From positions 1-61,887 of the forward strand of contig CAJWWK010000007.1 of NCBI GenBank assembly GCA_913048295.1: DNA of 61,887 bases, in the 5' to 3' direction. The position numbers were made by a program, and so were the translations under genes. A model generated the notes under the pieces. That model was not told the DNA's origin. It worked only from the letters and a program-made list of their open reading frames with translations, and did not search any database. This DNA comes from an uncultured Dehalococcoidia bacterium. GTDB taxonomy: Bacteria; Chloroflexota; Dehalococcoidia; Lucifugimonadales; Lucifugimonadaceae. Shown piece by piece: positions 1 to 61,887 of this stretch. Numbering within the stretch: the first letter of the stretch is position 1; the number at the start of each line of letters is the position of its first letter.

Positions 1-581
1 CGACATGCCGGCACTTTAGCACCGAAATGCATGTTCCTGAGCGAACTTCGCCATAGCCACTAGCACCGGCTCAGTATTCCGATACCCACATCCTTTTGTA
101 ACAAAGGGGTAGAGGCCTGTATCGGTGGCCTAACTGATCACGTACTCGTACTCACCCTATATATGGCTACTTGGATATTAAGCACGTATGGTCTGCATCA
201 GAACTAAGCGAGAACTAAACAAAACTTAACAGTAACTAAACCCCGCTATCGAGTCTCAACTCAAGAAATATTCGCATGAATCTTGCCCACGCTAAGCTCA
301 ACGGATTCCGATGAAGACTGGATCCAGTATCTCAATCGTCTCTTGTTTGGATAAATCTCAACATTGGTCACCGGAATTTATGCGGGTCAACACCATCACT
401 CAACAACTAACCCACTAAGACATACCCACACCCCATCCAATAACCCGGCAGCACCAACATCGCAGCCTGAACGCGCGCTGTGTGGACGTGAACGGTATTT
501 GAGAAAGTAGCTGTTGATATCTCTGACTGTAAGATGCTAGTCAGATAGCCGCAGACCAAATCATAAGCAAGGATAAAGACG
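1..581. other. Intergenic stretch without a convincing gene
   Basis: I see no coding region with a plausible start, ribosome site and protein-like composition here. The only short open frame (407-649, minus) overlaps the start of the next gene and looks random. The one structured element is a run of helically phased AACTAA repeats at 202-239, listed separately. If the tRNA-Leu at 1020-1105 is an integration site, this stretch would lie on the element side; that is inference. Confidence 0.5.
202..239. promoter_or_regulatory. Four phased AACTAA-like repeats, possible OmpR-family operator
   Basis: AACTAA occurs at 202-207, 213-218 and 234-239, with the variant AACTTAA at 223-229. The starts are 11, 10 and 11 bp apart, so all copies face the same side of the helix. 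Tandem 6-7 bp half-sites at 11-bp spacing are the usual binding pattern of OmpR/PhoB-type response regulators. No regulated gene is evident within 340 bp on the plus strand, so the target may lie on the minus strand beyond the left edge. The repeat is seen; the operator role is inferred. Confidence 0.3.
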
Positions 582-905
582 ATGTACGTAATTCGCAGAG
601 TGTACGAAGTTAAGCCGGGAATGGCTCGGAAGTACGCAACGATAGCCATGAAAATGTGCGAGGAATACGAAACGGCTGGACAACGATCACCTGCCAGAAT
701 CTACTTCAATGGCGGAACTATTCCAGGTGAACGCAATCGCGTATACATGGAATGGACTGCTGAAATTGTTGAGTCGCCATATCGTGAAGGAAACATTATT
801 CCTCAATCCGTGCGTGATGCGGGTGCGCCAGGTGGGGACATGGTTATAGACACTTGGATAGAGTTTTACGAACTGATGACCCCGGGCAAAGCAGACAACG
901 GCTGA
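582..905 (+). CDS. Small conserved-looking protein, possible dimeric alpha/beta-barrel fold
   Basis: This is a 107-residue protein that I do not recognise by name. The first ATG is preceded by AAGGA with an 8-nt spacer. The pattern of a beta strand at residues 2-9 (YVIRRVYEV), a helix around 13-30, a strand around 37-44 and later strands resembles small NIPSNAP/antibiotic-monooxygenase-like ferredoxin-fold proteins, but no diagnostic motif is visible. It has no signal peptide or membrane segment. It stands alone, 115 bp from a tRNA-Leu on the other strand, and lies on the side where an element inserted at that tRNA would sit. A function cannot be assigned. Confidence 0.6.
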   Translation: MYVIRRVYEVKPGMARKYATIAMKMCEEYETAGQRSPARIYFNGGTIPGERNRVYMEWTAEIVESPYREGNIIPQSVRDAGAPGGDMVIDTWIEFYELMTPGKADNG

Positions 906-907
906 TA

Positions 908-923
908 ACTCGCTTTTGCGAGT
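908..923. terminator. Short perfect hairpin after the 582-905 gene
   Basis: ACTCGC and GCGAGT flank a TTTT loop, giving a 6-bp perfect stem starting 3 nt after the stop codon. There is no long T-run downstream on the plus strand. It may end the 582-905 transcript, or on the minus strand the tRNA-Leu transcript. Confidence 0.35.
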
Positions 924-928
924 CCGGT

Positions 929-950
929 TGCTGTCAAATCTGCTGTCAAA
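929..950 (+). repeat. Direct repeat pair TGCTGTCAAA, 12-bp period, beside tRNA-Leu
   Basis: TGCTGTCAAA is found at 929-938 and again at 941-950. The pair ends about 70 bp from the 3' end of the tRNA-Leu gene and reads towards it. A pair with the same period and a similar skeleton (TGC...CAAA) lies beside the tRNA-Lys fragment at the other end of the window (61432-61450). Arm-type integrase binding sites next to tRNA attachment sites have this form, so an old or present insertion at this tRNA is possible. Confidence 0.4.
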
Positions 951-1019
951 GGTGACAATTCGGACGTACAAGCGGCCAGCGCTGCACTCTTGAACTACCC
1001 AAGTTGTACGCAAATATGT

Positions 1020-1105
1020 TGGTGGGGAAGGCGGGATTCGAACCCGCACGTCTGTTAAGACACATGCTCCTAAGGCATGCGCGTCTGCCATTTCGCCACT
1101 CCCCC
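1020..1105 (-). tRNA. tRNA-Leu (anticodon UAG)
   Basis: Read on the minus strand, the gene has acceptor stem GGGGGAG pairing with CTTCCCC (one G-U). The anticodon stem CATGC/GCATG has loop CTTAGGA, giving anticodon TAG. A long class-II variable arm (TGTCT...AGACG) follows, then T-arm GCGGG-TTCGAAT-CCCGC, discriminator A and an encoded CCA at 1022-1020. The 86-nt length and long variable arm fit tRNA-Leu. All helices pair, so the gene looks intact and functional. Confidence 0.95.
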
Positions 1106-1166
1106 GACCGGTGGTTTCGTTCTGTGCAAACGACACTTCATTGTAGGCAGCGGCAGGACTTTCTAG

Positions 1167-2096
1167 CTACCCGCGCTGTACCCAGTCGAGGGAATGTTTG
1201 TCCCACCTGTCGTGTAGATCGGCGACTGTGGCATCGGATACACCAAGCGGCCGGGCGACCATCTCCAGGTTCGATTGCATGTGTGCGGGTCGCTGGGTGC
1301 CGACGATAGTCACGTCAACCTCAGGATGAGCAAAGGTAAAGCCCAGGGCCAGACGGATGCGATCGTCCGGTTCATCTGCCAACGGACCGTCGGCCTGCAT
1401 CACGCCGGCGCGTCTGAAGTACTCGGCCGTGTAATCGGAAAGGTGGGAATAAGGCTCCGGGTTGGCCGGGGCGCCCCAGACGGCGTTGCCGATGGGGCGC
1501 TTGATTATCAGTCCCATGTCCCGTTCTTCGACATCGGCGAACAGGTGCGTTCGTGCCGATTGATCGACCATGTTGAAGCTGGTCTGCAGTGTATCGAACA
1601 GACCGCTTGTAACCGCCCATTTGGCGTTTTCGTTGTCGCCACTGTAGCCGATGAATCGCGTTTTACCTGCCGCCCGGGCGTCCTGGAGCGCCCGTATAAC
1701 GTCGCCGCGCTCAAGCACTTCCACGACGCATGAATGCAGCTGGACCAGGTCGACGTGGTCGGTCTTCATAAGTTCGAGCGAGCGGTCTATCGACGAGATA
1801 ATCAGGTCGTAAGTCCAGTCTTCTCCTTCGTCCCGGGGCAGGAAATGACCGGCTTTAGTGGCGAGGACGTACTCGTCGCGGCGTTCGGACGCCACCATTC
1901 CCATTAGTTCCTCGCTGATGCCGTAACAGGCCGCGGTATCGAGAAAGTTCACGCCATTATCGAGTGCCTGGTTGATAACCGACCGGGCCTGTTCGACATC
2001 TGTGAGTTCGAGATTGAAGCCGACTTCTGATAGGCCAATGCCGAGTCGACCAACTTCATATCCTGTCTTACCGAGCCGACTGGTTTCCATGGCCAT
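1167..2096 (-). CDS. Aldo/keto reductase
   Basis: This is a 309-residue NADPH-type aldo/keto reductase with a (beta/alpha)8 fold. The catalytic tetrad is visible: Asp53 and Tyr58 in FLDTAACYG, Lys81 in VLATKAGHF, and the His of VQLHSCV. The C-terminal half carries the usual cofactor-binding region (TIVGTQRPAHMQSNLE). I chose the ATG at 2096 because GGAG lies 7 nt upstream; an in-frame ATG at 2108 overlaps that ribosome site, and the open frame beyond it runs into the divergent sulfatase. Substrate is unknown; relatives act on sugars and aldehydes. It is divergent from the sulfatase at 2257, with about 160 bp of shared upstream DNA. Confidence 0.9.
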   Translation of the reverse strand: MAMETSRLGKTGYEVGRLGIGLSEVGFNLELTDVEQARSVINQALDNGVNFLDTAACYGISEELMGMVASERRDEYVLATKAGHFLPRDEGEDWTYDLIISSIDRSLELMKTDHVDLVQLHSCVVEVLERGDVIRALQDARAAGKTRFIGYSGDNENAKWAVTSGLFDTLQTSFNMVDQSARTHLFADVEERDMGLIIKRPIGNAVWGAPANPEPYSHLSDYTAEYFRRAGVMQADGPLADEPDDRIRLALGFTFAHPEVDVTIVGTQRPAHMQSNLEMVARPLGVSDATVADLHDRWDKHSLDWVQRG

Positions 2097-2256
2097 GATT
2101 TTCTCCATTCGTACGAGATATCGCGGTGTTACGGGCGACCACGATAAACTTCCGGGGTTCAACGCGCCATTCACTGACTTTAGAATGTCGCGGGTTGGCG
2201 CGATCGGTATGGTCGTGTCGTTTATCCAATCCAGCAAATCGCAGGCAAGGGAAAAG

Positions 2257-3672
2257 TTGACCGGTCCAAATATCGTACTGATGGTGGCTGATGACATGGG
2301 TTACGGAGATTTCGGCCTGTACTCGGAAGGCCGCGTTCACACACCGGCGCTCGACGAGCTGGCCACGGAGTCGCTGCGATTTACCCAGCACTACGCGGGG
2401 TCGGCGGTCTGCTCGCCTTCACGGGCCGCGCTGCTGACTGGGCGCTACCCGATTCGTACCGGGGCCATAACTCCCCAGGAAGTTCTCGGGAACGACCGGA
2501 TAGCACTCGGCGAGGCTACGATTGCCGATTCGTTCAAGGCTGCGGGCTATGCAACCGGGATGGTTGGTAAGTGGCACAACGGGGCGCTCGACCCGAGATT
2601 TCACCCCAATGCCAGGGGATTCGACGAGTTCGCTGGATTCCGGGGCGGTTGGGCCGACTACTACAGGTGGAACCTGGACCGCAACGGATCTCTGGAGCGG
2701 TCGGACGGCCGCTACCTGACCGACGTGCTTGCCGACAAGGCTGTCGAGTTTATTGGCCGCCACAAGTCTGAGCCGTTCTTCCTAATGGTCACATGGAACG
2801 CGCCGCACAGTCCTTTGCAGGCGCCGGACGATGTCACCCGGAAGTATGTCGAAGCCGGATTCGAGCACGGGATAGCGTTGATCTACGCCATGATCGAAGT
2901 GATGGACCGGGGGATCGCGAAAATCCGTGAGGCTCTTCATACGGTCGGAGTTGAGGACGACACCCTGTTGATGTTCACCAGCGACAACGGTCCGGCGTTC
3001 AATCACCGGCCCGACCAGGTACCAGAGGGAGTTTCACTCGATGGCAGCCGGTTTAATTGCGGTTTCGCCGGTGCGAAGGGGTCGGTGTACGAGGGTGGCA
3101 TTCGGGTTCCGATGATCGCCAGGTGGGCAAACGGACTTCCACAAGATGGCGAGGTCCTCGATCAGGTTTGCTTCACAGACTGGCTGCCGACGTTGTTGTC
3201 GCTTGCCGGAGCTTCCCACGTTGGCGATAAACCGATTGACGGGCACGATGTTTCAGCTGTCTTGCGAGGCAATTCACCGACGGAGCAGCCGCGGCGCTTC
3301 TGGCAGTGGAACGGGGATTCGCCGGTTGGGACGACCAACGCGGCGATGCGTCACGGCGACTGGAAGCTGGTGCGGCCAGCCCTCGATATACCTTACGCGA
3401 CTGAGGCCGATAAACGGCTTGCGAACCGGTACGTTGAACAGGACATCGAGTACAAATATCACCCCGAGAATTTTTCAGAGATATTCGACTGGCCAGAACC
3501 TGAGAAGGTTGTGCCTGAACCGCCGCCACCCGAGTTGTACGACCTGTCGATAGATCCCGGCGAAACCCACGACGTCGCGGCCGACAACTCGGTGGTGGCT
3601 AGCAGGATGCTGGCCGAACTGGAGACATGGTTTGAAGAGGTGGAGACTGAGCGTCGGTTGATCGTTGACTAG
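2257..3672 (+). CDS. Type I sulfatase (formylglycine-dependent)
   Basis: This is a 471-residue alkaline-phosphatase-fold sulfatase. Near the N terminus are the metal-binding strand (NIVLMVADDMG, Asp12-Asp13) and the FGly signature C-S-P-S-R (Cys52-Arg56, C-x-P-x-R). Later come the Lys of VGKWHNG and the metal site FTSDNGP. No signal peptide is visible with this start, so a cytoplasmic enzyme is suggested. I chose the TTG at 2257 because AAGGGA lies about 5 nt upstream and the protein then begins directly at the conserved strand. ATG codons at 2185 and 2209 are alternatives without a good ribosome site. Its 3' end overlaps the convergent methyltransferase by 74 bp. The substrate, probably a sulfated sugar, cannot be read from the sequence. 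Confidence 0.88.
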   Translation: MTGPNIVLMVADDMGYGDFGLYSEGRVHTPALDELATESLRFTQHYAGSAVCSPSRAALLTGRYPIRTGAITPQEVLGNDRIALGEATIADSFKAAGYATGMVGKWHNGALDPRFHPNARGFDEFAGFRGGWADYYRWNLDRNGSLERSDGRYLTDVLADKAVEFIGRHKSEPFFLMVTWNAPHSPLQAPDDVTRKYVEAGFEHGIALIYAMIEVMDRGIAKIREALHTVGVEDDTLLMFTSDNGPAFNHRPDQVPEGVSLDGSRFNCGFAGAKGSVYEGGIRVPMIARWANGLPQDGEVLDQVCFTDWLPTLLSLAGASHVGDKPIDGHDVSAVLRGNSPTEQPRRFWQWNGDSPVGTTNAAMRHGDWKLVRPALDIPYATEADKRLANRYVEQDIEYKYHPENFSEIFDWPEPEKVVPEPPPPELYDLSIDPGETHDVAADNSVVASRMLAELETWFEEVETERRLIVD

Positions 3673-4474
3673 TACTTATCGCATCGAACAAAGCAACGTA
3701 TTGCGGCATGCTCAGGGCGAGATGTGAATCGGACGTTTCGATGTTTACCTGAGCGCAGATTTGTCGCCTGCGTGGATACGAAATGTGACTTCCGATCACC
3801 CGAGAAAGTTTACGGATATCGGAATGTATTATTGTCTTTACGAACGTCCTGAACGCCGGGTAATTTCGCCGGGAAACCAGTGGTGATTGCCTGGGCACGG
3901 CGTGCAGGGCAATCGAATCAACCGATGCTGGCGGGTCATAAGCCCAACGGGGAACATTCACCCCCATTCGAACATCGATAAACGGATATGCCAGTACCGC
4001 CAGTTCTGTTGGTCGTCCCGAACCAAGCAGACGATACGCGGCTTCGGTTTGAACTATCAGGTAACAAAACTTGAACCCGACTGGAGGACGAGATATTTTT
4101 TTGAAAACGTCGGCCGAGCGGTTGAATGGGATATTTCCGAATATGACGTCATAATCTCCGAATTTAACAGTCGACGTCATGCCCCTGCGAATGACTCTGA
4201 TACCTTCAAAGTCTTTGAATCGCGCGTTCAGTTGAGTGATCAGTTGTGGGTCGATTTCTATCGCCGTCAACGACCTGACATTAGGCGCGATCATCCAGGT
4301 GAAGAATCCTTCACCGGCGCCAAGCTCCAGGACACTGTGATTTTGTCGCAGATCCATCGACCGAATTATTCGGTCGGCAACGGATCCAGACGTGAAAAAG
4401 TGTTGACCGAGCCGCGCATGTATGGGCGTTCTCTGACGATACCGCCTGTGGCCCCGTTTTTTCGGGCCAGGCAT
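3599..4474 (-). CDS. rRNA adenine N6-methyltransferase, Erm/KsgA family (Erm-like)
   Basis: A 291-residue SAM-dependent rRNA adenine dimethyltransferase. It has the family N terminus (LGQHFFTSGSVADRI), SAM motif I (LELGAGEGFFTW), acidic motif II (AIEIDPQL) and catalytic motif IV FGNIPF. NIPF with the later PPASVDSI resembles Erm proteins, which methylate 23S rRNA A2058, more than KsgA; KsgA acts on 16S rRNA. The basic N-terminal tail (MPGPKKRGHRRYRQR) also fits Erm proteins of actinobacterial type. The gene is less GC-rich by eye than its neighbours, which hints at transfer. It overlaps the sulfatase 3' end by 74 bp in convergent orientation. No strong ribosome site precedes the ATG. Confidence 0.8.
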   Translation of the reverse strand: MPGPKKRGHRRYRQRTPIHARLGQHFFTSGSVADRIIRSMDLRQNHSVLELGAGEGFFTWMIAPNVRSLTAIEIDPQLITQLNARFKDFEGIRVIRRGMTSTVKFGDYDVIFGNIPFNRSADVFKKISRPPVGFKFCYLIVQTEAAYRLLGSGRPTELAVLAYPFIDVRMGVNVPRWAYDPPASVDSIALHAVPRQSPLVSRRNYPAFRTFVKTIIHSDIRKLSRVIGSHISYPRRRQICAQVNIETSDSHLALSMPQYVALFDAISTSQRSTDAQSPPLQTMSPVRPASC

Positions 4475-4712
4475 CGAACCATCAACATTGTTTGGCTGCT
4501 TTTACTGGTTGTGTGGGTCAATGAGACCGTCGATAGGTTGGAGTCGAGACTCAAACCCCGCGAGTTTGCAGTTCGAAAATCCAGCGACACATCAGGTATC
4601 GCTGAAAACGCGGCGGTCCGAAATACCGATTAATAGTTACCGGTCACAGTTCCTGAATCGAGTTCAGGACGACATCGTGGCACCGTCGCGGCCGATGACA
4701 GCCATCTTTTCC

Positions 4713-5900
4713 CTAAAAATCGAGGTACGGCTCGGAATCTACCTGGGTGAACTCGGTCGGTGGGTGTTTTGCCAGAACTTCAAGGTCGATCTCTGCACCC
4801 CAGCCCGGGCCGTCCGGCACGCGGGCATACCCATCGGTGATTTCGATGGGATATGTCAGCACTTCTTGATAACGGTCGATGAACGAAACAAATATCTCCT
4901 GCATGAAGCAGTTCGGGATGCTCATGTCGAGGTGCAAACTGGCGAGCGTGGAGATCGGGCCGTTCGAGTTGTGGGGAGCAACCGAGGCGTAGTGGGTTTC
5001 GGCTATCGCCGCGATTTTGCGAATCTCAGAAAAGCCTCCGCAGTGGCAGATGTCAGGCTGGATCATGTGAATCGTGTTGGTCGCAAGGAGTGGGCGGAAC
5101 TCCCAGCGGTTGTAGAGCTGTTCCCCGGTCGAGACTGGCACCTGCACCGAGCGTGCGAACTCCGCCATCGCCTCGACGTTGTCGTAGAGAATTGGCTCTT
5201 CTAGCCAGGCGATATTGAAGGGCTCTAGTTCCCGGGCAACACGTCCGGCGCTCATGGGGTCGAGCCGGGCACGGATGTCGAGGCCGATCTCCATTTCGGG
5301 GCCAACGGCATCCCGCACCGCCCTGACAAGCTCTATTCCCGATCGAATGCGTTCCGGCGTGATCACCTGCGGGCCACCCCACGGATAAAATTTTAGAGCG
5401 GTCCAACCTTCGTCTTTTAGACGCAGCGCAGCTTCGGCGTGCAACTTCGGCGACGCTTGCCGTGCGACCGTCTCGGCCGGAACCCCCGGAACAGGTTCAG
5501 TCAGGCCCTCGAACCAACCGTTCGCATACACCCTCACCTTTTCGCGATGCATGCCACCTGCCAGCTGCCATACAGGAATTTCGAGCGCTTTCGCCTTCAG
5601 GTCCCACAGCGCAAGGTCGATCGCTGAAATCGCCGACATCGATACCGGTCCGCCAGTCCATGTCACCCGCCGGTACAGCGACGTCCAGATCCAGTCGATT
5701 CTGAGCGGGTCTTTTCCTTCAAGGAACTTCGCGAAATCGAGTATTTCTGCCTCAAGGGCGGCATCCTTGTACTGCAGCGAGCCTTCACCCCAGCCGGAAA
5801 TACCGGTGTCGGTGTCGATTCGCACGAACAGCCAGTTTGTGCCCGCGGTCTTGTGCACCGGTGTGGCCATTCGGAACACTTTGACATCAGTGATCTTCAA
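4713..5900 (-). CDS. Enolase-superfamily (mandelate racemase/muconate lactonizing) enzyme, variant active site
   Basis: A 395-residue two-domain enolase-superfamily enzyme, probably a sugar-acid dehydratase. The N-terminal capping domain runs to about residue 115, followed by the barrel. Metal ligands are Asp208 (GLDIRAR), Glu234 (WLEEP) and Glu260 (STGEQ); His310 (VAPHNSNGP) corresponds to the galactonate-dehydratase general acid. The second barrel-strand Lys is Lys170 (ALKFYPW). The His that follows the first Asp ligand in galactonate dehydratase (D-x-H) is Arg210 here, so the reaction may differ. It is the third gene of a minus-strand set: another enolase homologue (8165), a lactonase (6990, 22 bp upstream of this start), then this gene. 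Confidence 0.88.
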   Translation of the reverse strand: MKITDVKVFRMATPVHKTAGTNWLFVRIDTDTGISGWGEGSLQYKDAALEAEILDFAKFLEGKDPLRIDWIWTSLYRRVTWTGGPVSMSAISAIDLALWDLKAKALEIPVWQLAGGMHREKVRVYANGWFEGLTEPVPGVPAETVARQASPKLHAEAALRLKDEGWTALKFYPWGGPQVITPERIRSGIELVRAVRDAVGPEMEIGLDIRARLDPMSAGRVARELEPFNIAWLEEPILYDNVEAMAEFARSVQVPVSTGEQLYNRWEFRPLLATNTIHMIQPDICHCGGFSEIRKIAAIAETHYASVAPHNSNGPISTLASLHLDMSIPNCFMQEIFVSFIDRYQEVLTYPIEITDGYARVPDGPGWGAEIDLEVLAKHPPTEFTQVDSEPYLDF

Positions 5901-5922
5901 CTACTTCTCTCAATGCCCGAAC

Positions 5923-6990
5923 TCAGCCGCCGACCGGCAGGAACTGGAGACATACAGGTGCTGGCACGTTAATAACCGATCCTGTTGCGGTGAGAGTGCC
6001 ATCGGACTCCCGTTTGAACGTCACGATAGTGTCTGAATTCTGGTTCTCCGCAAGCAGAAAGGCGCCGTCAGGAGTGATCGCAAAATTGCGTGGCTCATTT
6101 CCCATGGTCGATGCGATGCCAATACGGGTTATTTCGCCGGTCGATCGATCGATAGAGAATATAGCCAGCGAGTCATGGCCGCGGTTCGAGCAGTAAACGA
6201 ATTTTCCGTCTGGAGACACATGGATGTCGGCGGTATGGCTCACGCCTTCCCAGTCGTCAGGCAGAGTCGATTCGGTCTGCTTCGGCGTGAGACCACCTTC
6301 GCCGTCAAGATCATAGACGGTCACAGTATTGCCCAGTTCGTTGTTCACGTATACGTAGTTGCCCGAGGGGTGGAATGTGAAGTGCCGAGGTCCTTCGCCC
6401 GCAACTTCGTCGACCTCTGAGGCGAGAGAAAGCTTGCCGTTTGTGAGATCGATGTCGTAGGTAAGGACCTTGTCCATCCCCAGGTCGCATACGTATGCAC
6501 GACTGTTCGACGGGTCGATGTTGACCGAGTGAGCGTGTGCCTCTTGCTGGCGATTGGGGTTTACTGATGAACCCTCGTGCTGGATGAACTCGGTCCGTTC
6601 GGAAACCGAGCCGTCGTCATTTATGAGGTGCGCAGAAACGCTTCCGCCGCCGTAGTTCGTGACGATCGCCAACGAGTCGGTCGAGTCGATCATCAGGTGG
6701 CATGGCCCCGGACCACCGGTAGAAACCTGGTTGATCTGAGTCAGTTCACCGCTGTCTGCATTCACACCGAATGCCGTAATACCTCCGGAACCGTCAAACG
6801 CGCTGGTTTCGCTTACCGCGTAGAGGTGCTCCCCGGAAGGATCGAGAGCCACGAACGACGGGTTTTCGAGCCCGGTCGCAACCGAAACCTGCGTGAGCTC
6901 GCCGGTGTCGCCATTCATACGAAGCGTGTACACGCCCTCGCTTCCGAGCCGAGTGTAGGTTCCAATAAATGCGAATAGATCGTTTGCCAT
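5923..6990 (-). CDS. 6-phosphogluconolactonase-type lactonase (seven-bladed beta-propeller)
   Basis: A 355-residue cycloisomerase-2/Pgl-type lactonase of the seven-bladed propeller fold. Repeated blade motifs of the form TGELTQV, NPSFVALDPSGEHLYAV, GPRHFTFHPSGNYVYV and EPRNFAITPDGAFLLAENQ are visible. I chose the ATG at 6990 because AGGAG lies 7 nt upstream; the longer open frame adds a low-complexity basic tail. It has no signal peptide. Members hydrolyse 6-phosphogluconolactone or other sugar lactones. Its place between two enolase-superfamily dehydratase genes suggests opening of an unphosphorylated aldonolactone to the acid that these dehydratases use; this is inference from context. Confidence 0.88.
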   Translation of the reverse strand: MANDLFAFIGTYTRLGSEGVYTLRMNGDTGELTQVSVATGLENPSFVALDPSGEHLYAVSETSAFDGSGGITAFGVNADSGELTQINQVSTGGPGPCHLMIDSTDSLAIVTNYGGGSVSAHLINDDGSVSERTEFIQHEGSSVNPNRQQEAHAHSVNIDPSNSRAYVCDLGMDKVLTYDIDLTNGKLSLASEVDEVAGEGPRHFTFHPSGNYVYVNNELGNTVTVYDLDGEGGLTPKQTESTLPDDWEGVSHTADIHVSPDGKFVYCSNRGHDSLAIFSIDRSTGEITRIGIASTMGNEPRNFAITPDGAFLLAENQNSDTIVTFKRESDGTLTATGSVINVPAPVCLQFLPVGG

Positions 6991-7031
6991 CGGATTCTCC
7001 TGATAGTGATCTGCCTGAAGAGTGTCGTAAA

Positions 7032-8165
7032 TTAGTCGCTGACGATCAGATCGGGGTCGATCTCGACTCCGAGTCCCGGACCCTGCGGCACAGGCATGAA
7101 TCCTTCTGAATCGATGTCGGGTGCGTTGGACATGATCGAAAACTTGTTCTTGTAAGCGCCGATGGGTGGGTCGTGAAGCAGTTCCATGAACGGAGCGTGG
7201 CGCCACGAAGCCACCAGGTGCATGTGGGCTATGACGCCGATGTTGCCGCCACCGTGGTGCGGGACGATCTCCTTACCATACGCCTCGGCCAGTACCCCGA
7301 CTTTTCTCAGATTCGTGATGCCGCCCAGTACCATGCTTTCCGGTTGCAGCAAGCCGTAAACGCCCCGCTCACACATCTGCACGAATTCGTGGAGACCGAT
7401 GTTGTTCTCGCCACCCGCGATCGGTATTTCAACCTTGCCGCTCAGTTCAGCAAGACCATCAAAGTCGTAGCGGTTCAGGGGTTCTTCGAGCCAGTAGACA
7501 TCGAGGTCCTGTAGTTCGACGGCCGTCTCGTACGCCCGCTGAAAGTTCCAGCGGATACCCGGTTGCCAGTCGCCACCTGACTGGGCCTGGTTCCCATCGG
7601 CCATGATGGTCATATCGCTCCCGACCGCTTCCTTTACGGCCTCCACTGTGCGGATGTCCTCGGCGATCGTCTCGTGGTGCAGACGGAGCTTGATCGCCTG
7701 CCAGCCGTCGTTGCTCAGCGAGCCAGCCAGTTCGGCGCGCTCTTCCGGGGTAGAGAGGCGGACCATGCTGGCATACGGGACCAGCTTTTCTTTGCCACCG
7801 CCCCAGAGTTTATAGAGAGGTAGGTTGGCCGCTTTGCCAACAATGTCCCACAACGCTATATCGACACCCGCTATGCCCTGGTAGTGCAGATTGGGAATGT
7901 AGTAGTTGAGAGACGCGGCGTGCTGTTCGATATCGAAAACGCTCTTGCCAACCAGGTACTGCTTAACTCCTTCGACAAACATCGGGTTCATGCCGGGTCC
8001 GATACCTGTTATTCCAGCATCGGATTGGATTTCAACAAACGAACCACCGCCAACGTCGAACGACATGTTTCGGCCGGGACTCCATGCAGGCTCAAGTTCG
8101 CCCACATGCTCCACCGTACGAAGTTCCACTACTTTCACGTCAGTTACCGATATATTGCCGGTCAT
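7032..8165 (-). CDS. Enolase-superfamily sugar-acid dehydratase-like enzyme
   Basis: A 377-residue mandelate racemase/muconate lactonizing family protein. Barrel residues visible are Lys159 and Arg161 in AIKLRLHH (the usual K-x-K as K-L-R), Asp190 and Asn192 in MADGNQ, Glu227-228 in WLEEP, Glu253 in AGGENN and His303-304 in VPHHGGGNIG. This set is complete for metal binding and proton abstraction, so the protein is probably an active acid-sugar dehydratase. I chose the ATG at 8165 because AGGA lies about 7 nt upstream; the longer open frame reaches into the shared promoter. It is the first gene of the minus-strand dehydratase-lactonase-dehydratase set and is divergent from the GMC oxidoreductase. 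The true substrate is unknown. Confidence 0.88.
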   Translation of the reverse strand: MTGNISVTDVKVVELRTVEHVGELEPAWSPGRNMSFDVGGGSFVEIQSDAGITGIGPGMNPMFVEGVKQYLVGKSVFDIEQHAASLNYYIPNLHYQGIAGVDIALWDIVGKAANLPLYKLWGGGKEKLVPYASMVRLSTPEERAELAGSLSNDGWQAIKLRLHHETIAEDIRTVEAVKEAVGSDMTIMADGNQAQSGGDWQPGIRWNFQRAYETAVELQDLDVYWLEEPLNRYDFDGLAELSGKVEIPIAGGENNIGLHEFVQMCERGVYGLLQPESMVLGGITNLRKVGVLAEAYGKEIVPHHGGGNIGVIAHMHLVASWRHAPFMELLHDPPIGAYKNKFSIMSNAPDIDSEGFMPVPQGPGLGVEIDPDLIVSD

Positions 8166-8290
8166 TTGATTTCCTATTCGATGGTCTGAAGCGGCAAAAT
8201 CATACATTCCCTGAGAGAGTTTTACAGACATCAGAACGCGCGTACACTGCCACTCTCGGGTTGAAACAGGTACAGGTTCGGAAGGTATTT

Positions 8291-9916
8291 ATGGCGGGTG
8301 ACCATGGTTCTGGCAACGATGTGGTCGACATCCTGGTGATCGGCGCCGGTGCGTCTGGCGGCGCGGTGTCGGCCTGGCTATCTGAGTCCGGGTTCAAGGT
8401 GATGTGCCTTGAGCAGGGCTACTGGCAGGACCCCTCAAAATACGCTTCGGCATCGCCCGACTATGAGTTCGAAATGATGACGAACTGGTCGATCGACCCA
8501 AACGTAAGGCAACGGGATGAGGACTACCCCGTCAACGTTTCAGACTCGCCGGTGACCCCTGTCATGTTTAACGGGGTAGGCGGCAGCACGATTCTCTGGA
8601 CCGCTCACACCCCGCGGTTTCATCCATCGGATTTCCGCGTGAAAACGCTCGATGGCGTTGCGGATGATTGGCCACTTACATATGAAGACCTCGAAGAGTA
8701 TTACGATCTGAACGACGACGTGATGGGTTGCTCGGGAATCGCGGGCGACCCGGCAAACCCGCCGCGGAGTCAACGCCAGATGCCTCCACTGCCACTCGGA
8801 CCAGACGGAGCACGCTTGGCGGGTGCTTTCGACAAACTTGGCTGGCACTGGTGGCCGTCCGATAGCTATATCAATTCTCAGCGCTATGGCGAGGGGCGGG
8901 ACGCCTGCAATTTTTGCGGACATAACCACATGGGGTGCTTCCAGCGTGCCAAATCGAGTACCGATCTGACGTACTGGCCGCGAGCGCTGCGCAACGGTGC
9001 AGAACTCAAGACCGGCGCGCGTGTGTGCGAAGTGACCACCGATTCGAGTGGCCGCGCCACCGGGGCCGATTACATCGATTCGAAGGGGGAGCGAAGGCAC
9101 CAGGCGGCGCGTGCCGTGATTATGGCGTCCAACGGAATCGGAACGCCGCGGCTTCTATTGCTGTCTGAGTCAGACTCGCATCCGAACGGCCTCGCCAACT
9201 CGAGTGGACTCCTGGGCAAGAACCTGATGTTTCACCCGTTCGCGATGATTACCGGTGTCTTTCCGGAAAAGATGAATACGTGGCGTGGCCCGCTCGGCAA
9301 CATTGCCATGAGCCAGGAGTTTTACGAGACCGACGCAAACCGGGGATTTGTGCGCGGGTATACCTATCAGTTCCAGCGCAGTCTCGGCCCTGCCTGGGTG
9401 GCGCGAGGAGGCTTCAGGGATCCGGTCCCGTGGGGTAAGGGGCATCACACCGAACTCCAGAACCGCCTGGGCAGCATGATGAGCCTCGCGGTGATCGGCG
9501 AAGACCTTCCCGAGCTGCACAACACGGTGGACCTCGATCCGGAGATGACTGACTCAGACGGCATTCCGGCACCCAGGATCCACTACACGATAAGCAGGAA
9601 TTCTCGTGATCAGCTCGACCACGCTATAGGCAACGCGAAAAAAGTGTTTGAAATCGCCGGTGCGATCGATATATTCGTCGACCCTATGATGGAGCTTTCC
9701 GGCTGGCACCTTATGGGAACTGCTCGCATGGGCGACGACCCGGCCGGTTCGGTGGTCAACAAATGGGGACAGTCACACGATGTCGACAACCTGTTCATCG
9801 TCGACGGCAGTGTGTTCGTGACCGGCGCTGCTGTAAACCCAACTCCAACGATTCAGGCGCTCGCGTTGCGCACGGCTGAATACATCGTCGCAAACCGATC
9901 CGACTTGAAAGCGTGA
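8291..9916 (+). CDS. GMC-family FAD oxidoreductase (gluconate/sugar dehydrogenase large-subunit type)
   Basis: A 541-residue glucose-methanol-choline oxidoreductase. The FAD fold is at the N terminus (VIGAGASGG, about 17-25) and the flavin-binding GVGGSTILWTAHTPR near 95-110. Four Cys/His in the CNFCGHNHMGC segment mark the membrane sugar-dehydrogenase branch. The C-terminal signature WHLMGTARMGDDP carries the catalytic His, and the Asn of AAVNPTPTIQ completes the pair. I chose the ATG at 8291 because GAAGG lies 5 nt upstream. The small-subunit gene starts 12 bp after the stop. Together they would oxidise a polyol, aldose or aldonate and pass electrons to a cytochrome or quinone. No signal peptide is visible. 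Confidence 0.9.
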   Translation: MAGDHGSGNDVVDILVIGAGASGGAVSAWLSESGFKVMCLEQGYWQDPSKYASASPDYEFEMMTNWSIDPNVRQRDEDYPVNVSDSPVTPVMFNGVGGSTILWTAHTPRFHPSDFRVKTLDGVADDWPLTYEDLEEYYDLNDDVMGCSGIAGDPANPPRSQRQMPPLPLGPDGARLAGAFDKLGWHWWPSDSYINSQRYGEGRDACNFCGHNHMGCFQRAKSSTDLTYWPRALRNGAELKTGARVCEVTTDSSGRATGADYIDSKGERRHQAARAVIMASNGIGTPRLLLLSESDSHPNGLANSSGLLGKNLMFHPFAMITGVFPEKMNTWRGPLGNIAMSQEFYETDANRGFVRGYTYQFQRSLGPAWVARGGFRDPVPWGKGHHTELQNRLGSMMSLAVIGEDLPELHNTVDLDPEMTDSDGIPAPRIHYTISRNSRDQLDHAIGNAKKVFEIAGAIDIFVDPMMELSGWHLMGTARMGDDPAGSVVNKWGQSHDVDNLFIVDGSVFVTGAAVNPTPTIQALALRTAEYIVANRSDLKA

Positions 9917-9928
9917 AAGGCAACATTT

Positions 9929-10375
9929 ATGGCTGATGTATCTCGGGGCACAGACGTCGATGAAGCAGTGCTTTTGGCGCTGCTGGACCGCCTGCTTCCC
10001 GCCGTTGACGACCTGCTTCCGGCGGGCCAGATGGGCATGGCAAACGAAGTGATCCAACTGGCCGGTAAGCAAAACAGGTTCCGGGGATTATTTTCTAAAG
10101 CAATGGATTCTTTCGTTTCGACGAATCCTTCGTTTGTTGGCCTTAGTGGTGATGAGCAAGACACAGCGATCAGATCGTTTGAAACAGATAACCCCTCGCA
10201 GTTTGGCGTGTTGCTCGACATCAGTTACATCGTTTATTACAAAAATCCTGACGTTCATGCACGAATCGGGTGGGAAAGTCGCCCGCCTCAACCCGAAGGC
10301 AACGTGATGACCCCGTGGGATGAGTCGGTGCTGGAAAAGATCCGGCAACGAGCACCGTTCTGGCGCAAGGCGTGA
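9929..10375 (+). CDS. Gluconate 2-dehydrogenase subunit 3-like small subunit
   Basis: A 148-residue protein. The opening segment (LLDRLLPAVDDLLPAG), the mid segment and the late FGVLLDISYIVYYKNPDV resemble the gluconate 2-dehydrogenase subunit 3 family, the small partner of GMC-type large subunits. AAAGG lies about 9 nt before the ATG. Its position 12 bp after the GMC gene supports a two-subunit enzyme. Subunit 3 proteins often carry a Tat signal; none is present here, so the complex may stay in the cytoplasm or be recruited differently. The identification leans partly on context, since small-subunit sequences are weakly conserved. Confidence 0.72.
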   Translation: MADVSRGTDVDEAVLLALLDRLLPAVDDLLPAGQMGMANEVIQLAGKQNRFRGLFSKAMDSFVSTNPSFVGLSGDEQDTAIRSFETDNPSQFGVLLDISYIVYYKNPDVHARIGWESRPPQPEGNVMTPWDESVLEKIRQRAPFWRKA

Positions 10376-10561
10376 AGTCGCGTTCGTTCGGACCTAAAGT
10401 TGCAAATTCGCCATTCGGCGTAGCTATCTACAACTCTGATCACAAAATTAGGCAGGTCAAATACCGTTCGGATGAGATATTCTTCCACGCATCCGTGGAC
10501 TGCCTCTGGTTGGCGTCACGGTGTTGAAATTAGCCCGCAGCCCCTGTTTAAGGATTTATTC

Positions 10562-10876
10562 GTGGAACCTGTAATTCGCAACGAAAATGGGAGTACTAAC
10601 CCCCTGCTTGGCCCTGAAGACGGAGTTTCTACCTACGTCATGCTGTACGTGAAACACGGACCTGGGGAATCCAGCCCAGACCACATCCACGAATGGGAGC
10701 ACCAGGCATTCATTACGAAGGGCGCCGGCATTCTTGTGTGCGGCGGCAAGGAGTACACGGTGAAGGCTGGGGACGCGGTGTTGGTACCCGGCGGCATACG
10801 GCACCAGTTCATCAATACCGGCGAAGTGCCCCTTCACCGGGTCACCGTGAACCCGATCGAATCGGTACAGGCATAA
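10562..10876 (+). CDS. Single-domain cupin protein
   Basis: A 104-residue cupin. Motif 1 is HIHEWEHQAF, with His41 and His43 as metal ligands; the usual Glu appears to be Gln48. Motif 2 is PGGIRHQF, with His81. I chose the GTG at 10562 because AAGGA precedes it by 7 nt and the cupin domain then starts cleanly; an upstream ATG at 10472 lacks a ribosome site. It probably binds a metal ion and may be an isomerase, dioxygenase or sugar-binding protein. It lies 186 bp after the GMC small subunit and could belong to the same sugar-acid island. Confidence 0.8.
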   Translation: MEPVIRNENGSTNPLLGPEDGVSTYVMLYVKHGPGESSPDHIHEWEHQAFITKGAGILVCGGKEYTVKAGDAVLVPGGIRHQFINTGEVPLHRVTVNPIESVQA

Positions 10877-10907
10877 CGGCCCATGGCCCGCACTAACCAC
10901 TCAGGGT

Positions 10908-12473
10908 CTAACGCTTCAAATCCGTAAGCGCGATCTCACCGTTTTCGACTGTGTACACGTGGGTTGCGATCTCATCTACGATGGCCGGGTCGTGGCTCGC
11001 GCAGATAATCGTCCCGTCATAGTCGCCCAGTGCGTCCAGCAGTTGGTCACGGGTGGCCGTATCGAGGTGGTTGGTCGGTTCGTCCAACAGCAGCACGTTG
11101 TTCGGTTGCACCAGGAATTTTGCCAGCGCAACGCGGCTCTTTTCGCCGCCTGAGAGCATGCGCACCGATTTGAAGACATCGTCGGCAGAAAACAGGAATC
11201 GTCCGAGGATTCCCCTGAGGGCGCCGTCGGGTTGATCCTGTGCCGACCTCCGGACCTCTTCGAGGACCGTGAGCGATGGGTCTAGCGATTCGTCCTGGTG
11301 CTGGGCGTAGTAGCCGCGCCGGGCCCGTTCAGCCCATGTCACCGAGCCCTCGGAGGATTCGACTTCACCCGCCAGAATTCGCAAGAATGTGCTCTTACCG
11401 CCACCGTTGTGGCCAACGAGGACGATCTTCTGACCCCTTTCGACTTCGAGAGACACATCAAGGAGGACTGGGGAGTCTTCCCAATCATGCGAAATTGACT
11501 CGGCGTAGAGAACTCGGTGTTCGACTCTTCCCGATGACTTGATCTGAAATTTGGCGGCCCTTGAGTTCGTCATCCGCTCCACTCGGTCGATTCGGTCGAG
11601 CGCCTTTATTCGGCTCTGGACCTGACGCGCTTTGGTTGCCTTCGACCTGAATCGTTCAATGAATTGTTCCTGCCGTGCGATCTCCCGTTCCTGTCTTTCG
11701 GCCTCGTTGTCGAGCTGTGCCTGGTGGTTTGCTTTGCCTTCGAGATAGGCCGAGTAGTTGCCCGGGTACGACCTCACTCGACCCTGCTCGACGTTCAATA
11801 TTCGCGTCGCCACCCTGTCGAGAAAATCGCCATCGTGGGTAACCATAAGCACTGCGCCGGGGTATTCCGCGAGTTCCTGGGCGAGCCACTGCTTTGAAGC
11901 CTTGTCAAGATGATTGGTCGGCTCATCTAGCAACAGGTGTTCGTCCCGGCGAAGCAAAATCTTCGCCAGCGAAATCCGCATCCGCCAACCGCCGGAAAAA
12001 TCGCCGCACGGCTTGCCGAGGTCCGCTGTCGTAAAGCCGAGTCCGTCGGTCACCCTGGCAATTGAAGCGTCGATCCCGTTTCCGCCGAGCAATTTGAACC
12101 GGTCGTGACCGTCGTTGAGTTCGGTGGCCAGGGTTTCGGGATCGCCATTTTCGAGTATTAGTGCCTCCTCAATTTTGGAAATGCGTTCTCGGATCGACGA
12201 AAGTTCCGGGAGCGCCGTCCACATCTCTTCAGCCAGGCTTCTTGAAAGTAGTACGTCTGCCTCCTGGTGAAGATAACCGAGTTCACCTTCCGAGAGGTTC
12301 ACCTTCCCGGCGCTGATGGGTTCGTCACCCGCAATCATCTTCAGCAGCGTTGTTTTGCCGGCACCATTGGGGCCGACTATGCCTACCTTCTCGCCCGTTG
12401 AAACAGCGAAGGATACGGCCGTGAGCAGGTTGCGACCACCGAACGTTTTGGTGAGGTTTTCTACGACGATCAT
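10908..12473 (-). CDS. ABC-F family ATPase (EttA/Uup-like ribosome-associated factor)
   Basis: A 521-residue soluble protein with two ABC domains and no membrane segments. The first domain has Walker A GPNGAGKT (34-41), signature FSGGW and Walker B HLLLDEPTNHLD. The second has Walker A GHNGGGKS, signature MLSGGEKSR and Walker B VLLLDEPTNHLD. The linker between domains is charged and helical (EAERQEREIARQEQF), the P-site tRNA interaction motif of ABC-F proteins. These factors act on stalled or antibiotic-bound ribosomes in the cytoplasm. It stands alone on the minus strand and convergent with the cupin. Whether it gives antibiotic resistance cannot be told from the sequence. Confidence 0.92.
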   Translation of the reverse strand: MIVVENLTKTFGGRNLLTAVSFAVSTGEKVGIVGPNGAGKTTLLKMIAGDEPISAGKVNLSEGELGYLHQEADVLLSRSLAEEMWTALPELSSIRERISKIEEALILENGDPETLATELNDGHDRFKLLGGNGIDASIARVTDGLGFTTADLGKPCGDFSGGWRMRISLAKILLRRDEHLLLDEPTNHLDKASKQWLAQELAEYPGAVLMVTHDGDFLDRVATRILNVEQGRVRSYPGNYSAYLEGKANHQAQLDNEAERQEREIARQEQFIERFRSKATKARQVQSRIKALDRIDRVERMTNSRAAKFQIKSSGRVEHRVLYAESISHDWEDSPVLLDVSLEVERGQKIVLVGHNGGGKSTFLRILAGEVESSEGSVTWAERARRGYYAQHQDESLDPSLTVLEEVRRSAQDQPDGALRGILGRFLFSADDVFKSVRMLSGGEKSRVALAKFLVQPNNVLLLDEPTNHLDTATRDQLLDALGDYDGTIICASHDPAIVDEIATHVYTVENGEIALTDLKR

Positions 12474-12648
12474 ATTTGGCGGAATTTATCGGTAACGGAG
12501 CGGGCAGTGTTGATTGGAATCGCCAACAACAAGTGTGTCAAATCCTGGCCGGTACAGGCCAGTTGTCGATGCACATTATTAGCGGGCACGAAGACGGCAA
12601 GGCGAGTGCCGTAGCGTCTCGTGATTCGCCTGTTTCGGTGAGCCTGAC

Positions 12649-13008
12649 TTAGTTGGCGAGGTCGAATGAAGTGGCGGTTTCGTCGATCTCAGGAAGTGCG
12701 CTGTCGGGAGCGTCGGCGCCACCGATAGCTGAATCGACTTCGTCCCCGGCAGCTGCATCGAGCAGGTCCAGTGCGTTGTCTTCGATCTCTCGCTGCTTGT
12801 CCTCGATAAGCTGGCGGGTGTCCGTCCGCGGGCGTATGTCCATAAGTTCAAGCGCATTTGCGATCGTCGGGGTGTCGATTTTTCTAAGCTGGTCAAGTAA
12901 TTCGGCGGAAAGCGGGTCGGCGGCGTTACCCGTGGTCGGGCTCCTTTGAACAATGCTCGGTCGATTGGCTTGCTGCTCTTTGTTACAGCACTGAATTTTC
13001 CGGGGCAT
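12649..13008 (-). pseudogene. ORF with a RraA-like N-terminal remnant joined to an acidic tail
   Basis: About 119 codons from an ATG at 13008. The middle segment LRKIDTPTIANALELMDIRP closely resembles the first 30 residues of RraA-like/HMG aldolase family proteins, which are normally over 200 residues. After that the frame continues into an unrelated acidic, Ala/Asp-rich tail (GDEVDSAIGGADAPDSALPE). No SAM, metal or aldolase motif is present. I read it as a gene remnant whose 3' part was lost and replaced, or a small protein of unknown function. There is no strong ribosome site. It sits in a gene-poor stretch between the ABC-F gene and the TPP enzyme. Confidence 0.35.
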
Positions 13009-13132
13009 TGTATCTGTGGGAACCGGGTGGTTATCCGCCAAGCGCAGCATGTTTCGTAAAAAAACGATAAAGAAAAAGGCCAGTCATTTCGGTGAAAATA
13101 GCTGACCTTGACATTGCTGATTTAAGTCGTGG

Positions 13133-13363
13133 TTAGAAGGCGGCGACATTCCAATCGACGCGCCTTCTTTTCTGTGCCTGCTTGATCGACAGTTTACGGT
13201 TCCGGTCCATGCGGTGCGCATTCTGCAGGATCAAGGTAGCTTTGCGATGATTTCCTCGCGCTTGGTCAGCTTGGCGTTGGCCTTCGGCGGCGCTAACCTC
13301 GCCCAGTGCCTGAAAGTAGTGGACTCGCGCACGTTCAACGGAGATAGGTTTGTAATTCAGCAT
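13133..13363 (-). CDS. Small basic hypothetical ORF
   Basis: A 76-residue open frame from an ATG at 13363. The protein is rich in Arg, Gln and Ala and predicted largely helical (EVSAAEGQRQADQARGNHRK). I recognise no family, and the ribosome site is poor (GAAAG at 12-16 nt). It is the only plausible gene between 13009 and 13631. It may be a spurious frame. Confidence 0.25.
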   Translation of the reverse strand: MLNYKPISVERARVHYFQALGEVSAAEGQRQADQARGNHRKATLILQNAHRMDRNRKLSIKQAQKRRRVDWNVAAF

Positions 13364-13631
13364 GTAGTGACTTTCGGCGGCCCTGCCAGCAATTGGGATT
13401 GAGTACCTGGCACATGCAGTTGCGAGCCGAAGGGTGCAAATTGGGACATCACCCTCGTGATACGACCATTCCGTCCAACATCACACATGCATTATTCATA
13501 GGTTCTTCCCAACCCCTGTTTTGTTATCTGCCGATCATGGGTCTAGAATCCCCACGCCTCCGGCCTGACATGGATTCGTATTCCGCAGTGTGCCGGGCAT
13601 TACTGTTCGACCTAGACTCGGAGATTTTTAT

Positions 13632-15272
13632 ATGAACGGAACTGAGTTCATCGCCCATATTCTTAAGCAGGAAGGCGTCACTGAAATGACGTGCTTTCCG
13701 AGCAATGCACTGATCGAAGCGGCCGCTAAAGAAGGCATTCGGCCGGTGATGTTCAGGCACGAACGCGGTGCGATCATGGCTGCCGATGGGTACAGCCGAC
13801 AGAGCGCAGGACAGCGTTTCGGCGTGGTTGCGATGCAGCACGCTGCCGGTGCTGAAAACTCGATGGGTGGGCTTGCGCAGGCGTTTGGTGACAATGTTCC
13901 AATACTGGTTTTGCCCGGCGGATACCCGCTCGACCGGCGTCACGTACGCCCCAACTTCCTTGCAACCGAGAACTGGAAAGGCGTGGTCAAATCGGCTGAA
14001 ACCATTGACACTCCCTCACAGATTAAAGACGTGATGCGCCGAGCGTTCCAGGCGCTGCGAAACGGTAACGGTGGTCCGGTAGTGGTCGAAATGACAACGG
14101 ACATCTGTGCCATGGAAGTGCCAGACGACGCACTCGACTATTCATCTCCAGCCGTGACTGTGTCGGCACCCTCGAAGACGGATGTGCAGGACGCTGTTAA
14201 GGCGCTGCTCGCCGCGGATCGACCGATGATCTGGGCGGGTGCAGGTATTTTGAAAGCAAGGGCCACCGCTGAGTTGGCCGAATTTGCTGAACTCACCGAC
14301 ATCCCGGTATTTACAACGATGGAAGGCAAGTCGGCTTACGACGAGCGGCTCCCGCTGTCGCTCGGTGCTGGAAGCGGTGCCACAACGGGCCCGGCTTACG
14401 AATGGATAAATGCAAGCGATGTTGTGGTCGGGCTCGGCACGAGTTTCACGATCAACAGCTACACTCGCACGCTTCCCGCGGGCAAGAAGACCGTGATCCA
14501 CAACACGATCAACACCGAAGACGTTAATAAGGACACGGTTTCACATATTGGTCTTGTTGGCGACGCCCGGTTGACGCTCGAAATGCTGATCGAGGAAGTG
14601 AAAGCCCAGATTGGTGAAGGCGGTCGCGATTTGGGGGTTACAGCGCGGATCACGGCGGCACGCGAGGCGTGGATGGCCGAATGGTTGCCAATCCTCAACT
14701 CCGATGAAGCGCCGCTGAACCCTTACCGGGTTATCAACGAAATCAACAAGAACATCGACCACGAGAACAGTGTTGTGACGCACGATGCCGGTGGCCCGCG
14801 CGATTGCATGGTGCCGTTCTTCGTTGCGACGGCACCCCACAGCTACATCGGCTGGGGAAAAACAACCCATTTGGGGTTTGGCATTCCGCTGATGATCGGT
14901 GCGAAACTCGCCGACCCGAATAAGTTCTGCGTGAACTACATGGGCGATGGCGCTTGGGGTATGTCGGGTACTGACGTGGCATCTGCTGCTAAATCGGGCT
15001 TGCCGATCACGACCGTGCTACTGAACAACGGTGGAATGGCGACCTATCCAGGTGGTTTTCCAACGGCCCGCGAGCAGTACGGCGTGTCTCACATGGTCGG
15101 TAACTACGCCCAGATAACCGAGGGCATGGGTGGTGTGGGTATCGAGGTGTCGAAACCCGAGGAATTGGGTCCCGCGATATTGAAGGCCCGCCAGTTGAAC
15201 GCTGAGGGCAGGACTGTACTGATCGACGTGAAGTCGAATTTCGAATCAAGAAGGTCTTTCCAGGGGGTTTGA
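13632..15272 (+). CDS. Thiamine pyrophosphate-dependent enzyme, acetolactate synthase/decarboxylase family
   Basis: A 546-residue three-domain ThDP enzyme. The N-terminal PYR domain has the catalytic Glu44 in FRHERGAIMAADG. The central domain begins around 190. The C-terminal PP domain carries the ThDP/Mg motif GDGAWGMSGTD ending in LLNNGG. I chose the ATG at 13632 because GGAG lies 8 nt upstream. Relatives include acetolactate synthase, oxalyl-CoA decarboxylase, benzoylformate decarboxylase and sulfopyruvate decarboxylase. It lacks neighbours for branched-chain amino acid synthesis, which makes a catabolic role more likely. The true substrate is unknown. A strong hairpin follows at 15329. 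Confidence 0.9.
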   Translation: MNGTEFIAHILKQEGVTEMTCFPSNALIEAAAKEGIRPVMFRHERGAIMAADGYSRQSAGQRFGVVAMQHAAGAENSMGGLAQAFGDNVPILVLPGGYPLDRRHVRPNFLATENWKGVVKSAETIDTPSQIKDVMRRAFQALRNGNGGPVVVEMTTDICAMEVPDDALDYSSPAVTVSAPSKTDVQDAVKALLAADRPMIWAGAGILKARATAELAEFAELTDIPVFTTMEGKSAYDERLPLSLGAGSGATTGPAYEWINASDVVVGLGTSFTINSYTRTLPAGKKTVIHNTINTEDVNKDTVSHIGLVGDARLTLEMLIEEVKAQIGEGGRDLGVTARITAAREAWMAEWLPILNSDEAPLNPYRVINEINKNIDHENSVVTHDAGGPRDCMVPFFVATAPHSYIGWGKTTHLGFGIPLMIGAKLADPNKFCVNYMGDGAWGMSGTDVASAAKSGLPITTVLLNNGGMATYPGGFPTAREQYGVSHMVGNYAQITEGMGGVGIEVSKPEELGPAILKARQLNAEGRTVLIDVKSNFESRRSFQGV

Positions 15273-15328
15273 CCACAGGCCGTTTTCCCCCGTTTAACCC
15301 TCTCTCCCGGCTGGGGTGGCCAGAAGTC

Positions 15329-15365
15329 GCAAACGCCCTCCTTCCCCGGCAAGGAGGGCATTTGC
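15329..15365. terminator. Long hairpin downstream of the TPP enzyme
   Basis: GCAAA-C-GCCCTCCTT pairs with AAGGAGGGC-A-TTTGC around the loop CCCCGGC: 14 base pairs with one C/A mismatch. It sits 56 bp after the TPP-enzyme stop and lacks a T-run. It belongs to a loose group of GC-rich intergenic palindromes also seen at 21206, 28651 and 31900. It may terminate transcription or be a repeat remnant. Confidence 0.5.
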
Positions 15366-15523
15366 GCGTGTCGCGTGCGACGTTACCGCCGACATGAGTG
15401 GAGTTGGCGCGCGAGAGGTGGAGTTGGGTCAGTTCGTGATCGGGCTTAGCAGCGCGTCAGTTGTCCCGCTGGTAAGTTTGCGTGAACAGTTCCGCAATGT
15501 GGGTTAGCGTAAGGAGTTGACGG

Positions 15524-17224
15524 TTGGTGTCGATCAGGTCTGATGAAAACGTCCCGGCAGAAATGAGAGACGGCACCGTTCTGAAGGCCGACATTTATCG
15601 TCCCGACGACGGTGGTCGGCACCCGGTGCTGATACTCCGGACGCCGTACTGGAAACTGCATCCCCGCTACATCAAGACTGCCCGTAATCTCGCAGAGCGT
15701 GGCTACACAGTCATTTGCCAGGACATGCGGGGTCGCTACGATTCGGAAGGCGAGTTCCTCTGGCAGTTCACCGACAATTCCCTCACCGGTGACGCAGAGG
15801 ACGGATATGACACGGTCGAGTGGGCGGCGGGTTTGTCGTACTCCGACGGCCAGGTGGGCACCTGGGGGCACTCATACGACGGATGGACTTCGTGGCGTTT
15901 GGCCGAGCTGCAGCCCCCGTCGCTAAAGGCAATTCACGCCAGCGGTATGGGCACGAGTTCGCTCGACATGAACTTCGGCGTATTCGAAACGGGCCGGCGG
16001 CTGGAGTGGAGCTACATGATGGCCGCCGACATGAGGCGGCGCGCAGGGGTAAAAAATGGGCCTCACCTGCCGGTCGAGGCAGTCGACCAGTGGCGGGCGG
16101 TCGAGCGCGGCAAATGGATCTGGTACCTGCCTTTCGAAGATATGCCGGACGAGCCGTTTTCCAGCCTTACACCCCACCTGAAGAAGTACTACCGGGAGCA
16201 AAATGTCGAGATGTGGCATTTCGACAAAGTTCACCCGAAAGTGAACGTGCCTGCCGCGATGTTCACCGGATGGTGGGACCGTGTGATCGGGACTGTAAAG
16301 CAGTTCACCGGCCTCGAAACCAACGGCCTTGAGTACCTGCGCGGCCAGCACAGGCTCGTAATTGGGCCATGGTCACACATGATGACAACGCTGAATCGTG
16401 ACCTTGGCCCTATCGATTACGGCCCGCAAGCCGAGGAGACGTGGGAAAATCTGATCCTCCGCTGGTACGACTACCAGTTCAAAAACATCGACGATGGCAT
16501 TGGATCGGAACTCGGAGTAAAGCTGTTCATTCTCGGTGCAAACGAATGGACCTACGAAGACGAATGGCCTTTGCGACGCGCCGAAACCGTTCCTTACTAT
16601 CTGCACAGCGCGGGCAGTGCGAACACACCGACAGGAGACGGTTCGCTGTCCCACGATGACCCCGCTTCCGAGCGGCCTGACCAGTATTCATATGATCCCC
16701 GCGATCCTGTGATGAGCGTGATGGACCTCGATGCACAGGCGATGCCAAGAGACCAGAAACCGCTGGACGGCCGCCAGGACGTTCTGGTTTACCAGACTGA
16801 GGTATTCGATTCTCCCGCCCGGTTTGTCGGGCCTGTTGAGTTGGAATTATGGGCGGCATCGGATGCCCTGGATACCGATTGGACGGCCAAGTTGGTACTC
16901 GTGACGGAAGATGGCCTGGCGGTGAACCTTACATACGGAATAATGCGGGCGAGGTACCGCAGCGGGTATGACCGGGAGGAGATGCTCGAGCCCGGCGTGC
17001 CCTGCATGTACTCAATCAAACTGAACCCGGTCGGGATCGAAATCCAGCCTGGACAGCGGTTGCGACTCGATGTGTCGAGTTCAGACTTTCCGAATTTCGA
17101 CCGGAACCACAATACGGGCAAAGATTTCTGGAGCGACAGCGAGCTCAGGGTCGCCCGGCAGACTGTGTTCCACGAATCGTCGATGCCGTCTCGGTTGCTG
17201 ATGCCGCTGGTGACGAAAAGTTAG
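15524..17224 (+). CDS. CocE/NonD family hydrolase (X-Pro dipeptidyl-peptidase S15 type)
   Basis: A 566-residue alpha/beta hydrolase. The nucleophile Ser117 is in GTWGHSYDGW; an oxyanion region (RTPYW) lies near residue 40. The remaining triad is plausibly the Asp of FTGWWDRV and the His of IGPWSHMM. The C-terminal jelly-roll domain (from about 400) includes the family end motif RLRLDVSSSDFPNFDRN. The TTG start at 15524 has AAGGAG 7 nt upstream. Relatives hydrolyse cocaine, glutaryl-7-ACA and alpha-amino-acid esters or proline dipeptides. No signal peptide is visible. Its stop overlaps the convergent ABC gene by 4 bp. Confidence 0.9.
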   Translation: MVSIRSDENVPAEMRDGTVLKADIYRPDDGGRHPVLILRTPYWKLHPRYIKTARNLAERGYTVICQDMRGRYDSEGEFLWQFTDNSLTGDAEDGYDTVEWAAGLSYSDGQVGTWGHSYDGWTSWRLAELQPPSLKAIHASGMGTSSLDMNFGVFETGRRLEWSYMMAADMRRRAGVKNGPHLPVEAVDQWRAVERGKWIWYLPFEDMPDEPFSSLTPHLKKYYREQNVEMWHFDKVHPKVNVPAAMFTGWWDRVIGTVKQFTGLETNGLEYLRGQHRLVIGPWSHMMTTLNRDLGPIDYGPQAEETWENLILRWYDYQFKNIDDGIGSELGVKLFILGANEWTYEDEWPLRRAETVPYYLHSAGSANTPTGDGSLSHDDPASERPDQYSYDPRDPVMSVMDLDAQAMPRDQKPLDGRQDVLVYQTEVFDSPARFVGPVELELWAASDALDTDWTAKLVLVTEDGLAVNLTYGIMRARYRSGYDREEMLEPGVPCMYSIKLNPVGIEIQPGQRLRLDVSSSDFPNFDRNHNTGKDFWSDSELRVARQTVFHESSMPSRLLMPLVTKS

Positions 17225-19158
17225 GTGCTTGTGGCCGGAATACGGGTGATGTCATCGGCGTTGTCGGCGATATCGTCGAACGATGCGTAGTTGGTCTTCC
17301 ACAGCTGGGCGTACAGGCCGTCTGAGGCGACAAGTTCGACGTGGGTACCGGTCTCGGTAATTTCGCCATCCCTGACCACGATAATTCGGTCGGCGTTCCT
17401 GATCGTCGAGAGACGGTGGGCGATTACCAGGGCGGTGCGTCCGGCAAGTAGTTTTTTGAGGGCGTCCTGGATTATCCGCTCGGTATAGCTGTCGATATTC
17501 GCCGTTGCCTCGTCCAGCACGAGAATCTTCGGGTCGGCAACAAGTGCCCTGGCGAAACTGAGCAACTGCCGCTGGCCGACTGACAGGTTCGAGCCCCTCT
17601 GCTCGAGGGTCGTGTCGTAGCCGTTATCGAGTTGCATCACGAAATCGTGAGCTCCAATCACCTTGCAGGCGGTCACGACATCTTCTCTTGTGGCATCCAG
17701 CGTGTTGTAGCGGACATTTTCCAGTACCGGCTTGGAAAAGAGGAACGGCTCCTGCAGCACCATGCCCATCACATCGCCGATCGACTCCTGCATCACGTCC
17801 CGTATGTCGTAGCCATCAATGGTGATCGAACCCTCCTGGACATCGTAAAAACGGTGAGCCAGTGCGGTAATGGACGTCTTTCCCGACCCTGTGGGGCCGA
17901 CAAGCGCTATTGTCTGGCCCGGCTCAGCGACAAAACTGATGTTTCGCAGGATTGGTCGCTCAGGGTCGTAGCCGAACGTCACGTCCTTGAATTCGATGCG
18001 CCCGCTGGTATCGCCGATTGGCTGGGCGTCGGGCTTATCGGCGATCGCAAGGGGGATATCGAGGAGTTCGAATATCCTGTGGCCCGAGGCCACTGCCCGC
18101 TGTAAAAGGGCGTAGTGCATTGTCAGGGTACGAATCGGCTCAAAGAACCTCTGTACGTAGAGCAGGAACGCGACCATCGTACCCACCTCGATGTAACCGC
18201 TCAGCACCCGGCCGCCACCGATTATCAAGACAAGTGCGAGGGCTGTGCCGGTCATCAGTTCCACCGTCGGCATCAGGGCTCCGCCGAGCCGTGCAGCGCG
18301 GACTGCTGACCAGAAAAAAGTGTGAACCTTTCCTCCCATGATCCCGTGGTTTTCCTGCTGTCGGTTCAGGGCCTGAACGACTCGAATGCCACTGACGTTC
18401 TGATCGAGGTACACACCTACAACAGAGGCGTTCCTGCGCATTCTGAGAAAGGCACGGCGCGCAAACGGCTGCCACAGAACCCTGATCAAGAACAGCAGTG
18501 GGACGATGGAAAGCGTCACGATCGCAAGCTGGAAGTCCAGGATCATCAGGATCACCACAATGCCAACGAGGGTGAGGGCATCGCCAATTATCTCGATTGA
18601 CGATTCGAGCATTTCCTGAAGCGCACCGACGTCACCGAACATACGCGCCATTAGCGCTCCAATAGGCGTTTTGTCGGAGAACGAAAGGGCCAGTCGTTGG
18701 AGCTGCATGAACATATCGGCCCGTATGTCATACAGGACCCTGAGTGCCACCCGTGTAATCAGCACGTTCTGCAGGAAATTGGTGAACCAGTACATCGCGG
18801 CCACCCCGATAAGCGAGATGGCGATCACTTTCAGGAGACTTGAATCTCCCTGCCGAATTGCGTTGTCAATGCCGAATTTGACAAGAAGTGGAATGGAAAG
18901 ATTTGCAAGGGTGAAACCGATTACGGCCAGGGTGGCGACCAGCATCGCCCTCCGGTACGGCTTTGCGTAATAGAAAAACCGCTTGAAAACGGCACTGTCG
19001 AGCTGCGCGAACATCTCCTCGTCGGACTCGTGCAGTTTTGAGTGCTCTTCATCTGCGTTCGTAGGGGTTTTTTTCTTGTCGAGGCTCGTCGGCAGGTTGT
19101 TCGACCCCCATCCACCGCCGCTGCCGCCACCTCCACCTCCGCCAAACATTGAAGCCAT
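17221..19158 (-). CDS. ABC exporter, fused permease-ATPase (second subunit of a pair)
   Basis: A 645-residue type IV ABC exporter half. A Gly-rich N-terminal tail (residues 5-18) is followed by six membrane segments between about 70 and 350. The ATPase domain has Walker A GPTGSGKT, Q-loop, signature NLSVGQRQ, Walker B ILVLDEATANID and the His of VIAHRLST. Its ATG overlaps the stop of the upstream exporter gene by 1 nt (TAATG), so the two are translationally coupled and probably form a heterodimer. Such pairs export drugs, lipids or peptides; substrate unknown. The Gly/Ser-rich tail is unusual and might be an anchor or a low-complexity linker. Confidence 0.92.
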   Translation of the reverse strand: MASMFGGGGGGGSGGGWGSNNLPTSLDKKKTPTNADEEHSKLHESDEEMFAQLDSAVFKRFFYYAKPYRRAMLVATLAVIGFTLANLSIPLLVKFGIDNAIRQGDSSLLKVIAISLIGVAAMYWFTNFLQNVLITRVALRVLYDIRADMFMQLQRLALSFSDKTPIGALMARMFGDVGALQEMLESSIEIIGDALTLVGIVVILMILDFQLAIVTLSIVPLLFLIRVLWQPFARRAFLRMRRNASVVGVYLDQNVSGIRVVQALNRQQENHGIMGGKVHTFFWSAVRAARLGGALMPTVELMTGTALALVLIIGGGRVLSGYIEVGTMVAFLLYVQRFFEPIRTLTMHYALLQRAVASGHRIFELLDIPLAIADKPDAQPIGDTSGRIEFKDVTFGYDPERPILRNISFVAEPGQTIALVGPTGSGKTSITALAHRFYDVQEGSITIDGYDIRDVMQESIGDVMGMVLQEPFLFSKPVLENVRYNTLDATREDVVTACKVIGAHDFVMQLDNGYDTTLEQRGSNLSVGQRQLLSFARALVADPKILVLDEATANIDSYTERIIQDALKKLLAGRTALVIAHRLSTIRNADRIIVVRDGEITETGTHVELVASDGLYAQLWKTNYASFDDIADNADDITRIPATST

Positions 19159-20810
19159 TATTCACCGACCTCAACGCCACGACCGCCCTGGAGGTCCCAC
19201 AACAGCTTGTACTGTCCGCCCAGAGCCAACAGCTCTTCGTGCGTACCGCGCTCTACCACACTTCCGGTTTCCAGAACGATAATTTCGTCGGCGTGTATCA
19301 GGGAACTGAGTCGGTGAGCGATGATAATGGTCGTCTGAACGCCGGTGTGTTCTCTCAGGGCAGAACGAATTCGCGCATCGGTCCCGGCGTCGACCGACGA
19401 TGTCGAATCGTCGAGGACGAGGATTGGCGAATTTGTCAGCAATGTTCGTGCGATTGCTACTCGTTGCCGTTGTCCGCCAGAGAGGCCAACTCCGCGTTCA
19501 CCAAGTTCCGTGTCATAGCCCTCGGGGAGGCTGGCTATGAACTCGTGTATCTGGGCGATTTTCGCGGCGGTTTCGACCTTTTCATCCGACGCTCCGACGT
19601 CACCGTAGCGGATGTTGTTACGAATCGATCCATCGAACAGGAACGGGTCCTGCTCGACCAATCCGATGGCCTGGCGCACTGAATTCACTGTTGCGTCGCG
19701 GAGGTCAGTCCCGTCGATGGTCACCCTGCCAGACGTCGGGTCGTAAAAACGCGGGATCAGATTTGTGATCGAACTCTTGCCACTTCCGGGTGCCCCCACG
19801 ATGCCAATCGTGTGATCTTTGCGTGCCTCGAAGCTGACATTTCGAAGTGCGGGCGCGTCACCGTAGTTGAATGAGACATTTTCGAACCTCAGAACTCCGT
19901 CAGAAATGGCGAGTGGGTCTGCGACTGGGTTATCCGCGATATCCGATGGAATGTCCAGGATTTCAAAAATTCTTCCGCCGGCCGATGAGGCGCGTGCCGT
20001 GGAATTGACGACCATGATGAGCATCCTGACGGGGAACCGCAGCAGCGCAAGGTAGAAGAAGAACTGGGTCAGTTCACCGATCGAAATGTCACCATTGATC
20101 ACCTTCTCCCCGCCAGCCCAGAGAACCACAGCCCAGGCAACGAGGAATGCGAACGAGATCGATCCGCCCCCACGTGCGTGCTCTCTGGCCGCGCTCATTC
20201 TGAGTTCGACAACCTCTTTTGCGGTGACGTCGAACTTCGCCTCTTCGTACTTTTGGGCCGAGAACGCGCGGACCACGCGTATCCCCGCGAGGTTTTCCTG
20301 CATGGTCGTGGTCAGATCGCCCAGCGCGTCTTGAATTTTTAGCCATGTGACCCGAAGCTGAAGTCGCAGCCGGGCAGAGCGATAGGCCATAAATGGCACA
20401 AAGCTAAGACTCAGCACTGCCAGTTGCCAGTCGATCATCGCCATGAAGACGCCGGCGGCAACCAGCACCACCAGGATGCGCACGATCTGCACGAGGCCAG
20501 TCTGTACAAACATTCGCACGCCTTCGATATCGGAGAGACCGCGGGACATCAACTGTCCGGTGTGAACGCGATCGTGAAAGCTGAAACTCAGGAGTTGCAG
20601 CTTGTCGAAGTACAACATTCGCAACCGATTGGACACTCGCTGGCTGAGGGTTTCACCGAGGAACATCTGGGCAAACCCCGTTGTTCCACGCAGCAGTGCG
20701 ACGATCAAGACTGTTATGGCGGTCCCAAGTAGGAGTGACTCGATTTCTCCACGGTTGTGGGATCCGTCCTGGAAGAGCGTGAAGGCCTGGTCGACGCCTT
20801 CTCCGAGCAA
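19158..20810 (-). CDS. ABC exporter, fused permease-ATPase (first subunit; true start uncertain)
   Basis: At least 550 residues, partner of the downstream exporter. The ATPase domain has Walker A GAPGSGKS, signature GLSGGQRQR, Walker B ILVLDDSTSSVD and the His of IIAHRLSS. The first ATG/GTG/TTG codon of the open frame is the TTG at 20810, which falls inside what should be membrane helix 1. Upstream in the same frame, to about 20917, the sequence still reads as an exporter N terminus (VLWRITKLTFAYRW, then SLFIPKLL), and no stop occurs until about 21037. So the gene either begins at a rare codon (ATA or ATC), or an indel separates it from its ATG. See findings. Confidence 0.85.
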   Translation of the reverse strand: MLGEGVDQAFTLFQDGSHNRGEIESLLLGTAITVLIVALLRGTTGFAQMFLGETLSQRVSNRLRMLYFDKLQLLSFSFHDRVHTGQLMSRGLSDIEGVRMFVQTGLVQIVRILVVLVAAGVFMAMIDWQLAVLSLSFVPFMAYRSARLRLQLRVTWLKIQDALGDLTTTMQENLAGIRVVRAFSAQKYEEAKFDVTAKEVVELRMSAAREHARGGGSISFAFLVAWAVVLWAGGEKVINGDISIGELTQFFFYLALLRFPVRMLIMVVNSTARASSAGGRIFEILDIPSDIADNPVADPLAISDGVLRFENVSFNYGDAPALRNVSFEARKDHTIGIVGAPGSGKSSITNLIPRFYDPTSGRVTIDGTDLRDATVNSVRQAIGLVEQDPFLFDGSIRNNIRYGDVGASDEKVETAAKIAQIHEFIASLPEGYDTELGERGVGLSGGQRQRVAIARTLLTNSPILVLDDSTSSVDAGTDARIRSALREHTGVQTTIIIAHRLSSLIHADEIIVLETGSVVERGTHEELLALGGQYKLLWDLQGGRGVEVGE

Positions 20811-21253
20811 CTTGGGGATAAATAGCGACGTTACTGACGTTAAGCCAGCAAAAAACGAGGCGGATAAAAAATGCCAGCGGTAAGCAAAGGTAAGTTTGGT
20901 TATGCGCCAGAGAACATCTGACCCGGTTGGGCCTGAGTCTGTTAGTCGGGCACGAACACTTCGGCGTTCGCGTTCTGTTTGGGCGGGGGCTGGATTTGTC
21001 GCTGACGAACGCGTGGGGCTGACCTCATTGATTTAGTTACCAGCGCGAAATACCACGCAGCTTCAAGTCTGCTCATGATTCGTGCGGGAACGACGGGGAG
21101 TATACGCCTGAGGTGTTGCAGAGATGGGTTTTGCACGGATTCAAGTCGTAAACGGTGGGGAAATCGACGCGTACGACCGGGCCCGGACAAGGGATTAAGG
21201 CAGATTCTCCCTCGCCTGGGGAGAGTTAATTTCATATTGCGAGCAGCACACTG
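20811..21253 (-). other. Upstream region of the ABC exporter pair
   Basis: The first 107 bp (20811-20917) almost certainly encode the exporter N terminus in frame. The rest holds an open frame at 20942-21235, minus, that reads as basic low-complexity protein (RVRQRQIQPPPKQNANAE) and ends just before the exporter-like sequence starts. This frame could be the displaced 5' end of the exporter if a frameshift lies near 20940-21030. A small palindrome at 21206-21224 follows the selenoprotein gene. Confidence 0.45.
21206..21224. repeat. Palindrome after the selenoprotein gene
   Basis: TCTCCC and GGGAGA flank a 7-nt loop (6-bp stem), about 30 bp downstream of the stop at 21254 on the minus strand. 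It could be a weak terminator; no T-run follows. It is similar in type to the palindromes at 15329, 28651 and 31900. Confidence 0.35.
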
Positions 21254-22897
21254 CTAGGGCATGTATTGATCGATGCCTTCGGTTACAGGTGCCGGGCCCG
21301 ATGGGAAAACTGCGGTCTTTGCCCGGTCTGCGCCCACGACCATGATGTAGCAGTCGTCGGGTGAATCCAGTACGGGGATTGATATATCCAGCAACTGCTG
21401 CTCGGAAAGGTTTTCCAGCCACTTCCAGTGTTCGGTTACCCTGGCCTCGCCCTCGAGCGGCATGTATTGGATCATTTTTCCGAGGCTGCCGCGGGCGTGT
21501 TCGTGGATAAATTCCTTAGCAGCCTGTTTTGAAAACCCTTGCGACCCGACCGGTCGCGCTACGTCTGGCGGCATGAGAATCAACCGTTCGACGCCGCCCT
21601 TTTCACCCTGTAGGCTCCGCGTCCCGAAAATCGAACCGTATGCCAGATTTTTCAGGAGACCTTCGGCGGTGTGGTTACCCTGGTCCTGGATATCAAGCTC
21701 GCCATCTGTTACGAACACGCTTACCGTGCTTTCGTTCGCCTTGAAACCCTGATCGACGTGGAAAGGGTCCCACGGGCTTGCATCTTCGTTTTCGGCGATG
21801 CACTGGATGAACTTTCGAGAGGTCCCGATGGTGTCCATATCCATTTTGTTCGGATACCAGTGGCCAATATTTCGGAAACAAAGCGCGAATGCTCGTCCGA
21901 TGATTGTGTTGACCTGGTTATCACGGCCGGGTCCCAGTGCCGACCTGGCATTTAGTCCCAAATTTTTGGTGACGGGTCCGTTAACTATCAGTAATGGCGC
22001 CTGAGGGCTGGTGGACATCAGAAGTGATTTACCGCCCTGCCCTCCAATTTTCGACAGTGCCTTCACCGCTGCTATGACAACTGGCAGGTGTTCGGGTTTA
22101 GCGCCGGCCATCACGGCGTTCACCGCGATTTTCTCGACGGTTGCGATACCAAACCCCGGGGGCATGTCGCATACCGCATGATCTGGCGGCAGGTTCGTTC
22201 CGGTGAGCATCTCCGCAACAGCTTCTGGCGTGGCCGGGTGCAGGAACAGTCCGTCACCCAGATCGTCGTTTATGAACTCCTGGTTCATCTTTAATATAGC
22301 GTCGTACCTGTCGGAGCCTTCGTATCGGCTGTTGTTTTCGGTTTCGGCATCCGGGGTGCGGGCGTCAATCGAGGCCGTTAACGTCCCGATCAGTTCGTCG
22401 ATCGCGTCTTCGGTCTGGGTACGGCAGGTTTCCGGGTCAAGATTCCGATAGATGTGTGGGACAACTATCCACTGGAGATCGGGCATACCGAACGCCCGCG
22501 AACTTGCTACAGCATCGCTGTCAAAGCGGCCCGAGACGATGGCAACACCGGGCTTGCCCATCTTCTCGATCACAATCATGTCGTGGATCATCCACGACGC
22601 GCAGGTCCCTCAGTCGGCTGTGGCGCCAACAATGACGTCACACTCCTCTCCGGCCTGCTGGACGATAGCCGGGGGCGTCGGATAGTTGCCCCCGGTGTAG
22701 AAATTCACACTCACATTCTCGAAGCGTTCCTGCAGCATTTCGCCTGCCCGCTTCAGCGCTATATCGCCGCCATGCGTGCCGCTCCAGATCAGCCCCACGG
22801 TCTTATTGTCGAGCGTATCGGGCCTGTCGCTGGCGCTGAATGCCGATATCACCCCACGCTGCTGGGCAACCGGATTTTTTACTTCGAGCAGGTGCAT
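21254..22897 (-). CDS. UGSC-family selenoprotein (in-frame UGA at 22612-22610)
   Basis: Read through the TGA, this is a 547-residue protein with selenocysteine at residue 96 in the motif TAD-U-G-T-C-ASW. The standard code splits it into a 95-codon frame ending at 22610 and a separate frame starting at 22591. The two halves join without a gap, and the downstream half has no ribosome site of its own. The U-G-x-C motif matches the UGSC (seleno)protein family and also resembles the U-G-T-C of the glycine/sarcosine reductase component GrdB. A perfect hairpin 11 nt after the TGA is a candidate SECIS. I chose the ATG at 22897 (AGGGA 10 nt upstream); a TTG at 22930 is possible. The C-terminal 450 residues carry no motif I can name. 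The reaction is unknown; a thiol/selenol redox role is inferred. Confidence 0.82.
22580..22598 (-). promoter_or_regulatory. Candidate bacterial SECIS hairpin for the UGSC selenoprotein
   Basis: GTCGTGGA (22598-22591) pairs perfectly with TCCACGAC (22587-22580) around TGA; in RNA a 6-7 bp stem with loop AUGAU or GAUGAUC is more likely. The stem starts 11 nt after the UGA, and the apical loop starts 17-18 nt after it. Bacterial SECIS elements lie inside the coding region just downstream of the UGA, with a small apical loop at about this distance and an early G in the loop. The position fits; SelB binding is inferred. Confidence 0.7.
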
Positions 22898-23075
22898 TTC
22901 TAGTTCGTCCCTGTCGTAGGCACTGGCCAAAATATGGTTCGCAGGCCGTGATTACCGAGTGACGGCAGCATAGCACCGAATGGCGTACGTGTTTGAGCAG
23001 GCATAAACTCGCGGCGACCTTCTTAATGTGGGACTGGTTATTCAGACCGGCAGCCCACGGGACTGGGAGACTGCA

Positions 23076-23471
23076 ATGAAATTTCTCGGCGTCGACCACA
23101 TCGACATCATCGTGAGTGACCTCGGTGCATCGATAGAGTTTTACCGCAAGTTCGGCATGCACCCGGAAGGCACTGTTGACGACGGTGAAACGGTGTTTCT
23201 CTGGAACGGCGACCGCGACCGCCCGGTAAGAATCGAGCTTCACAAGCAGCAGGAAGGCCAGGGACTGGGTATCGATCACCTGTCGTTCCTCGTTGAAGAC
23301 CCACCCGATGCCCAGAAGGAGATCGAGTTTATCGGTGGCGTGGATTTTCTGTTCGAGCCGTTCGAGAACCAGCAGTCGGGTCGCACCATCTCCAACTGTT
23401 ACGACCCCGACGGCGTACAGATCCAGATGTCCCGGCAAACCAGTCCGGGAACCTACAAGAACTGGGGATAG
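23076..23471 (+). CDS. VOC (glyoxalase/bleomycin resistance/dioxygenase) family protein
   Basis: A 131-residue protein with two beta-alpha-beta-beta-beta modules. The first begins FLGVDHIDIIVSDL with metal-ligand His7; the second has GLGIDHLSFLVED with another His and ends CYDPDGVQIQM. The usual final Glu ligand appears as Gln, so metal binding may be altered. I chose the ATG at 23076 because GGGAG lies about 7 nt upstream. It stands 6 bp before the ceramidase-like gene, so they are probably co-transcribed. It could be a lyase, isomerase or dioxygenase; the substrate cannot be read. It is divergent from the selenoprotein gene. Confidence 0.85.
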   Translation: MKFLGVDHIDIIVSDLGASIEFYRKFGMHPEGTVDDGETVFLWNGDRDRPVRIELHKQQEGQGLGIDHLSFLVEDPPDAQKEIEFIGGVDFLFEPFENQQSGRTISNCYDPDGVQIQMSRQTSPGTYKNWG

Positions 23472-23477
23472 ATTCGT

Positions 23478-24860
23478 TTGCCAGAATTTTTGCCAGATGA
23501 ATCGTCGGGCCGGACTTTCGCCGGAGCGGCTAAGGCCGTCATCACCCCACCTGTCGGCTATCCGATGGGTAACTGGGGCCTGAGGCAGGGTGTGGCGCGC
23601 GGCGTACACCGCGACATCCACGTGCGCGCCGTCGTCTTTCGCCGGGGCGAGATGGACCTCACGATCATCTCCCTGGAGATCGCCGGGCTGACTGTCGAAA
23701 CGGTCGGTGCGATCAAGGCCAAGATCTTCCAGGTGGCCGCAATCCCCTCCGCGAACGTGCTGTTAAATTTCACGCACAATCACACCTCTCCCGATACGAT
23801 CACCTCACTTCCAGCAGAATGGACCACCTGGACCGCGTGGCTGGCCGACCAGGTTGCGGGTTGTGTCTTTAACGCGCTGAATCAGGCGGTCCCGGCAAAA
23901 GTTGGTGCAGGCTCGGGGTCGCTCGACGACTGGACCGTCAACCGACAGTATCCCGATAGACCTATCGACACCGAAGTCGGTGTGATGGCGGTCGATGACG
24001 ATGCAGGACGGCCGCTTGTGCGGCTGGTCAACTTTGCCTGCCACGGCGTTGCCGATGGCGGTCAGTACCTCGAATGGTCTGGTGATTTTGCTGGCGAGAT
24101 GTCGGCATTTATCGAATCTATGCTGCCCGGATCGGTTGCGATATATATCCAGGGCGCTGCCGGTGATATCCACCCATTTGACTGGTGGTTCGGAAACACG
24201 GCTTCGGAGCACCTGCATTCGCACGAAGACACTGCATTGTTTGGCCGGGCGCTGGCGATCGCCGCTCTCAGTGTCGCTAAAAACATTACGGCGAAGTCAG
24301 ATGTGCGATTGAATGTCGCAAGCGCACCCGTACAACTCCCGCGTCACAGGGTGAACTGGTCGTTGAGCGACGCCCTGGCGAATCGCGAACGGCTGCGCAA
24401 ATCGCTCGGCACTTACACCGGCGAAACGTGGCTCGACGGTACGACCACTGCAAACGCGGCCGAGTACCACCCGGAACTCTACGGGGCTGGCAACAACGAG
24501 GTGAACCTTGCACGCAACGAGGATCAGCCCGCTGTAGTTGTTGAAGTCAGGGGATTTCGTATTGGCGACACTTTGATTTCGGCACACGCGGGCGAACTTT
24601 TCAACGAACTGGGGGCTGAAATCAAGGCGGCGTTACCGAACGATCGACCCTGGGTAGCCAGTTATTGCGATGATTACATCGGCTACATATCGACCCGTCA
24701 ACCGCATGAAGAGATTGCCGATGTCCCGGTGACCGAGATTGTGAGAATGAAGAAATATCGCCGTTATTACGGAACTACAACGAGTCCGTACGGGCCTGAG
24801 GCCGGTGAGGCGCTGGTCGCGGTTGCTGTTGACGTGTTGAAATCGCTCGAGACCGATTAG
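23478..24860 (+). CDS. Neutral/alkaline non-lysosomal ceramidase-like protein
   Basis: A 460-residue protein with the neutral ceramidase N-terminal fold. The start region (AGAAKAVITPPVGYPMG) is typical. Zn-ligand motif THNHTSPD carries the H-x-H site; NFACHGV gives the second His, and IQGAAGDIHP and CDDYIGYI follow. The Ig-like C-terminal domain of full ceramidases (650-700 residues) is missing, as in many bacterial homologues annotated with only this domain. No signal peptide is visible. The TTG start at 23478 lies 6 nt after the VOC stop, so coupled translation is likely. The substrate may be an N-acyl lipid or another amide; inference only. Confidence 0.85.
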   Translation: MPEFLPDESSGRTFAGAAKAVITPPVGYPMGNWGLRQGVARGVHRDIHVRAVVFRRGEMDLTIISLEIAGLTVETVGAIKAKIFQVAAIPSANVLLNFTHNHTSPDTITSLPAEWTTWTAWLADQVAGCVFNALNQAVPAKVGAGSGSLDDWTVNRQYPDRPIDTEVGVMAVDDDAGRPLVRLVNFACHGVADGGQYLEWSGDFAGEMSAFIESMLPGSVAIYIQGAAGDIHPFDWWFGNTASEHLHSHEDTALFGRALAIAALSVAKNITAKSDVRLNVASAPVQLPRHRVNWSLSDALANRERLRKSLGTYTGETWLDGTTTANAAEYHPELYGAGNNEVNLARNEDQPAVVVEVRGFRIGDTLISAHAGELFNELGAEIKAALPNDRPWVASYCDDYIGYISTRQPHEEIADVPVTEIVRMKKYRRYYGTTTSPYGPEAGEALVAVAVDVLKSLETD

Positions 24861-24890
24861 GAAAACCGTAAACCATCAGACCGAGATCCT

Positions 24891-25853
24891 ATGAAAGTTT
24901 TACTACTCGCCGATTTTGGTGCTCCCTACTATCCGAGTTTGCGGGACGAACATCCCGGCCACGAACTGATCGAGGCGTACGCACATGAGTCAATTCGGAA
25001 TGAAGTCGCCTCGGCCGAGGTCGTGTTTGGCTACCTGACCGCCGAGCAATTCCATGCTGCGAAGAAGCTGAAATGGATCCACACGCTCGATGCCGGGATG
25101 GAGGGGCTTTTCAGGGCCATCCCCAGTATCGTCGATACCGATGTCACAGTCACAAATTCGCGCGGTGCCGGGGCTCCGATGATTGGCGAGCACGGGGTGG
25201 CTCTCATGCTTGCCCTTGCCCGGCAGCTGCCCCGGTTCTGGGCCGACAAGGAGGCGCATCGCTGGGATCAGGATGGTGCGCTGGGGGTCGTCGAGTACCT
25301 GGGTGACAAGACCTGCGGGATAGTTGGATTTGGGAAGTCCGGGCGAGAAATCGGCTGGCGTGCGAAGGCCCTGGGGATGAACGTGATCGCGGTGGATGAA
25401 CAGCCTGTCGACGGCGATCCGATCGTTGATGAGGTCTGGGGCCGGTCACGACTCAACAATCTGTTGGCTGAAGCCGACTACGTAGTGATAACCGCGCCCT
25501 ACACGGCAGGTAACGAAAATATGATCGGTGCCAGTGAACTGGCGATGATGAAACCGACCGCCAGGATCGTGGTTACTTCACGCGGTCGCCTGGTCGATCA
25601 CAATGCCCTTCTGGCTGCGCTGAAGTCAGGTGTGATAGCGGGCGCCGGGCTCGACACTACTATCAGGGAACCGCTGCCGGCCGACAACGAGCTGTGGGAC
25701 CTGCCAAACGTGATTATCACGCCCCACATCGCTGGCAACTCAGAGCGGGAGATGCTCGACAGACGAACGGTGGGCCTGTTTACCGATAATTTGCAGCGTT
25801 ACGTTTCCGGGCAACCGCTGATCAACGTGGTCGATAAGCATCGCCAGTACTAG
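24891..25853 (+). CDS. D-2-hydroxyacid dehydrogenase (NAD-dependent)
   Basis: A 320-residue dehydrogenase of the D-isomer-specific family. The NAD-binding domain carries GFGKSG (146-151). The catalytic triad is Arg231 (TSRGRLVD), Glu260 (TIREPLP) and His279 (TPHIAGNS). The N-terminal catalytic domain is short and typical of glyoxylate/hydroxypyruvate-type enzymes. It interconverts a 2-oxoacid and a D-2-hydroxyacid in the cytoplasm. It is 30 bp downstream of the ceramidase-like gene on the same strand, suggesting one transcript with VOC and ceramidase. Its ATG has only a weak ribosome site. Confidence 0.92.
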   Translation: MKVLLLADFGAPYYPSLRDEHPGHELIEAYAHESIRNEVASAEVVFGYLTAEQFHAAKKLKWIHTLDAGMEGLFRAIPSIVDTDVTVTNSRGAGAPMIGEHGVALMLALARQLPRFWADKEAHRWDQDGALGVVEYLGDKTCGIVGFGKSGREIGWRAKALGMNVIAVDEQPVDGDPIVDEVWGRSRLNNLLAEADYVVITAPYTAGNENMIGASELAMMKPTARIVVTSRGRLVDHNALLAALKSGVIAGAGLDTTIREPLPADNELWDLPNVIITPHIAGNSEREMLDRRTVGLFTDNLQRYVSGQPLINVVDKHRQY

Positions 25854-25874
25854 GTGAGTGCGCAGGCCGCCGGG

Positions 25875-27038
25875 TCAATCGAGCGATATTTCAATCAGCG
25901 TTACCTCGGGCGGGACACCGATTCGGGCCGGAATTACGCCGACACCGATCCCGGCACTGACCACGAGGGTGGTAGTGCCGAGTTCGTAGAGCCCAAGAAA
26001 ATACTTCGCTACCAGGCGACCGACGTTCAGGAACCGACCGGTAAACGGTACGGCCAGTTGCCCTCCGTGGGTGTGCCCGGCTACGATGAGATCGACTGAA
26101 GTTTTCGCGGCCGGAAAGATTACTTCAGGATGATGAGATGCAACTATCCTGAAATCGGCACGACTCCCCGGCAACTCAGCATCGAGCACTTCTCCTCCGA
26201 AGATGATCAACTTGCTGGACCGCCAGTCACTCGGACTTTCGATACCGATGATCTGCACGGTCTTCGATTCGTCGCCAGCACCAACCTCAACAAACGCCGA
26301 TGCATCCCTCAGCAGCGCAAGATTCGGATCGCGCTCCAGCGCGTCGATAATCATCTGTGAACCAGCGGAACGGATGTCATGGTTCCCGAGGACAGCGAAC
26401 ACGCCGAGCTTTGCTTCAAGCAGTGTGAGTTCGGCAACTAACCGGTCAGCTAGAGACCCGTCACTGTCAACGTAATCGCCCAGCAGCAGGACGATATCCG
26501 GAGATTCACTGTTCGATATTTGGACGGCACGGCGAATGTGCTCGGCTGTTACGAACTCGCCGAGGTGAAGGTCGGACAGTACCGTGATGCGAAATTCATA
26601 TTGCCTTCCGGCGTCTCCTGCAGGGTGCGACCTGGCAATTCGGAATTTTCGGACGACGATCCGATTTCTGCCGATAGTAAATGCGTAAGCACTGGTCATC
26701 AACGCGAGCCCGCCGGCCGCCCAGAAGAAGGAGCCCGCCAGTGGCTCACCGACCGAATCGGAAACCGCCCACAAAGCAAGCAGTGCAAGTAAGCCAGTTC
26801 CGGCCCAACCCAGCGCCGCAAACCGCGCGATGAAGCCCAGCCACATCAGCCAGCGAATCGAGGTCGACCGACCGACTCGAACAAGCTCGCTGAAAATCAG
26901 CAGCACCGCAACGACAGCGACGACCGAAAGTGCGTCGCTGTCGCCAGGCAGGTTCCCGAACCTGCCCCAGGAATAATCCAGCATGATCCACGCTTCGATC
27001 AGTACAGCCAGCAGCGCAACAAGCTGTCCCGATCTCAT
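25875..27038 (-). CDS. Membrane-bound metallophosphoesterase (calcineurin-like)
   Basis: A 387-residue protein with an N-terminal membrane part and a C-terminal phosphoesterase domain. Up to four hydrophobic helices lie in the first 130 residues (e.g. LVALLAVLIEAWIML, VVAVVAVLLIFSELV). The phosphoesterase motifs follow in order: SDLHLG, GDYVD, GNHD, SHHPE and GHTHGGQ. These bind two metal ions. This architecture is that of YkuE/YaeI-like enzymes; some cleave UDP-diacylglucosamine or other phosphoesters, but the substrate here is unknown. I chose the ATG at 27038; a TTG at 27077 is an alternative. It is convergent with the dehydrogenase. Confidence 0.87.
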   Translation of the reverse strand: MRSGQLVALLAVLIEAWIMLDYSWGRFGNLPGDSDALSVVAVVAVLLIFSELVRVGRSTSIRWLMWLGFIARFAALGWAGTGLLALLALWAVSDSVGEPLAGSFFWAAGGLALMTSAYAFTIGRNRIVVRKFRIARSHPAGDAGRQYEFRITVLSDLHLGEFVTAEHIRRAVQISNSESPDIVLLLGDYVDSDGSLADRLVAELTLLEAKLGVFAVLGNHDIRSAGSQMIIDALERDPNLALLRDASAFVEVGAGDESKTVQIIGIESPSDWRSSKLIIFGGEVLDAELPGSRADFRIVASHHPEVIFPAAKTSVDLIVAGHTHGGQLAVPFTGRFLNVGRLVAKYFLGLYELGTTTLVVSAGIGVGVIPARIGVPPEVTLIEISLD

Positions 27039-27231
27039 TATTCGGTCAACACCTATTTTCAGCACATATTTCGTCAATCGTTGTTTCCAGCGTTGTTTTG
27101 CGAACTCACGGTTTCAGGGGGCATCGTCAATAAGCGCGCACCGGAAGCCGACACCATCAGGGTAACGAAGTGCGTGTGAGTCTCCATACTTTTTGGGAAC
27201 CAGTTAGCTTCTGGTAAAACCCGCCTGATTT

Positions 27232-28134
27232 TTGCCAATCCCCCGGATTAAAGAGGATCAAATAGCACCTCGAGTGATTATGCTCTGCACCGGAACCCCG
27301 GCACCCGACATGGCGCACTGGGGATCTTCGTTCCTTGTGGGAATTGGGGGCGAATGGCTTATGTTCGACTGCGGTCATGCGGCGAACTACATGCTTCACA
27401 AGGCCGGCTTTCAGTCGACCCAGGTCGATCGGCTGTTTTTCACCCATCACCACTCCGACCACGATGCTGACTACCCGTCGTTCCTGCTAACCCGCTTCGA
27501 CATGTCGATCGGTAAGGAGAGCGAGCTCCAGGTTTACGGACCGACGCTTACCGAGCAACTGACCGAGAGACTGCTTGGCGAAGGGACGGGCGCGTACTGG
27601 CACGACATCGTGGCACGGACGCAGCACCCGCTCAGCGTGGCGGCATTTGTCGAACGTGGCGGTGTTCCACCGCGAAAACCGCCGAAGATCCACGCCCGGG
27701 ACATTAAGCCGGGCACGGTCGCCACCGGTAAAAACTGGGAGATAACTGCGGCGCCGGTCGATCACGTGCAGCCATACCTCGATTCGCTCGCCTACCGCAT
27801 TGATTCGGACGAGGGTTCGATTGTGTTCTCCGGCGACACCCGGCCATGCAAATCGCTGACCGACCTTGCGACCGGAGCGGACTTGCTGGTGATGGAGTGC
27901 ATCAAGGTGGATGAAGACGTGATCCCCGGCTCACCCAGCTATGAAACAGAAACCGGCACGTTCGGCGCTGCCCAGACAGCTGTCGATGCCGGGGTCAAGC
28001 GGCTGGCGTTGGTCCACCAGCAGGCAAAGATGGAAGAGCCGGTCCGCAAAGCCCAGGCTATTTACGAGGTGAAGAGCCTGTACGACGGCCCGGTGGTGTG
28101 GGGTGAGCAACTGCTGGAGATACCCTGGGGCTAA
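27232..28134 (+). CDS. MBL-fold metallo-hydrolase (RNase Z/arylsulfatase-like branch)
   Basis: A 300-residue metallo-beta-lactamase-fold hydrolase. Zn motif H-x-H-x-D-H is THHHSDHDAD (His72, His74, Asp76, His77 in this frame); GDTRP gives the bridging Asp, and the final His of LALVHQQ completes the site. The opening VIMLCTGTPAPDM resembles the RNase Z/AtsA branch. The start is uncertain: the frame opens with TTG at 27232 without a ribosome site, while GTG at 27274 or ATG at 27280 would start at the conserved strand. The substrate is unknown. It is divergent from the phosphoesterase. Confidence 0.85.
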   Translation: MPIPRIKEDQIAPRVIMLCTGTPAPDMAHWGSSFLVGIGGEWLMFDCGHAANYMLHKAGFQSTQVDRLFFTHHHSDHDADYPSFLLTRFDMSIGKESELQVYGPTLTEQLTERLLGEGTGAYWHDIVARTQHPLSVAAFVERGGVPPRKPPKIHARDIKPGTVATGKNWEITAAPVDHVQPYLDSLAYRIDSDEGSIVFSGDTRPCKSLTDLATGADLLVMECIKVDEDVIPGSPSYETETGTFGAAQTAVDAGVKRLALVHQQAKMEEPVRKAQAIYEVKSLYDGPVVWGEQLLEIPWG

Positions 28135-28429
28135 GGGTGGACTGGTGGGCGTGAGGCAAGGCGCGCCGAGGTTGCATTTGTGTTGGCTAAAGAGGCGGAC
28201 AGATCAACCCAGCCCCTAACCCCTCGGCAAAGCGAATCTCACTTCCGGAGCCACGGTAAGGGAACTAGAAACACATCTCGAAAACCTCGGTTATTCGTTT
28301 AATTATGAGAAAATCGATCGGGTTTATCGGCAAGCATTTTCACCCCCGTATTACAGCAAAAATGACCCGATTACGGAGCGAGAATATCTCGAACCGGACG
28401 CATATTTCCAGTTAATGGAGCACGATGAA

Positions 28430-28555
28430 ATGGCCCAAGCGCGCGAGTCGTCCTCCGATGCCAAGACTCTTGCGATCTGGGCGATAATCATTGCCGGATT
28501 ACTCGCTTTTGCGTCGATTGTTATACAGGTGGCCGGTTTCCTCGTGGACTCGTAA
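28430..28555 (+). CDS. Small single-helix membrane protein; 5' part probably lost
   Basis: From the ATG at 28430 (GGAG 9 nt upstream) the product is 41 residues: a short polar start, then one membrane helix (LAIWAIIIAGLLAFASIVIQ). The same frame is open back to the TAA at 28217. That segment reads as real protein (ELETHLENLGYSFNYEKIDR, YYSKNDPITEREYLEPDAYF) but has no ATG, GTG or TTG. I infer either a truncated gene whose start was removed or a small protein within an eroded frame. An ATG at 28415 gives 46 residues. No family is recognised. Confidence 0.4.
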   Translation: MAQARESSSDAKTLAIWAIIIAGLLAFASIVIQVAGFLVDS

Positions 28556-28650
28556 TTGACACCCGGTATTCGGATGTTAGGAGGGGTTACCGTCGAGATT
28601 CATAATGCGATCTGAAGCCCATTGGAACTCCCTTTACGCGGCTCAACCCC

Positions 28651-28665
28651 CTCCCTGGTAGGGAG
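28651..28665. repeat. Palindrome CTCCCT-ggt-AGGGAG
   Basis: A 6-bp perfect stem with a 3-nt loop lies 11 bp beyond the stop of the sarcosine-oxidase-like gene on the minus strand. It may help terminate that gene or be one of the dispersed palindromes described under findings. No T-run is present. Confidence 0.35.
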
Positions 28666-28675
28666 TGGGAACCAG

Positions 28676-29806
28676 TCAGAAGCGGTCGAGGCGTAGTAGC
28701 TCGATATCGTGGGGGGTTTCACCCCTGGTTGCCAGGTCGCCCATGATCTCGCCCACAACGCTCGCGAACTTGAAGCCGTGCCCCGAGAACCCGGCGGCAA
28801 CTGACACCTGTGGATGATTAGGCAAGACACCGATGATGAAGTGTTCATCTGGCGAGTTGGTGAACATGCAAGTCGCCATTGTCATCACATTTCCGTTGGC
28901 CTTCGGGAAGTATTTGGCGGTTGCCGACCGGAGGATCTCTTCGTCTTCGCGCGTAACCCCTTTTCCCATCTGATCGGGGTCTGCGACTTCTTCCAGGTGG
29001 TGGTATTTACCGATCTTGAATCCCGGGATGCCAAACACCGGGAACCCGTAGTAGCGCCCTTCGTCGAAATAGGCGTTGAAAACGGGGAAATTCTCGGGTG
29101 TGAACAGCATCGGATCTTCGGGTTGAAGCCAGGCCAGCACCTGGCGTTCTGGCACCGCCAGTTCGGCCAGCGACGGGACCATGCCCGCAGTCCACGCACC
29201 CGCCGTGATTACGAGTTTTTCGGCGGTGTACTCGGCCCGGTCGGTGTGCACAAGTACGCCATCACCGGTGGGTTCCCAACTCAAAACGGATTCGCGTGCG
29301 TGGATTTCGGCACCTGCCGCAAGTGAGGCGTTCACGTAGGCGACGATACTGCGTTCCGCAAGCAAGAAACCTCCATCTTGCTGGAGTAGGGCCATGTGGC
29401 CGGGCGGCATCCGGTAACCGGGAAATCGCTGGTTGACTTGATCGTGATTTAAAACTTCGTGCGGAATGTCGTGGACGAGGCACGATTCGAGCGAGCCTTC
29501 GAAAACTTCGTGTCCTGCCGGAGCGGCGTCGATCGAACCAATTCTGTACAGGAGTTTTTCGCCAGCAAGTTCTTCGATTTCCTCCCAGAGTTCGTATGCC
29601 CGGCGCATCAGCGGTACATACGAGGGGTCTTCGTAGTAGGCCAGTCGGATTACCCGGTTGACTCCGTGCGACGACCCTTCTGCGTGCGGGATATCAAATT
29701 TTTCGAGCCCAAGCACTTTTTGGCCGCGTTTGGCAGCGAGGTCGTAGACAGTCGAACTGCCCATGGCACCAACACCCAGGACGATGCAATCGTAGTTGTT
29801 ACTCAA
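28676..29806 (-). CDS. Monomeric sarcosine oxidase/N-methyl-L-tryptophan oxidase family flavoenzyme
   Basis: A 376-residue FAD-dependent amine oxidase. The dinucleotide fold starts at residue 7 (IVLGVGAMGSST). The motif ATCMFTNSPDEHFIIG contains the Cys that covalently binds FAD in monomeric sarcosine oxidase and SolA. The C-terminal SGHGFKFASVVGEIM is the family end signature. It would oxidise an N-methyl amino acid to formaldehyde, H2O2 and the free amine; sarcosine is a candidate. It is monocistronic and divergent from a sulfatase. The heterotetrameric sarcosine-oxidase-like complex at 49118-54230 belongs to a different system. Confidence 0.9.
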   Translation of the reverse strand: MSNNYDCIVLGVGAMGSSTVYDLAAKRGQKVLGLEKFDIPHAEGSSHGVNRVIRLAYYEDPSYVPLMRRAYELWEEIEELAGEKLLYRIGSIDAAPAGHEVFEGSLESCLVHDIPHEVLNHDQVNQRFPGYRMPPGHMALLQQDGGFLLAERSIVAYVNASLAAGAEIHARESVLSWEPTGDGVLVHTDRAEYTAEKLVITAGAWTAGMVPSLAELAVPERQVLAWLQPEDPMLFTPENFPVFNAYFDEGRYYGFPVFGIPGFKIGKYHHLEEVADPDQMGKGVTREDEEILRSATAKYFPKANGNVMTMATCMFTNSPDEHFIIGVLPNHPQVSVAAGFSGHGFKFASVVGEIMGDLATRGETPHDIELLRLDRF

Positions 29807-29996
29807 TGCGGAACTCCAGGAACCCGATCAAACCGGAAAATCGATCCAAAACTTCGTTTGAACCCGCGATTTGCAGGCGAACTTAGCACAGTGAAGAGGG
29901 CCAGAGCACGCGTGTTGGCGTCGGGGCAGTAGTAAAGTTCCGATTCGTCGCCGAAATGAAATCGCGGCAACGCGGCAGAACGGATACCAGATAGAG

Positions 29997-31742
29997 ATGA
30001 CCGAGACTTCCAGCGACCGTACATTGAATGGGGCAAGCCGACCGAATATCGTCCTGATAATGGCGGATGACATGGGATGGTCTGACCTGGGCTGTTACGG
30101 GTCGGAGATCCGCACACCAAATCTTGACAGGCTGGCCGCCGGGGGAATCCGTTTTACCCAGATGTACAACTCGGCGCGCTGCTGCCCTTCTCGCGCAGCC
30201 TTGCTGACCGGGCTGAATCCCCAGCAGGCAGGGATCGGCTTCATGATCAATGATCTGGGAGTCCCGGCATACCAGGGCTATCTCAACGACAACTGCGTGA
30301 CTATCGCCGAGGTCCTGAAGACCGCGGGTTACCGAACACTGATGGCCGGCAAATGGCACGCTGGCGGTGAGCAGGGGAACCTGCCCGATGGCTGGTATCC
30401 CGATATGCCGGGTTACCCTACCCCGCGGGGTAGGGGATTTGACCGGTTCTACGGCATTCTTTCGGGTGGTGGCAGCTACTACAACCCGAACATGCTGATG
30501 GACGATTCGACGAGGATCAGCGTTGAGACCACCGACTACCACTTTACTGACGCAATCGCTTCGAAAGCAACGCAGTTCGTCGACGACGCGATTCATCGAG
30601 ACGAGCCTTTCTTTCTCTACATGGCCTTCACGGCACCCCACTGGCCGTTGCACGCATGGCCGGACGATATCGAGCAGTATCGCGGGAAGTACCGAAATGG
30701 TTGGGATGAGACCCGTATGAACCGCCACGAAGCGCAGCGGGGACTCGGAATAGTCGATCCGAAATGGCAGCTGTCGCCTCGTGATAGCGGGGTACTGGCG
30801 TGGGAAGAATCGCCCGACAAAGAATGGCGTGACCTGCAGATGGCTGTGTACGCGGCACAGGTCGAACAGGTCGACCGGGGCGTTGGGCAGTTGATGGACA
30901 AGATCAGGGAATCGGGCGAGGAAGACAACACGGTCGTCATGTTCCTTGCAGATAACGGTGGCTGCGCTGAGTTCCTCGCGGAAGACACCCCTGTCCCGGA
31001 TCCGTCTCGTTACAACTACCCGACGGTTGACGGTCGTGTCGTCCGCACGGGCAACTCACCGAATATCGACCCCGGACAGCCGGACACCTTCGCAAGCGTC
31101 GACATTGCCTGGGCCAATGTGAACAACACGCCGTTCAGGTTGTTCAAGCACTTTACGCACGAGGGCGGGATATCCACGCCGTTCATCGTCAGCTGGCCCG
31201 CCGGGATGGGTGAAGGTGGGGCCAGCAACGGTTCTGTATTCAGCAACCCGGCGCACCTGATCGATATCAACGCGACATTGCTCGATATCGCGGGAGCGAA
31301 TTATCCCACGACTTTCAACGGGCACCACATCAAGCCGCATGAGGGCGAATCGTTCTCTGGTGTGCTGAAAGGCCAGGACTGGGAGCGGGACAGGCCGATC
31401 GCCTGGGAGCATGAAGGCAATCGAGCGGTACGCATGGGCGATTGGAAGCTGGTGAGCGAGATCGCCGATCAGGGCGATCCAGATTCAAAGGCGGTCTGGG
31501 AGCTTTACAACATCAGCGACGACCGTACAGAACTGAACGATCTGATAGATGGCGAGAGCGAACGCGCCGCAGCCATGATCCGCTATTATAACGACTGGGC
31601 GGAGCGTTGCGAGGTTGAGGACTGGGCGGACCCCGGGTTCACGCTAAGGCCGAAATTGAACACGATAACGCGGCATAATCACGGCGGCGGACCGGTAATT
31701 CCCGCCCGCCTCGGCCCAAGGCGCGATCTTGCGCGGGATTAG
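29997..31742 (+). CDS. Arylsulfatase, type I (formylglycine-dependent)
   Basis: A 581-residue sulfatase. Residues 17-27 form the metal strand (NIVLIMADDMG). The FGly motif is C-C-P-S-R, so Cys62 is the modified residue (C-x-P-x-R), followed by AALLTG. The second signature (LMAGKWHAGG) and the later metal motif FLADNGG are present. The insert and C-terminal layout resemble Pseudomonas-type arylsulfatase AtsA. No signal peptide is seen. No sulfatase-maturing enzyme is encoded in this window, so activation must come from elsewhere in the genome. It is probably monocistronic, and the ribosome site at the ATG is weak. Confidence 0.92.
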   Translation: MTETSSDRTLNGASRPNIVLIMADDMGWSDLGCYGSEIRTPNLDRLAAGGIRFTQMYNSARCCPSRAALLTGLNPQQAGIGFMINDLGVPAYQGYLNDNCVTIAEVLKTAGYRTLMAGKWHAGGEQGNLPDGWYPDMPGYPTPRGRGFDRFYGILSGGGSYYNPNMLMDDSTRISVETTDYHFTDAIASKATQFVDDAIHRDEPFFLYMAFTAPHWPLHAWPDDIEQYRGKYRNGWDETRMNRHEAQRGLGIVDPKWQLSPRDSGVLAWEESPDKEWRDLQMAVYAAQVEQVDRGVGQLMDKIRESGEEDNTVVMFLADNGGCAEFLAEDTPVPDPSRYNYPTVDGRVVRTGNSPNIDPGQPDTFASVDIAWANVNNTPFRLFKHFTHEGGISTPFIVSWPAGMGEGGASNGSVFSNPAHLIDINATLLDIAGANYPTTFNGHHIKPHEGESFSGVLKGQDWERDRPIAWEHEGNRAVRMGDWKLVSEIADQGDPDSKAVWELYNISDDRTELNDLIDGESERAAAMIRYYNDWAERCEVEDWADPGFTLRPKLNTITRHNHGGGPVIPARLGPRRDLARD

Positions 31743-31899
31743 GCGATCGTCGGGCGTGCGGAGTGCTGCGAGATCCCGTTAGGCCCGGCGGCCTACTTAG
31801 TCGAGTGGGCTGCCCCGTGGTTGGGCCAGTAAATTCAATCAGCACATTACCCGCTTGCCAGGCCCTACACTACCGTCGCATCATTCCCCCTCAACCTAG

Positions 31900-31920
31900 C
31901 CTTCTCCCAGAGGAAGAAGG
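31900..31920. repeat. Palindrome CCTTCT/AGAAGG upstream of the amidase
   Basis: CCTTCT and AGAAGG flank a 9-nt loop, about 20 bp upstream of the amidase start. Preceding bases CCCTCAACCTAG resemble the CTCAACCCC next to the palindrome at 28651. It may be a leftover repeat or a weak terminator after the sulfatase. Confidence 0.3.
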
Positions 31921-31938
31921 AATGTAGGAAAAATCGAT

Positions 31939-33348
31939 ATGTCGCCATCGGCAGAACTGCATTACAAAACGATCGTTGAACTTGCGCCGCTGATCGAATC
32001 GCGTGAGCTTTCACCGGTCGATCTAACGCAGGAGATGCTTGATCGCATCGAGTTGCTCGACGGAACCTTGAAGGCGTACGCCACGCTCACGCCCGAACTG
32101 GCTCTCGATCAGGCCCGGCAGGCGGAGCAGGAGATAATCGAGGGCAACTACCGTGGCCCGCTCCATGGCATTCCGATAGCTGTGAAAGACCTTTGCAGCA
32201 CGGCCGGTATCAGGACGATGGGCGGCTCGGCGGTGTTTGCCAACAACATGCCCGATTTCGACTCGACCGTGGTTGCGAAGTTGCGTGACGCAGGTTCGGT
32301 TTTACTCGGTAAATTGAACATGACAGAAGGGGCGATGGGTGGATATAACCCGAAGCTGCAGATACCTGAAAACCCGTGGCGCAGATCGCACTGGGCGGGC
32401 GCTTCTTCCAGCGGGTCGGGGTCGGCAACTGCGGCAGGACTGGCCTTTGGGACGCTGGGCAGCGACACCGGTGGTTCAATCAGGCACCCGGCGGCGGTGT
32501 GCGGGACCGTTGGCCTGAAGCCGACCTGGGGCCGGGTGAGTCGATACGGGGTCATGGACCTGGCGCAATCGCTCGACCACGTCGGGCCACTGACAAGGTC
32601 GGCGGCGGACGCAGGTATCGTCCTCCAGGCGATCTCAGGCCAAGATCCCAACGACGTGACGACCCTGTCCAAGGAGGTTCCGGAGATGCTGGTCGGCGTT
32701 GGAACAGGAGTCAAAGGATTGAAGATCGGCTGGGATGAAGACTATTCGACAGCCGATATGGAGCCGTCATTCGCCCGGGCCGTTGCAGCCGGTGTGCGGG
32801 TAATGGAAAACCTCGGTGCAGAGATCGTTCCCGTAAAGATGCCCGTGATTTTGCGTGAGGCAATGACGGCTTGGCCGGTTATATGTTCGAGCGAGGCGGC
32901 GGTCGCCCATTCGACCACATATCCGTCCAGGGCATCCGAATACGGGCCTTTCCTGAGGGGCTGGCTGGAAAACGGATCGGGCCATACGGCTGTCGAATAC
33001 GCCAGTGCACACGGCCTGCGACTGGAACTGAACGGTGGTCTCAGGGACACGATGCGCGATATCGACGTCCTTGCGTGCCCGACCACCTCCAGAGCTTCAT
33101 ACCCGGTTACGCCTGAATATCTGTACGGTCCGATTCCGCCGGATCGGGATCCCTGGAGCAGTCGGTTCACAGTTCCGTACGACTTTTCCGGGCTGCCGAC
33201 CATTGCCCTGCCGTGTGGGCTGAACGATGAAGGCATGCCGGTTTCACTCCAGTTTGCTGGTCATCACCTGGCAGAGCCCCTATTGATTAGAGTCGGCGAT
33301 GCGTTTGAGCGGGCGACTGATTTCCACAATCTCCATCCACCGGTTTAG
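31939..33348 (+). CDS. Amidase, amidase-signature family (GatA-like)
   Basis: A 469-residue amidase-signature enzyme. Catalytic Lys is in IPIAVKDLCS (about residue 80). The Gly/Ser-rich signature contains the cis-Ser and nucleophile Ser: SSSGSGSATAAG followed by GSDTGGSIRHPAA. AGGA stands 9 nt before the ATG. No gatB or gatC gene is adjacent, so a free amide hydrolase is more likely than the tRNA-dependent amidotransferase. It is followed 57 bp later by an SDR gene, which suggests co-transcription. The substrate is unknown. Confidence 0.92.
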   Translation: MSPSAELHYKTIVELAPLIESRELSPVDLTQEMLDRIELLDGTLKAYATLTPELALDQARQAEQEIIEGNYRGPLHGIPIAVKDLCSTAGIRTMGGSAVFANNMPDFDSTVVAKLRDAGSVLLGKLNMTEGAMGGYNPKLQIPENPWRRSHWAGASSSGSGSATAAGLAFGTLGSDTGGSIRHPAAVCGTVGLKPTWGRVSRYGVMDLAQSLDHVGPLTRSAADAGIVLQAISGQDPNDVTTLSKEVPEMLVGVGTGVKGLKIGWDEDYSTADMEPSFARAVAAGVRVMENLGAEIVPVKMPVILREAMTAWPVICSSEAAVAHSTTYPSRASEYGPFLRGWLENGSGHTAVEYASAHGLRLELNGGLRDTMRDIDVLACPTTSRASYPVTPEYLYGPIPPDRDPWSSRFTVPYDFSGLPTIALPCGLNDEGMPVSLQFAGHHLAEPLLIRVGDAFERATDFHNLHPPV

Positions 33349-33405
33349 GATTCGGCCTGTTGAGTCATTACCGCCGTGGGGTAATCAACGCGAAGAGGAA
33401 GAAAT

Positions 33406-34197
33406 ATGAGCAACCGCTTTACCGGTAAAGTCGCACTCGTGGTTGGTGGAGCCCATGCAGATGAGAGCAAGTCGCTGGGATTCGCCGGGCTTTCCGCTCT
33501 CGAAATCGCGCGGGCTGGTGGAAAAGTGGTGATCGCCGATATTGACGACGAAGCGGGCGAGCAGTCGGCCGCGAAAATGCGCGATGACGGCCTCACAGCC
33601 AGGTACGTTCACCTCGATGTCACTTCGGAGCCGGACTGGGACGCGGCGGTCGAATCGACAGTTTCCGAGCACGGCCGTCTTGACATCACGATCATGGCCG
33701 CGGGGGTCAACGACCGCGGAAATCCGATCGAAACTACCGACGTCGATGTTTGGCAGCGCGTGATGGACGTGACAAATCTCGGCATGTTTCTCGCCGTGAA
33801 GTCGTCAGTTCGGCCCATGCGTGAGAGCGGAGGCGGGTCGATCGTCCTTATTTCATCAATGATGGCGAGAATCGTTCGCCAGAACTCGAGCGCTTATGCC
33901 ACTTCACGCGCCGGTATGACTCATTTCGCTCGTTCGGCGGCGGTTCAGTACGGTCCCGACAACATCCGGGTGAACTCGGTTCTGCCGGGCTGGGCGGTCA
34001 CTCCGTTCACAATCGATGCGTTCGATGACGAATGGATGGCGCAGATGGCAAAGCGCGTGCCGCTGGGTCGAGTCGCCGACGCATCGGACATAGCCGGGTC
34101 GATTCTGTTCCTGGCATCGGACGAGGCGGCCTACGTTACGGGGTCGGAGCTGCTTGTCGACGGCGGGGTAACGGCGTGGATTGGACCGGTTGGGTAG
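33406..34197 (+). CDS. Short-chain dehydrogenase/reductase with YxxxR active site
   Basis: A 263-residue classical SDR. The cofactor loop is unusual: GGAHADESKSLGFAG instead of the tight TGxxxGxG. Later motifs are MAAG (for NNAG), Asn124, Ser150-151 and Tyr164. Four residues after Tyr the usual Lys is Arg168 (SAYATSRAGM). The C-terminal family signature LFLASDEAAYVTGSELLVDGG is intact. Ribosome site GAGGAAG precedes the ATG. With the normally invariant Lys replaced, activity may be reduced or altered. It probably follows the amidase in one transcript. Confidence 0.9.
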   Translation: MSNRFTGKVALVVGGAHADESKSLGFAGLSALEIARAGGKVVIADIDDEAGEQSAAKMRDDGLTARYVHLDVTSEPDWDAAVESTVSEHGRLDITIMAAGVNDRGNPIETTDVDVWQRVMDVTNLGMFLAVKSSVRPMRESGGGSIVLISSMMARIVRQNSSAYATSRAGMTHFARSAAVQYGPDNIRVNSVLPGWAVTPFTIDAFDDEWMAQMAKRVPLGRVADASDIAGSILFLASDEAAYVTGSELLVDGGVTAWIGPVG

Positions 34198-34299
34198 CGG
34201 GGTTGATCGACGAGATACGGTGTAGGATCCTCTGGCATTCGGTCCACACACGATATTTCACCGTTTCGCTGGCAATTCAAGCGGTAAAAATGTATACAC

Positions 34300-34668
34300 A
34301 TGGCCATGACACAATTCGCAAGGTTGGTCGATCTTCGTCTGCTTTACCGGGCGTTCAAATACTCGGTACGCGGGTTGGCGTACGCGGCGAAACATGAGCG
34401 GGCATTTCAACAGGAAATCATCATCCTTGCTGTCGGTGTGATCGCGGCCATACTTCTGACCGATTCGAGCATTGAAAGGGCTGTATTGATCGGCTCGATC
34501 GCGATTGTGCTTGTGATTGAGTTGATCAATTCAGCGATTGAGGCTACGGTCGATCGGATCGGACCAGAGCGGAATCCGCTGTCAAAGCGGGCCAAAGACC
34601 TGGGGTCGGCAGCGGTTTTGGTATCGCTCGCATCCAGTGTGGCTATCTGGCTAATAGTCCTTATTTAA
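34300..34668 (+). CDS. dgkA: Diacylglycerol kinase, prokaryotic type (DgkA)
   Basis: A 122-residue integral membrane lipid kinase. It has an amphipathic N-terminal helix (RAFKYSVRGLAYAAKHERAF) and three membrane helices. The hallmark ELINSAIEATVDRIG and AKDLGSAAVLVSLA segments carry the active-site Glu and Asn/Asp residues. It phosphorylates diacylglycerol, or undecaprenol in some bacteria, at the cytoplasmic membrane. The length matches the family. An ATG at 34306 is an alternative start. Spacing to neighbours (102 bp before, 70 bp after) does not prove an operon. Confidence 0.93.
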   Translation: MAMTQFARLVDLRLLYRAFKYSVRGLAYAAKHERAFQQEIIILAVGVIAAILLTDSSIERAVLIGSIAIVLVIELINSAIEATVDRIGPERNPLSKRAKDLGSAAVLVSLASSVAIWLIVLI

Positions 34669-34738
34669 CCAGCCATCAGATTTCATCAGTCACACATTTG
34701 ATCGACATTTATCAGCCTGGAATATTGGAGCGTGGTCC

Positions 34739-35518
34739 GTGGCAAAAAAACTGAATCTGCTGGTGACCGGTCTCAGCGGCGTGGTCGGCCAGGCGCTCAA
34801 GCCGGTGCTTGAAGAGCGCTATAACGTCAGCGCCCTCTCCCGCAGCGGTGTAGACGGCCTGCCGGACGGACAGGTGTTAAAAGCAAACATAGCCGAGTTC
34901 GATTCGATTCGACCTGCCTTCGAGGGCGTCGATTGCGTGTTGAACCTTGCTGCCGATGGTGGAATGAGCAGTGCCGACGGCATGGATGGCGGCTGGGACA
35001 CGATGCTGGAGAACAACATCGTTGGGGCATACAACGTTCTGGAAGCGGCCAGGCAGGCGGGGGTCTCGCGTGTGATCCTCGCCAGTTCAGGGGCTACGGT
35101 GAACGGTTATGAGCGCGAGGAGCCATACAGTCGGCTCGTGGCGACCGGGCCTGAAGACATCCCCGAGTCGTGGAAGATGATCGACGAGTTCGCCGAACCG
35201 AAACCGGTGAGCATTTACGGTGTTACAAAGCTGTTTGGCGAGGACCTTGGCCGATACTTTGCGCTTACGACTCCGTTATCGGTTATCAACTTGCGGATCA
35301 GTAGCTGCGGCCCTGACGATGTCCCGGGGGCAGGCCGCGGGCAGGCCAACTGGGTGAGTCACCGGGACCTGCAGCAGCTGGCAATCAAGTGCATCGAAGC
35401 ACCGGCCGATCTGAAGTTTGACATTTTCTGGGCGACATCCAATAACAAGCGCGGATATCGCGACAACAGTCACGCGAAAGAAGTCCTCGGCTACGCGCCG
35501 CAGGATGGCGTGAGGTAG
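34739..35518 (+). CDS. NAD-dependent epimerase/dehydratase family protein (uronate dehydrogenase-like)
   Basis: A 259-residue extended SDR. The N-terminal NAD motif is TGLSGVVGQ (about 10-18). The catalytic Tyr and Lys are in SIYGVTKLFGE, and the middle section VNLAADGG and ILASSGATVNGY fits the family. The GTG start at 34739 has GGAG 11 nt upstream. The short length and the RISSCGPDD segment resemble uronate dehydrogenases, which oxidise uronic acids to lactones. That would fit the enolase-superfamily enzyme ending 22 bp away on the opposite strand. Function beyond the family is inferred. Confidence 0.85.
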   Translation: MAKKLNLLVTGLSGVVGQALKPVLEERYNVSALSRSGVDGLPDGQVLKANIAEFDSIRPAFEGVDCVLNLAADGGMSSADGMDGGWDTMLENNIVGAYNVLEAARQAGVSRVILASSGATVNGYEREEPYSRLVATGPEDIPESWKMIDEFAEPKPVSIYGVTKLFGEDLGRYFALTTPLSVINLRISSCGPDDVPGAGRGQANWVSHRDLQQLAIKCIEAPADLKFDIFWATSNNKRGYRDNSHAKEVLGYAPQDGVR

Positions 35519-35539
35519 ACGCCTGAATTGGAGCGGAAC

Positions 35540-36703
35540 TCACCAGTTCGTGACTGAACCGTCCCGACGGTGCAGCATTGTGCTTATGAAGTTATCGGCG
35601 TGCATCGGGCTGTTTGCTATCGCATCTTCATCGACATCTACGCCAAGGCCCGGTCTATCAGGAACTTCCATCCTGCCGCCAACGGCCCTGAACTGTCCCG
35701 GATACAACTCGTCGTGTTGTACTTCGATCTCTTCGGAGCGCTGGAACATTTCGAGCCATGCGAAGTTGGGTGTTGCCATCGCCAGATGCGCGGTTGCCGC
35801 GGTGTTGATGGGACCCAGCGGATTGTGCGGCATCAGGTCGATGTAGTGTGTTTCGGCCCAGCCGGCAACTTTCTGGGCCTCCGTGTACCCACCAACGATT
35901 CCCAGGTCGACCCGGGCAAAGTTTGTCAGACCTCGCTCGATGTATGGAGCGAACTGCCACTTGGATGAAAACTCCTCGCCGACCGCAAACGGCATCGGGG
36001 TCATGGCACGAAGGGTTTCGTACGCTTCCGGGCTTTCGTCCCTGATTGGCTCTTCGACAAAATCGAGTGTGCCTTCAGGCATCTTCTGGCAGAACGAAGC
36101 GGCTTCGGCGACACTGAGCCTGTGGTGGTAGTCGATGCCAATCACGACCTCTTCTCCAAGCGTTTCCCGCGCTTTTGTGAGCCATTTCGCGTTGTCGGCG
36201 ATATCGGGGCGGGGTTCGAAAGTCGCGTCGTCATAGCCTTCGACTCCCCCGTGCACCGAAAGTCTCATGCATTCCCAGCCGTCGGCAACCAGTGCCTGGG
36301 CTTTCTCGATCATCTCTTCGCCGGTCTTCGCTCCCGTGGTAGCGAAGCACTGGACCCAGTCGCGCTGGCGTCCGCCAAGCAGCTGGTAGATAGGGACACC
36401 GAGTTTTTTGCCGATGATGTCGTGGAGTGCGATATCGATGGCCGACATGGCTGCCGTGACTACGCGGCCGCCCTCAAAGTAGGCGCTGCGGTACATTTCC
36501 TGCCACATGCGACCGACCTGCATGGGGTCTTTGCCAATCAGCCACTGGCTGAAGTGCTCTGTGACGCCCTTCACGCCAAGCTCTCGCCACGAGGTCCCGC
36601 CTTCGCCCCAGCCATAGATTCCTTCGTCGGTTTCAATTTTCACCAGGAAAACGTTCCTCCATACTGACCATGCGGGGTACGGCTTAATGGCGGTGATTTT
36701 CAT
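35540..36703 (-). CDS. Enolase-superfamily dehydratase, galactonate dehydratase-like
   Basis: A 387-residue enolase-superfamily enzyme. Metal ligands are Asp191 (GIDYHHR), Glu217 (FVEEP) and Glu243 (AVGEE); His193 is the base next to the first ligand, and His293 (MPHNPLGPI) the acid. This D-x-H plus H-N-P-L-G-P pattern is that of D-galactonate and related aldonate dehydratases. The strand-2 position that often carries Lys is Arg147 (CMRLSV). I chose the ATG at 36703, with GGAG about 10 nt upstream. It is convergent with the uronate-dehydrogenase-like gene. It likely makes a 2-keto-3-deoxy acid from an aldonate. Confidence 0.9.
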   Translation of the reverse strand: MKITAIKPYPAWSVWRNVFLVKIETDEGIYGWGEGGTSWRELGVKGVTEHFSQWLIGKDPMQVGRMWQEMYRSAYFEGGRVVTAAMSAIDIALHDIIGKKLGVPIYQLLGGRQRDWVQCFATTGAKTGEEMIEKAQALVADGWECMRLSVHGGVEGYDDATFEPRPDIADNAKWLTKARETLGEEVVIGIDYHHRLSVAEAASFCQKMPEGTLDFVEEPIRDESPEAYETLRAMTPMPFAVGEEFSSKWQFAPYIERGLTNFARVDLGIVGGYTEAQKVAGWAETHYIDLMPHNPLGPINTAATAHLAMATPNFAWLEMFQRSEEIEVQHDELYPGQFRAVGGRMEVPDRPGLGVDVDEDAIANSPMHADNFISTMLHRRDGSVTNW

Positions 36704-36889
36704 TGGAGGTGGCTCCGTGCGGGCTTGGTGGTGGCAGCAGACATCTCGGCGGCCCTGCTGCGGCCGCATCTTACGCCCTCGAAATGTGATCTGCATCGAC
36801 CTTCACGTCTTCGAACCGGGTACCGAAAACGTGTTTTCATTCAGGGTGTGGCAACAGCGGCATCACCCCCGCTCAGCTACTCTCGTCTG

Positions 36890-37450
36890 ATGAACAAAAC
36901 CCTGATTTCAATCATCGCGCTTACCACACTGCTTTCCGTCTTCGCTATCGCCTGTGGATCGAATTCAGGTGACGGCCCGCATGAAGCCGACCTGCTTCGG
37001 AAGATCACTGCTTCCGATCGCATATTCACCGCGGAAGATTTTCTCGCAATCGGAATGAAAAAATCGAAAGAATATGACGTTACCGGCCTGACGGGTGCGA
37101 CTTCGGCCATCTACGGGTTCTGGAAACCGGGTGGTGGAGAATCGGTAGAGTACGAAATACGGTTCTACCCGTCGCACGACGAAGCAGTCTCGAACGGTAC
37201 GAGCTTTGCCGATGAGGTCACGGGGCCAGACGGTGCGGTAGCCAGCGACGATGTCACTTGGAAAGAGGGGACGCGCGACCGGCGGACTTCGGGTTTCACC
37301 ATCGGCGGTGGCGGGGGGAGTCTGGCGGTGAAATATGGCGACTACATTATCCACTCAAACGTGTTAATTCTGTGCCAGGGGCGCGACAGCGCGCAATCGC
37401 TTGACCGTTGCTGGGCGCTGATAAACGGGGCGCTTGGGATCGGCGAGTAG
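36890..37450 (+). CDS. Predicted lipoprotein of unknown function
   Basis: A 186-residue protein from the ATG at 36890. It begins with a signal sequence (NKTLISIIALTTLLSVF) ending at a lipobox-like AIAC, so Cys22 would be lipidated. The mature part is polar, about 165 residues, with Gly-rich segment TIGGGGGSLAV and no family that I recognise. The C-terminal segment LILCQGRDSAQSLDRC has two Cys that could pair outside the membrane. The longer upstream open frame overlaps the divergent dehydratase and is unlikely to be translated. Confidence 0.7.
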   Translation: MNKTLISIIALTTLLSVFAIACGSNSGDGPHEADLLRKITASDRIFTAEDFLAIGMKKSKEYDVTGLTGATSAIYGFWKPGGGESVEYEIRFYPSHDEAVSNGTSFADEVTGPDGAVASDDVTWKEGTRDRRTSGFTIGGGGGSLAVKYGDYIIHSNVLILCQGRDSAQSLDRCWALINGALGIGE

Positions 37451-37625
37451 CATTATTCCGGGCGACAGTGCACGCGAAATGACGAAACATGAATATCCAC
37501 CGTGCTGGCGCAAGTTACTCCGCGGCGCGGTGTAAAGACGTTTGTTGGTACAGAATTGTTCAGTGTCGTGCGCCAGAGGAAGGGAAATACCGCGGTGGTC
37601 GTTCGGATGTTTTGGTTCCGGCCCG

Positions 37626-38288
37626 CTATTTCGCAGCATCCCGCACTTTTGCCGCCTGTTCCCTGATCGATTCGGCCCTTTCGGCGAGGAGCGCGCTCGA
37701 AGCCGACAGAACAGAGACCGGATTTGAGGCGATAAAACTGTCGGTCTCCTCGTCCCACGAGAACAGTTCCGATGCGATCTGCACCCCGTTCTTCACCCCG
37801 GTGATTTCGTGCACGCTATCGATGCGCCGCCAGTAACTTTCCATATCCTCACCGAATCTGAGGATGTGCACGACAAACTGGATCGTCGAGGCGTCGGCAT
37901 CGGAGACCTCGTTCTCGACACAGATCTGCCGGAAGACATCGTCGACTCCATCGGCATGCATCGTCGTCGCCAGCGAAAAACCTGTGTTCAACGTCGTAAA
38001 CAGGACTCGGACTGGCTCACCCCAGATGTAGCGAACTGGACGATGGTCGCTGATCTCCCCGACTTCCAGGTACCCCCCATCGGGTGACTTCGCGTACTCG
38101 TTCATTTCATCAACCTCGCCGTTCATTTCATGTATCGGTGTTCCGACTGGCACGTGATCGAGCATTGCGAAAAGCACCGTGCTTTTGCCGGCATTTTGCG
38201 GTCCGGCAGCTGAAACGAATGACCGTTTTTCTTCGGCGATCGCCCACAGTAGCGCCGCCATATGTTCGTCCATCGTGTTGTTGGCCAC
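37626..38288 (-). CDS. Short secretion/pilus-type ATPase (CpaF/VirB11/PilT-like), solitary
   Basis: A 220-residue P-loop ATPase. Walker A is GPQNAGKST (29-37). An Asp-box-like EVGEI and the His-box TTMHADG fit the type II/IV secretion ATPase core, but the protein is about half the usual length and lacks the N-terminal domain. No pilin, TadB/C or other secretion gene is nearby. The annotated start is a GTG at 38288 without ribosome site. The same frame extends upstream with family-like IPEITLVDLVA to an ATC at 38315, which has AGGAG 6 nt before it. Role unknown. Confidence 0.75.
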   Translation of the reverse strand: MANNTMDEHMAALLWAIAEEKRSFVSAAGPQNAGKSTVLFAMLDHVPVGTPIHEMNGEVDEMNEYAKSPDGGYLEVGEISDHRPVRYIWGEPVRVLFTTLNTGFSLATTMHADGVDDVFRQICVENEVSDADASTIQFVVHILRFGEDMESYWRRIDSVHEITGVKNGVQIASELFSWDEETDSFIASNPVSVLSASSALLAERAESIREQAAKVRDAAK

Positions 38289-38384
38289 GAGGTCGACAAG
38301 GGTTATTTCAGGGATAAGTCACTCCTATGCGGTGAGTATTTGGGGGTTTTCGGGGGAATAACGGTCGGTATTTCGCCAGAGTGA

Positions 38385-39212
38385 TCAGGGGCTGGCCCCG
38401 TGCATATTGACCCACAATTTAGCGAGGACGATACACTGCATGAACTCGACACCATCGTGCTGCTTGATGTGCTGTATGAGCCTGTCGAGTGCCTCGAGTC
38501 GAGCGAATCTACCGGTCGTGTGGGGGTGCATTGTCAGCATAAACGCCCGGCCCTCCCGGTACGCCCCATCGAACTCCCACTGCCAGGCGGTGAGCACGTC
38601 GTTCGGCGTTGACATCGTTGCGGTCCGACCGGCAACGGGCATGTAGGTGTAGTAGGGGGCGTCATCAAGCGACCAGTGGACGGGCAGTTCAACGATACGC
38701 CTGTCTTTTTCGCCGACGTAATACGGGATGTCATCGCCCATCAGGCTCGAATCGTAGACGAACCCGCGATCATGAAGAAGCTGGAGTGAGTTTGCCGAAA
38801 GTTCCCATGATGGAGAACGGTATCCCTGCGGTCTTTCGCCTGTGATCGATTCGAGAATGTCGGAAGCATGGTCGAGGATTTGTCCTTCATCTTCATCAGG
38901 TTCCAGCGATGAAGGCGGTTCGTGCAGGTAGCCGTGGTGCGCTACTTCGTGCCCGCGTTCCCCGATGTTTTTCAGCAGTTCACGATTGCGCTCGGCCACC
39001 CATCCGGGAATGAAAAATGTGGCCGATATATCGTGTCTATCGAGCAGTTCGAGAATCCTGGGCGTGCCGGTTCTTGGGCCGAATTCGCCCATTGAGATCG
39101 CGCTGGGATGGTCGGCGAGCTCGGGGTTTCGGCGCAGGGTTGCCGACGGGCCGTCGATGTCGAAAGTCAGCGTTACAACGCACCGGGTTTTACCGCCCCA
39201 GAGAGAAGTCAA
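38385..39212 (-). CDS. Polysaccharide deacetylase (NodB-like, CE4)
   Basis: A 275-residue NodB-homology protein. The catalytic base and metal Asp are Asp18 and Asp20 (LTFDID). The metal-binding H-x3-H is His93-His97 in AHHGYLHEPP. The later RSPSWELS and the His of LTMHPH complete motifs 3 to 5. It has no signal peptide, so it belongs with the cytoplasmic PuuE-like and cyclic-imidase-like branch rather than with peptidoglycan deacetylases. It lies 33 bp downstream of the selenoprotein gene on the same strand, so they are probably co-transcribed. The TTG start at 39212 is the only clear one. Confidence 0.87.
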   Translation of the reverse strand: MTSLWGGKTRCVVTLTFDIDGPSATLRRNPELADHPSAISMGEFGPRTGTPRILELLDRHDISATFFIPGWVAERNRELLKNIGERGHEVAHHGYLHEPPSSLEPDEDEGQILDHASDILESITGERPQGYRSPSWELSANSLQLLHDRGFVYDSSLMGDDIPYYVGEKDRRIVELPVHWSLDDAPYYTYMPVAGRTATMSTPNDVLTAWQWEFDGAYREGRAFMLTMHPHTTGRFARLEALDRLIQHIKQHDGVEFMQCIVLAKLWVNMHGASP

Positions 39213-39245
39213 TGCTGCTCTCGACTTCCTGCTTGATCCACCGGA

Positions 39246-39944
39246 TTACTGGCCGTGTTCGATCTGTTCACGCTGCCAGGAGTAGTCGACCTTGCCGGCA
39301 TAGAACTTATCGGGGTTTTCGATTGCCCACAGCTGTTTTCGCATGTTCCAGTTTTCCGGGTCCAGAGCGATACCCGCTCGCCACACCGAGCGCGCCTGCA
39401 CGATCTCGCCTGACTGGTAATGGGCCAGTCCCCTCTCAAAGTGGTCAGAAGCCGGGCCATCGAACGTGGCCTGTGAGAGTTTCAATACCTGACCACCGGA
39501 AATGAACGCGAAAACAAGGCCCGCGGTCTCATCTTTTTTGATATCGAACCCACCGTATTGCTGAAACTGCAATTTCCCTTCTTCGTCTACGAAAATACCG
39601 TTCGGGATGGCGCGATAGCCGAAAATCCTGGCCAGCGAATTTTCTTCGTCCACTACGGTCACGAACTCGGCCCCGGCCTGTTCATGGTAGGGCCGCGCTT
39701 TATCGGGGCCTTGAAGATCGACGGCAACCGAAAGAATGTCGCCATTATTCGACCTGATGTCTGCGTACATCTGCTGCCACACGGGCAGCTGTTCACGACA
39801 CGCTCACCATGATGCCCAGAAGAATATGACCAGCCGCTTGCCCCGGTAGTCGGATGGTCTGACCATCTCACCGGTTACCGAACGCAGTTGAAAATCTGGA
39901 ATCTGGGTCCCTTCGGACACGCTGGCAGGTATCCTCGCCGGCAT
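39246..39944 (-). CDS. Thioredoxin-like (TlpA/redoxin-type) selenoprotein, in-frame UGA at 39806-39804
   Basis: Read through the TGA this is a 232-residue protein. The ATG at 39944 has GGGGGA 7 nt upstream. Residues 12-46 are a textbook redoxin start (PDFQL, then YRGKRLVIFFWASW). Residue 47 is the UGA, followed by Ala48, Cys49 and REQLP. Thioredoxin-like proteins have W-C-x-x-C-R here, so UGA stands for the first Cys as Sec, with one spacer residue fewer (U-x-C). After it come the rest of the fold (IPNGIFVDEEGK with the cis-Pro) and a TPR-like C-terminal helix pair (HFERGLAHYQSGEI). Without recoding only a 46-residue stub would be made. A hairpin fits a SECIS. It is probably a thiol/disulfide or peroxide reductase; a cytoplasmic location is inferred. 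Confidence 0.82.
39773..39789 (-). promoter_or_regulatory. Candidate bacterial SECIS hairpin for the thioredoxin-like selenoprotein
   Basis: GCTGCC (39789-39784) pairs with GGCAGC (39778-39773) around loop CGTGT. The stem begins 14 nt after the UGA and the loop 20 nt after it, with G at the second loop base. These are the expected properties of bacterial SECIS elements. The bases are also coding, as they must be in bacteria. SelB recognition is inferred. Confidence 0.7.
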
Positions 39945-40104
39945 CAAACTTCCCCCACGTTTTACAGCTCGTCTCCGGACGGCGTCGCGCCCATCGGGCC
40001 GTGACGAGGCACATCGTACGCCTTAATTGGGGGTAAAAATCTTGTATTGGTCTCTTGCTTCCGGTCGTATTCCGAAACTGACTTCCTGCAAGAATGTATT
40101 TGGG

Positions 40105-40121
40105 CCAGGCAATGCGCCTGG
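40105..40121. terminator. Short hairpin after the MFS gene
   Basis: CCAGGC and GCCTGG flank AATGC, a 6-bp perfect stem 14 bp beyond the stop of the MFS exporter (minus strand). There is no T-run, so it is at best a weak terminator. Confidence 0.3.
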
Positions 40122-40134
40122 TGATCCGCGCCCG

Positions 40135-41469
40135 TTACGAGTGACGGCGGAGAGTGGACGAGCCGAGCATCAGCACAGCCGTGGCTACGAGAAGAATGAG
40201 GCCCACTATTACCAGGGTCGTCTGGGCACCCAGAGTGTCGACGGCATACCCCATGGGCAGCGCCCCGAGAGGCATCAGCCCGTAACTCATCATGTTCAGG
40301 CTCATAACCCTGGCCCTGAAAGCGTCGTCGGTGGCCTCGATGACGAGGGATTCACCGAGTGTCATTCGAACCGCGCCAGCAAAACCTATTCCGACCATGA
40401 CCGCCAGTCCCACGATATAGCTGCCCGATACCGCCAGCAGGAGCATAGCGACACCGGACCCACCGATACCGAGGACGACTATGATCGGTCCTCTACGGTG
40501 GCCTGCCCGGAGGTTGGCGGTGAGTACAGTCGCAAGGAGGCCACCAACCCCCATCGCTGCCATAAGCCAACCGATTTCGGCGGCGTCGATGTCGTACAAC
40601 CTTCGCGTAAACACTGGAATCTGCATTCGGAACGGCATTGCGAGTAGTGCGGAGGTCAGGCCGGAAATCAGGAGAATGAACACAAGTCGGTTCCGGCAGG
40701 TGTATTGCATTCCTTCTTTGATGTCTGAAAAAACGTTCTTTTTGACCCTGTTCAAATCAGGCATGAACTTCGGGAGCCGAGAGGTGAATAAAACTGCAAG
40801 CACCGACATCCCCGCGACGGCAAAATAGACCGCCTCAGGCCCGGCAACAAGGTAGAGAACCCCCGCGATACCCGGGGCTATGATCGTCATGATCCCCATT
40901 CCGGCAGCGTTCAGTGCCACTGCGTTCGTAATGTTTTCCTTGCCCACCATACCCGGCAGTATCGCCTGCCGCGCCGGCATCTGGAAAGCGAAAGTCACGC
41001 CCTGCAACATTGAGCCGAAGAAGAGGTGCACCCAGTGGATCGAATCGGTTGCGATGAGGACCGCTATCACCAGCGCGAGTACTGCGGCGCCAGCCTGTGA
41101 TATCTGGATTACCAGCCTACGCTCCAAACGATCTCCCGCGACCCCACCGAACAGCGACATCATTAGTATGGTGGGTGCAAAGCCCATGGCGACGAGTCCG
41201 GTGATGAAAGCACTTCCTGTGAGATCGTCGACGAACACCGTCTGGGCGATGGCCTGCATCTGGAATCCGCCCATTCCCAGCATCGATCCAGCCCACAAGT
41301 ATCGATAACCGGGGTGTTTTAGCGATTCGAAGGTGTGCGATATATCGAAGACCGCGCGAGCACGGGTGCCGGTTGGGGTTTTCGGAGTGTCAGAGGTAGA
41401 CGACGCGGCGATTGGATTTGAGCGCGTTTGCGGGCTGTCGCCTGTGCTGGTCGAGTGCTCTTTCGCCAT
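40135..41469 (-). CDS. MFS transporter (drug/siderophore exporter type)
   Basis: A 444-residue major facilitator protein. A polar Ser/Thr/Pro-rich N-terminal tail (about 40 residues) precedes roughly twelve membrane helices. The loop 2-3 motif GVAGDRLERR is the MFS motif A, and the central loop lies near residues 240-260. The pattern matches the MFS_3/EntS-like group that exports small molecules using the proton gradient. No substrate-determining neighbour is visible. It is divergent from the DUF1800 operon. The ATG at 41469 is chosen; GGAG is very close to it. Confidence 0.9.
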   Translation of the reverse strand: MAKEHSTSTGDSPQTRSNPIAASSTSDTPKTPTGTRARAVFDISHTFESLKHPGYRYLWAGSMLGMGGFQMQAIAQTVFVDDLTGSAFITGLVAMGFAPTILMMSLFGGVAGDRLERRLVIQISQAGAAVLALVIAVLIATDSIHWVHLFFGSMLQGVTFAFQMPARQAILPGMVGKENITNAVALNAAGMGIMTIIAPGIAGVLYLVAGPEAVYFAVAGMSVLAVLFTSRLPKFMPDLNRVKKNVFSDIKEGMQYTCRNRLVFILLISGLTSALLAMPFRMQIPVFTRRLYDIDAAEIGWLMAAMGVGGLLATVLTANLRAGHRRGPIIVVLGIGGSGVAMLLLAVSGSYIVGLAVMVGIGFAGAVRMTLGESLVIEATDDAFRARVMSLNMMSYGLMPLGALPMGYAVDTLGAQTTLVIVGLILLVATAVLMLGSSTLRRHS

Positions 41470-41620
41470 TTCTCCATCATAGACCTCGTGTGCGTGTTCG
41501 AACCTACGCTCGCCAACAACAAGTGTTTACCAGTGCGTTGCGCAGGAGCGACGACCAATCCTGTCCGCACCTTTACCAGTCGAGGGTGTATGTATAGTAT
41601 CCGGCCAGGGGGTATCAGAA

Positions 41621-43069
41621 ATGACAACAGTCCAAGCGCGCGCCGACTACCCGCTGGTCGCCCACCTGCTTCGCCGTGCGGGTTTTGGTGGCACTTCCGA
41701 AGAACTGCATGACCTGGCCAGCGTCGATTACGAAGTGGCGGTCGACAGGCTGCTTGACGCCGTGGATACCACTTCACTGCCCGACGACCTAATCCGGCGT
41801 TATCACATCGACCAGTCAGACCTACGCACTCTCCCTAGCGCGGGTTCTTACTGGATAGGCAGGATGGTCACCACAGATGCTCCGTTCGTCGAGAAAGTGG
41901 CGCTCTTCTGGCACCGGGTGTTCGCAACCGCGCAAACAAAGCTCATCCAAGGCAAGGTGATGAGCACACAGATCGAGATGTTTCGCGAATACGGACTCGG
42001 CAGCTTCCGCGACATGCTCGTCCAACTCTCCAAAAACCCGGCGATGATCCTCTTCCTGGACAATCAGGACAATCACCGGGATGCCATCAATGAGAACTAC
42101 GGGCGAGAGATTTTAGAACTGTTCTCGATGGGCGTTGGCAACTACACCGAGGAAGACGTGAAAGAGTGTGCCCGGGCGTTTACCGGCTGGACGGTTGCCA
42201 ACACGGACTACATGGCCCTGAAGATGCGCAATAACACGATGCGACCCTATGGCTACATTGCCTGGCAGTTCAAGTACGACGAGTCGGACCACGACGATGG
42301 CGAGAAGACGTTTCTTGGCAAAACCGGAAACTTTACCGGCGAGGACGTGATCGACATTATCTGCGAGCAGCCGGACACGGCCGCGTTCGTGGCGCGCCAT
42401 ATGTACCACTACTTTGTGGCTGACGAATTGCCAGTTCCACAGTGGCCGCATTTCCCACCGAAAGACCCCGAAGCGATCAGGGTAATGACTGACGCCTACT
42501 TCGAGTCCGGGTACAGCATCAAGGCGATGCTCAGGGCCCTGTTTCTTTCGGAATCGTTCAAGGCTGAGGCTTCAAGATATGCCCGGGTTAAGAGTCCTGT
42601 GGAACTTGTTGTGGGGACGTTGCGGTTGGCCGGCGGTTACGAGCGGCCGGGAGCAGATGTTTACCGGGCGACGGCTGCGAGCGGATTTATGGGTCAGGCC
42701 TTGCTCGCTCCGCCCAGTGTCGAAGGCTGGATGGGCGGCAGCGACTGGATATCGACCGGCACGATGGTGCAGCGCGTGAATTTCGCAAGCGGGGTCGTCG
42801 GTGATCTCGAACGACCTGGCATTCGGGAACTCGTCAACGAAATTAAGGCTCAAGCCGGTCAAGATGCGACTCCGGAAGCGCTGGTCGATTCGTGCCTGAA
42901 ACTACTGGGGCGACTCGACGTGTCGGACGAGACACGGTCCGGGCTGGTGGCTTTCGCTGGCCACGGGGAATCGTCAGAATCCGCATCCCCCGATGACTCT
43001 GACAAGGATCACCAGATCGTCTCCATATTGCAGTTGATTGTTGCTACACGCGAGTATCAGCTTGTGTAA
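41621..43069 (+). CDS. DUF1800 family protein
   Basis: A 482-residue DUF1800 protein. The N terminus HLLRRAGFGGT, the middle FWHRVFAT and the segment NENYGREILELFSMGVGNYTEEDVKE are diagnostic. C-terminal LLAPPSVEGWMGGSDWIS is also conserved. DUF1800 proteins are found with DUF1501 proteins in many marine bacteria and are of unknown function; a role at the surface or in degradation has been suggested by context only. No signal peptide is visible here. The stop lies 3 bp before the next ATG, so an operon with the NHL and DUF1501 genes is very likely. Confidence 0.92.
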   Translation: MTTVQARADYPLVAHLLRRAGFGGTSEELHDLASVDYEVAVDRLLDAVDTTSLPDDLIRRYHIDQSDLRTLPSAGSYWIGRMVTTDAPFVEKVALFWHRVFATAQTKLIQGKVMSTQIEMFREYGLGSFRDMLVQLSKNPAMILFLDNQDNHRDAINENYGREILELFSMGVGNYTEEDVKECARAFTGWTVANTDYMALKMRNNTMRPYGYIAWQFKYDESDHDDGEKTFLGKTGNFTGEDVIDIICEQPDTAAFVARHMYHYFVADELPVPQWPHFPPKDPEAIRVMTDAYFESGYSIKAMLRALFLSESFKAEASRYARVKSPVELVVGTLRLAGGYERPGADVYRATAASGFMGQALLAPPSVEGWMGGSDWISTGTMVQRVNFASGVVGDLERPGIRELVNEIKAQAGQDATPEALVDSCLKLLGRLDVSDETRSGLVAFAGHGESSESASPDDSDKDHQIVSILQLIVATREYQLV

Positions 43070-43072
43070 ACC

Positions 43073-44086
43073 ATGACTACCAAAACAGGCACAGAGATAA
43101 ACGTAAATTACGTCGATACAGTCGGGTTCGGTGCCGACGTCGGCGGTCGTGGATTCCACCTTCCGGTCGATCTTTCCGTCCGGTCTGACGGCCGCGTGTT
43201 TGTGATAAATCGCAGCCCGATGCATCGACGGGGAATACGTGTTGGCATTTGCGATGTCGCACACGGCTGGTACGGGGAGTTCGGTAGCGATGGCAAGGGG
43301 GATGGACAGTTCACGAGTCCGACGGCGATCACTCACGGACCAGACGACCGTGTTTACGTGGCAGACGAAGAGTTGAATCGCATCACCGTTTACACACCAG
43401 ACGGAGAATATGAATCGAAATGGGGTGAGGTCGGAAGTGCGCCCGGTCAGATTCACGGCCCTTCTGCACTCAAGTTCACTGCAGAAGGTGATCTGCTGGT
43501 CGTCGATCACCAGAACAACCGAATCCAGAGGATGTCGCCGAACGGCAAATACATCTCCAGTTGGGGCAAGCCCGGTTTCGGTGAAGGCGAGTTTAACCTG
43601 CCATGGGGTCTCGACCTCGATGCTTCGGGGAACGTTTACGTCGCCGACTGGCGGAACGACCGCGTCCAGCGGTTCTCACCTGATGGCGAGTTTATCGATA
43701 TGTTCGGCGTTCACGGCAACGGGGATAACCAGTTCAATCGACCTTCGGACGTCGCGGTCGATGACGACGGTTTCATTTATGTGGCCGACTGGGTGAACCA
43801 GCGGGTGCAGGTGTTCGATGCCGGGTGGAACTTCCAGGCTTCTCTGAGGGGGCAGGCGACGGTATCGCCCTGGGCACAGGAGTATCTCGAAGCGAATGCC
43901 GACGAGCTCGACGCCCGATCACGTTTCAACCCTTATATCGAGGTCGACACCGACGTCCCGCATGAGGTTTCGGCGAGGGTCGAGGCATTTTTCTGGGACC
44001 CTATAGCAGTTGAGATCGACCCTGATGGCAGGTTGATAGTGGCCGATTCGCTGCGGCACCGCCTGCAGGTCTACAAACGGGCTTGA
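43073..44086 (+). CDS. NHL-repeat beta-propeller protein
   Basis: A 337-residue protein built of five to six NHL repeats. Examples are GQIHGPSALKFTAEGDLLVV, GEFNLPWGLDLDASGNVYVA and NQFNRPSDVAVDDDGFIYVA, each followed by D-x-x-N-x-R-x-Q. Such propellers bind proteins, RNA or ligands; some are lyases. There is no signal peptide. It lies between DUF1800 (3 bp upstream) and DUF1501 (60 bp downstream), so it probably works with them. The insertion of an NHL gene in that pair is unusual to me. Confidence 0.9.
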   Translation: MTTKTGTEINVNYVDTVGFGADVGGRGFHLPVDLSVRSDGRVFVINRSPMHRRGIRVGICDVAHGWYGEFGSDGKGDGQFTSPTAITHGPDDRVYVADEELNRITVYTPDGEYESKWGEVGSAPGQIHGPSALKFTAEGDLLVVDHQNNRIQRMSPNGKYISSWGKPGFGEGEFNLPWGLDLDASGNVYVADWRNDRVQRFSPDGEFIDMFGVHGNGDNQFNRPSDVAVDDDGFIYVADWVNQRVQVFDAGWNFQASLRGQATVSPWAQEYLEANADELDARSRFNPYIEVDTDVPHEVSARVEAFFWDPIAVEIDPDGRLIVADSLRHRLQVYKRA

Positions 44087-44146
44087 GCATTACCGGGAAC
44101 AACAAGAACAACAGGCATCCAGTAGAACCGGATCAGGAGTGCCAGT

Positions 44147-45274
44147 ATGGCGAATAAACGAGAAAAAGTGCTGGTTGTCATTCAGCTTTCGGGCGGGAAT
44201 GACTACCTCAACTGCATCGTGCCATTCGAAAATGGTCTCTATAAAGACGCCCGCCCGCACATCAAGATCACCGATGACGAGGTTATTCCGCTGGACAATG
44301 GATACGGTCTGAACCCCGGAATGGGCGCGATAAAAGACATCTATGACCGGGGTAACCTTGCGATCATCCACGGCATTGGATACCCGGTGCCCAACCGCTC
44401 GCACTTCCGTTCGATGGATATCTGGCACACCGCCGAGCCGGCCGCGGTCGGTTCACAGGGTTGGCTGGGACAGGCGGTCCGCGATCTCGACCCCAACGGC
44501 AGCAACATCGTGACTGCCGTGAATTTTGGCAATGGCTTGCCCCGCGCACTCGCGTCTCCGGGTGTGCCGGTTACTTCAGTTGGCGACCTGGAGAGCTACG
44601 GGCTGCTTACAGGCGTGGTCGGCGATCGTCAGCGCTTGATGGCGTTGAATGCGTTCAGTCGCATGTACACCCCGGTGATGGGTGGCGATGCAGTGATGGA
44701 GTACCTGGGCAAGACGGGTCTCGACGCCATGCGGGGAGCCGACATCATCAAAGAGGCACCAGCAAATTATTCTTCGAATGTCGAGTACCCGGACAATCCG
44801 TTCGCACAGAGTTTGAAGGGCGTCGCACAGGTCCATATTGCCGATCTCGGAACCCGTGTTTTTTACACCCAGTACGGGAGCTTCGATACTCACACCGATG
44901 AGGTGTCGCTTCAGAGCAGTCTGTGGAGCGATATTTCAAGCTCGGTTGAAGCCTTCTACCAGGACCTCGAGGAACACGGGCTTGGCGATGAAGTTACGGT
45001 GCTGATGTTCTCGGAGTTCGGCAGGCGTGTGAAAGACAATGGCACGGGGACGGACCACGGTTCGGGTGGCGTGGCGTTCGTGATGGGTAACCAGGTGCAG
45101 GGTGGGCACTATGGGGAATACCCGTCGCTCGACCCGGCAAAGTTGGTAGAGGGCGACCTGGCCTACAACTTCGACTTCAGGGGTCTTTACACGGATATTC
45201 TCGAGGATTGGCTGGAGGTCGAGGCGAGGCCCATCGTCAACGGTGCGTACGAGAAGATCAGACCGTTTGGTTAA
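44147..45274 (+). CDS. DUF1501 family protein
   Basis: A 375-residue DUF1501 protein, related to the alkaline-phosphatase/sulfatase fold. The start VVIQLSGGNDYLNCIVPFE and the C-terminal FSEFGRRVKDNGTGTDHGSG are the family hallmarks. The ribosome site AGGAG lies 7 nt before the ATG. No Tat signal is seen, although many DUF1501 proteins have one. It is third in the DUF1800-NHL-DUF1501 operon. The metal-site-like TDHGSGG supports a hydrolase-like fold, but no reaction is known. Confidence 0.92.
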   Translation: MANKREKVLVVIQLSGGNDYLNCIVPFENGLYKDARPHIKITDDEVIPLDNGYGLNPGMGAIKDIYDRGNLAIIHGIGYPVPNRSHFRSMDIWHTAEPAAVGSQGWLGQAVRDLDPNGSNIVTAVNFGNGLPRALASPGVPVTSVGDLESYGLLTGVVGDRQRLMALNAFSRMYTPVMGGDAVMEYLGKTGLDAMRGADIIKEAPANYSSNVEYPDNPFAQSLKGVAQVHIADLGTRVFYTQYGSFDTHTDEVSLQSSLWSDISSSVEAFYQDLEEHGLGDEVTVLMFSEFGRRVKDNGTGTDHGSGGVAFVMGNQVQGGHYGEYPSLDPAKLVEGDLAYNFDFRGLYTDILEDWLEVEARPIVNGAYEKIRPFG

Positions 45275-45384
45275 ATCTGAGTTCGCCAGATCCTTAAGGT
45301 GATCAAGCCCAGGCTGTGACCGGTCGGTGCACCAATTTGCCGTGTCCCAGGGCTGGCGGCTGTCGGTCTATTGGGGAACTGAAG

Positions 45385-45753
45385 ATGAACGTGGATGTGG
45401 GTGCCGTCAGACTACTGGGCGCGGTGTTTCTATTTGTATTCGTTGCCAGCCTGCTCAGTGAACGCCTACTTGCATCGGCAGTCAGATCCGGCAGCAAGTC
45501 CGAAATACTGGTGAATATCTCAGAGCGCCTTACCCTGATGCGGATCAGCAACCTCATTGCGCTGATGAACTGCGTCGGAATCGTCGTCCTGGCAGCCTTA
45601 CTCTATGTCGTGTCCTACGGGCCCTGCCGCGAGCCGTCTCCAGAGCGCCCGGGGGTCGTTCCCGAAAGACGATCTGTTCTTCCGCGAATACCTGTTTGCC
45701 AAATGCTGGGAACAGGGAATTCACCGCCAGTACGGGGAGCTGGTGCTCAGTGA
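45385..45753 (+). CDS. Small membrane protein with an eroded C-terminal part
   Basis: A 122-residue frame from the ATG at 45385. It has two hydrophobic helices (LLGAVFLFVFVASLL and ISNLIALMNCVGIVVLAALL), then after residue 78 a Pro/Arg-rich tail that looks like an out-of-frame reading. From about 45605 another frame (45605-45817) reads as better protein. The likely picture is a frameshift or fusion of gene remnants. No family is recognised. Confidence 0.4.
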   Translation: MNVDVGAVRLLGAVFLFVFVASLLSERLLASAVRSGSKSEILVNISERLTLMRISNLIALMNCVGIVVLAALLYVVSYGPCREPSPERPGVVPERRSVLPRIPVCQMLGTGNSPPVRGAGAQ

Positions 45754-45817
45754 AGGCTGGGCACCGCTTCGAGATCGGTTGACCGAAGCCTTTGGTCAGC
45801 CGTGGACAGGCGCCTGA
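45605..45817 (+). CDS. ORF overlapping the small membrane protein; possible remnant
   Basis: A 70-residue frame. The section FFREYLFAKCWEQGIHRQYG and SEGWAPLRDRLTEAFG reads as genuine protein, while the first 15 residues do not. It shares sequence with the 3' end of the preceding frame in another register. It is either the 3' remnant of a lost gene or the true end of the membrane protein after an indel near 45640. The family is unknown. Confidence 0.3.
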   Translation: MSCPTGPAASRLQSARGSFPKDDLFFREYLFAKCWEQGIHRQYGELVLSEGWAPLRDRLTEAFGQPWTGA

Positions 45818-46042
45818 GAACGAGTTCGCAGTGCGATTTCATTCAATGGATGAATTACCACAGTAGTTCGGGGATTCGGGACGGTACCTGCCGCCCTGGT
45901 GATCCGCCCAACTGAGATCGTTCGTATCTCCGGGAGGACAGCGGACTGGTTTCACCGTAAACTCAACATACAGCACGATTGGCGCAAGAGCGCGATTGAG
46001 CAAACGCCAGCTTCACATAACGAGCACACGGCCAGTTAGAAA

Positions 46043-46681
46043 ATGAACATCTTCAAACGCACACCAGCTGGAGTACCGGCACCCGAAGACTGCCTCCCCG
46101 GCCGTTCGACGCCCATCCCAACGGCATCGGAGCACTACGTAACTGGACGACCGATAAAACCCCCGTTTCCCGCGAACATGCGATCGATCGTGTTCGGCAT
46201 GGGCTGTTTCTGGGGTGCGGAACGCCTTTTCTGGGAGGTACCGGGTGTTTACACGACCGCTGCCGGATACAGCGGGGGAACGACTCCAAACCCGACATAC
46301 GAGGAGACATGTACGTCACGCACTGGTCACACAGAGGCGGTAATTGTGGTTTTCGATCCCGCTGAAGTAGACCTTGAGGCGTTGTTCAAGGTGTTCTGGG
46401 AGAATCACGACCCGACTCAGTACATGGGGCAGGGTAACGATATCGGCAGCCAGTACCGGAGCGCCATCTACGCCGCCGACGATGAGCAACAGGCTGCGGC
46501 AGTGGCAAGTCGAGATCGCTACCAGTCAGAGCTACAGGACTCCGGTTTCGGGAAGATCCAGACTGAAATCGCGATGGCGGGCGAGTTTTACTACGCCGAG
46601 GAGCCACACCAGCAGTACCTGGCGAAAAACCCGTATGGATACTGCAACCACGGGTTCTGCCAGGTGGCCTACAGCCGGTAG
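46043..46681 (+). CDS. msrA: Peptide-methionine (S)-S-oxide reductase MsrA
   Basis: A 212-residue MsrA. The catalytic motif GCFWG has Cys55; the GYSGG, Y-E-x-x-C and GHTEAV segments follow. The resolving Cys are in GYCNHGFCQ at the C terminus. It reduces methionine-S-sulfoxide in proteins, using thioredoxin. Here the catalytic residue is ordinary Cys, unlike some selenium-using relatives. An N-terminal extension of about 45 residues precedes the core. No ribosome site is obvious. It has no operon partner. Confidence 0.93.
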
Positions 46682-46721
46682 GGTGCTGGATGTCGGCCAG
46701 GAATCACCAGAGCCGTATCCG

Positions 46722-47159
46722 TTAGTTGCCGGGTATTTGGGCGAATCTTGGGAATGAACCTGGCGGCAGCATTGCGAAGTCGACCACAGTGACTTTACTG
46801 ATTTTTTCTCTTGTTCCGTCCTCGTGTTCGAGCCACCTAGTCTGCCGCTGTATCAATTGGTTGGCGATCTGATATTCAAATTCACCAGCAGGAAAGATCA
46901 CGCGCGGTCGATCTAGCATCTCTCCACTAACTCCAGTCAGCCCCCTTGTGAACTCCCGTTCAATTTTTGTCAACGTGTTTGCAACATCTTGAGCGAGATT
47001 GCGCTCGAGTGATTGAGATGTCGCCCATGATTCTCCAGATGCGATATACACCCAGGTGTCGCCGATTGCCGTAGCCAACAAGTTCCCATCAATCGTCACC
47101 TGACGACCAAAAATATTCACTACATTGCCCAGTGAATCGGTACTCTCCCATGTTTCCAC
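46722..47159 (-). CDS. Hypothetical protein, 5' end uncertain
   Basis: A 145-residue frame from a GTG at 47159 with no ribosome site. The protein reads well (ATAIGDTWVYIASGESWATS, TKIEREFTRGLTG, FPAGEFEYQIANQLIQRQTR) but belongs to no family I know. The same frame continues upstream without stop or normal start codon past 47260 (KLSCSGPLISKPEDVCNNYP) into the 3' end of the PhyH gene. The gene may be 5'-truncated, or may start at a rare codon. It has no signal peptide in the part seen. Confidence 0.45.
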   Translation of the reverse strand: METWESTDSLGNVVNIFGRQVTIDGNLLATAIGDTWVYIASGESWATSQSLERNLAQDVANTLTKIEREFTRGLTGVSGEMLDRPRVIFPAGEFEYQIANQLIQRQTRWLEHEDGTREKISKVTVVDFAMLPPGSFPRFAQIPGN

Positions 47160-47265
47160 GACGATAGATTCTGGGTAGTTGTTGCAAACATCCTCAGGTT
47201 TGGAGATGAGTGGACCGCTGCAGCTGAGTTTGTGAACACCAGCCTTGTTTGACAGTTGAACTCGC

Positions 47266-48051
47266 CTAATCGAACAGCGACTTGCGCTGGGCGAAGTAAG
47301 GCTTTTCGAACAGCAGCTTTTGCCGCTCCGTCAACTCAACGCTCTTCGGTGGTTCCATGTAGTGCGGACCCCACGATTGCTGCGCTGGGCTGAACTTGAA
47401 CAATAACGACCGACGCACGTGGTCGGCCCGCCACGGAGCAGTACCGTGAGTCAGTGCCTCGGTGAAAACCACGACTGAACCGGCCTTCAGCTCGGGGTTG
47501 ATAACGGCCGGACCGTTTTCACTCAGTACCATGAACTCCCCGGGCAGCGGGAAGTTGCTCTTGTGGCTCCCGGGGATGCACATGAAACCGCCACCCGTCT
47601 CGCGACCGGTGTCCGTCAGGTTGAACGAAACAACCGTTAGTCCGTTAAAAACTTCGCCGTTGCTGTAGTGAAAAAACTCGGGCTGGTCGTACGGCACCGC
47701 GCCACCGTGAAGTCTTAGCCCCTCTGTGCCGTTGCGCATGTGGATCCCGTAGAGGTGGTCCACGCGGAAACCGTCACCGAGGACCCACCGCAGAGTATCC
47801 ATCACGCGGTCGTGGTCGAGCAGGTTGCAGAACTCCTCGCCCCACTCCAGAAATCCCGCCGCCGATTTTCCTCCCAGCTCGGGGGTGCTGCTACCGAACC
47901 GGGCCTCTTTCGTCGTGAGTCCCGGTTCCGGAAGACCCTGCCCGTCGATAAGACGGTTCAGACGGGCCACTTCGCCAGCGGTCAGAACGTCCTCCAGGAT
48001 CAGGTAGCCGTTCAGATCGAAAAGGTATTTCTGGACCGAGTCGTTGTTCAC
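47266..48051 (-). CDS. PhyH-family Fe(II)/2-oxoglutarate dioxygenase-like protein with an H-x-G site
   Basis: A 261-residue phytanoyl-CoA dioxygenase-family protein with a double-stranded beta-helix fold. His115 in LRLHGG corresponds to the first iron ligand, but the acidic residue of H-x-D is Gly117. His202 (EALTHGTAPW) is the distal ligand, and Arg213 (RRSLLF) binds 2-oxoglutarate. I chose the GTG at 48051 because GAGGA lies 8 nt upstream. In halogenases of this superfamily Gly or Ala replaces the Asp; other PhyH proteins use a later Asp such as that of AVPYD. It is 54 bp downstream of the formamidase-like gene on the same strand. Confidence 0.85.
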   Translation of the reverse strand: MNNDSVQKYLFDLNGYLILEDVLTAGEVARLNRLIDGQGLPEPGLTTKEARFGSSTPELGGKSAAGFLEWGEEFCNLLDHDRVMDTLRWVLGDGFRVDHLYGIHMRNGTEGLRLHGGAVPYDQPEFFHYSNGEVFNGLTVVSFNLTDTGRETGGGFMCIPGSHKSNFPLPGEFMVLSENGPAVINPELKAGSVVVFTEALTHGTAPWRADHVRRSLLFKFSPAQQSWGPHYMEPPKSVELTERQKLLFEKPYFAQRKSLFD

Positions 48052-48105
48052 CGGGAAAGTTCCTCGCAAGTGTGTTGCATGAAAAATATAGTGCCGACCA
48101 GATAG

Positions 48106-49038
48106 TCAGCTACGGACCATGTATCGCTTCGGAAATTTGGCGACAACCGAGTAGAGAATATCAACCATGTTCGCAAGACGTACCTGTGACACCTGCGAGC
48201 AAAGTTGGTAGGCAGCGAGCCGGTCGAAACCGTAGTCTGTTGAAAGCCAGGTGACAAGATCGAAGAACGCTATTCGAGCGGCGTCCTCCATCGGTCTCGC
48301 GTTACCAACGGACATCAAGAAGTCGTCGGAAATCACCCGTGGCGTTGGGGTTGCATGACCCTTAATCAGATCGACCGTAATTATGCCGGTTGTAGGCACC
48401 TCGGCTGCGACCCCGCTCACCTCCCCATCGCCCTGCGCGGCGTGGCCGTCGCCAATGAACAACAGGGCGCCTTTGACGTTGACCGGCAGGTGGACTGTGT
48501 TACCAGGGCAGATGTCGGCCGCATCCATGTTTCCTCCGTGAAAGCCCGGCGACAGGGTTGAAATCGCTTCCAACGCGGGTGATGTTCCGATAGTGCCGTA
48601 AAACGGTTCCACGGGAATCAGGGGGATGTTGAGGTTCGGGTCGTACATCATCCCGGCCTCACCGATCGGGTGCAGCATGATGCTCTGCGGAAGGGGGTCG
48701 TTCAATACGCGGGTGTAAACGGTTCCGCACAGCCCGCCGAACTCCGGGATCAAACAGCTCACGGCGTAGTCGCGTGTGATGGTTATTTCGTCGATCGTTA
48801 CGGCGAGCGTGTCGCCCGGTTCCGCGCCTTCGACGTATATAGGGCCGGTACAGGGGTTCACGTACGGCAACTGGATAATCTCTGCCAGATCGAGGTCGGA
48901 CGAGTCGATTCGGTTACCGAACGCGTCGAGCGTCGATACCTGAAACGTCTCTCCGGGCTGAACCGTGGCGATAGGTTCCTGGTACGGACCCATTACCCAC
49001 GCGAGTTTTTCAGTCGCCGGAGGAATAATGTTTTGCAA
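48106..49038 (-). CDS. Acetamidase/formamidase family protein (FmdA/AmdA)
   Basis: A 310-residue beta-sandwich amidase. Family segments GPIYVEGAEPGDTL, FYGTIGTSPA, GGNMDAADI and FIGDGHAAQGDGEVSG are present; the last holds the conserved metal/catalytic residues. The start at TTG 49038 has AGGA 7 nt upstream; an upstream TTG at 49080 has none. It hydrolyses formamide, acetamide or small N-methyl amides to acid and amine in the cytoplasm. It follows the N-methylglutamate-type cluster by 79 bp on the same strand, so it may supply methylamine or clear a C1 amide. The link is inference. Confidence 0.88.
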   Translation of the reverse strand: MQNIIPPATEKLAWVMGPYQEPIATVQPGETFQVSTLDAFGNRIDSSDLDLAEIIQLPYVNPCTGPIYVEGAEPGDTLAVTIDEITITRDYAVSCLIPEFGGLCGTVYTRVLNDPLPQSIMLHPIGEAGMMYDPNLNIPLIPVEPFYGTIGTSPALEAISTLSPGFHGGNMDAADICPGNTVHLPVNVKGALLFIGDGHAAQGDGEVSGVAAEVPTTGIITVDLIKGHATPTPRVISDDFLMSVGNARPMEDAARIAFFDLVTWLSTDYGFDRLAAYQLCSQVSQVRLANMVDILYSVVAKFPKRYMVRS

Positions 49039-49117
49039 AGTTCTGTCCTGATTCGATTCTTCACGCACTCGATACGTCAATGGCGATGGATAAGCGCCGG
49101 CTCGAATCCCTTACAGC

Positions 49118-50332
49118 CTAGTGCACAGCCGCGGCCGGTGCGGCGGCGCGTTCGTTGACGAGTTTGCCTTCGGCGAAGCGCCGCAGGTTGAACGGTTTTA
49201 TCAGGTCGGGCGTCTTGCCGGTGGCGATCAGTTCGGCCATGGTATAACCGCCGATCGGACCCGCTTTGAAGCCCCAGGTGCCCCAGCCGCACGAAAGCAA
49301 GAACCCTGGCTGACCATCCACTTCACCCATGATCGGGGCATAGTCCGGGCTCATGTCGCAAAGTCCCGCCCACTGCCGCAATACGTTCACTCCCCGCAAG
49401 AACGGGAACAGTTCGAGCGTGTTCGCAGCGAGTTCCTCGAGGGTGTGAAGAGTCGAGCGCTGGCTGTAGCTCGAATACGGATCGACGCCGCCACCCACAA
49501 CTACTTCACCGCGGTCGGTCTGGTACACGTACACATGCAGGTTCGCAGATGAGACCGACCGGTTTATGAACGGTTTAAGTGGCTCCGTAACGAAGGCCTG
49601 AAGCGGGTGGGTTACGAGGGGAAGTGTGAGATTGACCATCCGGGCAATATTCGAGCTCCAACCTGCGGTCGCACTCATCACGGTATCTGCCCGTATCCTC
49701 TGGTCGCCAATGTCTACCCCGGTAACCCGTCCACCTTCTCTGACAATGCCCGTAACCTCGGTGAAGGGGTGGATTTCGACGCCCAGACGATCGGCCCCAC
49801 GACCGTATCCCCAGACAACGGCGTCGTGCCGTACCACTCCTGCTGACGACTGATAAAGCGCCGCCATTACCGGCAGGTTCTTGCCCCTTCGGAGATCAAT
49901 AGCGGGAACCAGTTTCTTGATTTCGGTAGGGCCGATCATCTGGCTATCGACGCCGAGCAGCCTGTTTACTCCAGTCCGCATGCGCAGGCCAAATACGGCG
50001 GAATCGGTGTGGCCAAGGTCGAGTCGACCCGACTGGTCGAACAAAAGGTTGAAGTCGAGTTCTTTTGAAAGGTCTTCGTACAGCTTCAAACTCTCCCTGA
50101 AAAACGGAACGCCCTCTCTGGTCAGGTAGTTGGCGCGAATGATCGCCGTGTTGCGTCCGCTCGCGCCGCCGCCGACATAGCCTTTGTCGATCACAGCGAC
50201 GTTTGTAACGCCCTGCTTCGCAAGGTAATACGCCGTCGACAGCCCATGAACGCCGGCGCCGATGATTACAACGTCGTACCGGTCTTTTAACGGATATCGC
50301 CGCCACATCGTGTTGTGGGTAAAGAGCTGCAC
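49118..50332 (-). CDS. mgdA: N-methylglutamate dehydrogenase/sarcosine oxidase beta-like subunit (MgdA/SoxB)
   Basis: A 404-residue FAD-dependent subunit. The FAD fold is at 20-31 (DVVIIGAGVHGL). His169 in GVVRHDAVVW matches the position near which FMN is bound covalently in heterotetrameric sarcosine oxidase. The C-terminal LSCGWGTWGFKAGPIGGY is a family mark. The GTG start at 50332 lies 2 nt after the SoxG-like stop, with an ATG at 50308 as alternative. In the N-methylglutamate pathway this subunit belongs to the dehydrogenase that turns N-methylglutamate into glutamate and formaldehyde. Alone it could be read as sarcosine oxidase; the cluster argues for N-methylglutamate. Confidence 0.82.
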   Translation of the reverse strand: MQLFTHNTMWRRYPLKDRYDVVIIGAGVHGLSTAYYLAKQGVTNVAVIDKGYVGGGASGRNTAIIRANYLTREGVPFFRESLKLYEDLSKELDFNLLFDQSGRLDLGHTDSAVFGLRMRTGVNRLLGVDSQMIGPTEIKKLVPAIDLRRGKNLPVMAALYQSSAGVVRHDAVVWGYGRGADRLGVEIHPFTEVTGIVREGGRVTGVDIGDQRIRADTVMSATAGWSSNIARMVNLTLPLVTHPLQAFVTEPLKPFINRSVSSANLHVYVYQTDRGEVVVGGGVDPYSSYSQRSTLHTLEELAANTLELFPFLRGVNVLRQWAGLCDMSPDYAPIMGEVDGQPGFLLSCGWGTWGFKAGPIGGYTMAELIATGKTPDLIKPFNLRRFAEGKLVNERAAAPAAAVH

Positions 50333-50334
50333 GG

Positions 50335-51027
50335 CTAACCGCTCTGTCCTTGCTGTTGCAAACGCCTCAATGCCGCATCACCGAAGGGAACCACTGCTCC
50401 AGGTCCGAGTGATTCGAGAACTACTTCCCACATGTAGACGCCGTACTCGCGAGCAACATACAACTCATATGAGGGCGTGGTGTTGGTGATGTCGATCCTG
50501 AGCAATGTTGCGTGCACCTGTGCAAACCCTGCCTGCGCGCACGAATTGTTGGGCGTATGGTTTTCACGCAGATCGAGGTCGGTGAGCGAAGCGATGACTT
50601 CACGGGCACGTGGGCCGACGATTTTTATCCCCGCCAGACCGGAGGTTACATCGGTGATGTATCGACATGGATCTCCGGTTGGCGAGATTCCTGCCTTCCA
50701 GCTATCGACTGTTGAGGGTGGGCCGATGGCGAGTGCTTCCTCGGTCGTCAACCGGGCGATCAAAGAGTCGCCGTCTCTGTGTACCGAGCCGATTGTGGGC
50801 GATCTTTCGCCAAGAACGTCGTCGAGCCGGACCGACTTGATGTTTACGACCGATCTGCCAGAGATGTCGCACACGCCCGCTGATCGCGTTACAGCCTCTG
50901 ATTCTTCCTCGGAATCGGCGTATCCGTGAACCACTTGCCAGCCGGCTACGTCGATCATGGTTGCACCCGATTGCACGTGTATTGCATGCAACGCGCCGAG
51001 GCGGGAGGGTTTTTCGGAGGTGGTCAT
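50335..51027 (-). CDS. mgdD: N-methylglutamate dehydrogenase/sarcosine oxidase gamma-like subunit (MgdD/SoxG)
   Basis: A 230-residue GcvT-fold subunit. Segments VCDISGRSVVNIKS, LAGIKIVGPRAREVIASLTD and ELYVAREYGVYMWEVVLESL resemble SoxG/GcvT-like domains. SoxG sequences are poorly conserved, so the call leans on position: 4 bp after the large SoxA-like gene and 2 bp before the SoxB-like gene. It probably helps hold the tetrahydrofolate or substrate channel at the subunit interface. The ATG at 51027 has no strong ribosome site. Coupled translation is likely. Confidence 0.75.
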   Translation of the reverse strand: MTTSEKPSRLGALHAIHVQSGATMIDVAGWQVVHGYADSEEESEAVTRSAGVCDISGRSVVNIKSVRLDDVLGERSPTIGSVHRDGDSLIARLTTEEALAIGPPSTVDSWKAGISPTGDPCRYITDVTSGLAGIKIVGPRAREVIASLTDLDLRENHTPNNSCAQAGFAQVHATLLRIDITNTTPSYELYVAREYGVYMWEVVLESLGPGAVVPFGDAALRRLQQQGQSG

Positions 51028-51031
51028 TACA

Positions 51032-53950
51032 TCACTCTCTCAGCTTCAGCCCGTCCGGGTCGTATACAGGTTTCAGTGTGACGATGGCCGGTGAATCGGT
51101 CTTGCCGCTGCGAATGAATATCTCTGCACCCTCTCTGGCAAGCTTTTCGGGCACCCATGCCAGCCCGAAGCCCTTATCAAGTGTCGGGCTCAGGCGAGAA
51201 CTGGTCACCCGACCGATTGGTACACCGTTCTTCACAATCGGCTGCCCATCCTCGGGAACGAACCTGTCGTGCATCACGAAGCCAACGAGTTTTTCTTCCG
51301 ACGGGCGTGAACGGTTGGCCACGAGGCCGCCCCGACCTATGAAGTCGGGCTTGTCGAACCTGACGGCCCAGCGCATTCCAGCGTCAAGCGGATCGGACGC
51401 GGCATCGGTGTCCTGGCTCACGATAATGTGACCTTTTTCCAGTCTCAGGACGCGCTGCGCCTCCAGGCCGAACGGGGCGATGCCAAACTCCGCGCCGACC
51501 TCCATCAGCGCATTCCACATGTGCTCGGCATATTCGGTTGGGAAATGGAGTTCCCAGCCGGTTTCGCCCACAAAACCGATTCTCAGGAAAATACAGGGCA
51601 CTCCCGCGACCATGCCACGGGTTGATCGCATGTAGCCGAGAGCGTCGGTGGATAGATCGACATCCGTCAGCTTCACCAGCGTTTCCCTCGCACGAGGACC
51701 TGCAACGTTGATCGCCGCAAACGCGGAGGAGACATTCGTTACGAACACTTCCATCCCCGTCCCTGCCAGCCACCAGTTAAACCAGTCCTCGATGGCATCG
51801 ATATTGCCTGTGGTGGTCGTTACGAAGTAGTGGTCGTCGGCAAGTCGTGTCACCGTGCCGTCGTCCATGATCGACCCGTTTTCACCGACCAGCAGCCCGT
51901 AGCGGATGCGGCCTTCGCGCAGATTAGAGAAGCGGTGAGTGTAGACCTTATCGAGCAATGCGCCGGCGTCAGGCCCACGGACATCGAGCTTTCCGAGTGT
52001 GCTGACATCGATGATGCCGACCCGGTTCCTCACCGTGACCACTTCGTCTTGCGGTGAACCGTAGTTGTGCGCCCGGAGCCAGGGTCCGACTTCGACCATT
52101 TCGGCCCCCAACCGTCGGTGCACATCATCCAGCGCTGTTCGCTTGCGGGGCATGTGACCCGGCCCGGCAAGTGCACCGAGGGGGACACCCTGGGCAGGCG
52201 GTCGGGCCGTCGTACGCCCGATGGCCGCAATGGTCTTGCCAGTTTGCAGGGCAGCCGACTCGATGAAGGAGGAATGGCACATCTTCCCCTGGCACGGCCC
52301 CATCGTCGCTGTCGTATATCGTTTGAGGGTCTGAATATCACCGAACCCTTCGCTGACAGCCACTTCGACATCTTTTGACGACACGTCCTCACAAAAGCAG
52401 ATGAATTCTTTTTTTGCGGTTTTTACCGGGTTGGAGAGAACCGTTTGACTGCCCGATGATGAACCCGGAGCCCGCATGCGAGCACGGTAATCCCGCTCAC
52501 CAGCGCGCAGCAGCGATGCATCTTCATAGTCAAATCCTGCTGCCTGCCGCCCTGCCGCTTTCCCCTGGGCCAGCGTGATTTTGAGATCATGAATTCCAGT
52601 TATCGCACCCGCTACGTAGACGCCCTCGGGCAGCTCCACCGGCACGGACTCCCGCAGTTGTTCGTCATATTCGACGGCGGTGTCCGACTGCTGTAGGAGC
52701 AAGCCAGTTGACGGGTTCCATACACCGGCCATGCACACGAGATCGCACCGGATATTGCGTTCCGATGAATCGGGTCCAATGACTCTGACGCCGGAGACCC
52801 GCTTTGTGCCGCTTGCCGATACCACTCGATGGCCGACAAGCACCTCGACGCCTCGGGAGCGGACCGATTCCGCGAGCTCGCTCGTGCCCGGTTCAGGACG
52901 CATGTCGATCACGGCTGCGACTGTGATACCAGTATCGAGCAGCGCAAGGGCCGTCGAATAGCCTGAATCGTCGGCTGTAATGACCACCGCACGTTTGCCA
53001 GGGGTCACACCGTAAAGATTCGCGAGTCGCAACGCGCCGGATGCCAGCATGACGCCCGGGCGGTCGTTGTTCTCAAATTGCATCGGGATTTCGATGGCTC
53101 CCGTCGCGATTACGACTCTGCCTGCCCGCACCTCGATGGCCTCGTTACCGTGATGTATCGAAACGAGGTTGTCCTGGTAGAAACCGAAGGCTGTGGCGCC
53201 GTTTAGCACCGTTATTCCGGGCTGCTGTGCGACACGCTGACGGAGGACTTCAGCGATCTCCTGCCCGGTTCCGTCCTGCATATCGTCGATGGCGGGATCG
53301 GTGTGGCGAGTGGCGTCGAGGAGTAGTTGCCCACCAAGCAACGGTTGATCGTCGATCAGTGTCACGTCCAGGCCAGTCGCCGCCGCTTCTAGCGCCGCCA
53401 TCATCCCCGCCGGCCCGCCACCGACAACACCCACGTCGGTGTGCACGTTGCGGTGTGTATAGGCCGGCCCGCCATCGCTTGAGGTGTCCACACGGCCAAG
53501 ACCTGCAATGCGGCGGATAATCGGCCGCATGATTCCCCACAGAATTTTTGGTTTGTGGAAGACTTTGTAGTAGAACCCAACCGGGAGCAGACGGTCCATC
53601 CGGTCGAGTATGGACCCGAAATCGTGGTCGACCGACGGCCATGCGTTCTGTCGGCGAACCGTCATGCCGCCAGTCACCGGCATAGTGCACGTGCGTACAT
53701 TCGGGACGCCGTCGACAGTCATCAGGCAGTTGGGGCAATTGCCGGCAACGCAAAGCAGGCCGCGCCGTCGGTGGTACTTGAAACTACGGCTCAGTAAATC
53801 GATACCGACAGCGGTCAGGGCAGAGCCGACCGTGTCGCCCTGGTGAGCGGTGATCAACTTGCCCTCGAACTCGAAATCGACCACGACTTCTCGATCGATC
53901 AGTTCGTGTTTGCCGGGTGAGAGCCGTTCACCGGTACCGTTACTGGCCAT
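51032..53950 (-). CDS. mgdC: N-methylglutamate dehydrogenase/sarcosine oxidase alpha-like subunit (MgdC/SoxA)
   Basis: A 972-residue multidomain subunit. Domain 1 is 2Fe-2S-like with Cys in CVAGNCPNC (about 67-76). Domain 2 binds a dinucleotide (VGVVGGGPAGMMAAL, about 173). A BFD-like segment follows with ICFCEDV and MGPCQGKMC (Cys around 500-540). The C-terminal 400 residues form a GcvT-type folate-binding pair ending RLEKGHIIVSQDTDAASDPL. This order is that of SoxA. The N terminus overlaps the SoxD-like gene by 11 bp. In N-methylglutamate dehydrogenase it would take formaldehyde on to tetrahydrofolate; that is known for the family and inferred here. Confidence 0.85.
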   Translation of the reverse strand: MASNGTGERLSPGKHELIDREVVVDFEFEGKLITAHQGDTVGSALTAVGIDLLSRSFKYHRRRGLLCVAGNCPNCLMTVDGVPNVRTCTMPVTGGMTVRRQNAWPSVDHDFGSILDRMDRLLPVGFYYKVFHKPKILWGIMRPIIRRIAGLGRVDTSSDGGPAYTHRNVHTDVGVVGGGPAGMMAALEAAATGLDVTLIDDQPLLGGQLLLDATRHTDPAIDDMQDGTGQEIAEVLRQRVAQQPGITVLNGATAFGFYQDNLVSIHHGNEAIEVRAGRVVIATGAIEIPMQFENNDRPGVMLASGALRLANLYGVTPGKRAVVITADDSGYSTALALLDTGITVAAVIDMRPEPGTSELAESVRSRGVEVLVGHRVVSASGTKRVSGVRVIGPDSSERNIRCDLVCMAGVWNPSTGLLLQQSDTAVEYDEQLRESVPVELPEGVYVAGAITGIHDLKITLAQGKAAGRQAAGFDYEDASLLRAGERDYRARMRAPGSSSGSQTVLSNPVKTAKKEFICFCEDVSSKDVEVAVSEGFGDIQTLKRYTTATMGPCQGKMCHSSFIESAALQTGKTIAAIGRTTARPPAQGVPLGALAGPGHMPRKRTALDDVHRRLGAEMVEVGPWLRAHNYGSPQDEVVTVRNRVGIIDVSTLGKLDVRGPDAGALLDKVYTHRFSNLREGRIRYGLLVGENGSIMDDGTVTRLADDHYFVTTTTGNIDAIEDWFNWWLAGTGMEVFVTNVSSAFAAINVAGPRARETLVKLTDVDLSTDALGYMRSTRGMVAGVPCIFLRIGFVGETGWELHFPTEYAEHMWNALMEVGAEFGIAPFGLEAQRVLRLEKGHIIVSQDTDAASDPLDAGMRWAVRFDKPDFIGRGGLVANRSRPSEEKLVGFVMHDRFVPEDGQPIVKNGVPIGRVTSSRLSPTLDKGFGLAWVPEKLAREGAEIFIRSGKTDSPAIVTLKPVYDPDGLKLRE

Positions 53951-54230
53951 CGGATTCCTCAGCGTTCGGCACCGAAATATCGGGTGCCCACGATGTTTCG
54001 ATCACCTCGTTTGTGTGGGTGTCCCGAACCGCAACGAACCACTTGCGGCACCCGAGATTGTGATTCCACCACTCACGCTGCGGACCGTCGGCGTTCTCGC
54101 GGCCGTACAGATACGCAGTCAGATCTTCATTTGAGGCGTCCGGTGCGGGCCGCGTCAGCACTTCACCGCCAAATCGGAAGTCGTACACGTTGCGCTGGCC
54201 GCAGTTCGGGCAGTTGAGAAGAAATGCCAT
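53940..54230 (-). CDS. mgdB: N-methylglutamate dehydrogenase/sarcosine oxidase delta-like subunit (MgdB/SoxD)
   Basis: A 96-residue zinc-binding subunit. Cys7 and Cys10 (CPNCG) and the His/Cys pair of WWNHNLGCRKWF are the SoxD metal ligands. The family signature Y-x-R-x-N is visible (LYGRENADG). It overlaps the next gene (SoxA-like) by 11 bp, showing coupled translation. It supports the assembly of the tetrameric dehydrogenase. It is 39 bp downstream of the glutamine-synthetase-like gene. Confidence 0.88.
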   Translation of the reverse strand: MAFLLNCPNCGQRNVYDFRFGGEVLTRPAPDASNEDLTAYLYGRENADGPQREWWNHNLGCRKWFVAVRDTHTNEVIETSWAPDISVPNAEESDGQ

Positions 54231-54269
54231 ATCAGGTCATTTTGGAGTCGGTGCTGTCGGGGGTGCCAA

Positions 54270-55628
54270 CTAAAACAGGGTGAGGTACCGGTCGATCTCC
54301 CATTTTGATACCTGGGCGTGGTATTCCGCCCACTCCTTCTCTTTAAGCTCCACGAATTCATCGGCAATCACTCCGAGCGCACCCTTGACCACCTCGTCTT
54401 CACGCAGTTCGCCCAGCGCTTCGTGGAGAGATTGCGGGAGCAGTCTTATCCCCCGACGGTCGATCTCTGCAAGCCCGAGTTCGTAAAGGTTTCCAGAGTT
54501 CGGTTCGCCCGGGTCGAGTTTTCGTACGATACCGTCCATTCCGGCCGCTACATAGGCAGCGAAGGCAAGGTACGGGTTACAGGCCGCCGAGATGGTCCGG
54601 TCTTCGAGGTTCCCCGGCCCGGCCGTGCGGATCATCTGCGTACGGTTGTTATCGCCATAAGAGATGAATGCCGGCGTCCAGTTAAAACCTGACGCCGAGC
54701 TTGTGAGCCCCTCGCCCACCTGCAACCGCTTGTAGCAGTTCACGGTTGGTGACATTACCGCCGTGAGCGCAGGGGCATGAGCAAGTATGCCGCCGATGAA
54801 GTGATATGCCAGTTCCGACGAGCCGAGTCCACGCGGGTCGTTTTCATCTGCGAACAGGTTCGTTCCGGTATCGGCCTCGGCGAGGTGAAAATGGATGTGG
54901 CCGCCATTTCCGGTTCGATCGGTAAACGGTTTTGCCATATGGGTCGCAATCGCACCGTATTTCTGGGCGTACTGGCTCGTCATCATCTTGAAAAACGTGT
55001 AGCGGTCCGCGGTCACCAGCGCATCGTCGTACACGAAGTTGATTTCGTACTGGCCGTTGGCGTCTTCGTGATCGGCCTGGTAAACGCCCCAACCCAACCG
55101 GCCCATGGCCGACATCATGTCTTGCAGATAATCCATCACGTTCGAGATTCCCTTGAAGTCGTAGCAGGGCTTTTCAAGAGAATCGACGTTGTTGGGGTCC
55201 CATACTCGGATGCCATCTTCGGTGCGGGTAACGAGGAAGTGTTCCGGTTCGATGCCGACCTGGAACGAGTAACCGGCCGCGCGAACCTCGCTCAGAACCC
55301 GCTTCATGTTCTGTCGAGGGCAGTACATGTGCGGTTCGCCATCGACAAACAGGTCGCATGCAAACCTTGCCACGCCATCGCGCCAGGGCAATGGAGTGTA
55401 GGAGTCGAGATCGGGTCGGGCCAACATGTCGTGCGAATGCGGTCCCTGGCCCATCCCGTCAAGCGCTGCTCCCGCGAAACCTGCACCCTCATCAACGATG
55501 TCATCGAAAGACGCGACGGGCACCATCTTCACCTTTGGAGATCCGTTGATATCCACGAACTGGGCAAGTAGAAACTCGATGTTGTCATCATCAAGCCTGT
55601 TTTTCACTTCACGTCTGCTGATGGCCAA
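54270..55628 (-). CDS. gmaS: Glutamine synthetase homologue, probable gamma-glutamylmethylamide synthetase (GmaS)
   Basis: A 452-residue glutamine-synthetase-family enzyme. Family landmarks include the metal Glu of GIEPEHFLV and the DHEDANGQYEINF segment (catalytic/metal Glu), GNGGHIHFH and the Arg of NRTQMIRTAGPG. The sequence resembles the GlnT/GmaS branch more than GlnA. In the N-methylglutamate pathway GmaS joins methylamine to glutamate with ATP. The TTG start at 55628 has GGAG about 11 nt upstream. Its position between glutamate-synthase-like and Sox-like genes is the strongest argument; a GlnT glutamine synthetase role is the alternative. Confidence 0.8.
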   Translation of the reverse strand: MAISRREVKNRLDDDNIEFLLAQFVDINGSPKVKMVPVASFDDIVDEGAGFAGAALDGMGQGPHSHDMLARPDLDSYTPLPWRDGVARFACDLFVDGEPHMYCPRQNMKRVLSEVRAAGYSFQVGIEPEHFLVTRTEDGIRVWDPNNVDSLEKPCYDFKGISNVMDYLQDMMSAMGRLGWGVYQADHEDANGQYEINFVYDDALVTADRYTFFKMMTSQYAQKYGAIATHMAKPFTDRTGNGGHIHFHLAEADTGTNLFADENDPRGLGSSELAYHFIGGILAHAPALTAVMSPTVNCYKRLQVGEGLTSSASGFNWTPAFISYGDNNRTQMIRTAGPGNLEDRTISAACNPYLAFAAYVAAGMDGIVRKLDPGEPNSGNLYELGLAEIDRRGIRLLPQSLHEALGELREDEVVKGALGVIADEFVELKEKEWAEYHAQVSKWEIDRYLTLF

Positions 55629-55709
55629 TGTTCATGTTCTCCCGTTTGGGCTCCTGCTTGGGTCCCTGTTTTGCGGCGCTCATCCTACGCAGAGCATTCA
55701 TGCCGCTAC

Positions 55710-57011
55710 TTACATACCGAACACCTTGTCGGTTCCCACGAGCGGCACTCGGGCCATGGCTGATGCCTCGATAGTAAGCGCAGCAAGGTCTTCAGGCTCA
55801 AGGCTCTTCACATCGCCCTTGCCAAGTGACCGGGTGAGCAGGGCCAGCTCCATCGTCATCGAATTGAGGAAGTTAGCTACCCTTTCAGCCCCCTCATCAG
55901 GATCGAGCCGCTTTACCAGTTCAGGGTCCTGCGTGGCGATTCCGACCGGGCACTTGCCAGTGTGGCACCGGTTGCACGAACCCGCTGGCAGGCCTATTTC
56001 TTGCTCAAAATTAGCCTCGGGAATATCTCTGTTGCAGTTCAGCGCGATCAGCGCGGCAATACCGATGGCGACCGCGTCGGCACCGAGTGCCAGCGCCTTT
56101 GCAACGTCGGCACCGTTGCGGATGCCGCCTGAAGCGATGAGGCTGACTTTGCGGTAAAGCCCGATCTCGCGCAGCGCTTCTCGTGCCAGCACGATGGCCG
56201 GGACTGTTGGGATACCACTGTGGTCGAGCAGGATTTCTGCCGAAGCGCCGGTTCCGGCCACCATGCTGTCGATCACGATAGCGTCGGCACCTGCCTTGGC
56301 AGCAAGCTTTACATCGTCGGCAACCCGGCACGCACCAAGTTTCACGTGGATCGGGACTTTCCAGTCGGTGGCCTCACGCAGTTGCTCAATCTTGATCGCG
56401 AGGTCGTCCGGGCCCAGCCAGTCGGGGTGCCTTGCCGGACTCCGCTGGTCAATACCCGGCGGAAGGTCTCTTGATTCGGCGACCTCATCCAGCACCTTCA
56501 CACCCATGAGCAACCCGCCTGTTCCGGGTTTCGCGCCCTGCCCCACTACAATCTCGATGGCCTGTGCAGTTGCCATGTGGTTCGGGTTCAGGCCGTATCG
56601 GCTCGGGAGGACCTGGTAGATAAGCTTGTCGGAGGCTTCGCGCTCGGCTGGCAACATTCCGCCATCGCCGGTGCAGCTTGCCGTCCCGACCATGCTTGCG
56701 GCCTTGCCAAGGGCCGTCTTTGCGTTGGCGGAAAGCGCCCCCCAACTCATTCCAGTGATGTAGATGGGGGTTTCAAGAACCAACGGGTTTTCAGCGTTCA
56801 GCCCACCAAGTTCGACCCGGGTGTTGCACTGTTCCTTGTAACCCTCGAGTGGAAAACGGGTCAGGCCTGTCGATAGGAAAGTCAGATCATCGAAATGCGT
56901 GATCTTCTGGTGGGTGCTCATCCCACGGATACGGTAGCGACCAAGATCGGCCTTTGAGTGGATATCGTCTACCGTCCATGGTGCCCAAACTTGATTGCTG
57001 CCGTAAACCAT
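55710..57011 (-). CDS. mgsC: FMN-binding glutamate synthase-like subunit, probable MgsC (GlxD)
   Basis: A 433-residue protein with the central/FMN domain of glutamate synthase. FMN-phosphate sites are the ISGGIRNGADV-like LIASGGIRNGADVAKALALG and GADAVAIGIAAL; CNRCHTGKCPVGIAT holds the Cys of a 3Fe-4S cluster. It lacks the amidotransferase and GXGXG domains, which are separate genes here (57739 and 57065). In N-methylglutamate synthase this subunit converts the gamma-glutamylmethylamide-derived amine and 2-oxoglutarate. AAAGG stands about 9 nt before the ATG. Confidence 0.87.
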   Translation of the reverse strand: MVYGSNQVWAPWTVDDIHSKADLGRYRIRGMSTHQKITHFDDLTFLSTGLTRFPLEGYKEQCNTRVELGGLNAENPLVLETPIYITGMSWGALSANAKTALGKAASMVGTASCTGDGGMLPAEREASDKLIYQVLPSRYGLNPNHMATAQAIEIVVGQGAKPGTGGLLMGVKVLDEVAESRDLPPGIDQRSPARHPDWLGPDDLAIKIEQLREATDWKVPIHVKLGACRVADDVKLAAKAGADAIVIDSMVAGTGASAEILLDHSGIPTVPAIVLAREALREIGLYRKVSLIASGGIRNGADVAKALALGADAVAIGIAALIALNCNRDIPEANFEQEIGLPAGSCNRCHTGKCPVGIATQDPELVKRLDPDEGAERVANFLNSMTMELALLTRSLGKGDVKSLEPEDLAALTIEASAMARVPLVGTDKVFGM

Positions 57012-57064
57012 TTGACTGGCCTTTGATCCTGATTATTTGCCGTTGTTTCAGCTGAAGCAAACCG

Positions 57065-57727
57065 CTAGATCAGCGTTCTCTCGAGCCTTTCCAACGTGTC
57101 GTAGTGATAGAGCTTTTTTTGCGAGACGATTTTGCGGAATCTGGGTTTTCCGTCAACCCCGCTGCGTTGCAGCTCGGCCCACAACTCGATCAGCTCGTCT
57201 TCGGTGGGCTCCTCGTACTTCGCGTCCGCGCCGAGCGAACCGACATCTGCACCGACGTATATCGTTCCCTCGTACATCGAATCGCCTGCCGCATCGCCAA
57301 CGCTCCCGCAGACGATGATCCGGCCTTTCTGCATCATAAAGCCCGTGAGGAACCCGGAATCACCGCCGATCAGGAGCGTTCCGCCTTTCATGCTGATGCC
57401 CGCCCGTGCACCGGCACTGCCCCCAACGAACATCTCACCGCCCCGCATGCTTGCTCCAACCGAGGCACCGGCATTCTTGCTCAGTGTGATCTTCCCGCTC
57501 ATCAGGTTCTCGCCAAGTGCCCAACCAGCGTTACCCACTATCGAAACCTCAGGGCCATCGAGTTGAGAGGCCGTGTAGTAGCCCACGCTACCCTCGATCA
57601 TGATCTTGCACGACTGCCGGATGCCCACCGCTATATTGTGCCTTGCTGCCGGGTTTTTGATGACAATCTCGTCCACGCCCTCCGCGACAGCGGCCTTGAT
57701 ACTTCGGTTCAATTCCCGGGTCGTCAA
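57065..57727 (-). CDS. mgsB: GltB3/GXGXG-domain subunit, probable MgsB (GlxC)
   Basis: A 220-residue right-handed beta-helix of the glutamate synthase C-terminal type. The repeats carry the GXGXG motif several times: MIEGSVGYYTA, GSAGARAGISMKGGTLLIGG, CGSVGDAAGDSMYEG. The N-terminal helix and terminal segment (GKPRFRKIVSQKKLYHYDTL) are typical of the stand-alone GlxC. It is the middle subunit of the three-gene synthase. The TTG start at 57727 is 11 bp from the previous stop, suggesting coupling. Confidence 0.88.
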   Translation of the reverse strand: MTTRELNRSIKAAVAEGVDEIVIKNPAARHNIAVGIRQSCKIMIEGSVGYYTASQLDGPEVSIVGNAGWALGENLMSGKITLSKNAGASVGASMRGGEMFVGGSAGARAGISMKGGTLLIGGDSGFLTGFMMQKGRIIVCGSVGDAAGDSMYEGTIYVGADVGSLGADAKYEEPTEDELIELWAELQRSGVDGKPRFRKIVSQKKLYHYDTLERLERTLI

Positions 57728-57738
57728 CTCGGATGCGT

Positions 57739-58653
57739 CTAGGCTGACCAGGTCATCACCTCGTGCTCCTGTGGCTCGGTGCGGTCCAGTTCCTCGGTGA
57801 ACACGCTCCTCAATGCCACTTCTTCAGAAGCGAGTGCCACCACAGAGTCGGTCTCCATCAGTACCAGCGGTTTGGCTGACCAACGGTCTTTCGCGTAGCC
57901 CATGCCGTCGCGCGTCGAGACTAAATATGTGAACGTCCCGTCGAGATCGTCGAGCGACGCTTCTAGCGCCGTGTTGAGATCAACGCCTAGAGCCAGTTTG
58001 TCGGCCAGGTAAACGGCAATCAACTCGGAATCGTTCTCGGTCTGGAAGTGATGCCCCTGGCTCTCGTATTCCCGCTTCATCCCGTGATAGTTGGTTAGCT
58101 GGCCGTTGTGTACTACCGTGACATCGGTGAACGGGTAGGCCCAGAACGGGTGTGCGTGGCTGATGTCGATCTTGCTTTCGGTCGCCATCCGCACGTGCCC
58201 GACGCCGTGCGTTCCCGATATCTTGCTGATTCCGTGACGTGCGTCCATCACAACTGGCGTGCCGACATCCTTAATTACCTCGGAAGTTTCTCCAATACTG
58301 TGGAGGACGACACCTGGCGTTTGCAGCAGTGCTTCAGCGAGTCGAGGTACATCTCCTTCGTAGTTGACTGCGAGCCTGAGGTAGGAGTCCTGAGTTTCGG
58401 CAGAGACTATCGCGCCACCCGCGCGCATCACCGTTTCTTTTGCCTGCGATATGGTTGCTTCAGCGGGCACAGATTCGTCGGCCCAGATGCGGATTAGCAG
58501 GTCGGATTTGAGCGATTCTCCGGCGACCGTAACCCCAGCCGAATCGTGCCCGCGGTGCACCATGGTCTCAAGCATCTTGACAAGTTGGTCACCTACCGGC
58601 GCCAGACCGCGGGAGCGGCTCTTCTTGTACATGATTCCTGCGATGCCACACAT
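57739..58653 (-). CDS. mgsA: Class II glutamine amidotransferase subunit, probable MgsA (GlxB)
   Basis: A 304-residue Ntn-type amidotransferase. The N terminus is MCGIAGIMYK, so after Met removal Cys1 is the nucleophile. The substrate-binding segment MVHRGHDSAGV and later HNGQLTNY and ENDSELIAVYL are standard. I chose the ATG at 58653, with AGGA 8 nt upstream, because the Cys must be at position 2. It is the first gene of the cluster, which runs without strong breaks to 49118. Here it would release methylamine from gamma-glutamylmethylamide for transfer; this follows from the pathway and was not seen. Confidence 0.87.
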   Translation of the reverse strand: MCGIAGIMYKKSRSRGLAPVGDQLVKMLETMVHRGHDSAGVTVAGESLKSDLLIRIWADESVPAEATISQAKETVMRAGGAIVSAETQDSYLRLAVNYEGDVPRLAEALLQTPGVVLHSIGETSEVIKDVGTPVVMDARHGISKISGTHGVGHVRMATESKIDISHAHPFWAYPFTDVTVVHNGQLTNYHGMKREYESQGHHFQTENDSELIAVYLADKLALGVDLNTALEASLDDLDGTFTYLVSTRDGMGYAKDRWSAKPLVLMETDSVVALASEEVALRSVFTEELDRTEPQEHEVMTWSA

Positions 58654-58738
58654 GGGTTGTTCCTGCTCCGCTGCGGTTTTGCCGCCGTTCCACGTGATCG
58701 TGTAAAACACCCGGGACTGGCGGTGGTATTACGGCATT

Positions 58739-58761
58739 AAAAAAGGGCCGGGACACCCGGC
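58739..58761 (-). terminator. Rho-independent terminator between gamma-glutamyltransferase and the mgs-mgd cluster
   Basis: On the minus strand GCCGGG-TGT-CCCGGC is followed by CCTTTTTTAA: a 6-bp GC stem and a T-run. It lies about 180 nt after the gamma-glutamyltransferase stop and 86 nt before the MgsA start. This separates the two transcripts and implies a promoter for the cluster between 58654 and 58738. Confidence 0.75.
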
Positions 58762-58942
58762 ACGGCACAGTCTACATGCGTTGCGACAACGGGGCTAGCC
58801 GGGTTCCGGAGGGCTCGTTAATTATCGAACAGAATCCATGCGAGGCGCAGGCTTATACCCCTTCAGAAAAACAGTCCACGTTCGAACACGCCGAGAACTG
58901 CAGCGGTGCCGCCGCCTCGGCCAATCAAGCGTTCTAAACCGG

Positions 58943-60685
58943 CTATCGTCCGATGGCGTAGCTCTCCCGGCGCATGTCTGCTCCTGCCGAGAGAGTCCGG
59001 GTACCCGGATCGACCTCGATCGCACATACCGCCCCTGCACCTGCGTCGTAGGTCTGGAGCCATTCGATGCTATGACCGAGCCGTGACAGTTCTTCACCCA
59101 CCCGAGGCTCGATCGCTCTTTCCAGCTGTAACACACCGGGCCGGTAGCTGTGGGGATAGAAGGAATTCGGAAAGCTCGACGACATAAATCTGGGTGCCTC
59201 TACGGCAGCCTGAACGTTCATACCGTTTACTGCCATATTCAGGAATATTTGGGTCATTGACTGCGGTTGTGCATCTCCACCGGGGGTGCCGAAGGGCATC
59301 ATGAGTTTGCCGTCCCGGAAAGCTATCGCGGGGTTAGGGGTCAGCCGGGGCCGCTTGCCCCCCTCGACCGCCGCCGGGTGGTTTTTGTCGAGCCAACTCT
59401 GGGCACCGCGGTTGGAAGGCACAAAGCCGAGACCGGGAACGATGGGAGAACCGCCTGCCCCATCGCTTGGAGTTGCCGAAAAGGCGTTGCCCCACCGATC
59501 GACGGCGCACGCGTACGACGTGTCGAGTTCTGCTGCGACCGGTAGTGCGGCCGGGTGCTGATAGTTCCAGCTATCGGGTTGCGATCGATTTTCAAACTTC
59601 CACGGATCGCCGTAGCGCGGCATTTCGGGCGTTGCGCGATCCGGGTCGATTTGGGAGCGCCGACTTTCCGCGTATTCGAGCGAACCCAGGGCTGCGATTG
59701 GCACATCCACGAATTTTGGATCACTCACGAAGGCATCCCGGTCGGCAAACGCCAACTTCAACGCTTCGGTCACCAGGTGAATATATTCGGCCGAGTTGTG
59801 CGCCAGCGATCGAAAGTCGTCGGGTCGGAGGATCTGGAGGGTTTCGACGAGTACGGGGCCCTGCGACCATGGACCGCATGCATACACTTCGTATTCACCA
59901 AAACTCCCGGTAACCGTATCTTCAATTTCGATCTCGAAGTTGGCGAGATCGGACGAATCGAGCAAGCCGCCTTCGCTCTGCACAAACCCGGTGATCGCCT
60001 CGCCAATTCCGCCGGAGTAAAACTCTTCTCGCGCGGCTCGGATCCCGGCTTCACGGCTGAGTGATGACCGCGACTTTTCAGCATTGATGAGTTTTTCAAA
60101 GGTATTTGCCAGGTCGGACTGAACAAAGCGCTCACGGAAACCGATTGGGCGGCCCTTTGGCGCGAACACGACCAGCGATGATTCCCAGTCCCTGGACGCA
60201 TTCACAAGGTCTGGCATCCCTGCTGCGCCGGTGAAATGGAGGGGGAACCCGTCGCGTGCGAGTCCTAAAGCTCCCCCAACGACCTCGGCAAAGCTTTTGG
60301 TGCCCCACATTTCGAGTGCGGTGAGCCAGGCACCTGCTGCGACCGGTACTACGACACGGGCAACACCGGAGGGGATGACGCCACCGTGCTGCGTCATGAA
60401 ATAGTCGACACTTGCCTTAGCCGGCCACGGACCCACGCCGTTCAGTGAAATCACCCTGTCCTCTTCGGCCAGGTAGACCATGATCGGAGCCACACCGCCG
60501 AACCCGCACATTTCCGGCAGCAGGACGTTCAGGCAGATTCCGGCGGCAACGCCCGCATCGATCGCGTTGCCTCCGTTCTCAAGCACTCGCATGCCGGTAG
60601 CGGACGCCAGGTAGTGACCTGTGGAGACGGCGTGGGTTGTGCCCATAACGGGAGGTCGGTACGACCCGGTGCGTGTGGCGACCAT
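58943..60685 (-). CDS. Gamma-glutamyltransferase family protein
   Basis: A 580-residue Ntn-hydrolase precursor. The cleavage nucleophile is Thr389 in DTSYACAVDRWGNAFS. The upstream core (GGNAIDAGVAAG, MCGFGGVAP) and the C-terminal GTPGGDAQPQ are family signatures. No signal peptide is present, so it is probably cytoplasmic and not a glutathione-salvage enzyme. AAAGG lies 7 nt before the ATG. Its location just upstream of a gamma-glutamylmethylamide pathway raises the possibility that it handles gamma-glutamyl compounds, but the family also contains acylases. A terminator separates it from that cluster. Confidence 0.9.
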   Translation of the reverse strand: MVATRTGSYRPPVMGTTHAVSTGHYLASATGMRVLENGGNAIDAGVAAGICLNVLLPEMCGFGGVAPIMVYLAEEDRVISLNGVGPWPAKASVDYFMTQHGGVIPSGVARVVVPVAAGAWLTALEMWGTKSFAEVVGGALGLARDGFPLHFTGAAGMPDLVNASRDWESSLVVFAPKGRPIGFRERFVQSDLANTFEKLINAEKSRSSLSREAGIRAAREEFYSGGIGEAITGFVQSEGGLLDSSDLANFEIEIEDTVTGSFGEYEVYACGPWSQGPVLVETLQILRPDDFRSLAHNSAEYIHLVTEALKLAFADRDAFVSDPKFVDVPIAALGSLEYAESRRSQIDPDRATPEMPRYGDPWKFENRSQPDSWNYQHPAALPVAAELDTSYACAVDRWGNAFSATPSDGAGGSPIVPGLGFVPSNRGAQSWLDKNHPAAVEGGKRPRLTPNPAIAFRDGKLMMPFGTPGGDAQPQSMTQIFLNMAVNGMNVQAAVEAPRFMSSSFPNSFYPHSYRPGVLQLERAIEPRVGEELSRLGHSIEWLQTYDAGAGAVCAIEVDPGTRTLSAGADMRRESYAIGR

Positions 60686-60869
60686 GATTCGGCCTTTCAG
60701 CTTTCATTTATCCGGAGATTGCTAAAATATACCCGAACGGGAGCGAGACGAACGCATCGATTCTTTTACGCCCCTCGATCTTCAGGGAACAATCTGTCAC
60801 CACGGCTTCCAGAGACTCAGGGAAGTCCAGTTCCATGAAAAATTCCCTTACGGTAACCTGGCTAACACC

Positions 60870-61082
60870 CTAAGAACCTAAAGAGTCGGAAAGCCCGACT
60901 GCAGTGAGCGAGTCCCTTTCAATATTCGCTCCGGATCCTGTTTGGTCATCCTGAGTTGGAGCGCACACGCAGCCAATCCCCACGCAAATAACTGACATCA
61001 TCGCAATAGACAGGGATAGGCGGCGCAGAATTCCGGGCGTAGAAACCCGCGGCAAAGGTGAAAGACCGTTGATTACCATCAT
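60870..61082 (-). CDS. Possible small lipoprotein or membrane-anchored peptide
   Basis: A 70-residue frame from an ATG at 61082. It shows a basic start, a hydrophobic stretch (LSLSIAMMSVICVGIG) and a Cys after Gly-Ile-Gly that could serve as a lipobox, then a short polar tail. The ribosome site is poor. No family is recognised, and the frame may be fortuitous. Apart from it I see no gene between 60686 and 61277. Confidence 0.3.
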   Translation of the reverse strand: MMVINGLSPLPRVSTPGILRRLSLSIAMMSVICVGIGCVCAPTQDDQTGSGANIERDSLTAVGLSDSLGS

Positions 61083-61231
61083 TCCCACTGTTGGCCTGCC
61101 ACCATGACGGTTCTGCCCCGACGCTGAGTTATGACAGAACCGCGTTAGCCGCCTGAACCGACCGGGCTCTGCCACTTCAGACCCTTTCCAGAACTCTCCA
61201 AAGCTTTGGCCAGTTAGTGACACTTAACCGA

Positions 61232-61259
61232 AAGTGTGCGCTCCAATGAGCGCACACTT
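61232..61259 (-). terminator. Strong hairpin downstream of the tRNA-Lys fragment
   Basis: AAGTGTGCGCT and AGCGCACACTT form a perfect 11-bp stem with loop CCAATG. It begins 19 bp beyond the CCA end of the tRNA-Lys fragment. A tRNA terminator is expected just there, so it probably belonged to the original tRNA-Lys transcript and marks the chromosomal side of the scar. Confidence 0.6.
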
Positions 61260-61277
61260 CCAAGTTTAGCTTCAGAT

Positions 61278-61323
61278 TGGTGACGGGCCGGGGACTCGAA
61301 CCCCGAACCTAGTGATTAAGAGT
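61278..61323 (-). pseudogene. 3' fragment of tRNA-Lys (CUU), probable attachment-site duplicate
   Basis: On the minus strand the sequence matches a tRNA from the anticodon loop (CTCTTAA, anticodon CTT) to the encoded CCA at 61280-61278. Anticodon-stem 3' side TCACT, T-arm CGGGG-TTCGAGT-CCCCG and acceptor 3' strand GCCCGTC are present. The 5' half is absent: the bases before the loop do not pair with TCACT. Tyrosine-recombinase elements that insert at tRNA 3' ends leave exactly this fragment at the far junction. The element would lie at higher coordinates and an intact tRNA-Lys beyond the right edge. Confidence 0.75.
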
Positions 61324-61887
61324 TCTGCTCAACACATGTCCCGTCGTGCGGTTTCGTGCCGTTCCGTACTGAAATCACAGGATAAGGCCGGAGGTTCGTG
61401 TCCTGTCGTACCCCGTCATATTGAACCGTTTGTGGGCAAGTTAGTGGGCAGACACGAACGCCGAAGAATGCACGCAAGCGGAGTTGAGACTAGATGACTC
61501 TGAGTGGTTTTTGCGCCCGAAGTATTCGCTTCGCAACTGGCGAGGAAGCCCTGGACTCGCCGCACGTTGATTGCAGTGGGTCTTGGCGGTATTTTGACCA
61601 CGACACCGGGGATTACATCTCGGGTGTTTGCACCTGATCCTGCCAGGTGGAAAAACGGAAGTGGTATTCATCGGATTTCGGGCCGGGTCGTCCGTTCATT
61701 TGCCGTGTTGGGAACCTCCGGCCATCCGCGACCGTCGCACAAGTTCAATTAGCTCCAAAGATCGAACGGTCTTCACCCGGCCCAGAGCGCATTACAGTTT
61801 TCTCAAGTTCTCCTGCCGCCTCGCTTAGTGCCCCGCCGGCCACCTTCAATCTATTACTCACTGGTTCAGCTTCGAGTATTCGTTGTC
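61324..61887. other. Right-edge region, probably the end of an integrated element
   Basis: I find no recognisable gene here; frames of 61-82 codons on both strands look random. The stretch starts at the tRNA-Lys fragment and includes the GTGGGCA repeat pair at 61432-61450. Composition is similar to the rest. It may hold the terminal, non-coding part of a mobile element whose genes lie outside the window. Confidence 0.45.
61432..61450. repeat. Direct repeat pair GTGGGCA, 12-bp period, beside the tRNA-Lys fragment
   Basis: GTGGGCA at 61432-61438 and 61444-61450. On the minus strand it reads TGCCCAC-TAACT-TGCCCAC-AAA, the same skeleton and 12-bp spacing as TGCTGTCAAA at 929-950. Both pairs point towards their tRNA. 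They look like arm-type integrase sites; no integrase gene is visible. Confidence 0.4.

Follow-up and report, generated by a model that had tools for sequence, protein, structure and literature searches.

Redoxin selenoproteins in which one residue separates selenocysteine (Sec) from the following cysteine, giving a U-x-C site, are already known from publications of 2005-2008. One Prx-like U-x-C sequence stands in a table of Sargasso sequences published in 2005 (PMC1088965, Table 3), whose rows also give at least one Cys homolog for all but one of the ten selenoprotein families that it lists as already known. A 2008 survey tabulated 46 'Prx-like (UGC-containing)' sequences (PMC2398784, Table 2) and counted 855 Cys homologs for this U-G-C family. 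The U-x-C family is also present in reviews of 2022 and 2026 (PMC9312934, PMC13188914), where U-x-C is mentioned in a few other families as well. Additionally, NCBIfam holds the model NF041054, 'ResA-like WAxxUGC motif-containing protein' (WAxxUGC_long). Literature searches returned nothing on 'WAxxUGC' and nothing on a selenoprotein together with Poribacteria. The original prediction for this locus saw a possible new variant in U-x-C; the tables of 2005 and 2008 and NF041054 do not support this.

The gene described here lies in a 61,887-nucleotide stretch of DNA from an uncultured Dehalococcoidia bacterium, hereafter the window, and all features below are on the minus strand. Direct reading and comparison with full-length orthologs place the gene at 39246..39944, encoding 232 residues between an ATG start and a TAA stop. 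An RBS-like GGGGGAAG (39949..39956) lies just 5' of the ATG at 39944, and the 46 codons that begin there end in W-A-S-W. An in-frame TGA follows (39804..39806), assigned to Sec at residue 47 from the reading itself and from conservation in relatives, then GCG TGT (A-C); 185 codons in frame extend from the TGA to the TAA at 39248-39246. Cys49 (39798..39800), the second redox residue of U-A-C, is the sole Cys of the protein besides U47. This layout was reproduced as originally reported. An AhpC-TSA/Redoxin domain at residues 12-127 (39564..39911) is indicated by the predicted fold and by Pfam, in which AhpC-TSA is the best match (65.1 bits against a cut-off of 26, 7.7e-18). TPR-like helices are predicted at residues 167-198 (39351..39446) by a structure model and a TPR_2 match of 21.5 bits, under the cut-off of 27, and the ortholog alignment contains a C-terminal signature, R-K-Q-L-W-A-I-E-N-P-D-K-F-Y, at residues 202-215 (39300..39341). 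Read by eye for a signal peptide or membrane anchor of the TlpA/ResA kind, the sequence before residue 35 shows no extended hydrophobic run.

The nearest model to the window protein is NF041054. Both have a redoxin U-x-C site after W-x-x-x, a similar x-L-P-V-W-Q stretch and a TPR-like tail, but the model has 354 positions, and the window protein scores 132.1 bits against it, short of the curated threshold of 300; none of the NCBIfam models identifies the protein above its cut-off. All 18 A1 members match NF041054 at 1e-10 or better, and its cut-off is passed in one of 60 related genomes. Ten more frames were read over their whole length, and three of these (L038, L181 and L182) exceed the cut-off; the three carry an N-terminal Cx4C stretch that the window protein lacks. 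The group published as 'Prx-like (UGC-containing)' or 'UGC-containing TlpA disulfide reductase family' resembles the window protein in its AhpC-TSA or TlpA-type domain, its U-x-C site and its metagenomic origin, as far as the tables and reviews describe it (PMC2398784, PMC9312934, PMC13188914), and the AhpC-TSA domain (pfam00578) that serves as its criterion is found in the window protein. By the published description, that group differs in its listed motif, U-G-C, and in having Cys homologs (PMC2398784), whereas no C-x-C relative of the window branch was met. ResA, TlpA and DsbE oxidoreductases share the fold and the position of the redox site, but they carry C-x-x-C where the window protein has Sec in a motif that is shorter by one residue, a spacing that had been noted originally and that alignment against C-x-x-C bears out. 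Prx-like U-x-x-C selenoproteins likewise combine Sec at the first redox position with an AhpC/TSA-like fold, and place two residues rather than one between Sec and Cys. What appears from these sequences to be new is a branch of shorter proteins, met with Sec alone, in which the motif Q-L-P-[VG]-W-Q would double as an RNA signal.

A second redoxin with an in-frame TGA was found in the same genome (L003, C4:36117-36362); it reads Y-W-U-T-F-C and looks like a U-x-x-C Prx-like protein. In the 60-genome sample, many other redoxin matches of the relatives also list one TGA. A C-G-P-[DE]-G-C tail occurs about 200 residues after Sec in L118, L130, L131, L136, L143, L148, L153, L154 and L157, and in long forms and Poribacteria a Cys pair sits instead in an extension at the N terminus (e.g. 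C-R-G-E-T-C). The recurring Cys pair, which the window protein lacks, may be a redox partner module.

Conservation of the UGA was followed in two samples. The first comprised 60 related genomes, with the window's own genome included, and yielded 18 full-length orthologs (own included) of 35-100% identity. Each of the 18, together with a longer relative (G040), has exactly one TGA, and all 19 read W-A-S-W-U-x-C-R; the 17 other full-length orthologs share this UGA and its position, and their frames continue uninterrupted to either side of it. For the second sample 84,980 species genomes were scanned, which yielded 325 relatives; the best 80 of these were analysed. All of the best 80 read W-x-S-W-U-x-C-R with no second stop in the matched stretch, in a sample that is biased towards the U-x-C motif because both scan patterns sit at the Sec site, and in which at least eight relatives are, judging by length, the same contigs as in the first. 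The best 80 include records titled Chloroflexi/Dehalococcoidia/SAR202, Poribacteria, Armatimonadia and kin, Acidobacteria, Latescibacterota, Gemmatimonadetes, Thermomicrobiales, Rubrobacter and Nitrospinota (one), and, from the Bacillota, Paenisporosarcina sp. TG20 and Cytobacillus sp. S13-E01. The named genomes are mostly metagenome assemblies, and two relatives are apparently isolates. Of 130 loci, 128 gave the site, and these reduced to 95 distinct sequences. The middle residue of U-x-C, which is A in the window protein and G in the name of NF041054, is G in 50 of these 95, A in 27, R in 6, N in 4, V in 3, M in 2 and D, T and S (L154) in one each.

On this comparative evidence the UGA is a sense codon in the window gene, and two other accounts of it can be set aside. 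The first, that a CxxC redoxin gene has here a genuine stop, a sequencing error or a pseudogene mutation, would agree with the default reading of TGA; of ten nearby open frames that were checked in the window, three end in this codon. The same TGA, however, stands in 18 of 18 orthologs and in all of the best 80 of 325 relatives, the frame is open on both sides, and a hairpin 3' of the codon covaries at synonymous sites. A sequencing error is very unlikely since the UGA recurs in many genomes, and on the conserved codon, the open frame and the hairpin we rejected error and pseudogene alike, leaving this account a negligible chance of being right. Lineage-wide reassignment of UGA to Trp, Gly or Cys, with no part for selenium, gathered no supporting point and is contradicted by the TGA-ended neighbours, by the TGG that encodes the Trp preceding the site, and by the presence of tRNA-Sec, selA, selB and selD in the genome; it was rejected on these grounds and is about as improbable. 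The conserved UGA and the Sec machinery instead strongly support a selenoprotein, as first proposed, and none of the three findings named with the original prediction as refuting it has turned up.

The search for sel genes suggested with the original prediction found selA, selB, selD and tRNA-Sec (selC) in the window's own genome, which is estimated to be 89% complete. Matches to selB and selA score 323 and 508 bits, and selD, at 362 bits, itself has an in-frame UGA. The locus taken to be tRNA-Sec (L006) has the anticodon loop CUUCAAC and scores 50.8 bits against a gathering score of 47, a threshold that it passes only as a 5'-cut match, with its 5' end cut at the contig start; in the whole-genome tRNA-Sec search it scores 45.3, below the cut-off, and ARAGORN run on the own genome did not report it. 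The sole match above cut-off in the genome search (L005) was discarded, being tRNA-Ser(gct) by ARAGORN. Across genomes, selA is above cut-off in 19 of 19 with the gene versus 34 of 41 others in the 60-genome sample (p 0.058), and in a sample of 400 genomes of the phylum it is found at E 1e-60 or better in 26 of 28 U-x-C genomes versus 296 of 372 others (p 0.062), a weak co-occurrence because selA is a common trait. The two U-x-C genomes without selA in the phylum sample are 77% and 86% complete. Among 12 U-x-C genomes chosen from the species scan, ten have selA above cut-off and two have none above it.

A 6-bp perfect hairpin 14 nt 3' of the TGA had been noted originally and proposed as a SECIS element inside the gene directly after the UGA. 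The hairpin, GCTGCC-CGTGT-GGCAGC, was recovered at 39789-39773, and its covariation at synonymous positions supports the proposal. In the predicted element (39773..39789) the codons of L53-P54 pair with those of W56-Q57; an outer G-C pair is added here, and this pair, between Q52.3 and residue 58, is not conserved in the family, where the hairpin lies 14-15 nt from the UGA. The apical part (39779..39783) has a covarying closing pair (39783-39780), a G-U loop (39782-39781) whose G is the 22nd nucleotide 3' of the UGA, and a bulged U (39779), which is the first base of Trp56 and is unpaired in the drawn structure. The bulge is on the 3' side, unlike that of the E. coli fdhF SECIS. Conserved features given for bacterial SECIS elements are a U bulge together with an unpaired G and U next to each other (PMC8704476), and the distance given from UGA to the SECIS loop is 16-37 nt (PMC10778597). 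The window hairpin has the bulged U, the G-U loop and a loop distance within this range. Residue 55 is Val in 46 and Gly in 49 of the 95 distinct sequences, and the loop is accordingly G-U or, in those 49, G-G.

Codon usage and base pairing in the 95 sequences bear on the same element. Codon 53 is CTG in 65, TTG in 29 and ATG (Met) in one; 94 of 95 have a TG-ending Leu codon at position 53, against 38.8% of other downstream Leu codons in the same genes. The pair between the first base of codon 53 and the third base of codon 57 is C-G in 65, T-A in 18, T-G in 11 and A-G in one, and never C-A. In 79 of the 95 sequences the third bases of codons 54 and 55, both synonymous, can pair in a standard way; 10,000 shuffles gave a mean of 33.9 and a maximum of 49, and neighbouring third bases elsewhere in the same genes form standard pairs in 38% of 1189 cases. 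Sixteen sequences are unpaired at this position, 14 of them A-C. When the drawn structure was applied to 70 of the 95 sequences, 98.1% of cells paired, with four of its six pairs invariant. Its covariation was 0.340, against 0.111 +- 0.013 in shuffles and 0.016 to 0.103 in slid versions, in a test that is post hoc as the structure was drawn after the sequences had been seen. Two of five measures did not exceed shuffles (both-side pair changes 2 vs 2.0, further pair types 5 vs 6.9). RNAalifold alone did not report the covarying loop pair, and an Rfam search of 39700-39860 gave no SECIS family, just two chance-level matches. We conclude that the predicted mRNA hairpin 14-15 nt 3' of the UGA has the traits of a SECIS element.

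The hairpin codons encode Q-L-P-[VG]-W-Q, which is near-invariant; the exceptions are Asp, Asn or Ser at residue 52 in long forms, Met53 in L025 and Arg at residue 57 in L180 and L206. Trp56 is found in none of the 44 lower-scoring redoxins read at the site. As the SECIS occupies these very nucleotides, RNA as well as protein probably keeps the motif in place, and the RNA signal would help to fix a stretch next to the active site, a case that can be followed at codon third positions. A further possibility is that the UGA is a selenium-responsive switch, yielding a 46-residue peptide without selenium while the GTG at 39782 separately starts the distal part. A 178-residue open frame does run from this GTG; yet the GTG lies inside the SECIS loop, its product would have no redox site, and only 12 of the 95 sequences use GTG as codon 55. 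We regard the switch as very improbable.

The structure model, built with Cys for Sec, has a pLDDT of 90.8 and a pTM of 0.88, with a helix from residue 48 and a helical C-terminal tail. The folds that match it best are those of DsbE-, ResA- and thioredoxin-type proteins, and the target-normalised TM scores (3gl3 0.87, 4nmu 0.88) point to a ResA/DsbE-type thioredoxin fold. In sequence alignment W-A-S-W-U-A-C-R falls on the W-C-x-x-C of DsbE/thioredoxin-type proteins with a one-residue gap between U and C, which supports the earlier view that the UGA occupies the first Cys position of the redox motif. P114, which we take to be the usual cis-proline position, is invariant in 47 alignment rows. 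From the fold matches, the alignment gap and P114 we infer a probable cytosolic thiol-disulfide or peroxide reductase, and the best explanation of the locus, one we hold with considerable confidence, is a soluble TlpA/ResA-like oxidoreductase with Sec at residue 47, the UGA being read through a SECIS. That Sec is peroxidatic and Cys49 only resolving, making the protein a peroxidase and not a thiol-disulfide reductase, is suggested by AhpC-TSA as the best Pfam match and by the name Prx-like that published tables give to the U-G-C kind (PMC2398784). The alignment with W-C-x-x-C and the DsbE/thioredoxin-type and ResA folds argue the other way, and we consider a peroxidase possible but rather unlikely. 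Peroxiredoxins (AhpC/TSA) have the peroxidatic site P-x-x-x-T-x-x-C; this pattern is absent at the window site, which reads F-F-W-A-S-W-U instead. For the oxidoreductase, Sec47, which sits where the first long helix begins, would attack a disulfide or peroxide substrate, Cys49 would resolve the intermediate through a tight 47-49 selenenylsulfide, a cellular reductant would regenerate the Sec47/Cys49 site, and the C-terminal helical tail may dock a partner.

Checking homologues, as advised with the original prediction, showed Sec to be abundant at this position among relatives, and no C-x-C form was met. The phylum sample of 400 genomes was searched with a 47-member profile carrying Cys at the Sec column, which would favor Cys forms. 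Among the 30 matches at or above 102.6 bits, 29 have the TGA and read U-x-C every time, and the other is a contig-end fragment starting after the site. The site variant in G104 is W-A-S-Y-U-G-C-A. One genome (G357) has three U-x-C matches (L162, L200 and L201), and in its L200 copy TAG replaces the first Trp of W-x-S-W. The 44 lower-scoring redoxins, which came from separate searches (14 + 6 + 13 + 11), have C-x-x-C in 43 cases, the remaining one (L004) being without the first Cys. A C-x-C form occurs neither among these 44, nor among the 29 phylum matches, nor in the best 80 of 325 species-scan relatives. Among 299 genomes from the phylum to which Paenisporosarcina belongs, only the U-x-C gene of the Paenisporosarcina genome itself is far in front, at 278.7 bits versus 109.8 for the next match. 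A tree separates 51 U-x-C rows (one of them, L037, long-branched) by a single branch from 16 CxxC rows, taken from 26 loci tried by their having the CxxC pattern, with support 100/98; with the active-site and SECIS-coded columns removed, 36 U-x-C rows separate from the 16 with 100/97. The U-x-C redoxins thus appear to have one origin, apart from CxxC proteins.

A strict claim that the family exists only with Sec is weakened by the 855 published Cys homologs, unless those are CxxC proteins. Selenium may nonetheless be irreplaceable in the family, with a tight U-x-C pair that works only with Sec and hence has no Cys form, a protein that is a main client of the Sec machinery and is cassette-borne in some phyla, and an active-site-proximal motif written by the RNA signal via the covarying SECIS loop pair; we offer this tentatively, as a proposal that more probably fails than holds. 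If true, a Sec-only family across several phyla asks why cells keep the costly Sec pathway, and the U-x-C site poses the clean question of whether C-x-C in the same fold works. Gene callers that take UGA as a stop will split U-x-C genes.

Linkage of the U-x-C gene to Sec genes is exceptional, yet it is found in three phyla. Paenisporosarcina sp. TG20 (L148) has tRNA-Sec, selB, selA and the U-x-C gene inside 5 kb, in a Sec cassette at L148:764-4925. In a Gemmatimonadetes record (L158) the order is selA, selB, a small open frame, the U-x-C gene and tRNA-Sec, and in a Latescibacterota record (L142) the U-x-C gene is followed by selD and tRNA-Sec. A tblastn search over the best 80 loci found selA, selB or selD only at these three, and an ARAGORN run covering 43 of those loci detected tRNA-Sec nowhere but at the same three. 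The window gene is flanked by frames that read by eye as a polysaccharide deacetylase (38385-39212) and an MFS transporter (40135-41469), each matched in only one distinct contig among 54 loci; the larger neighbour clusters are represented by Poribacteria records. No Cu_amine_oxidN1 partner was found in the own genome; in L116 the N-terminal extension of the Poribacteria kind matches Cu_amine_oxidN1 just above cut-off. The small frame between selB and the U-x-C gene in L158 (about 4690-4926) reads C-H-G-D-R-C-I-P by eye and resembles the N-terminal extension fused in Poribacteria U-x-C proteins.
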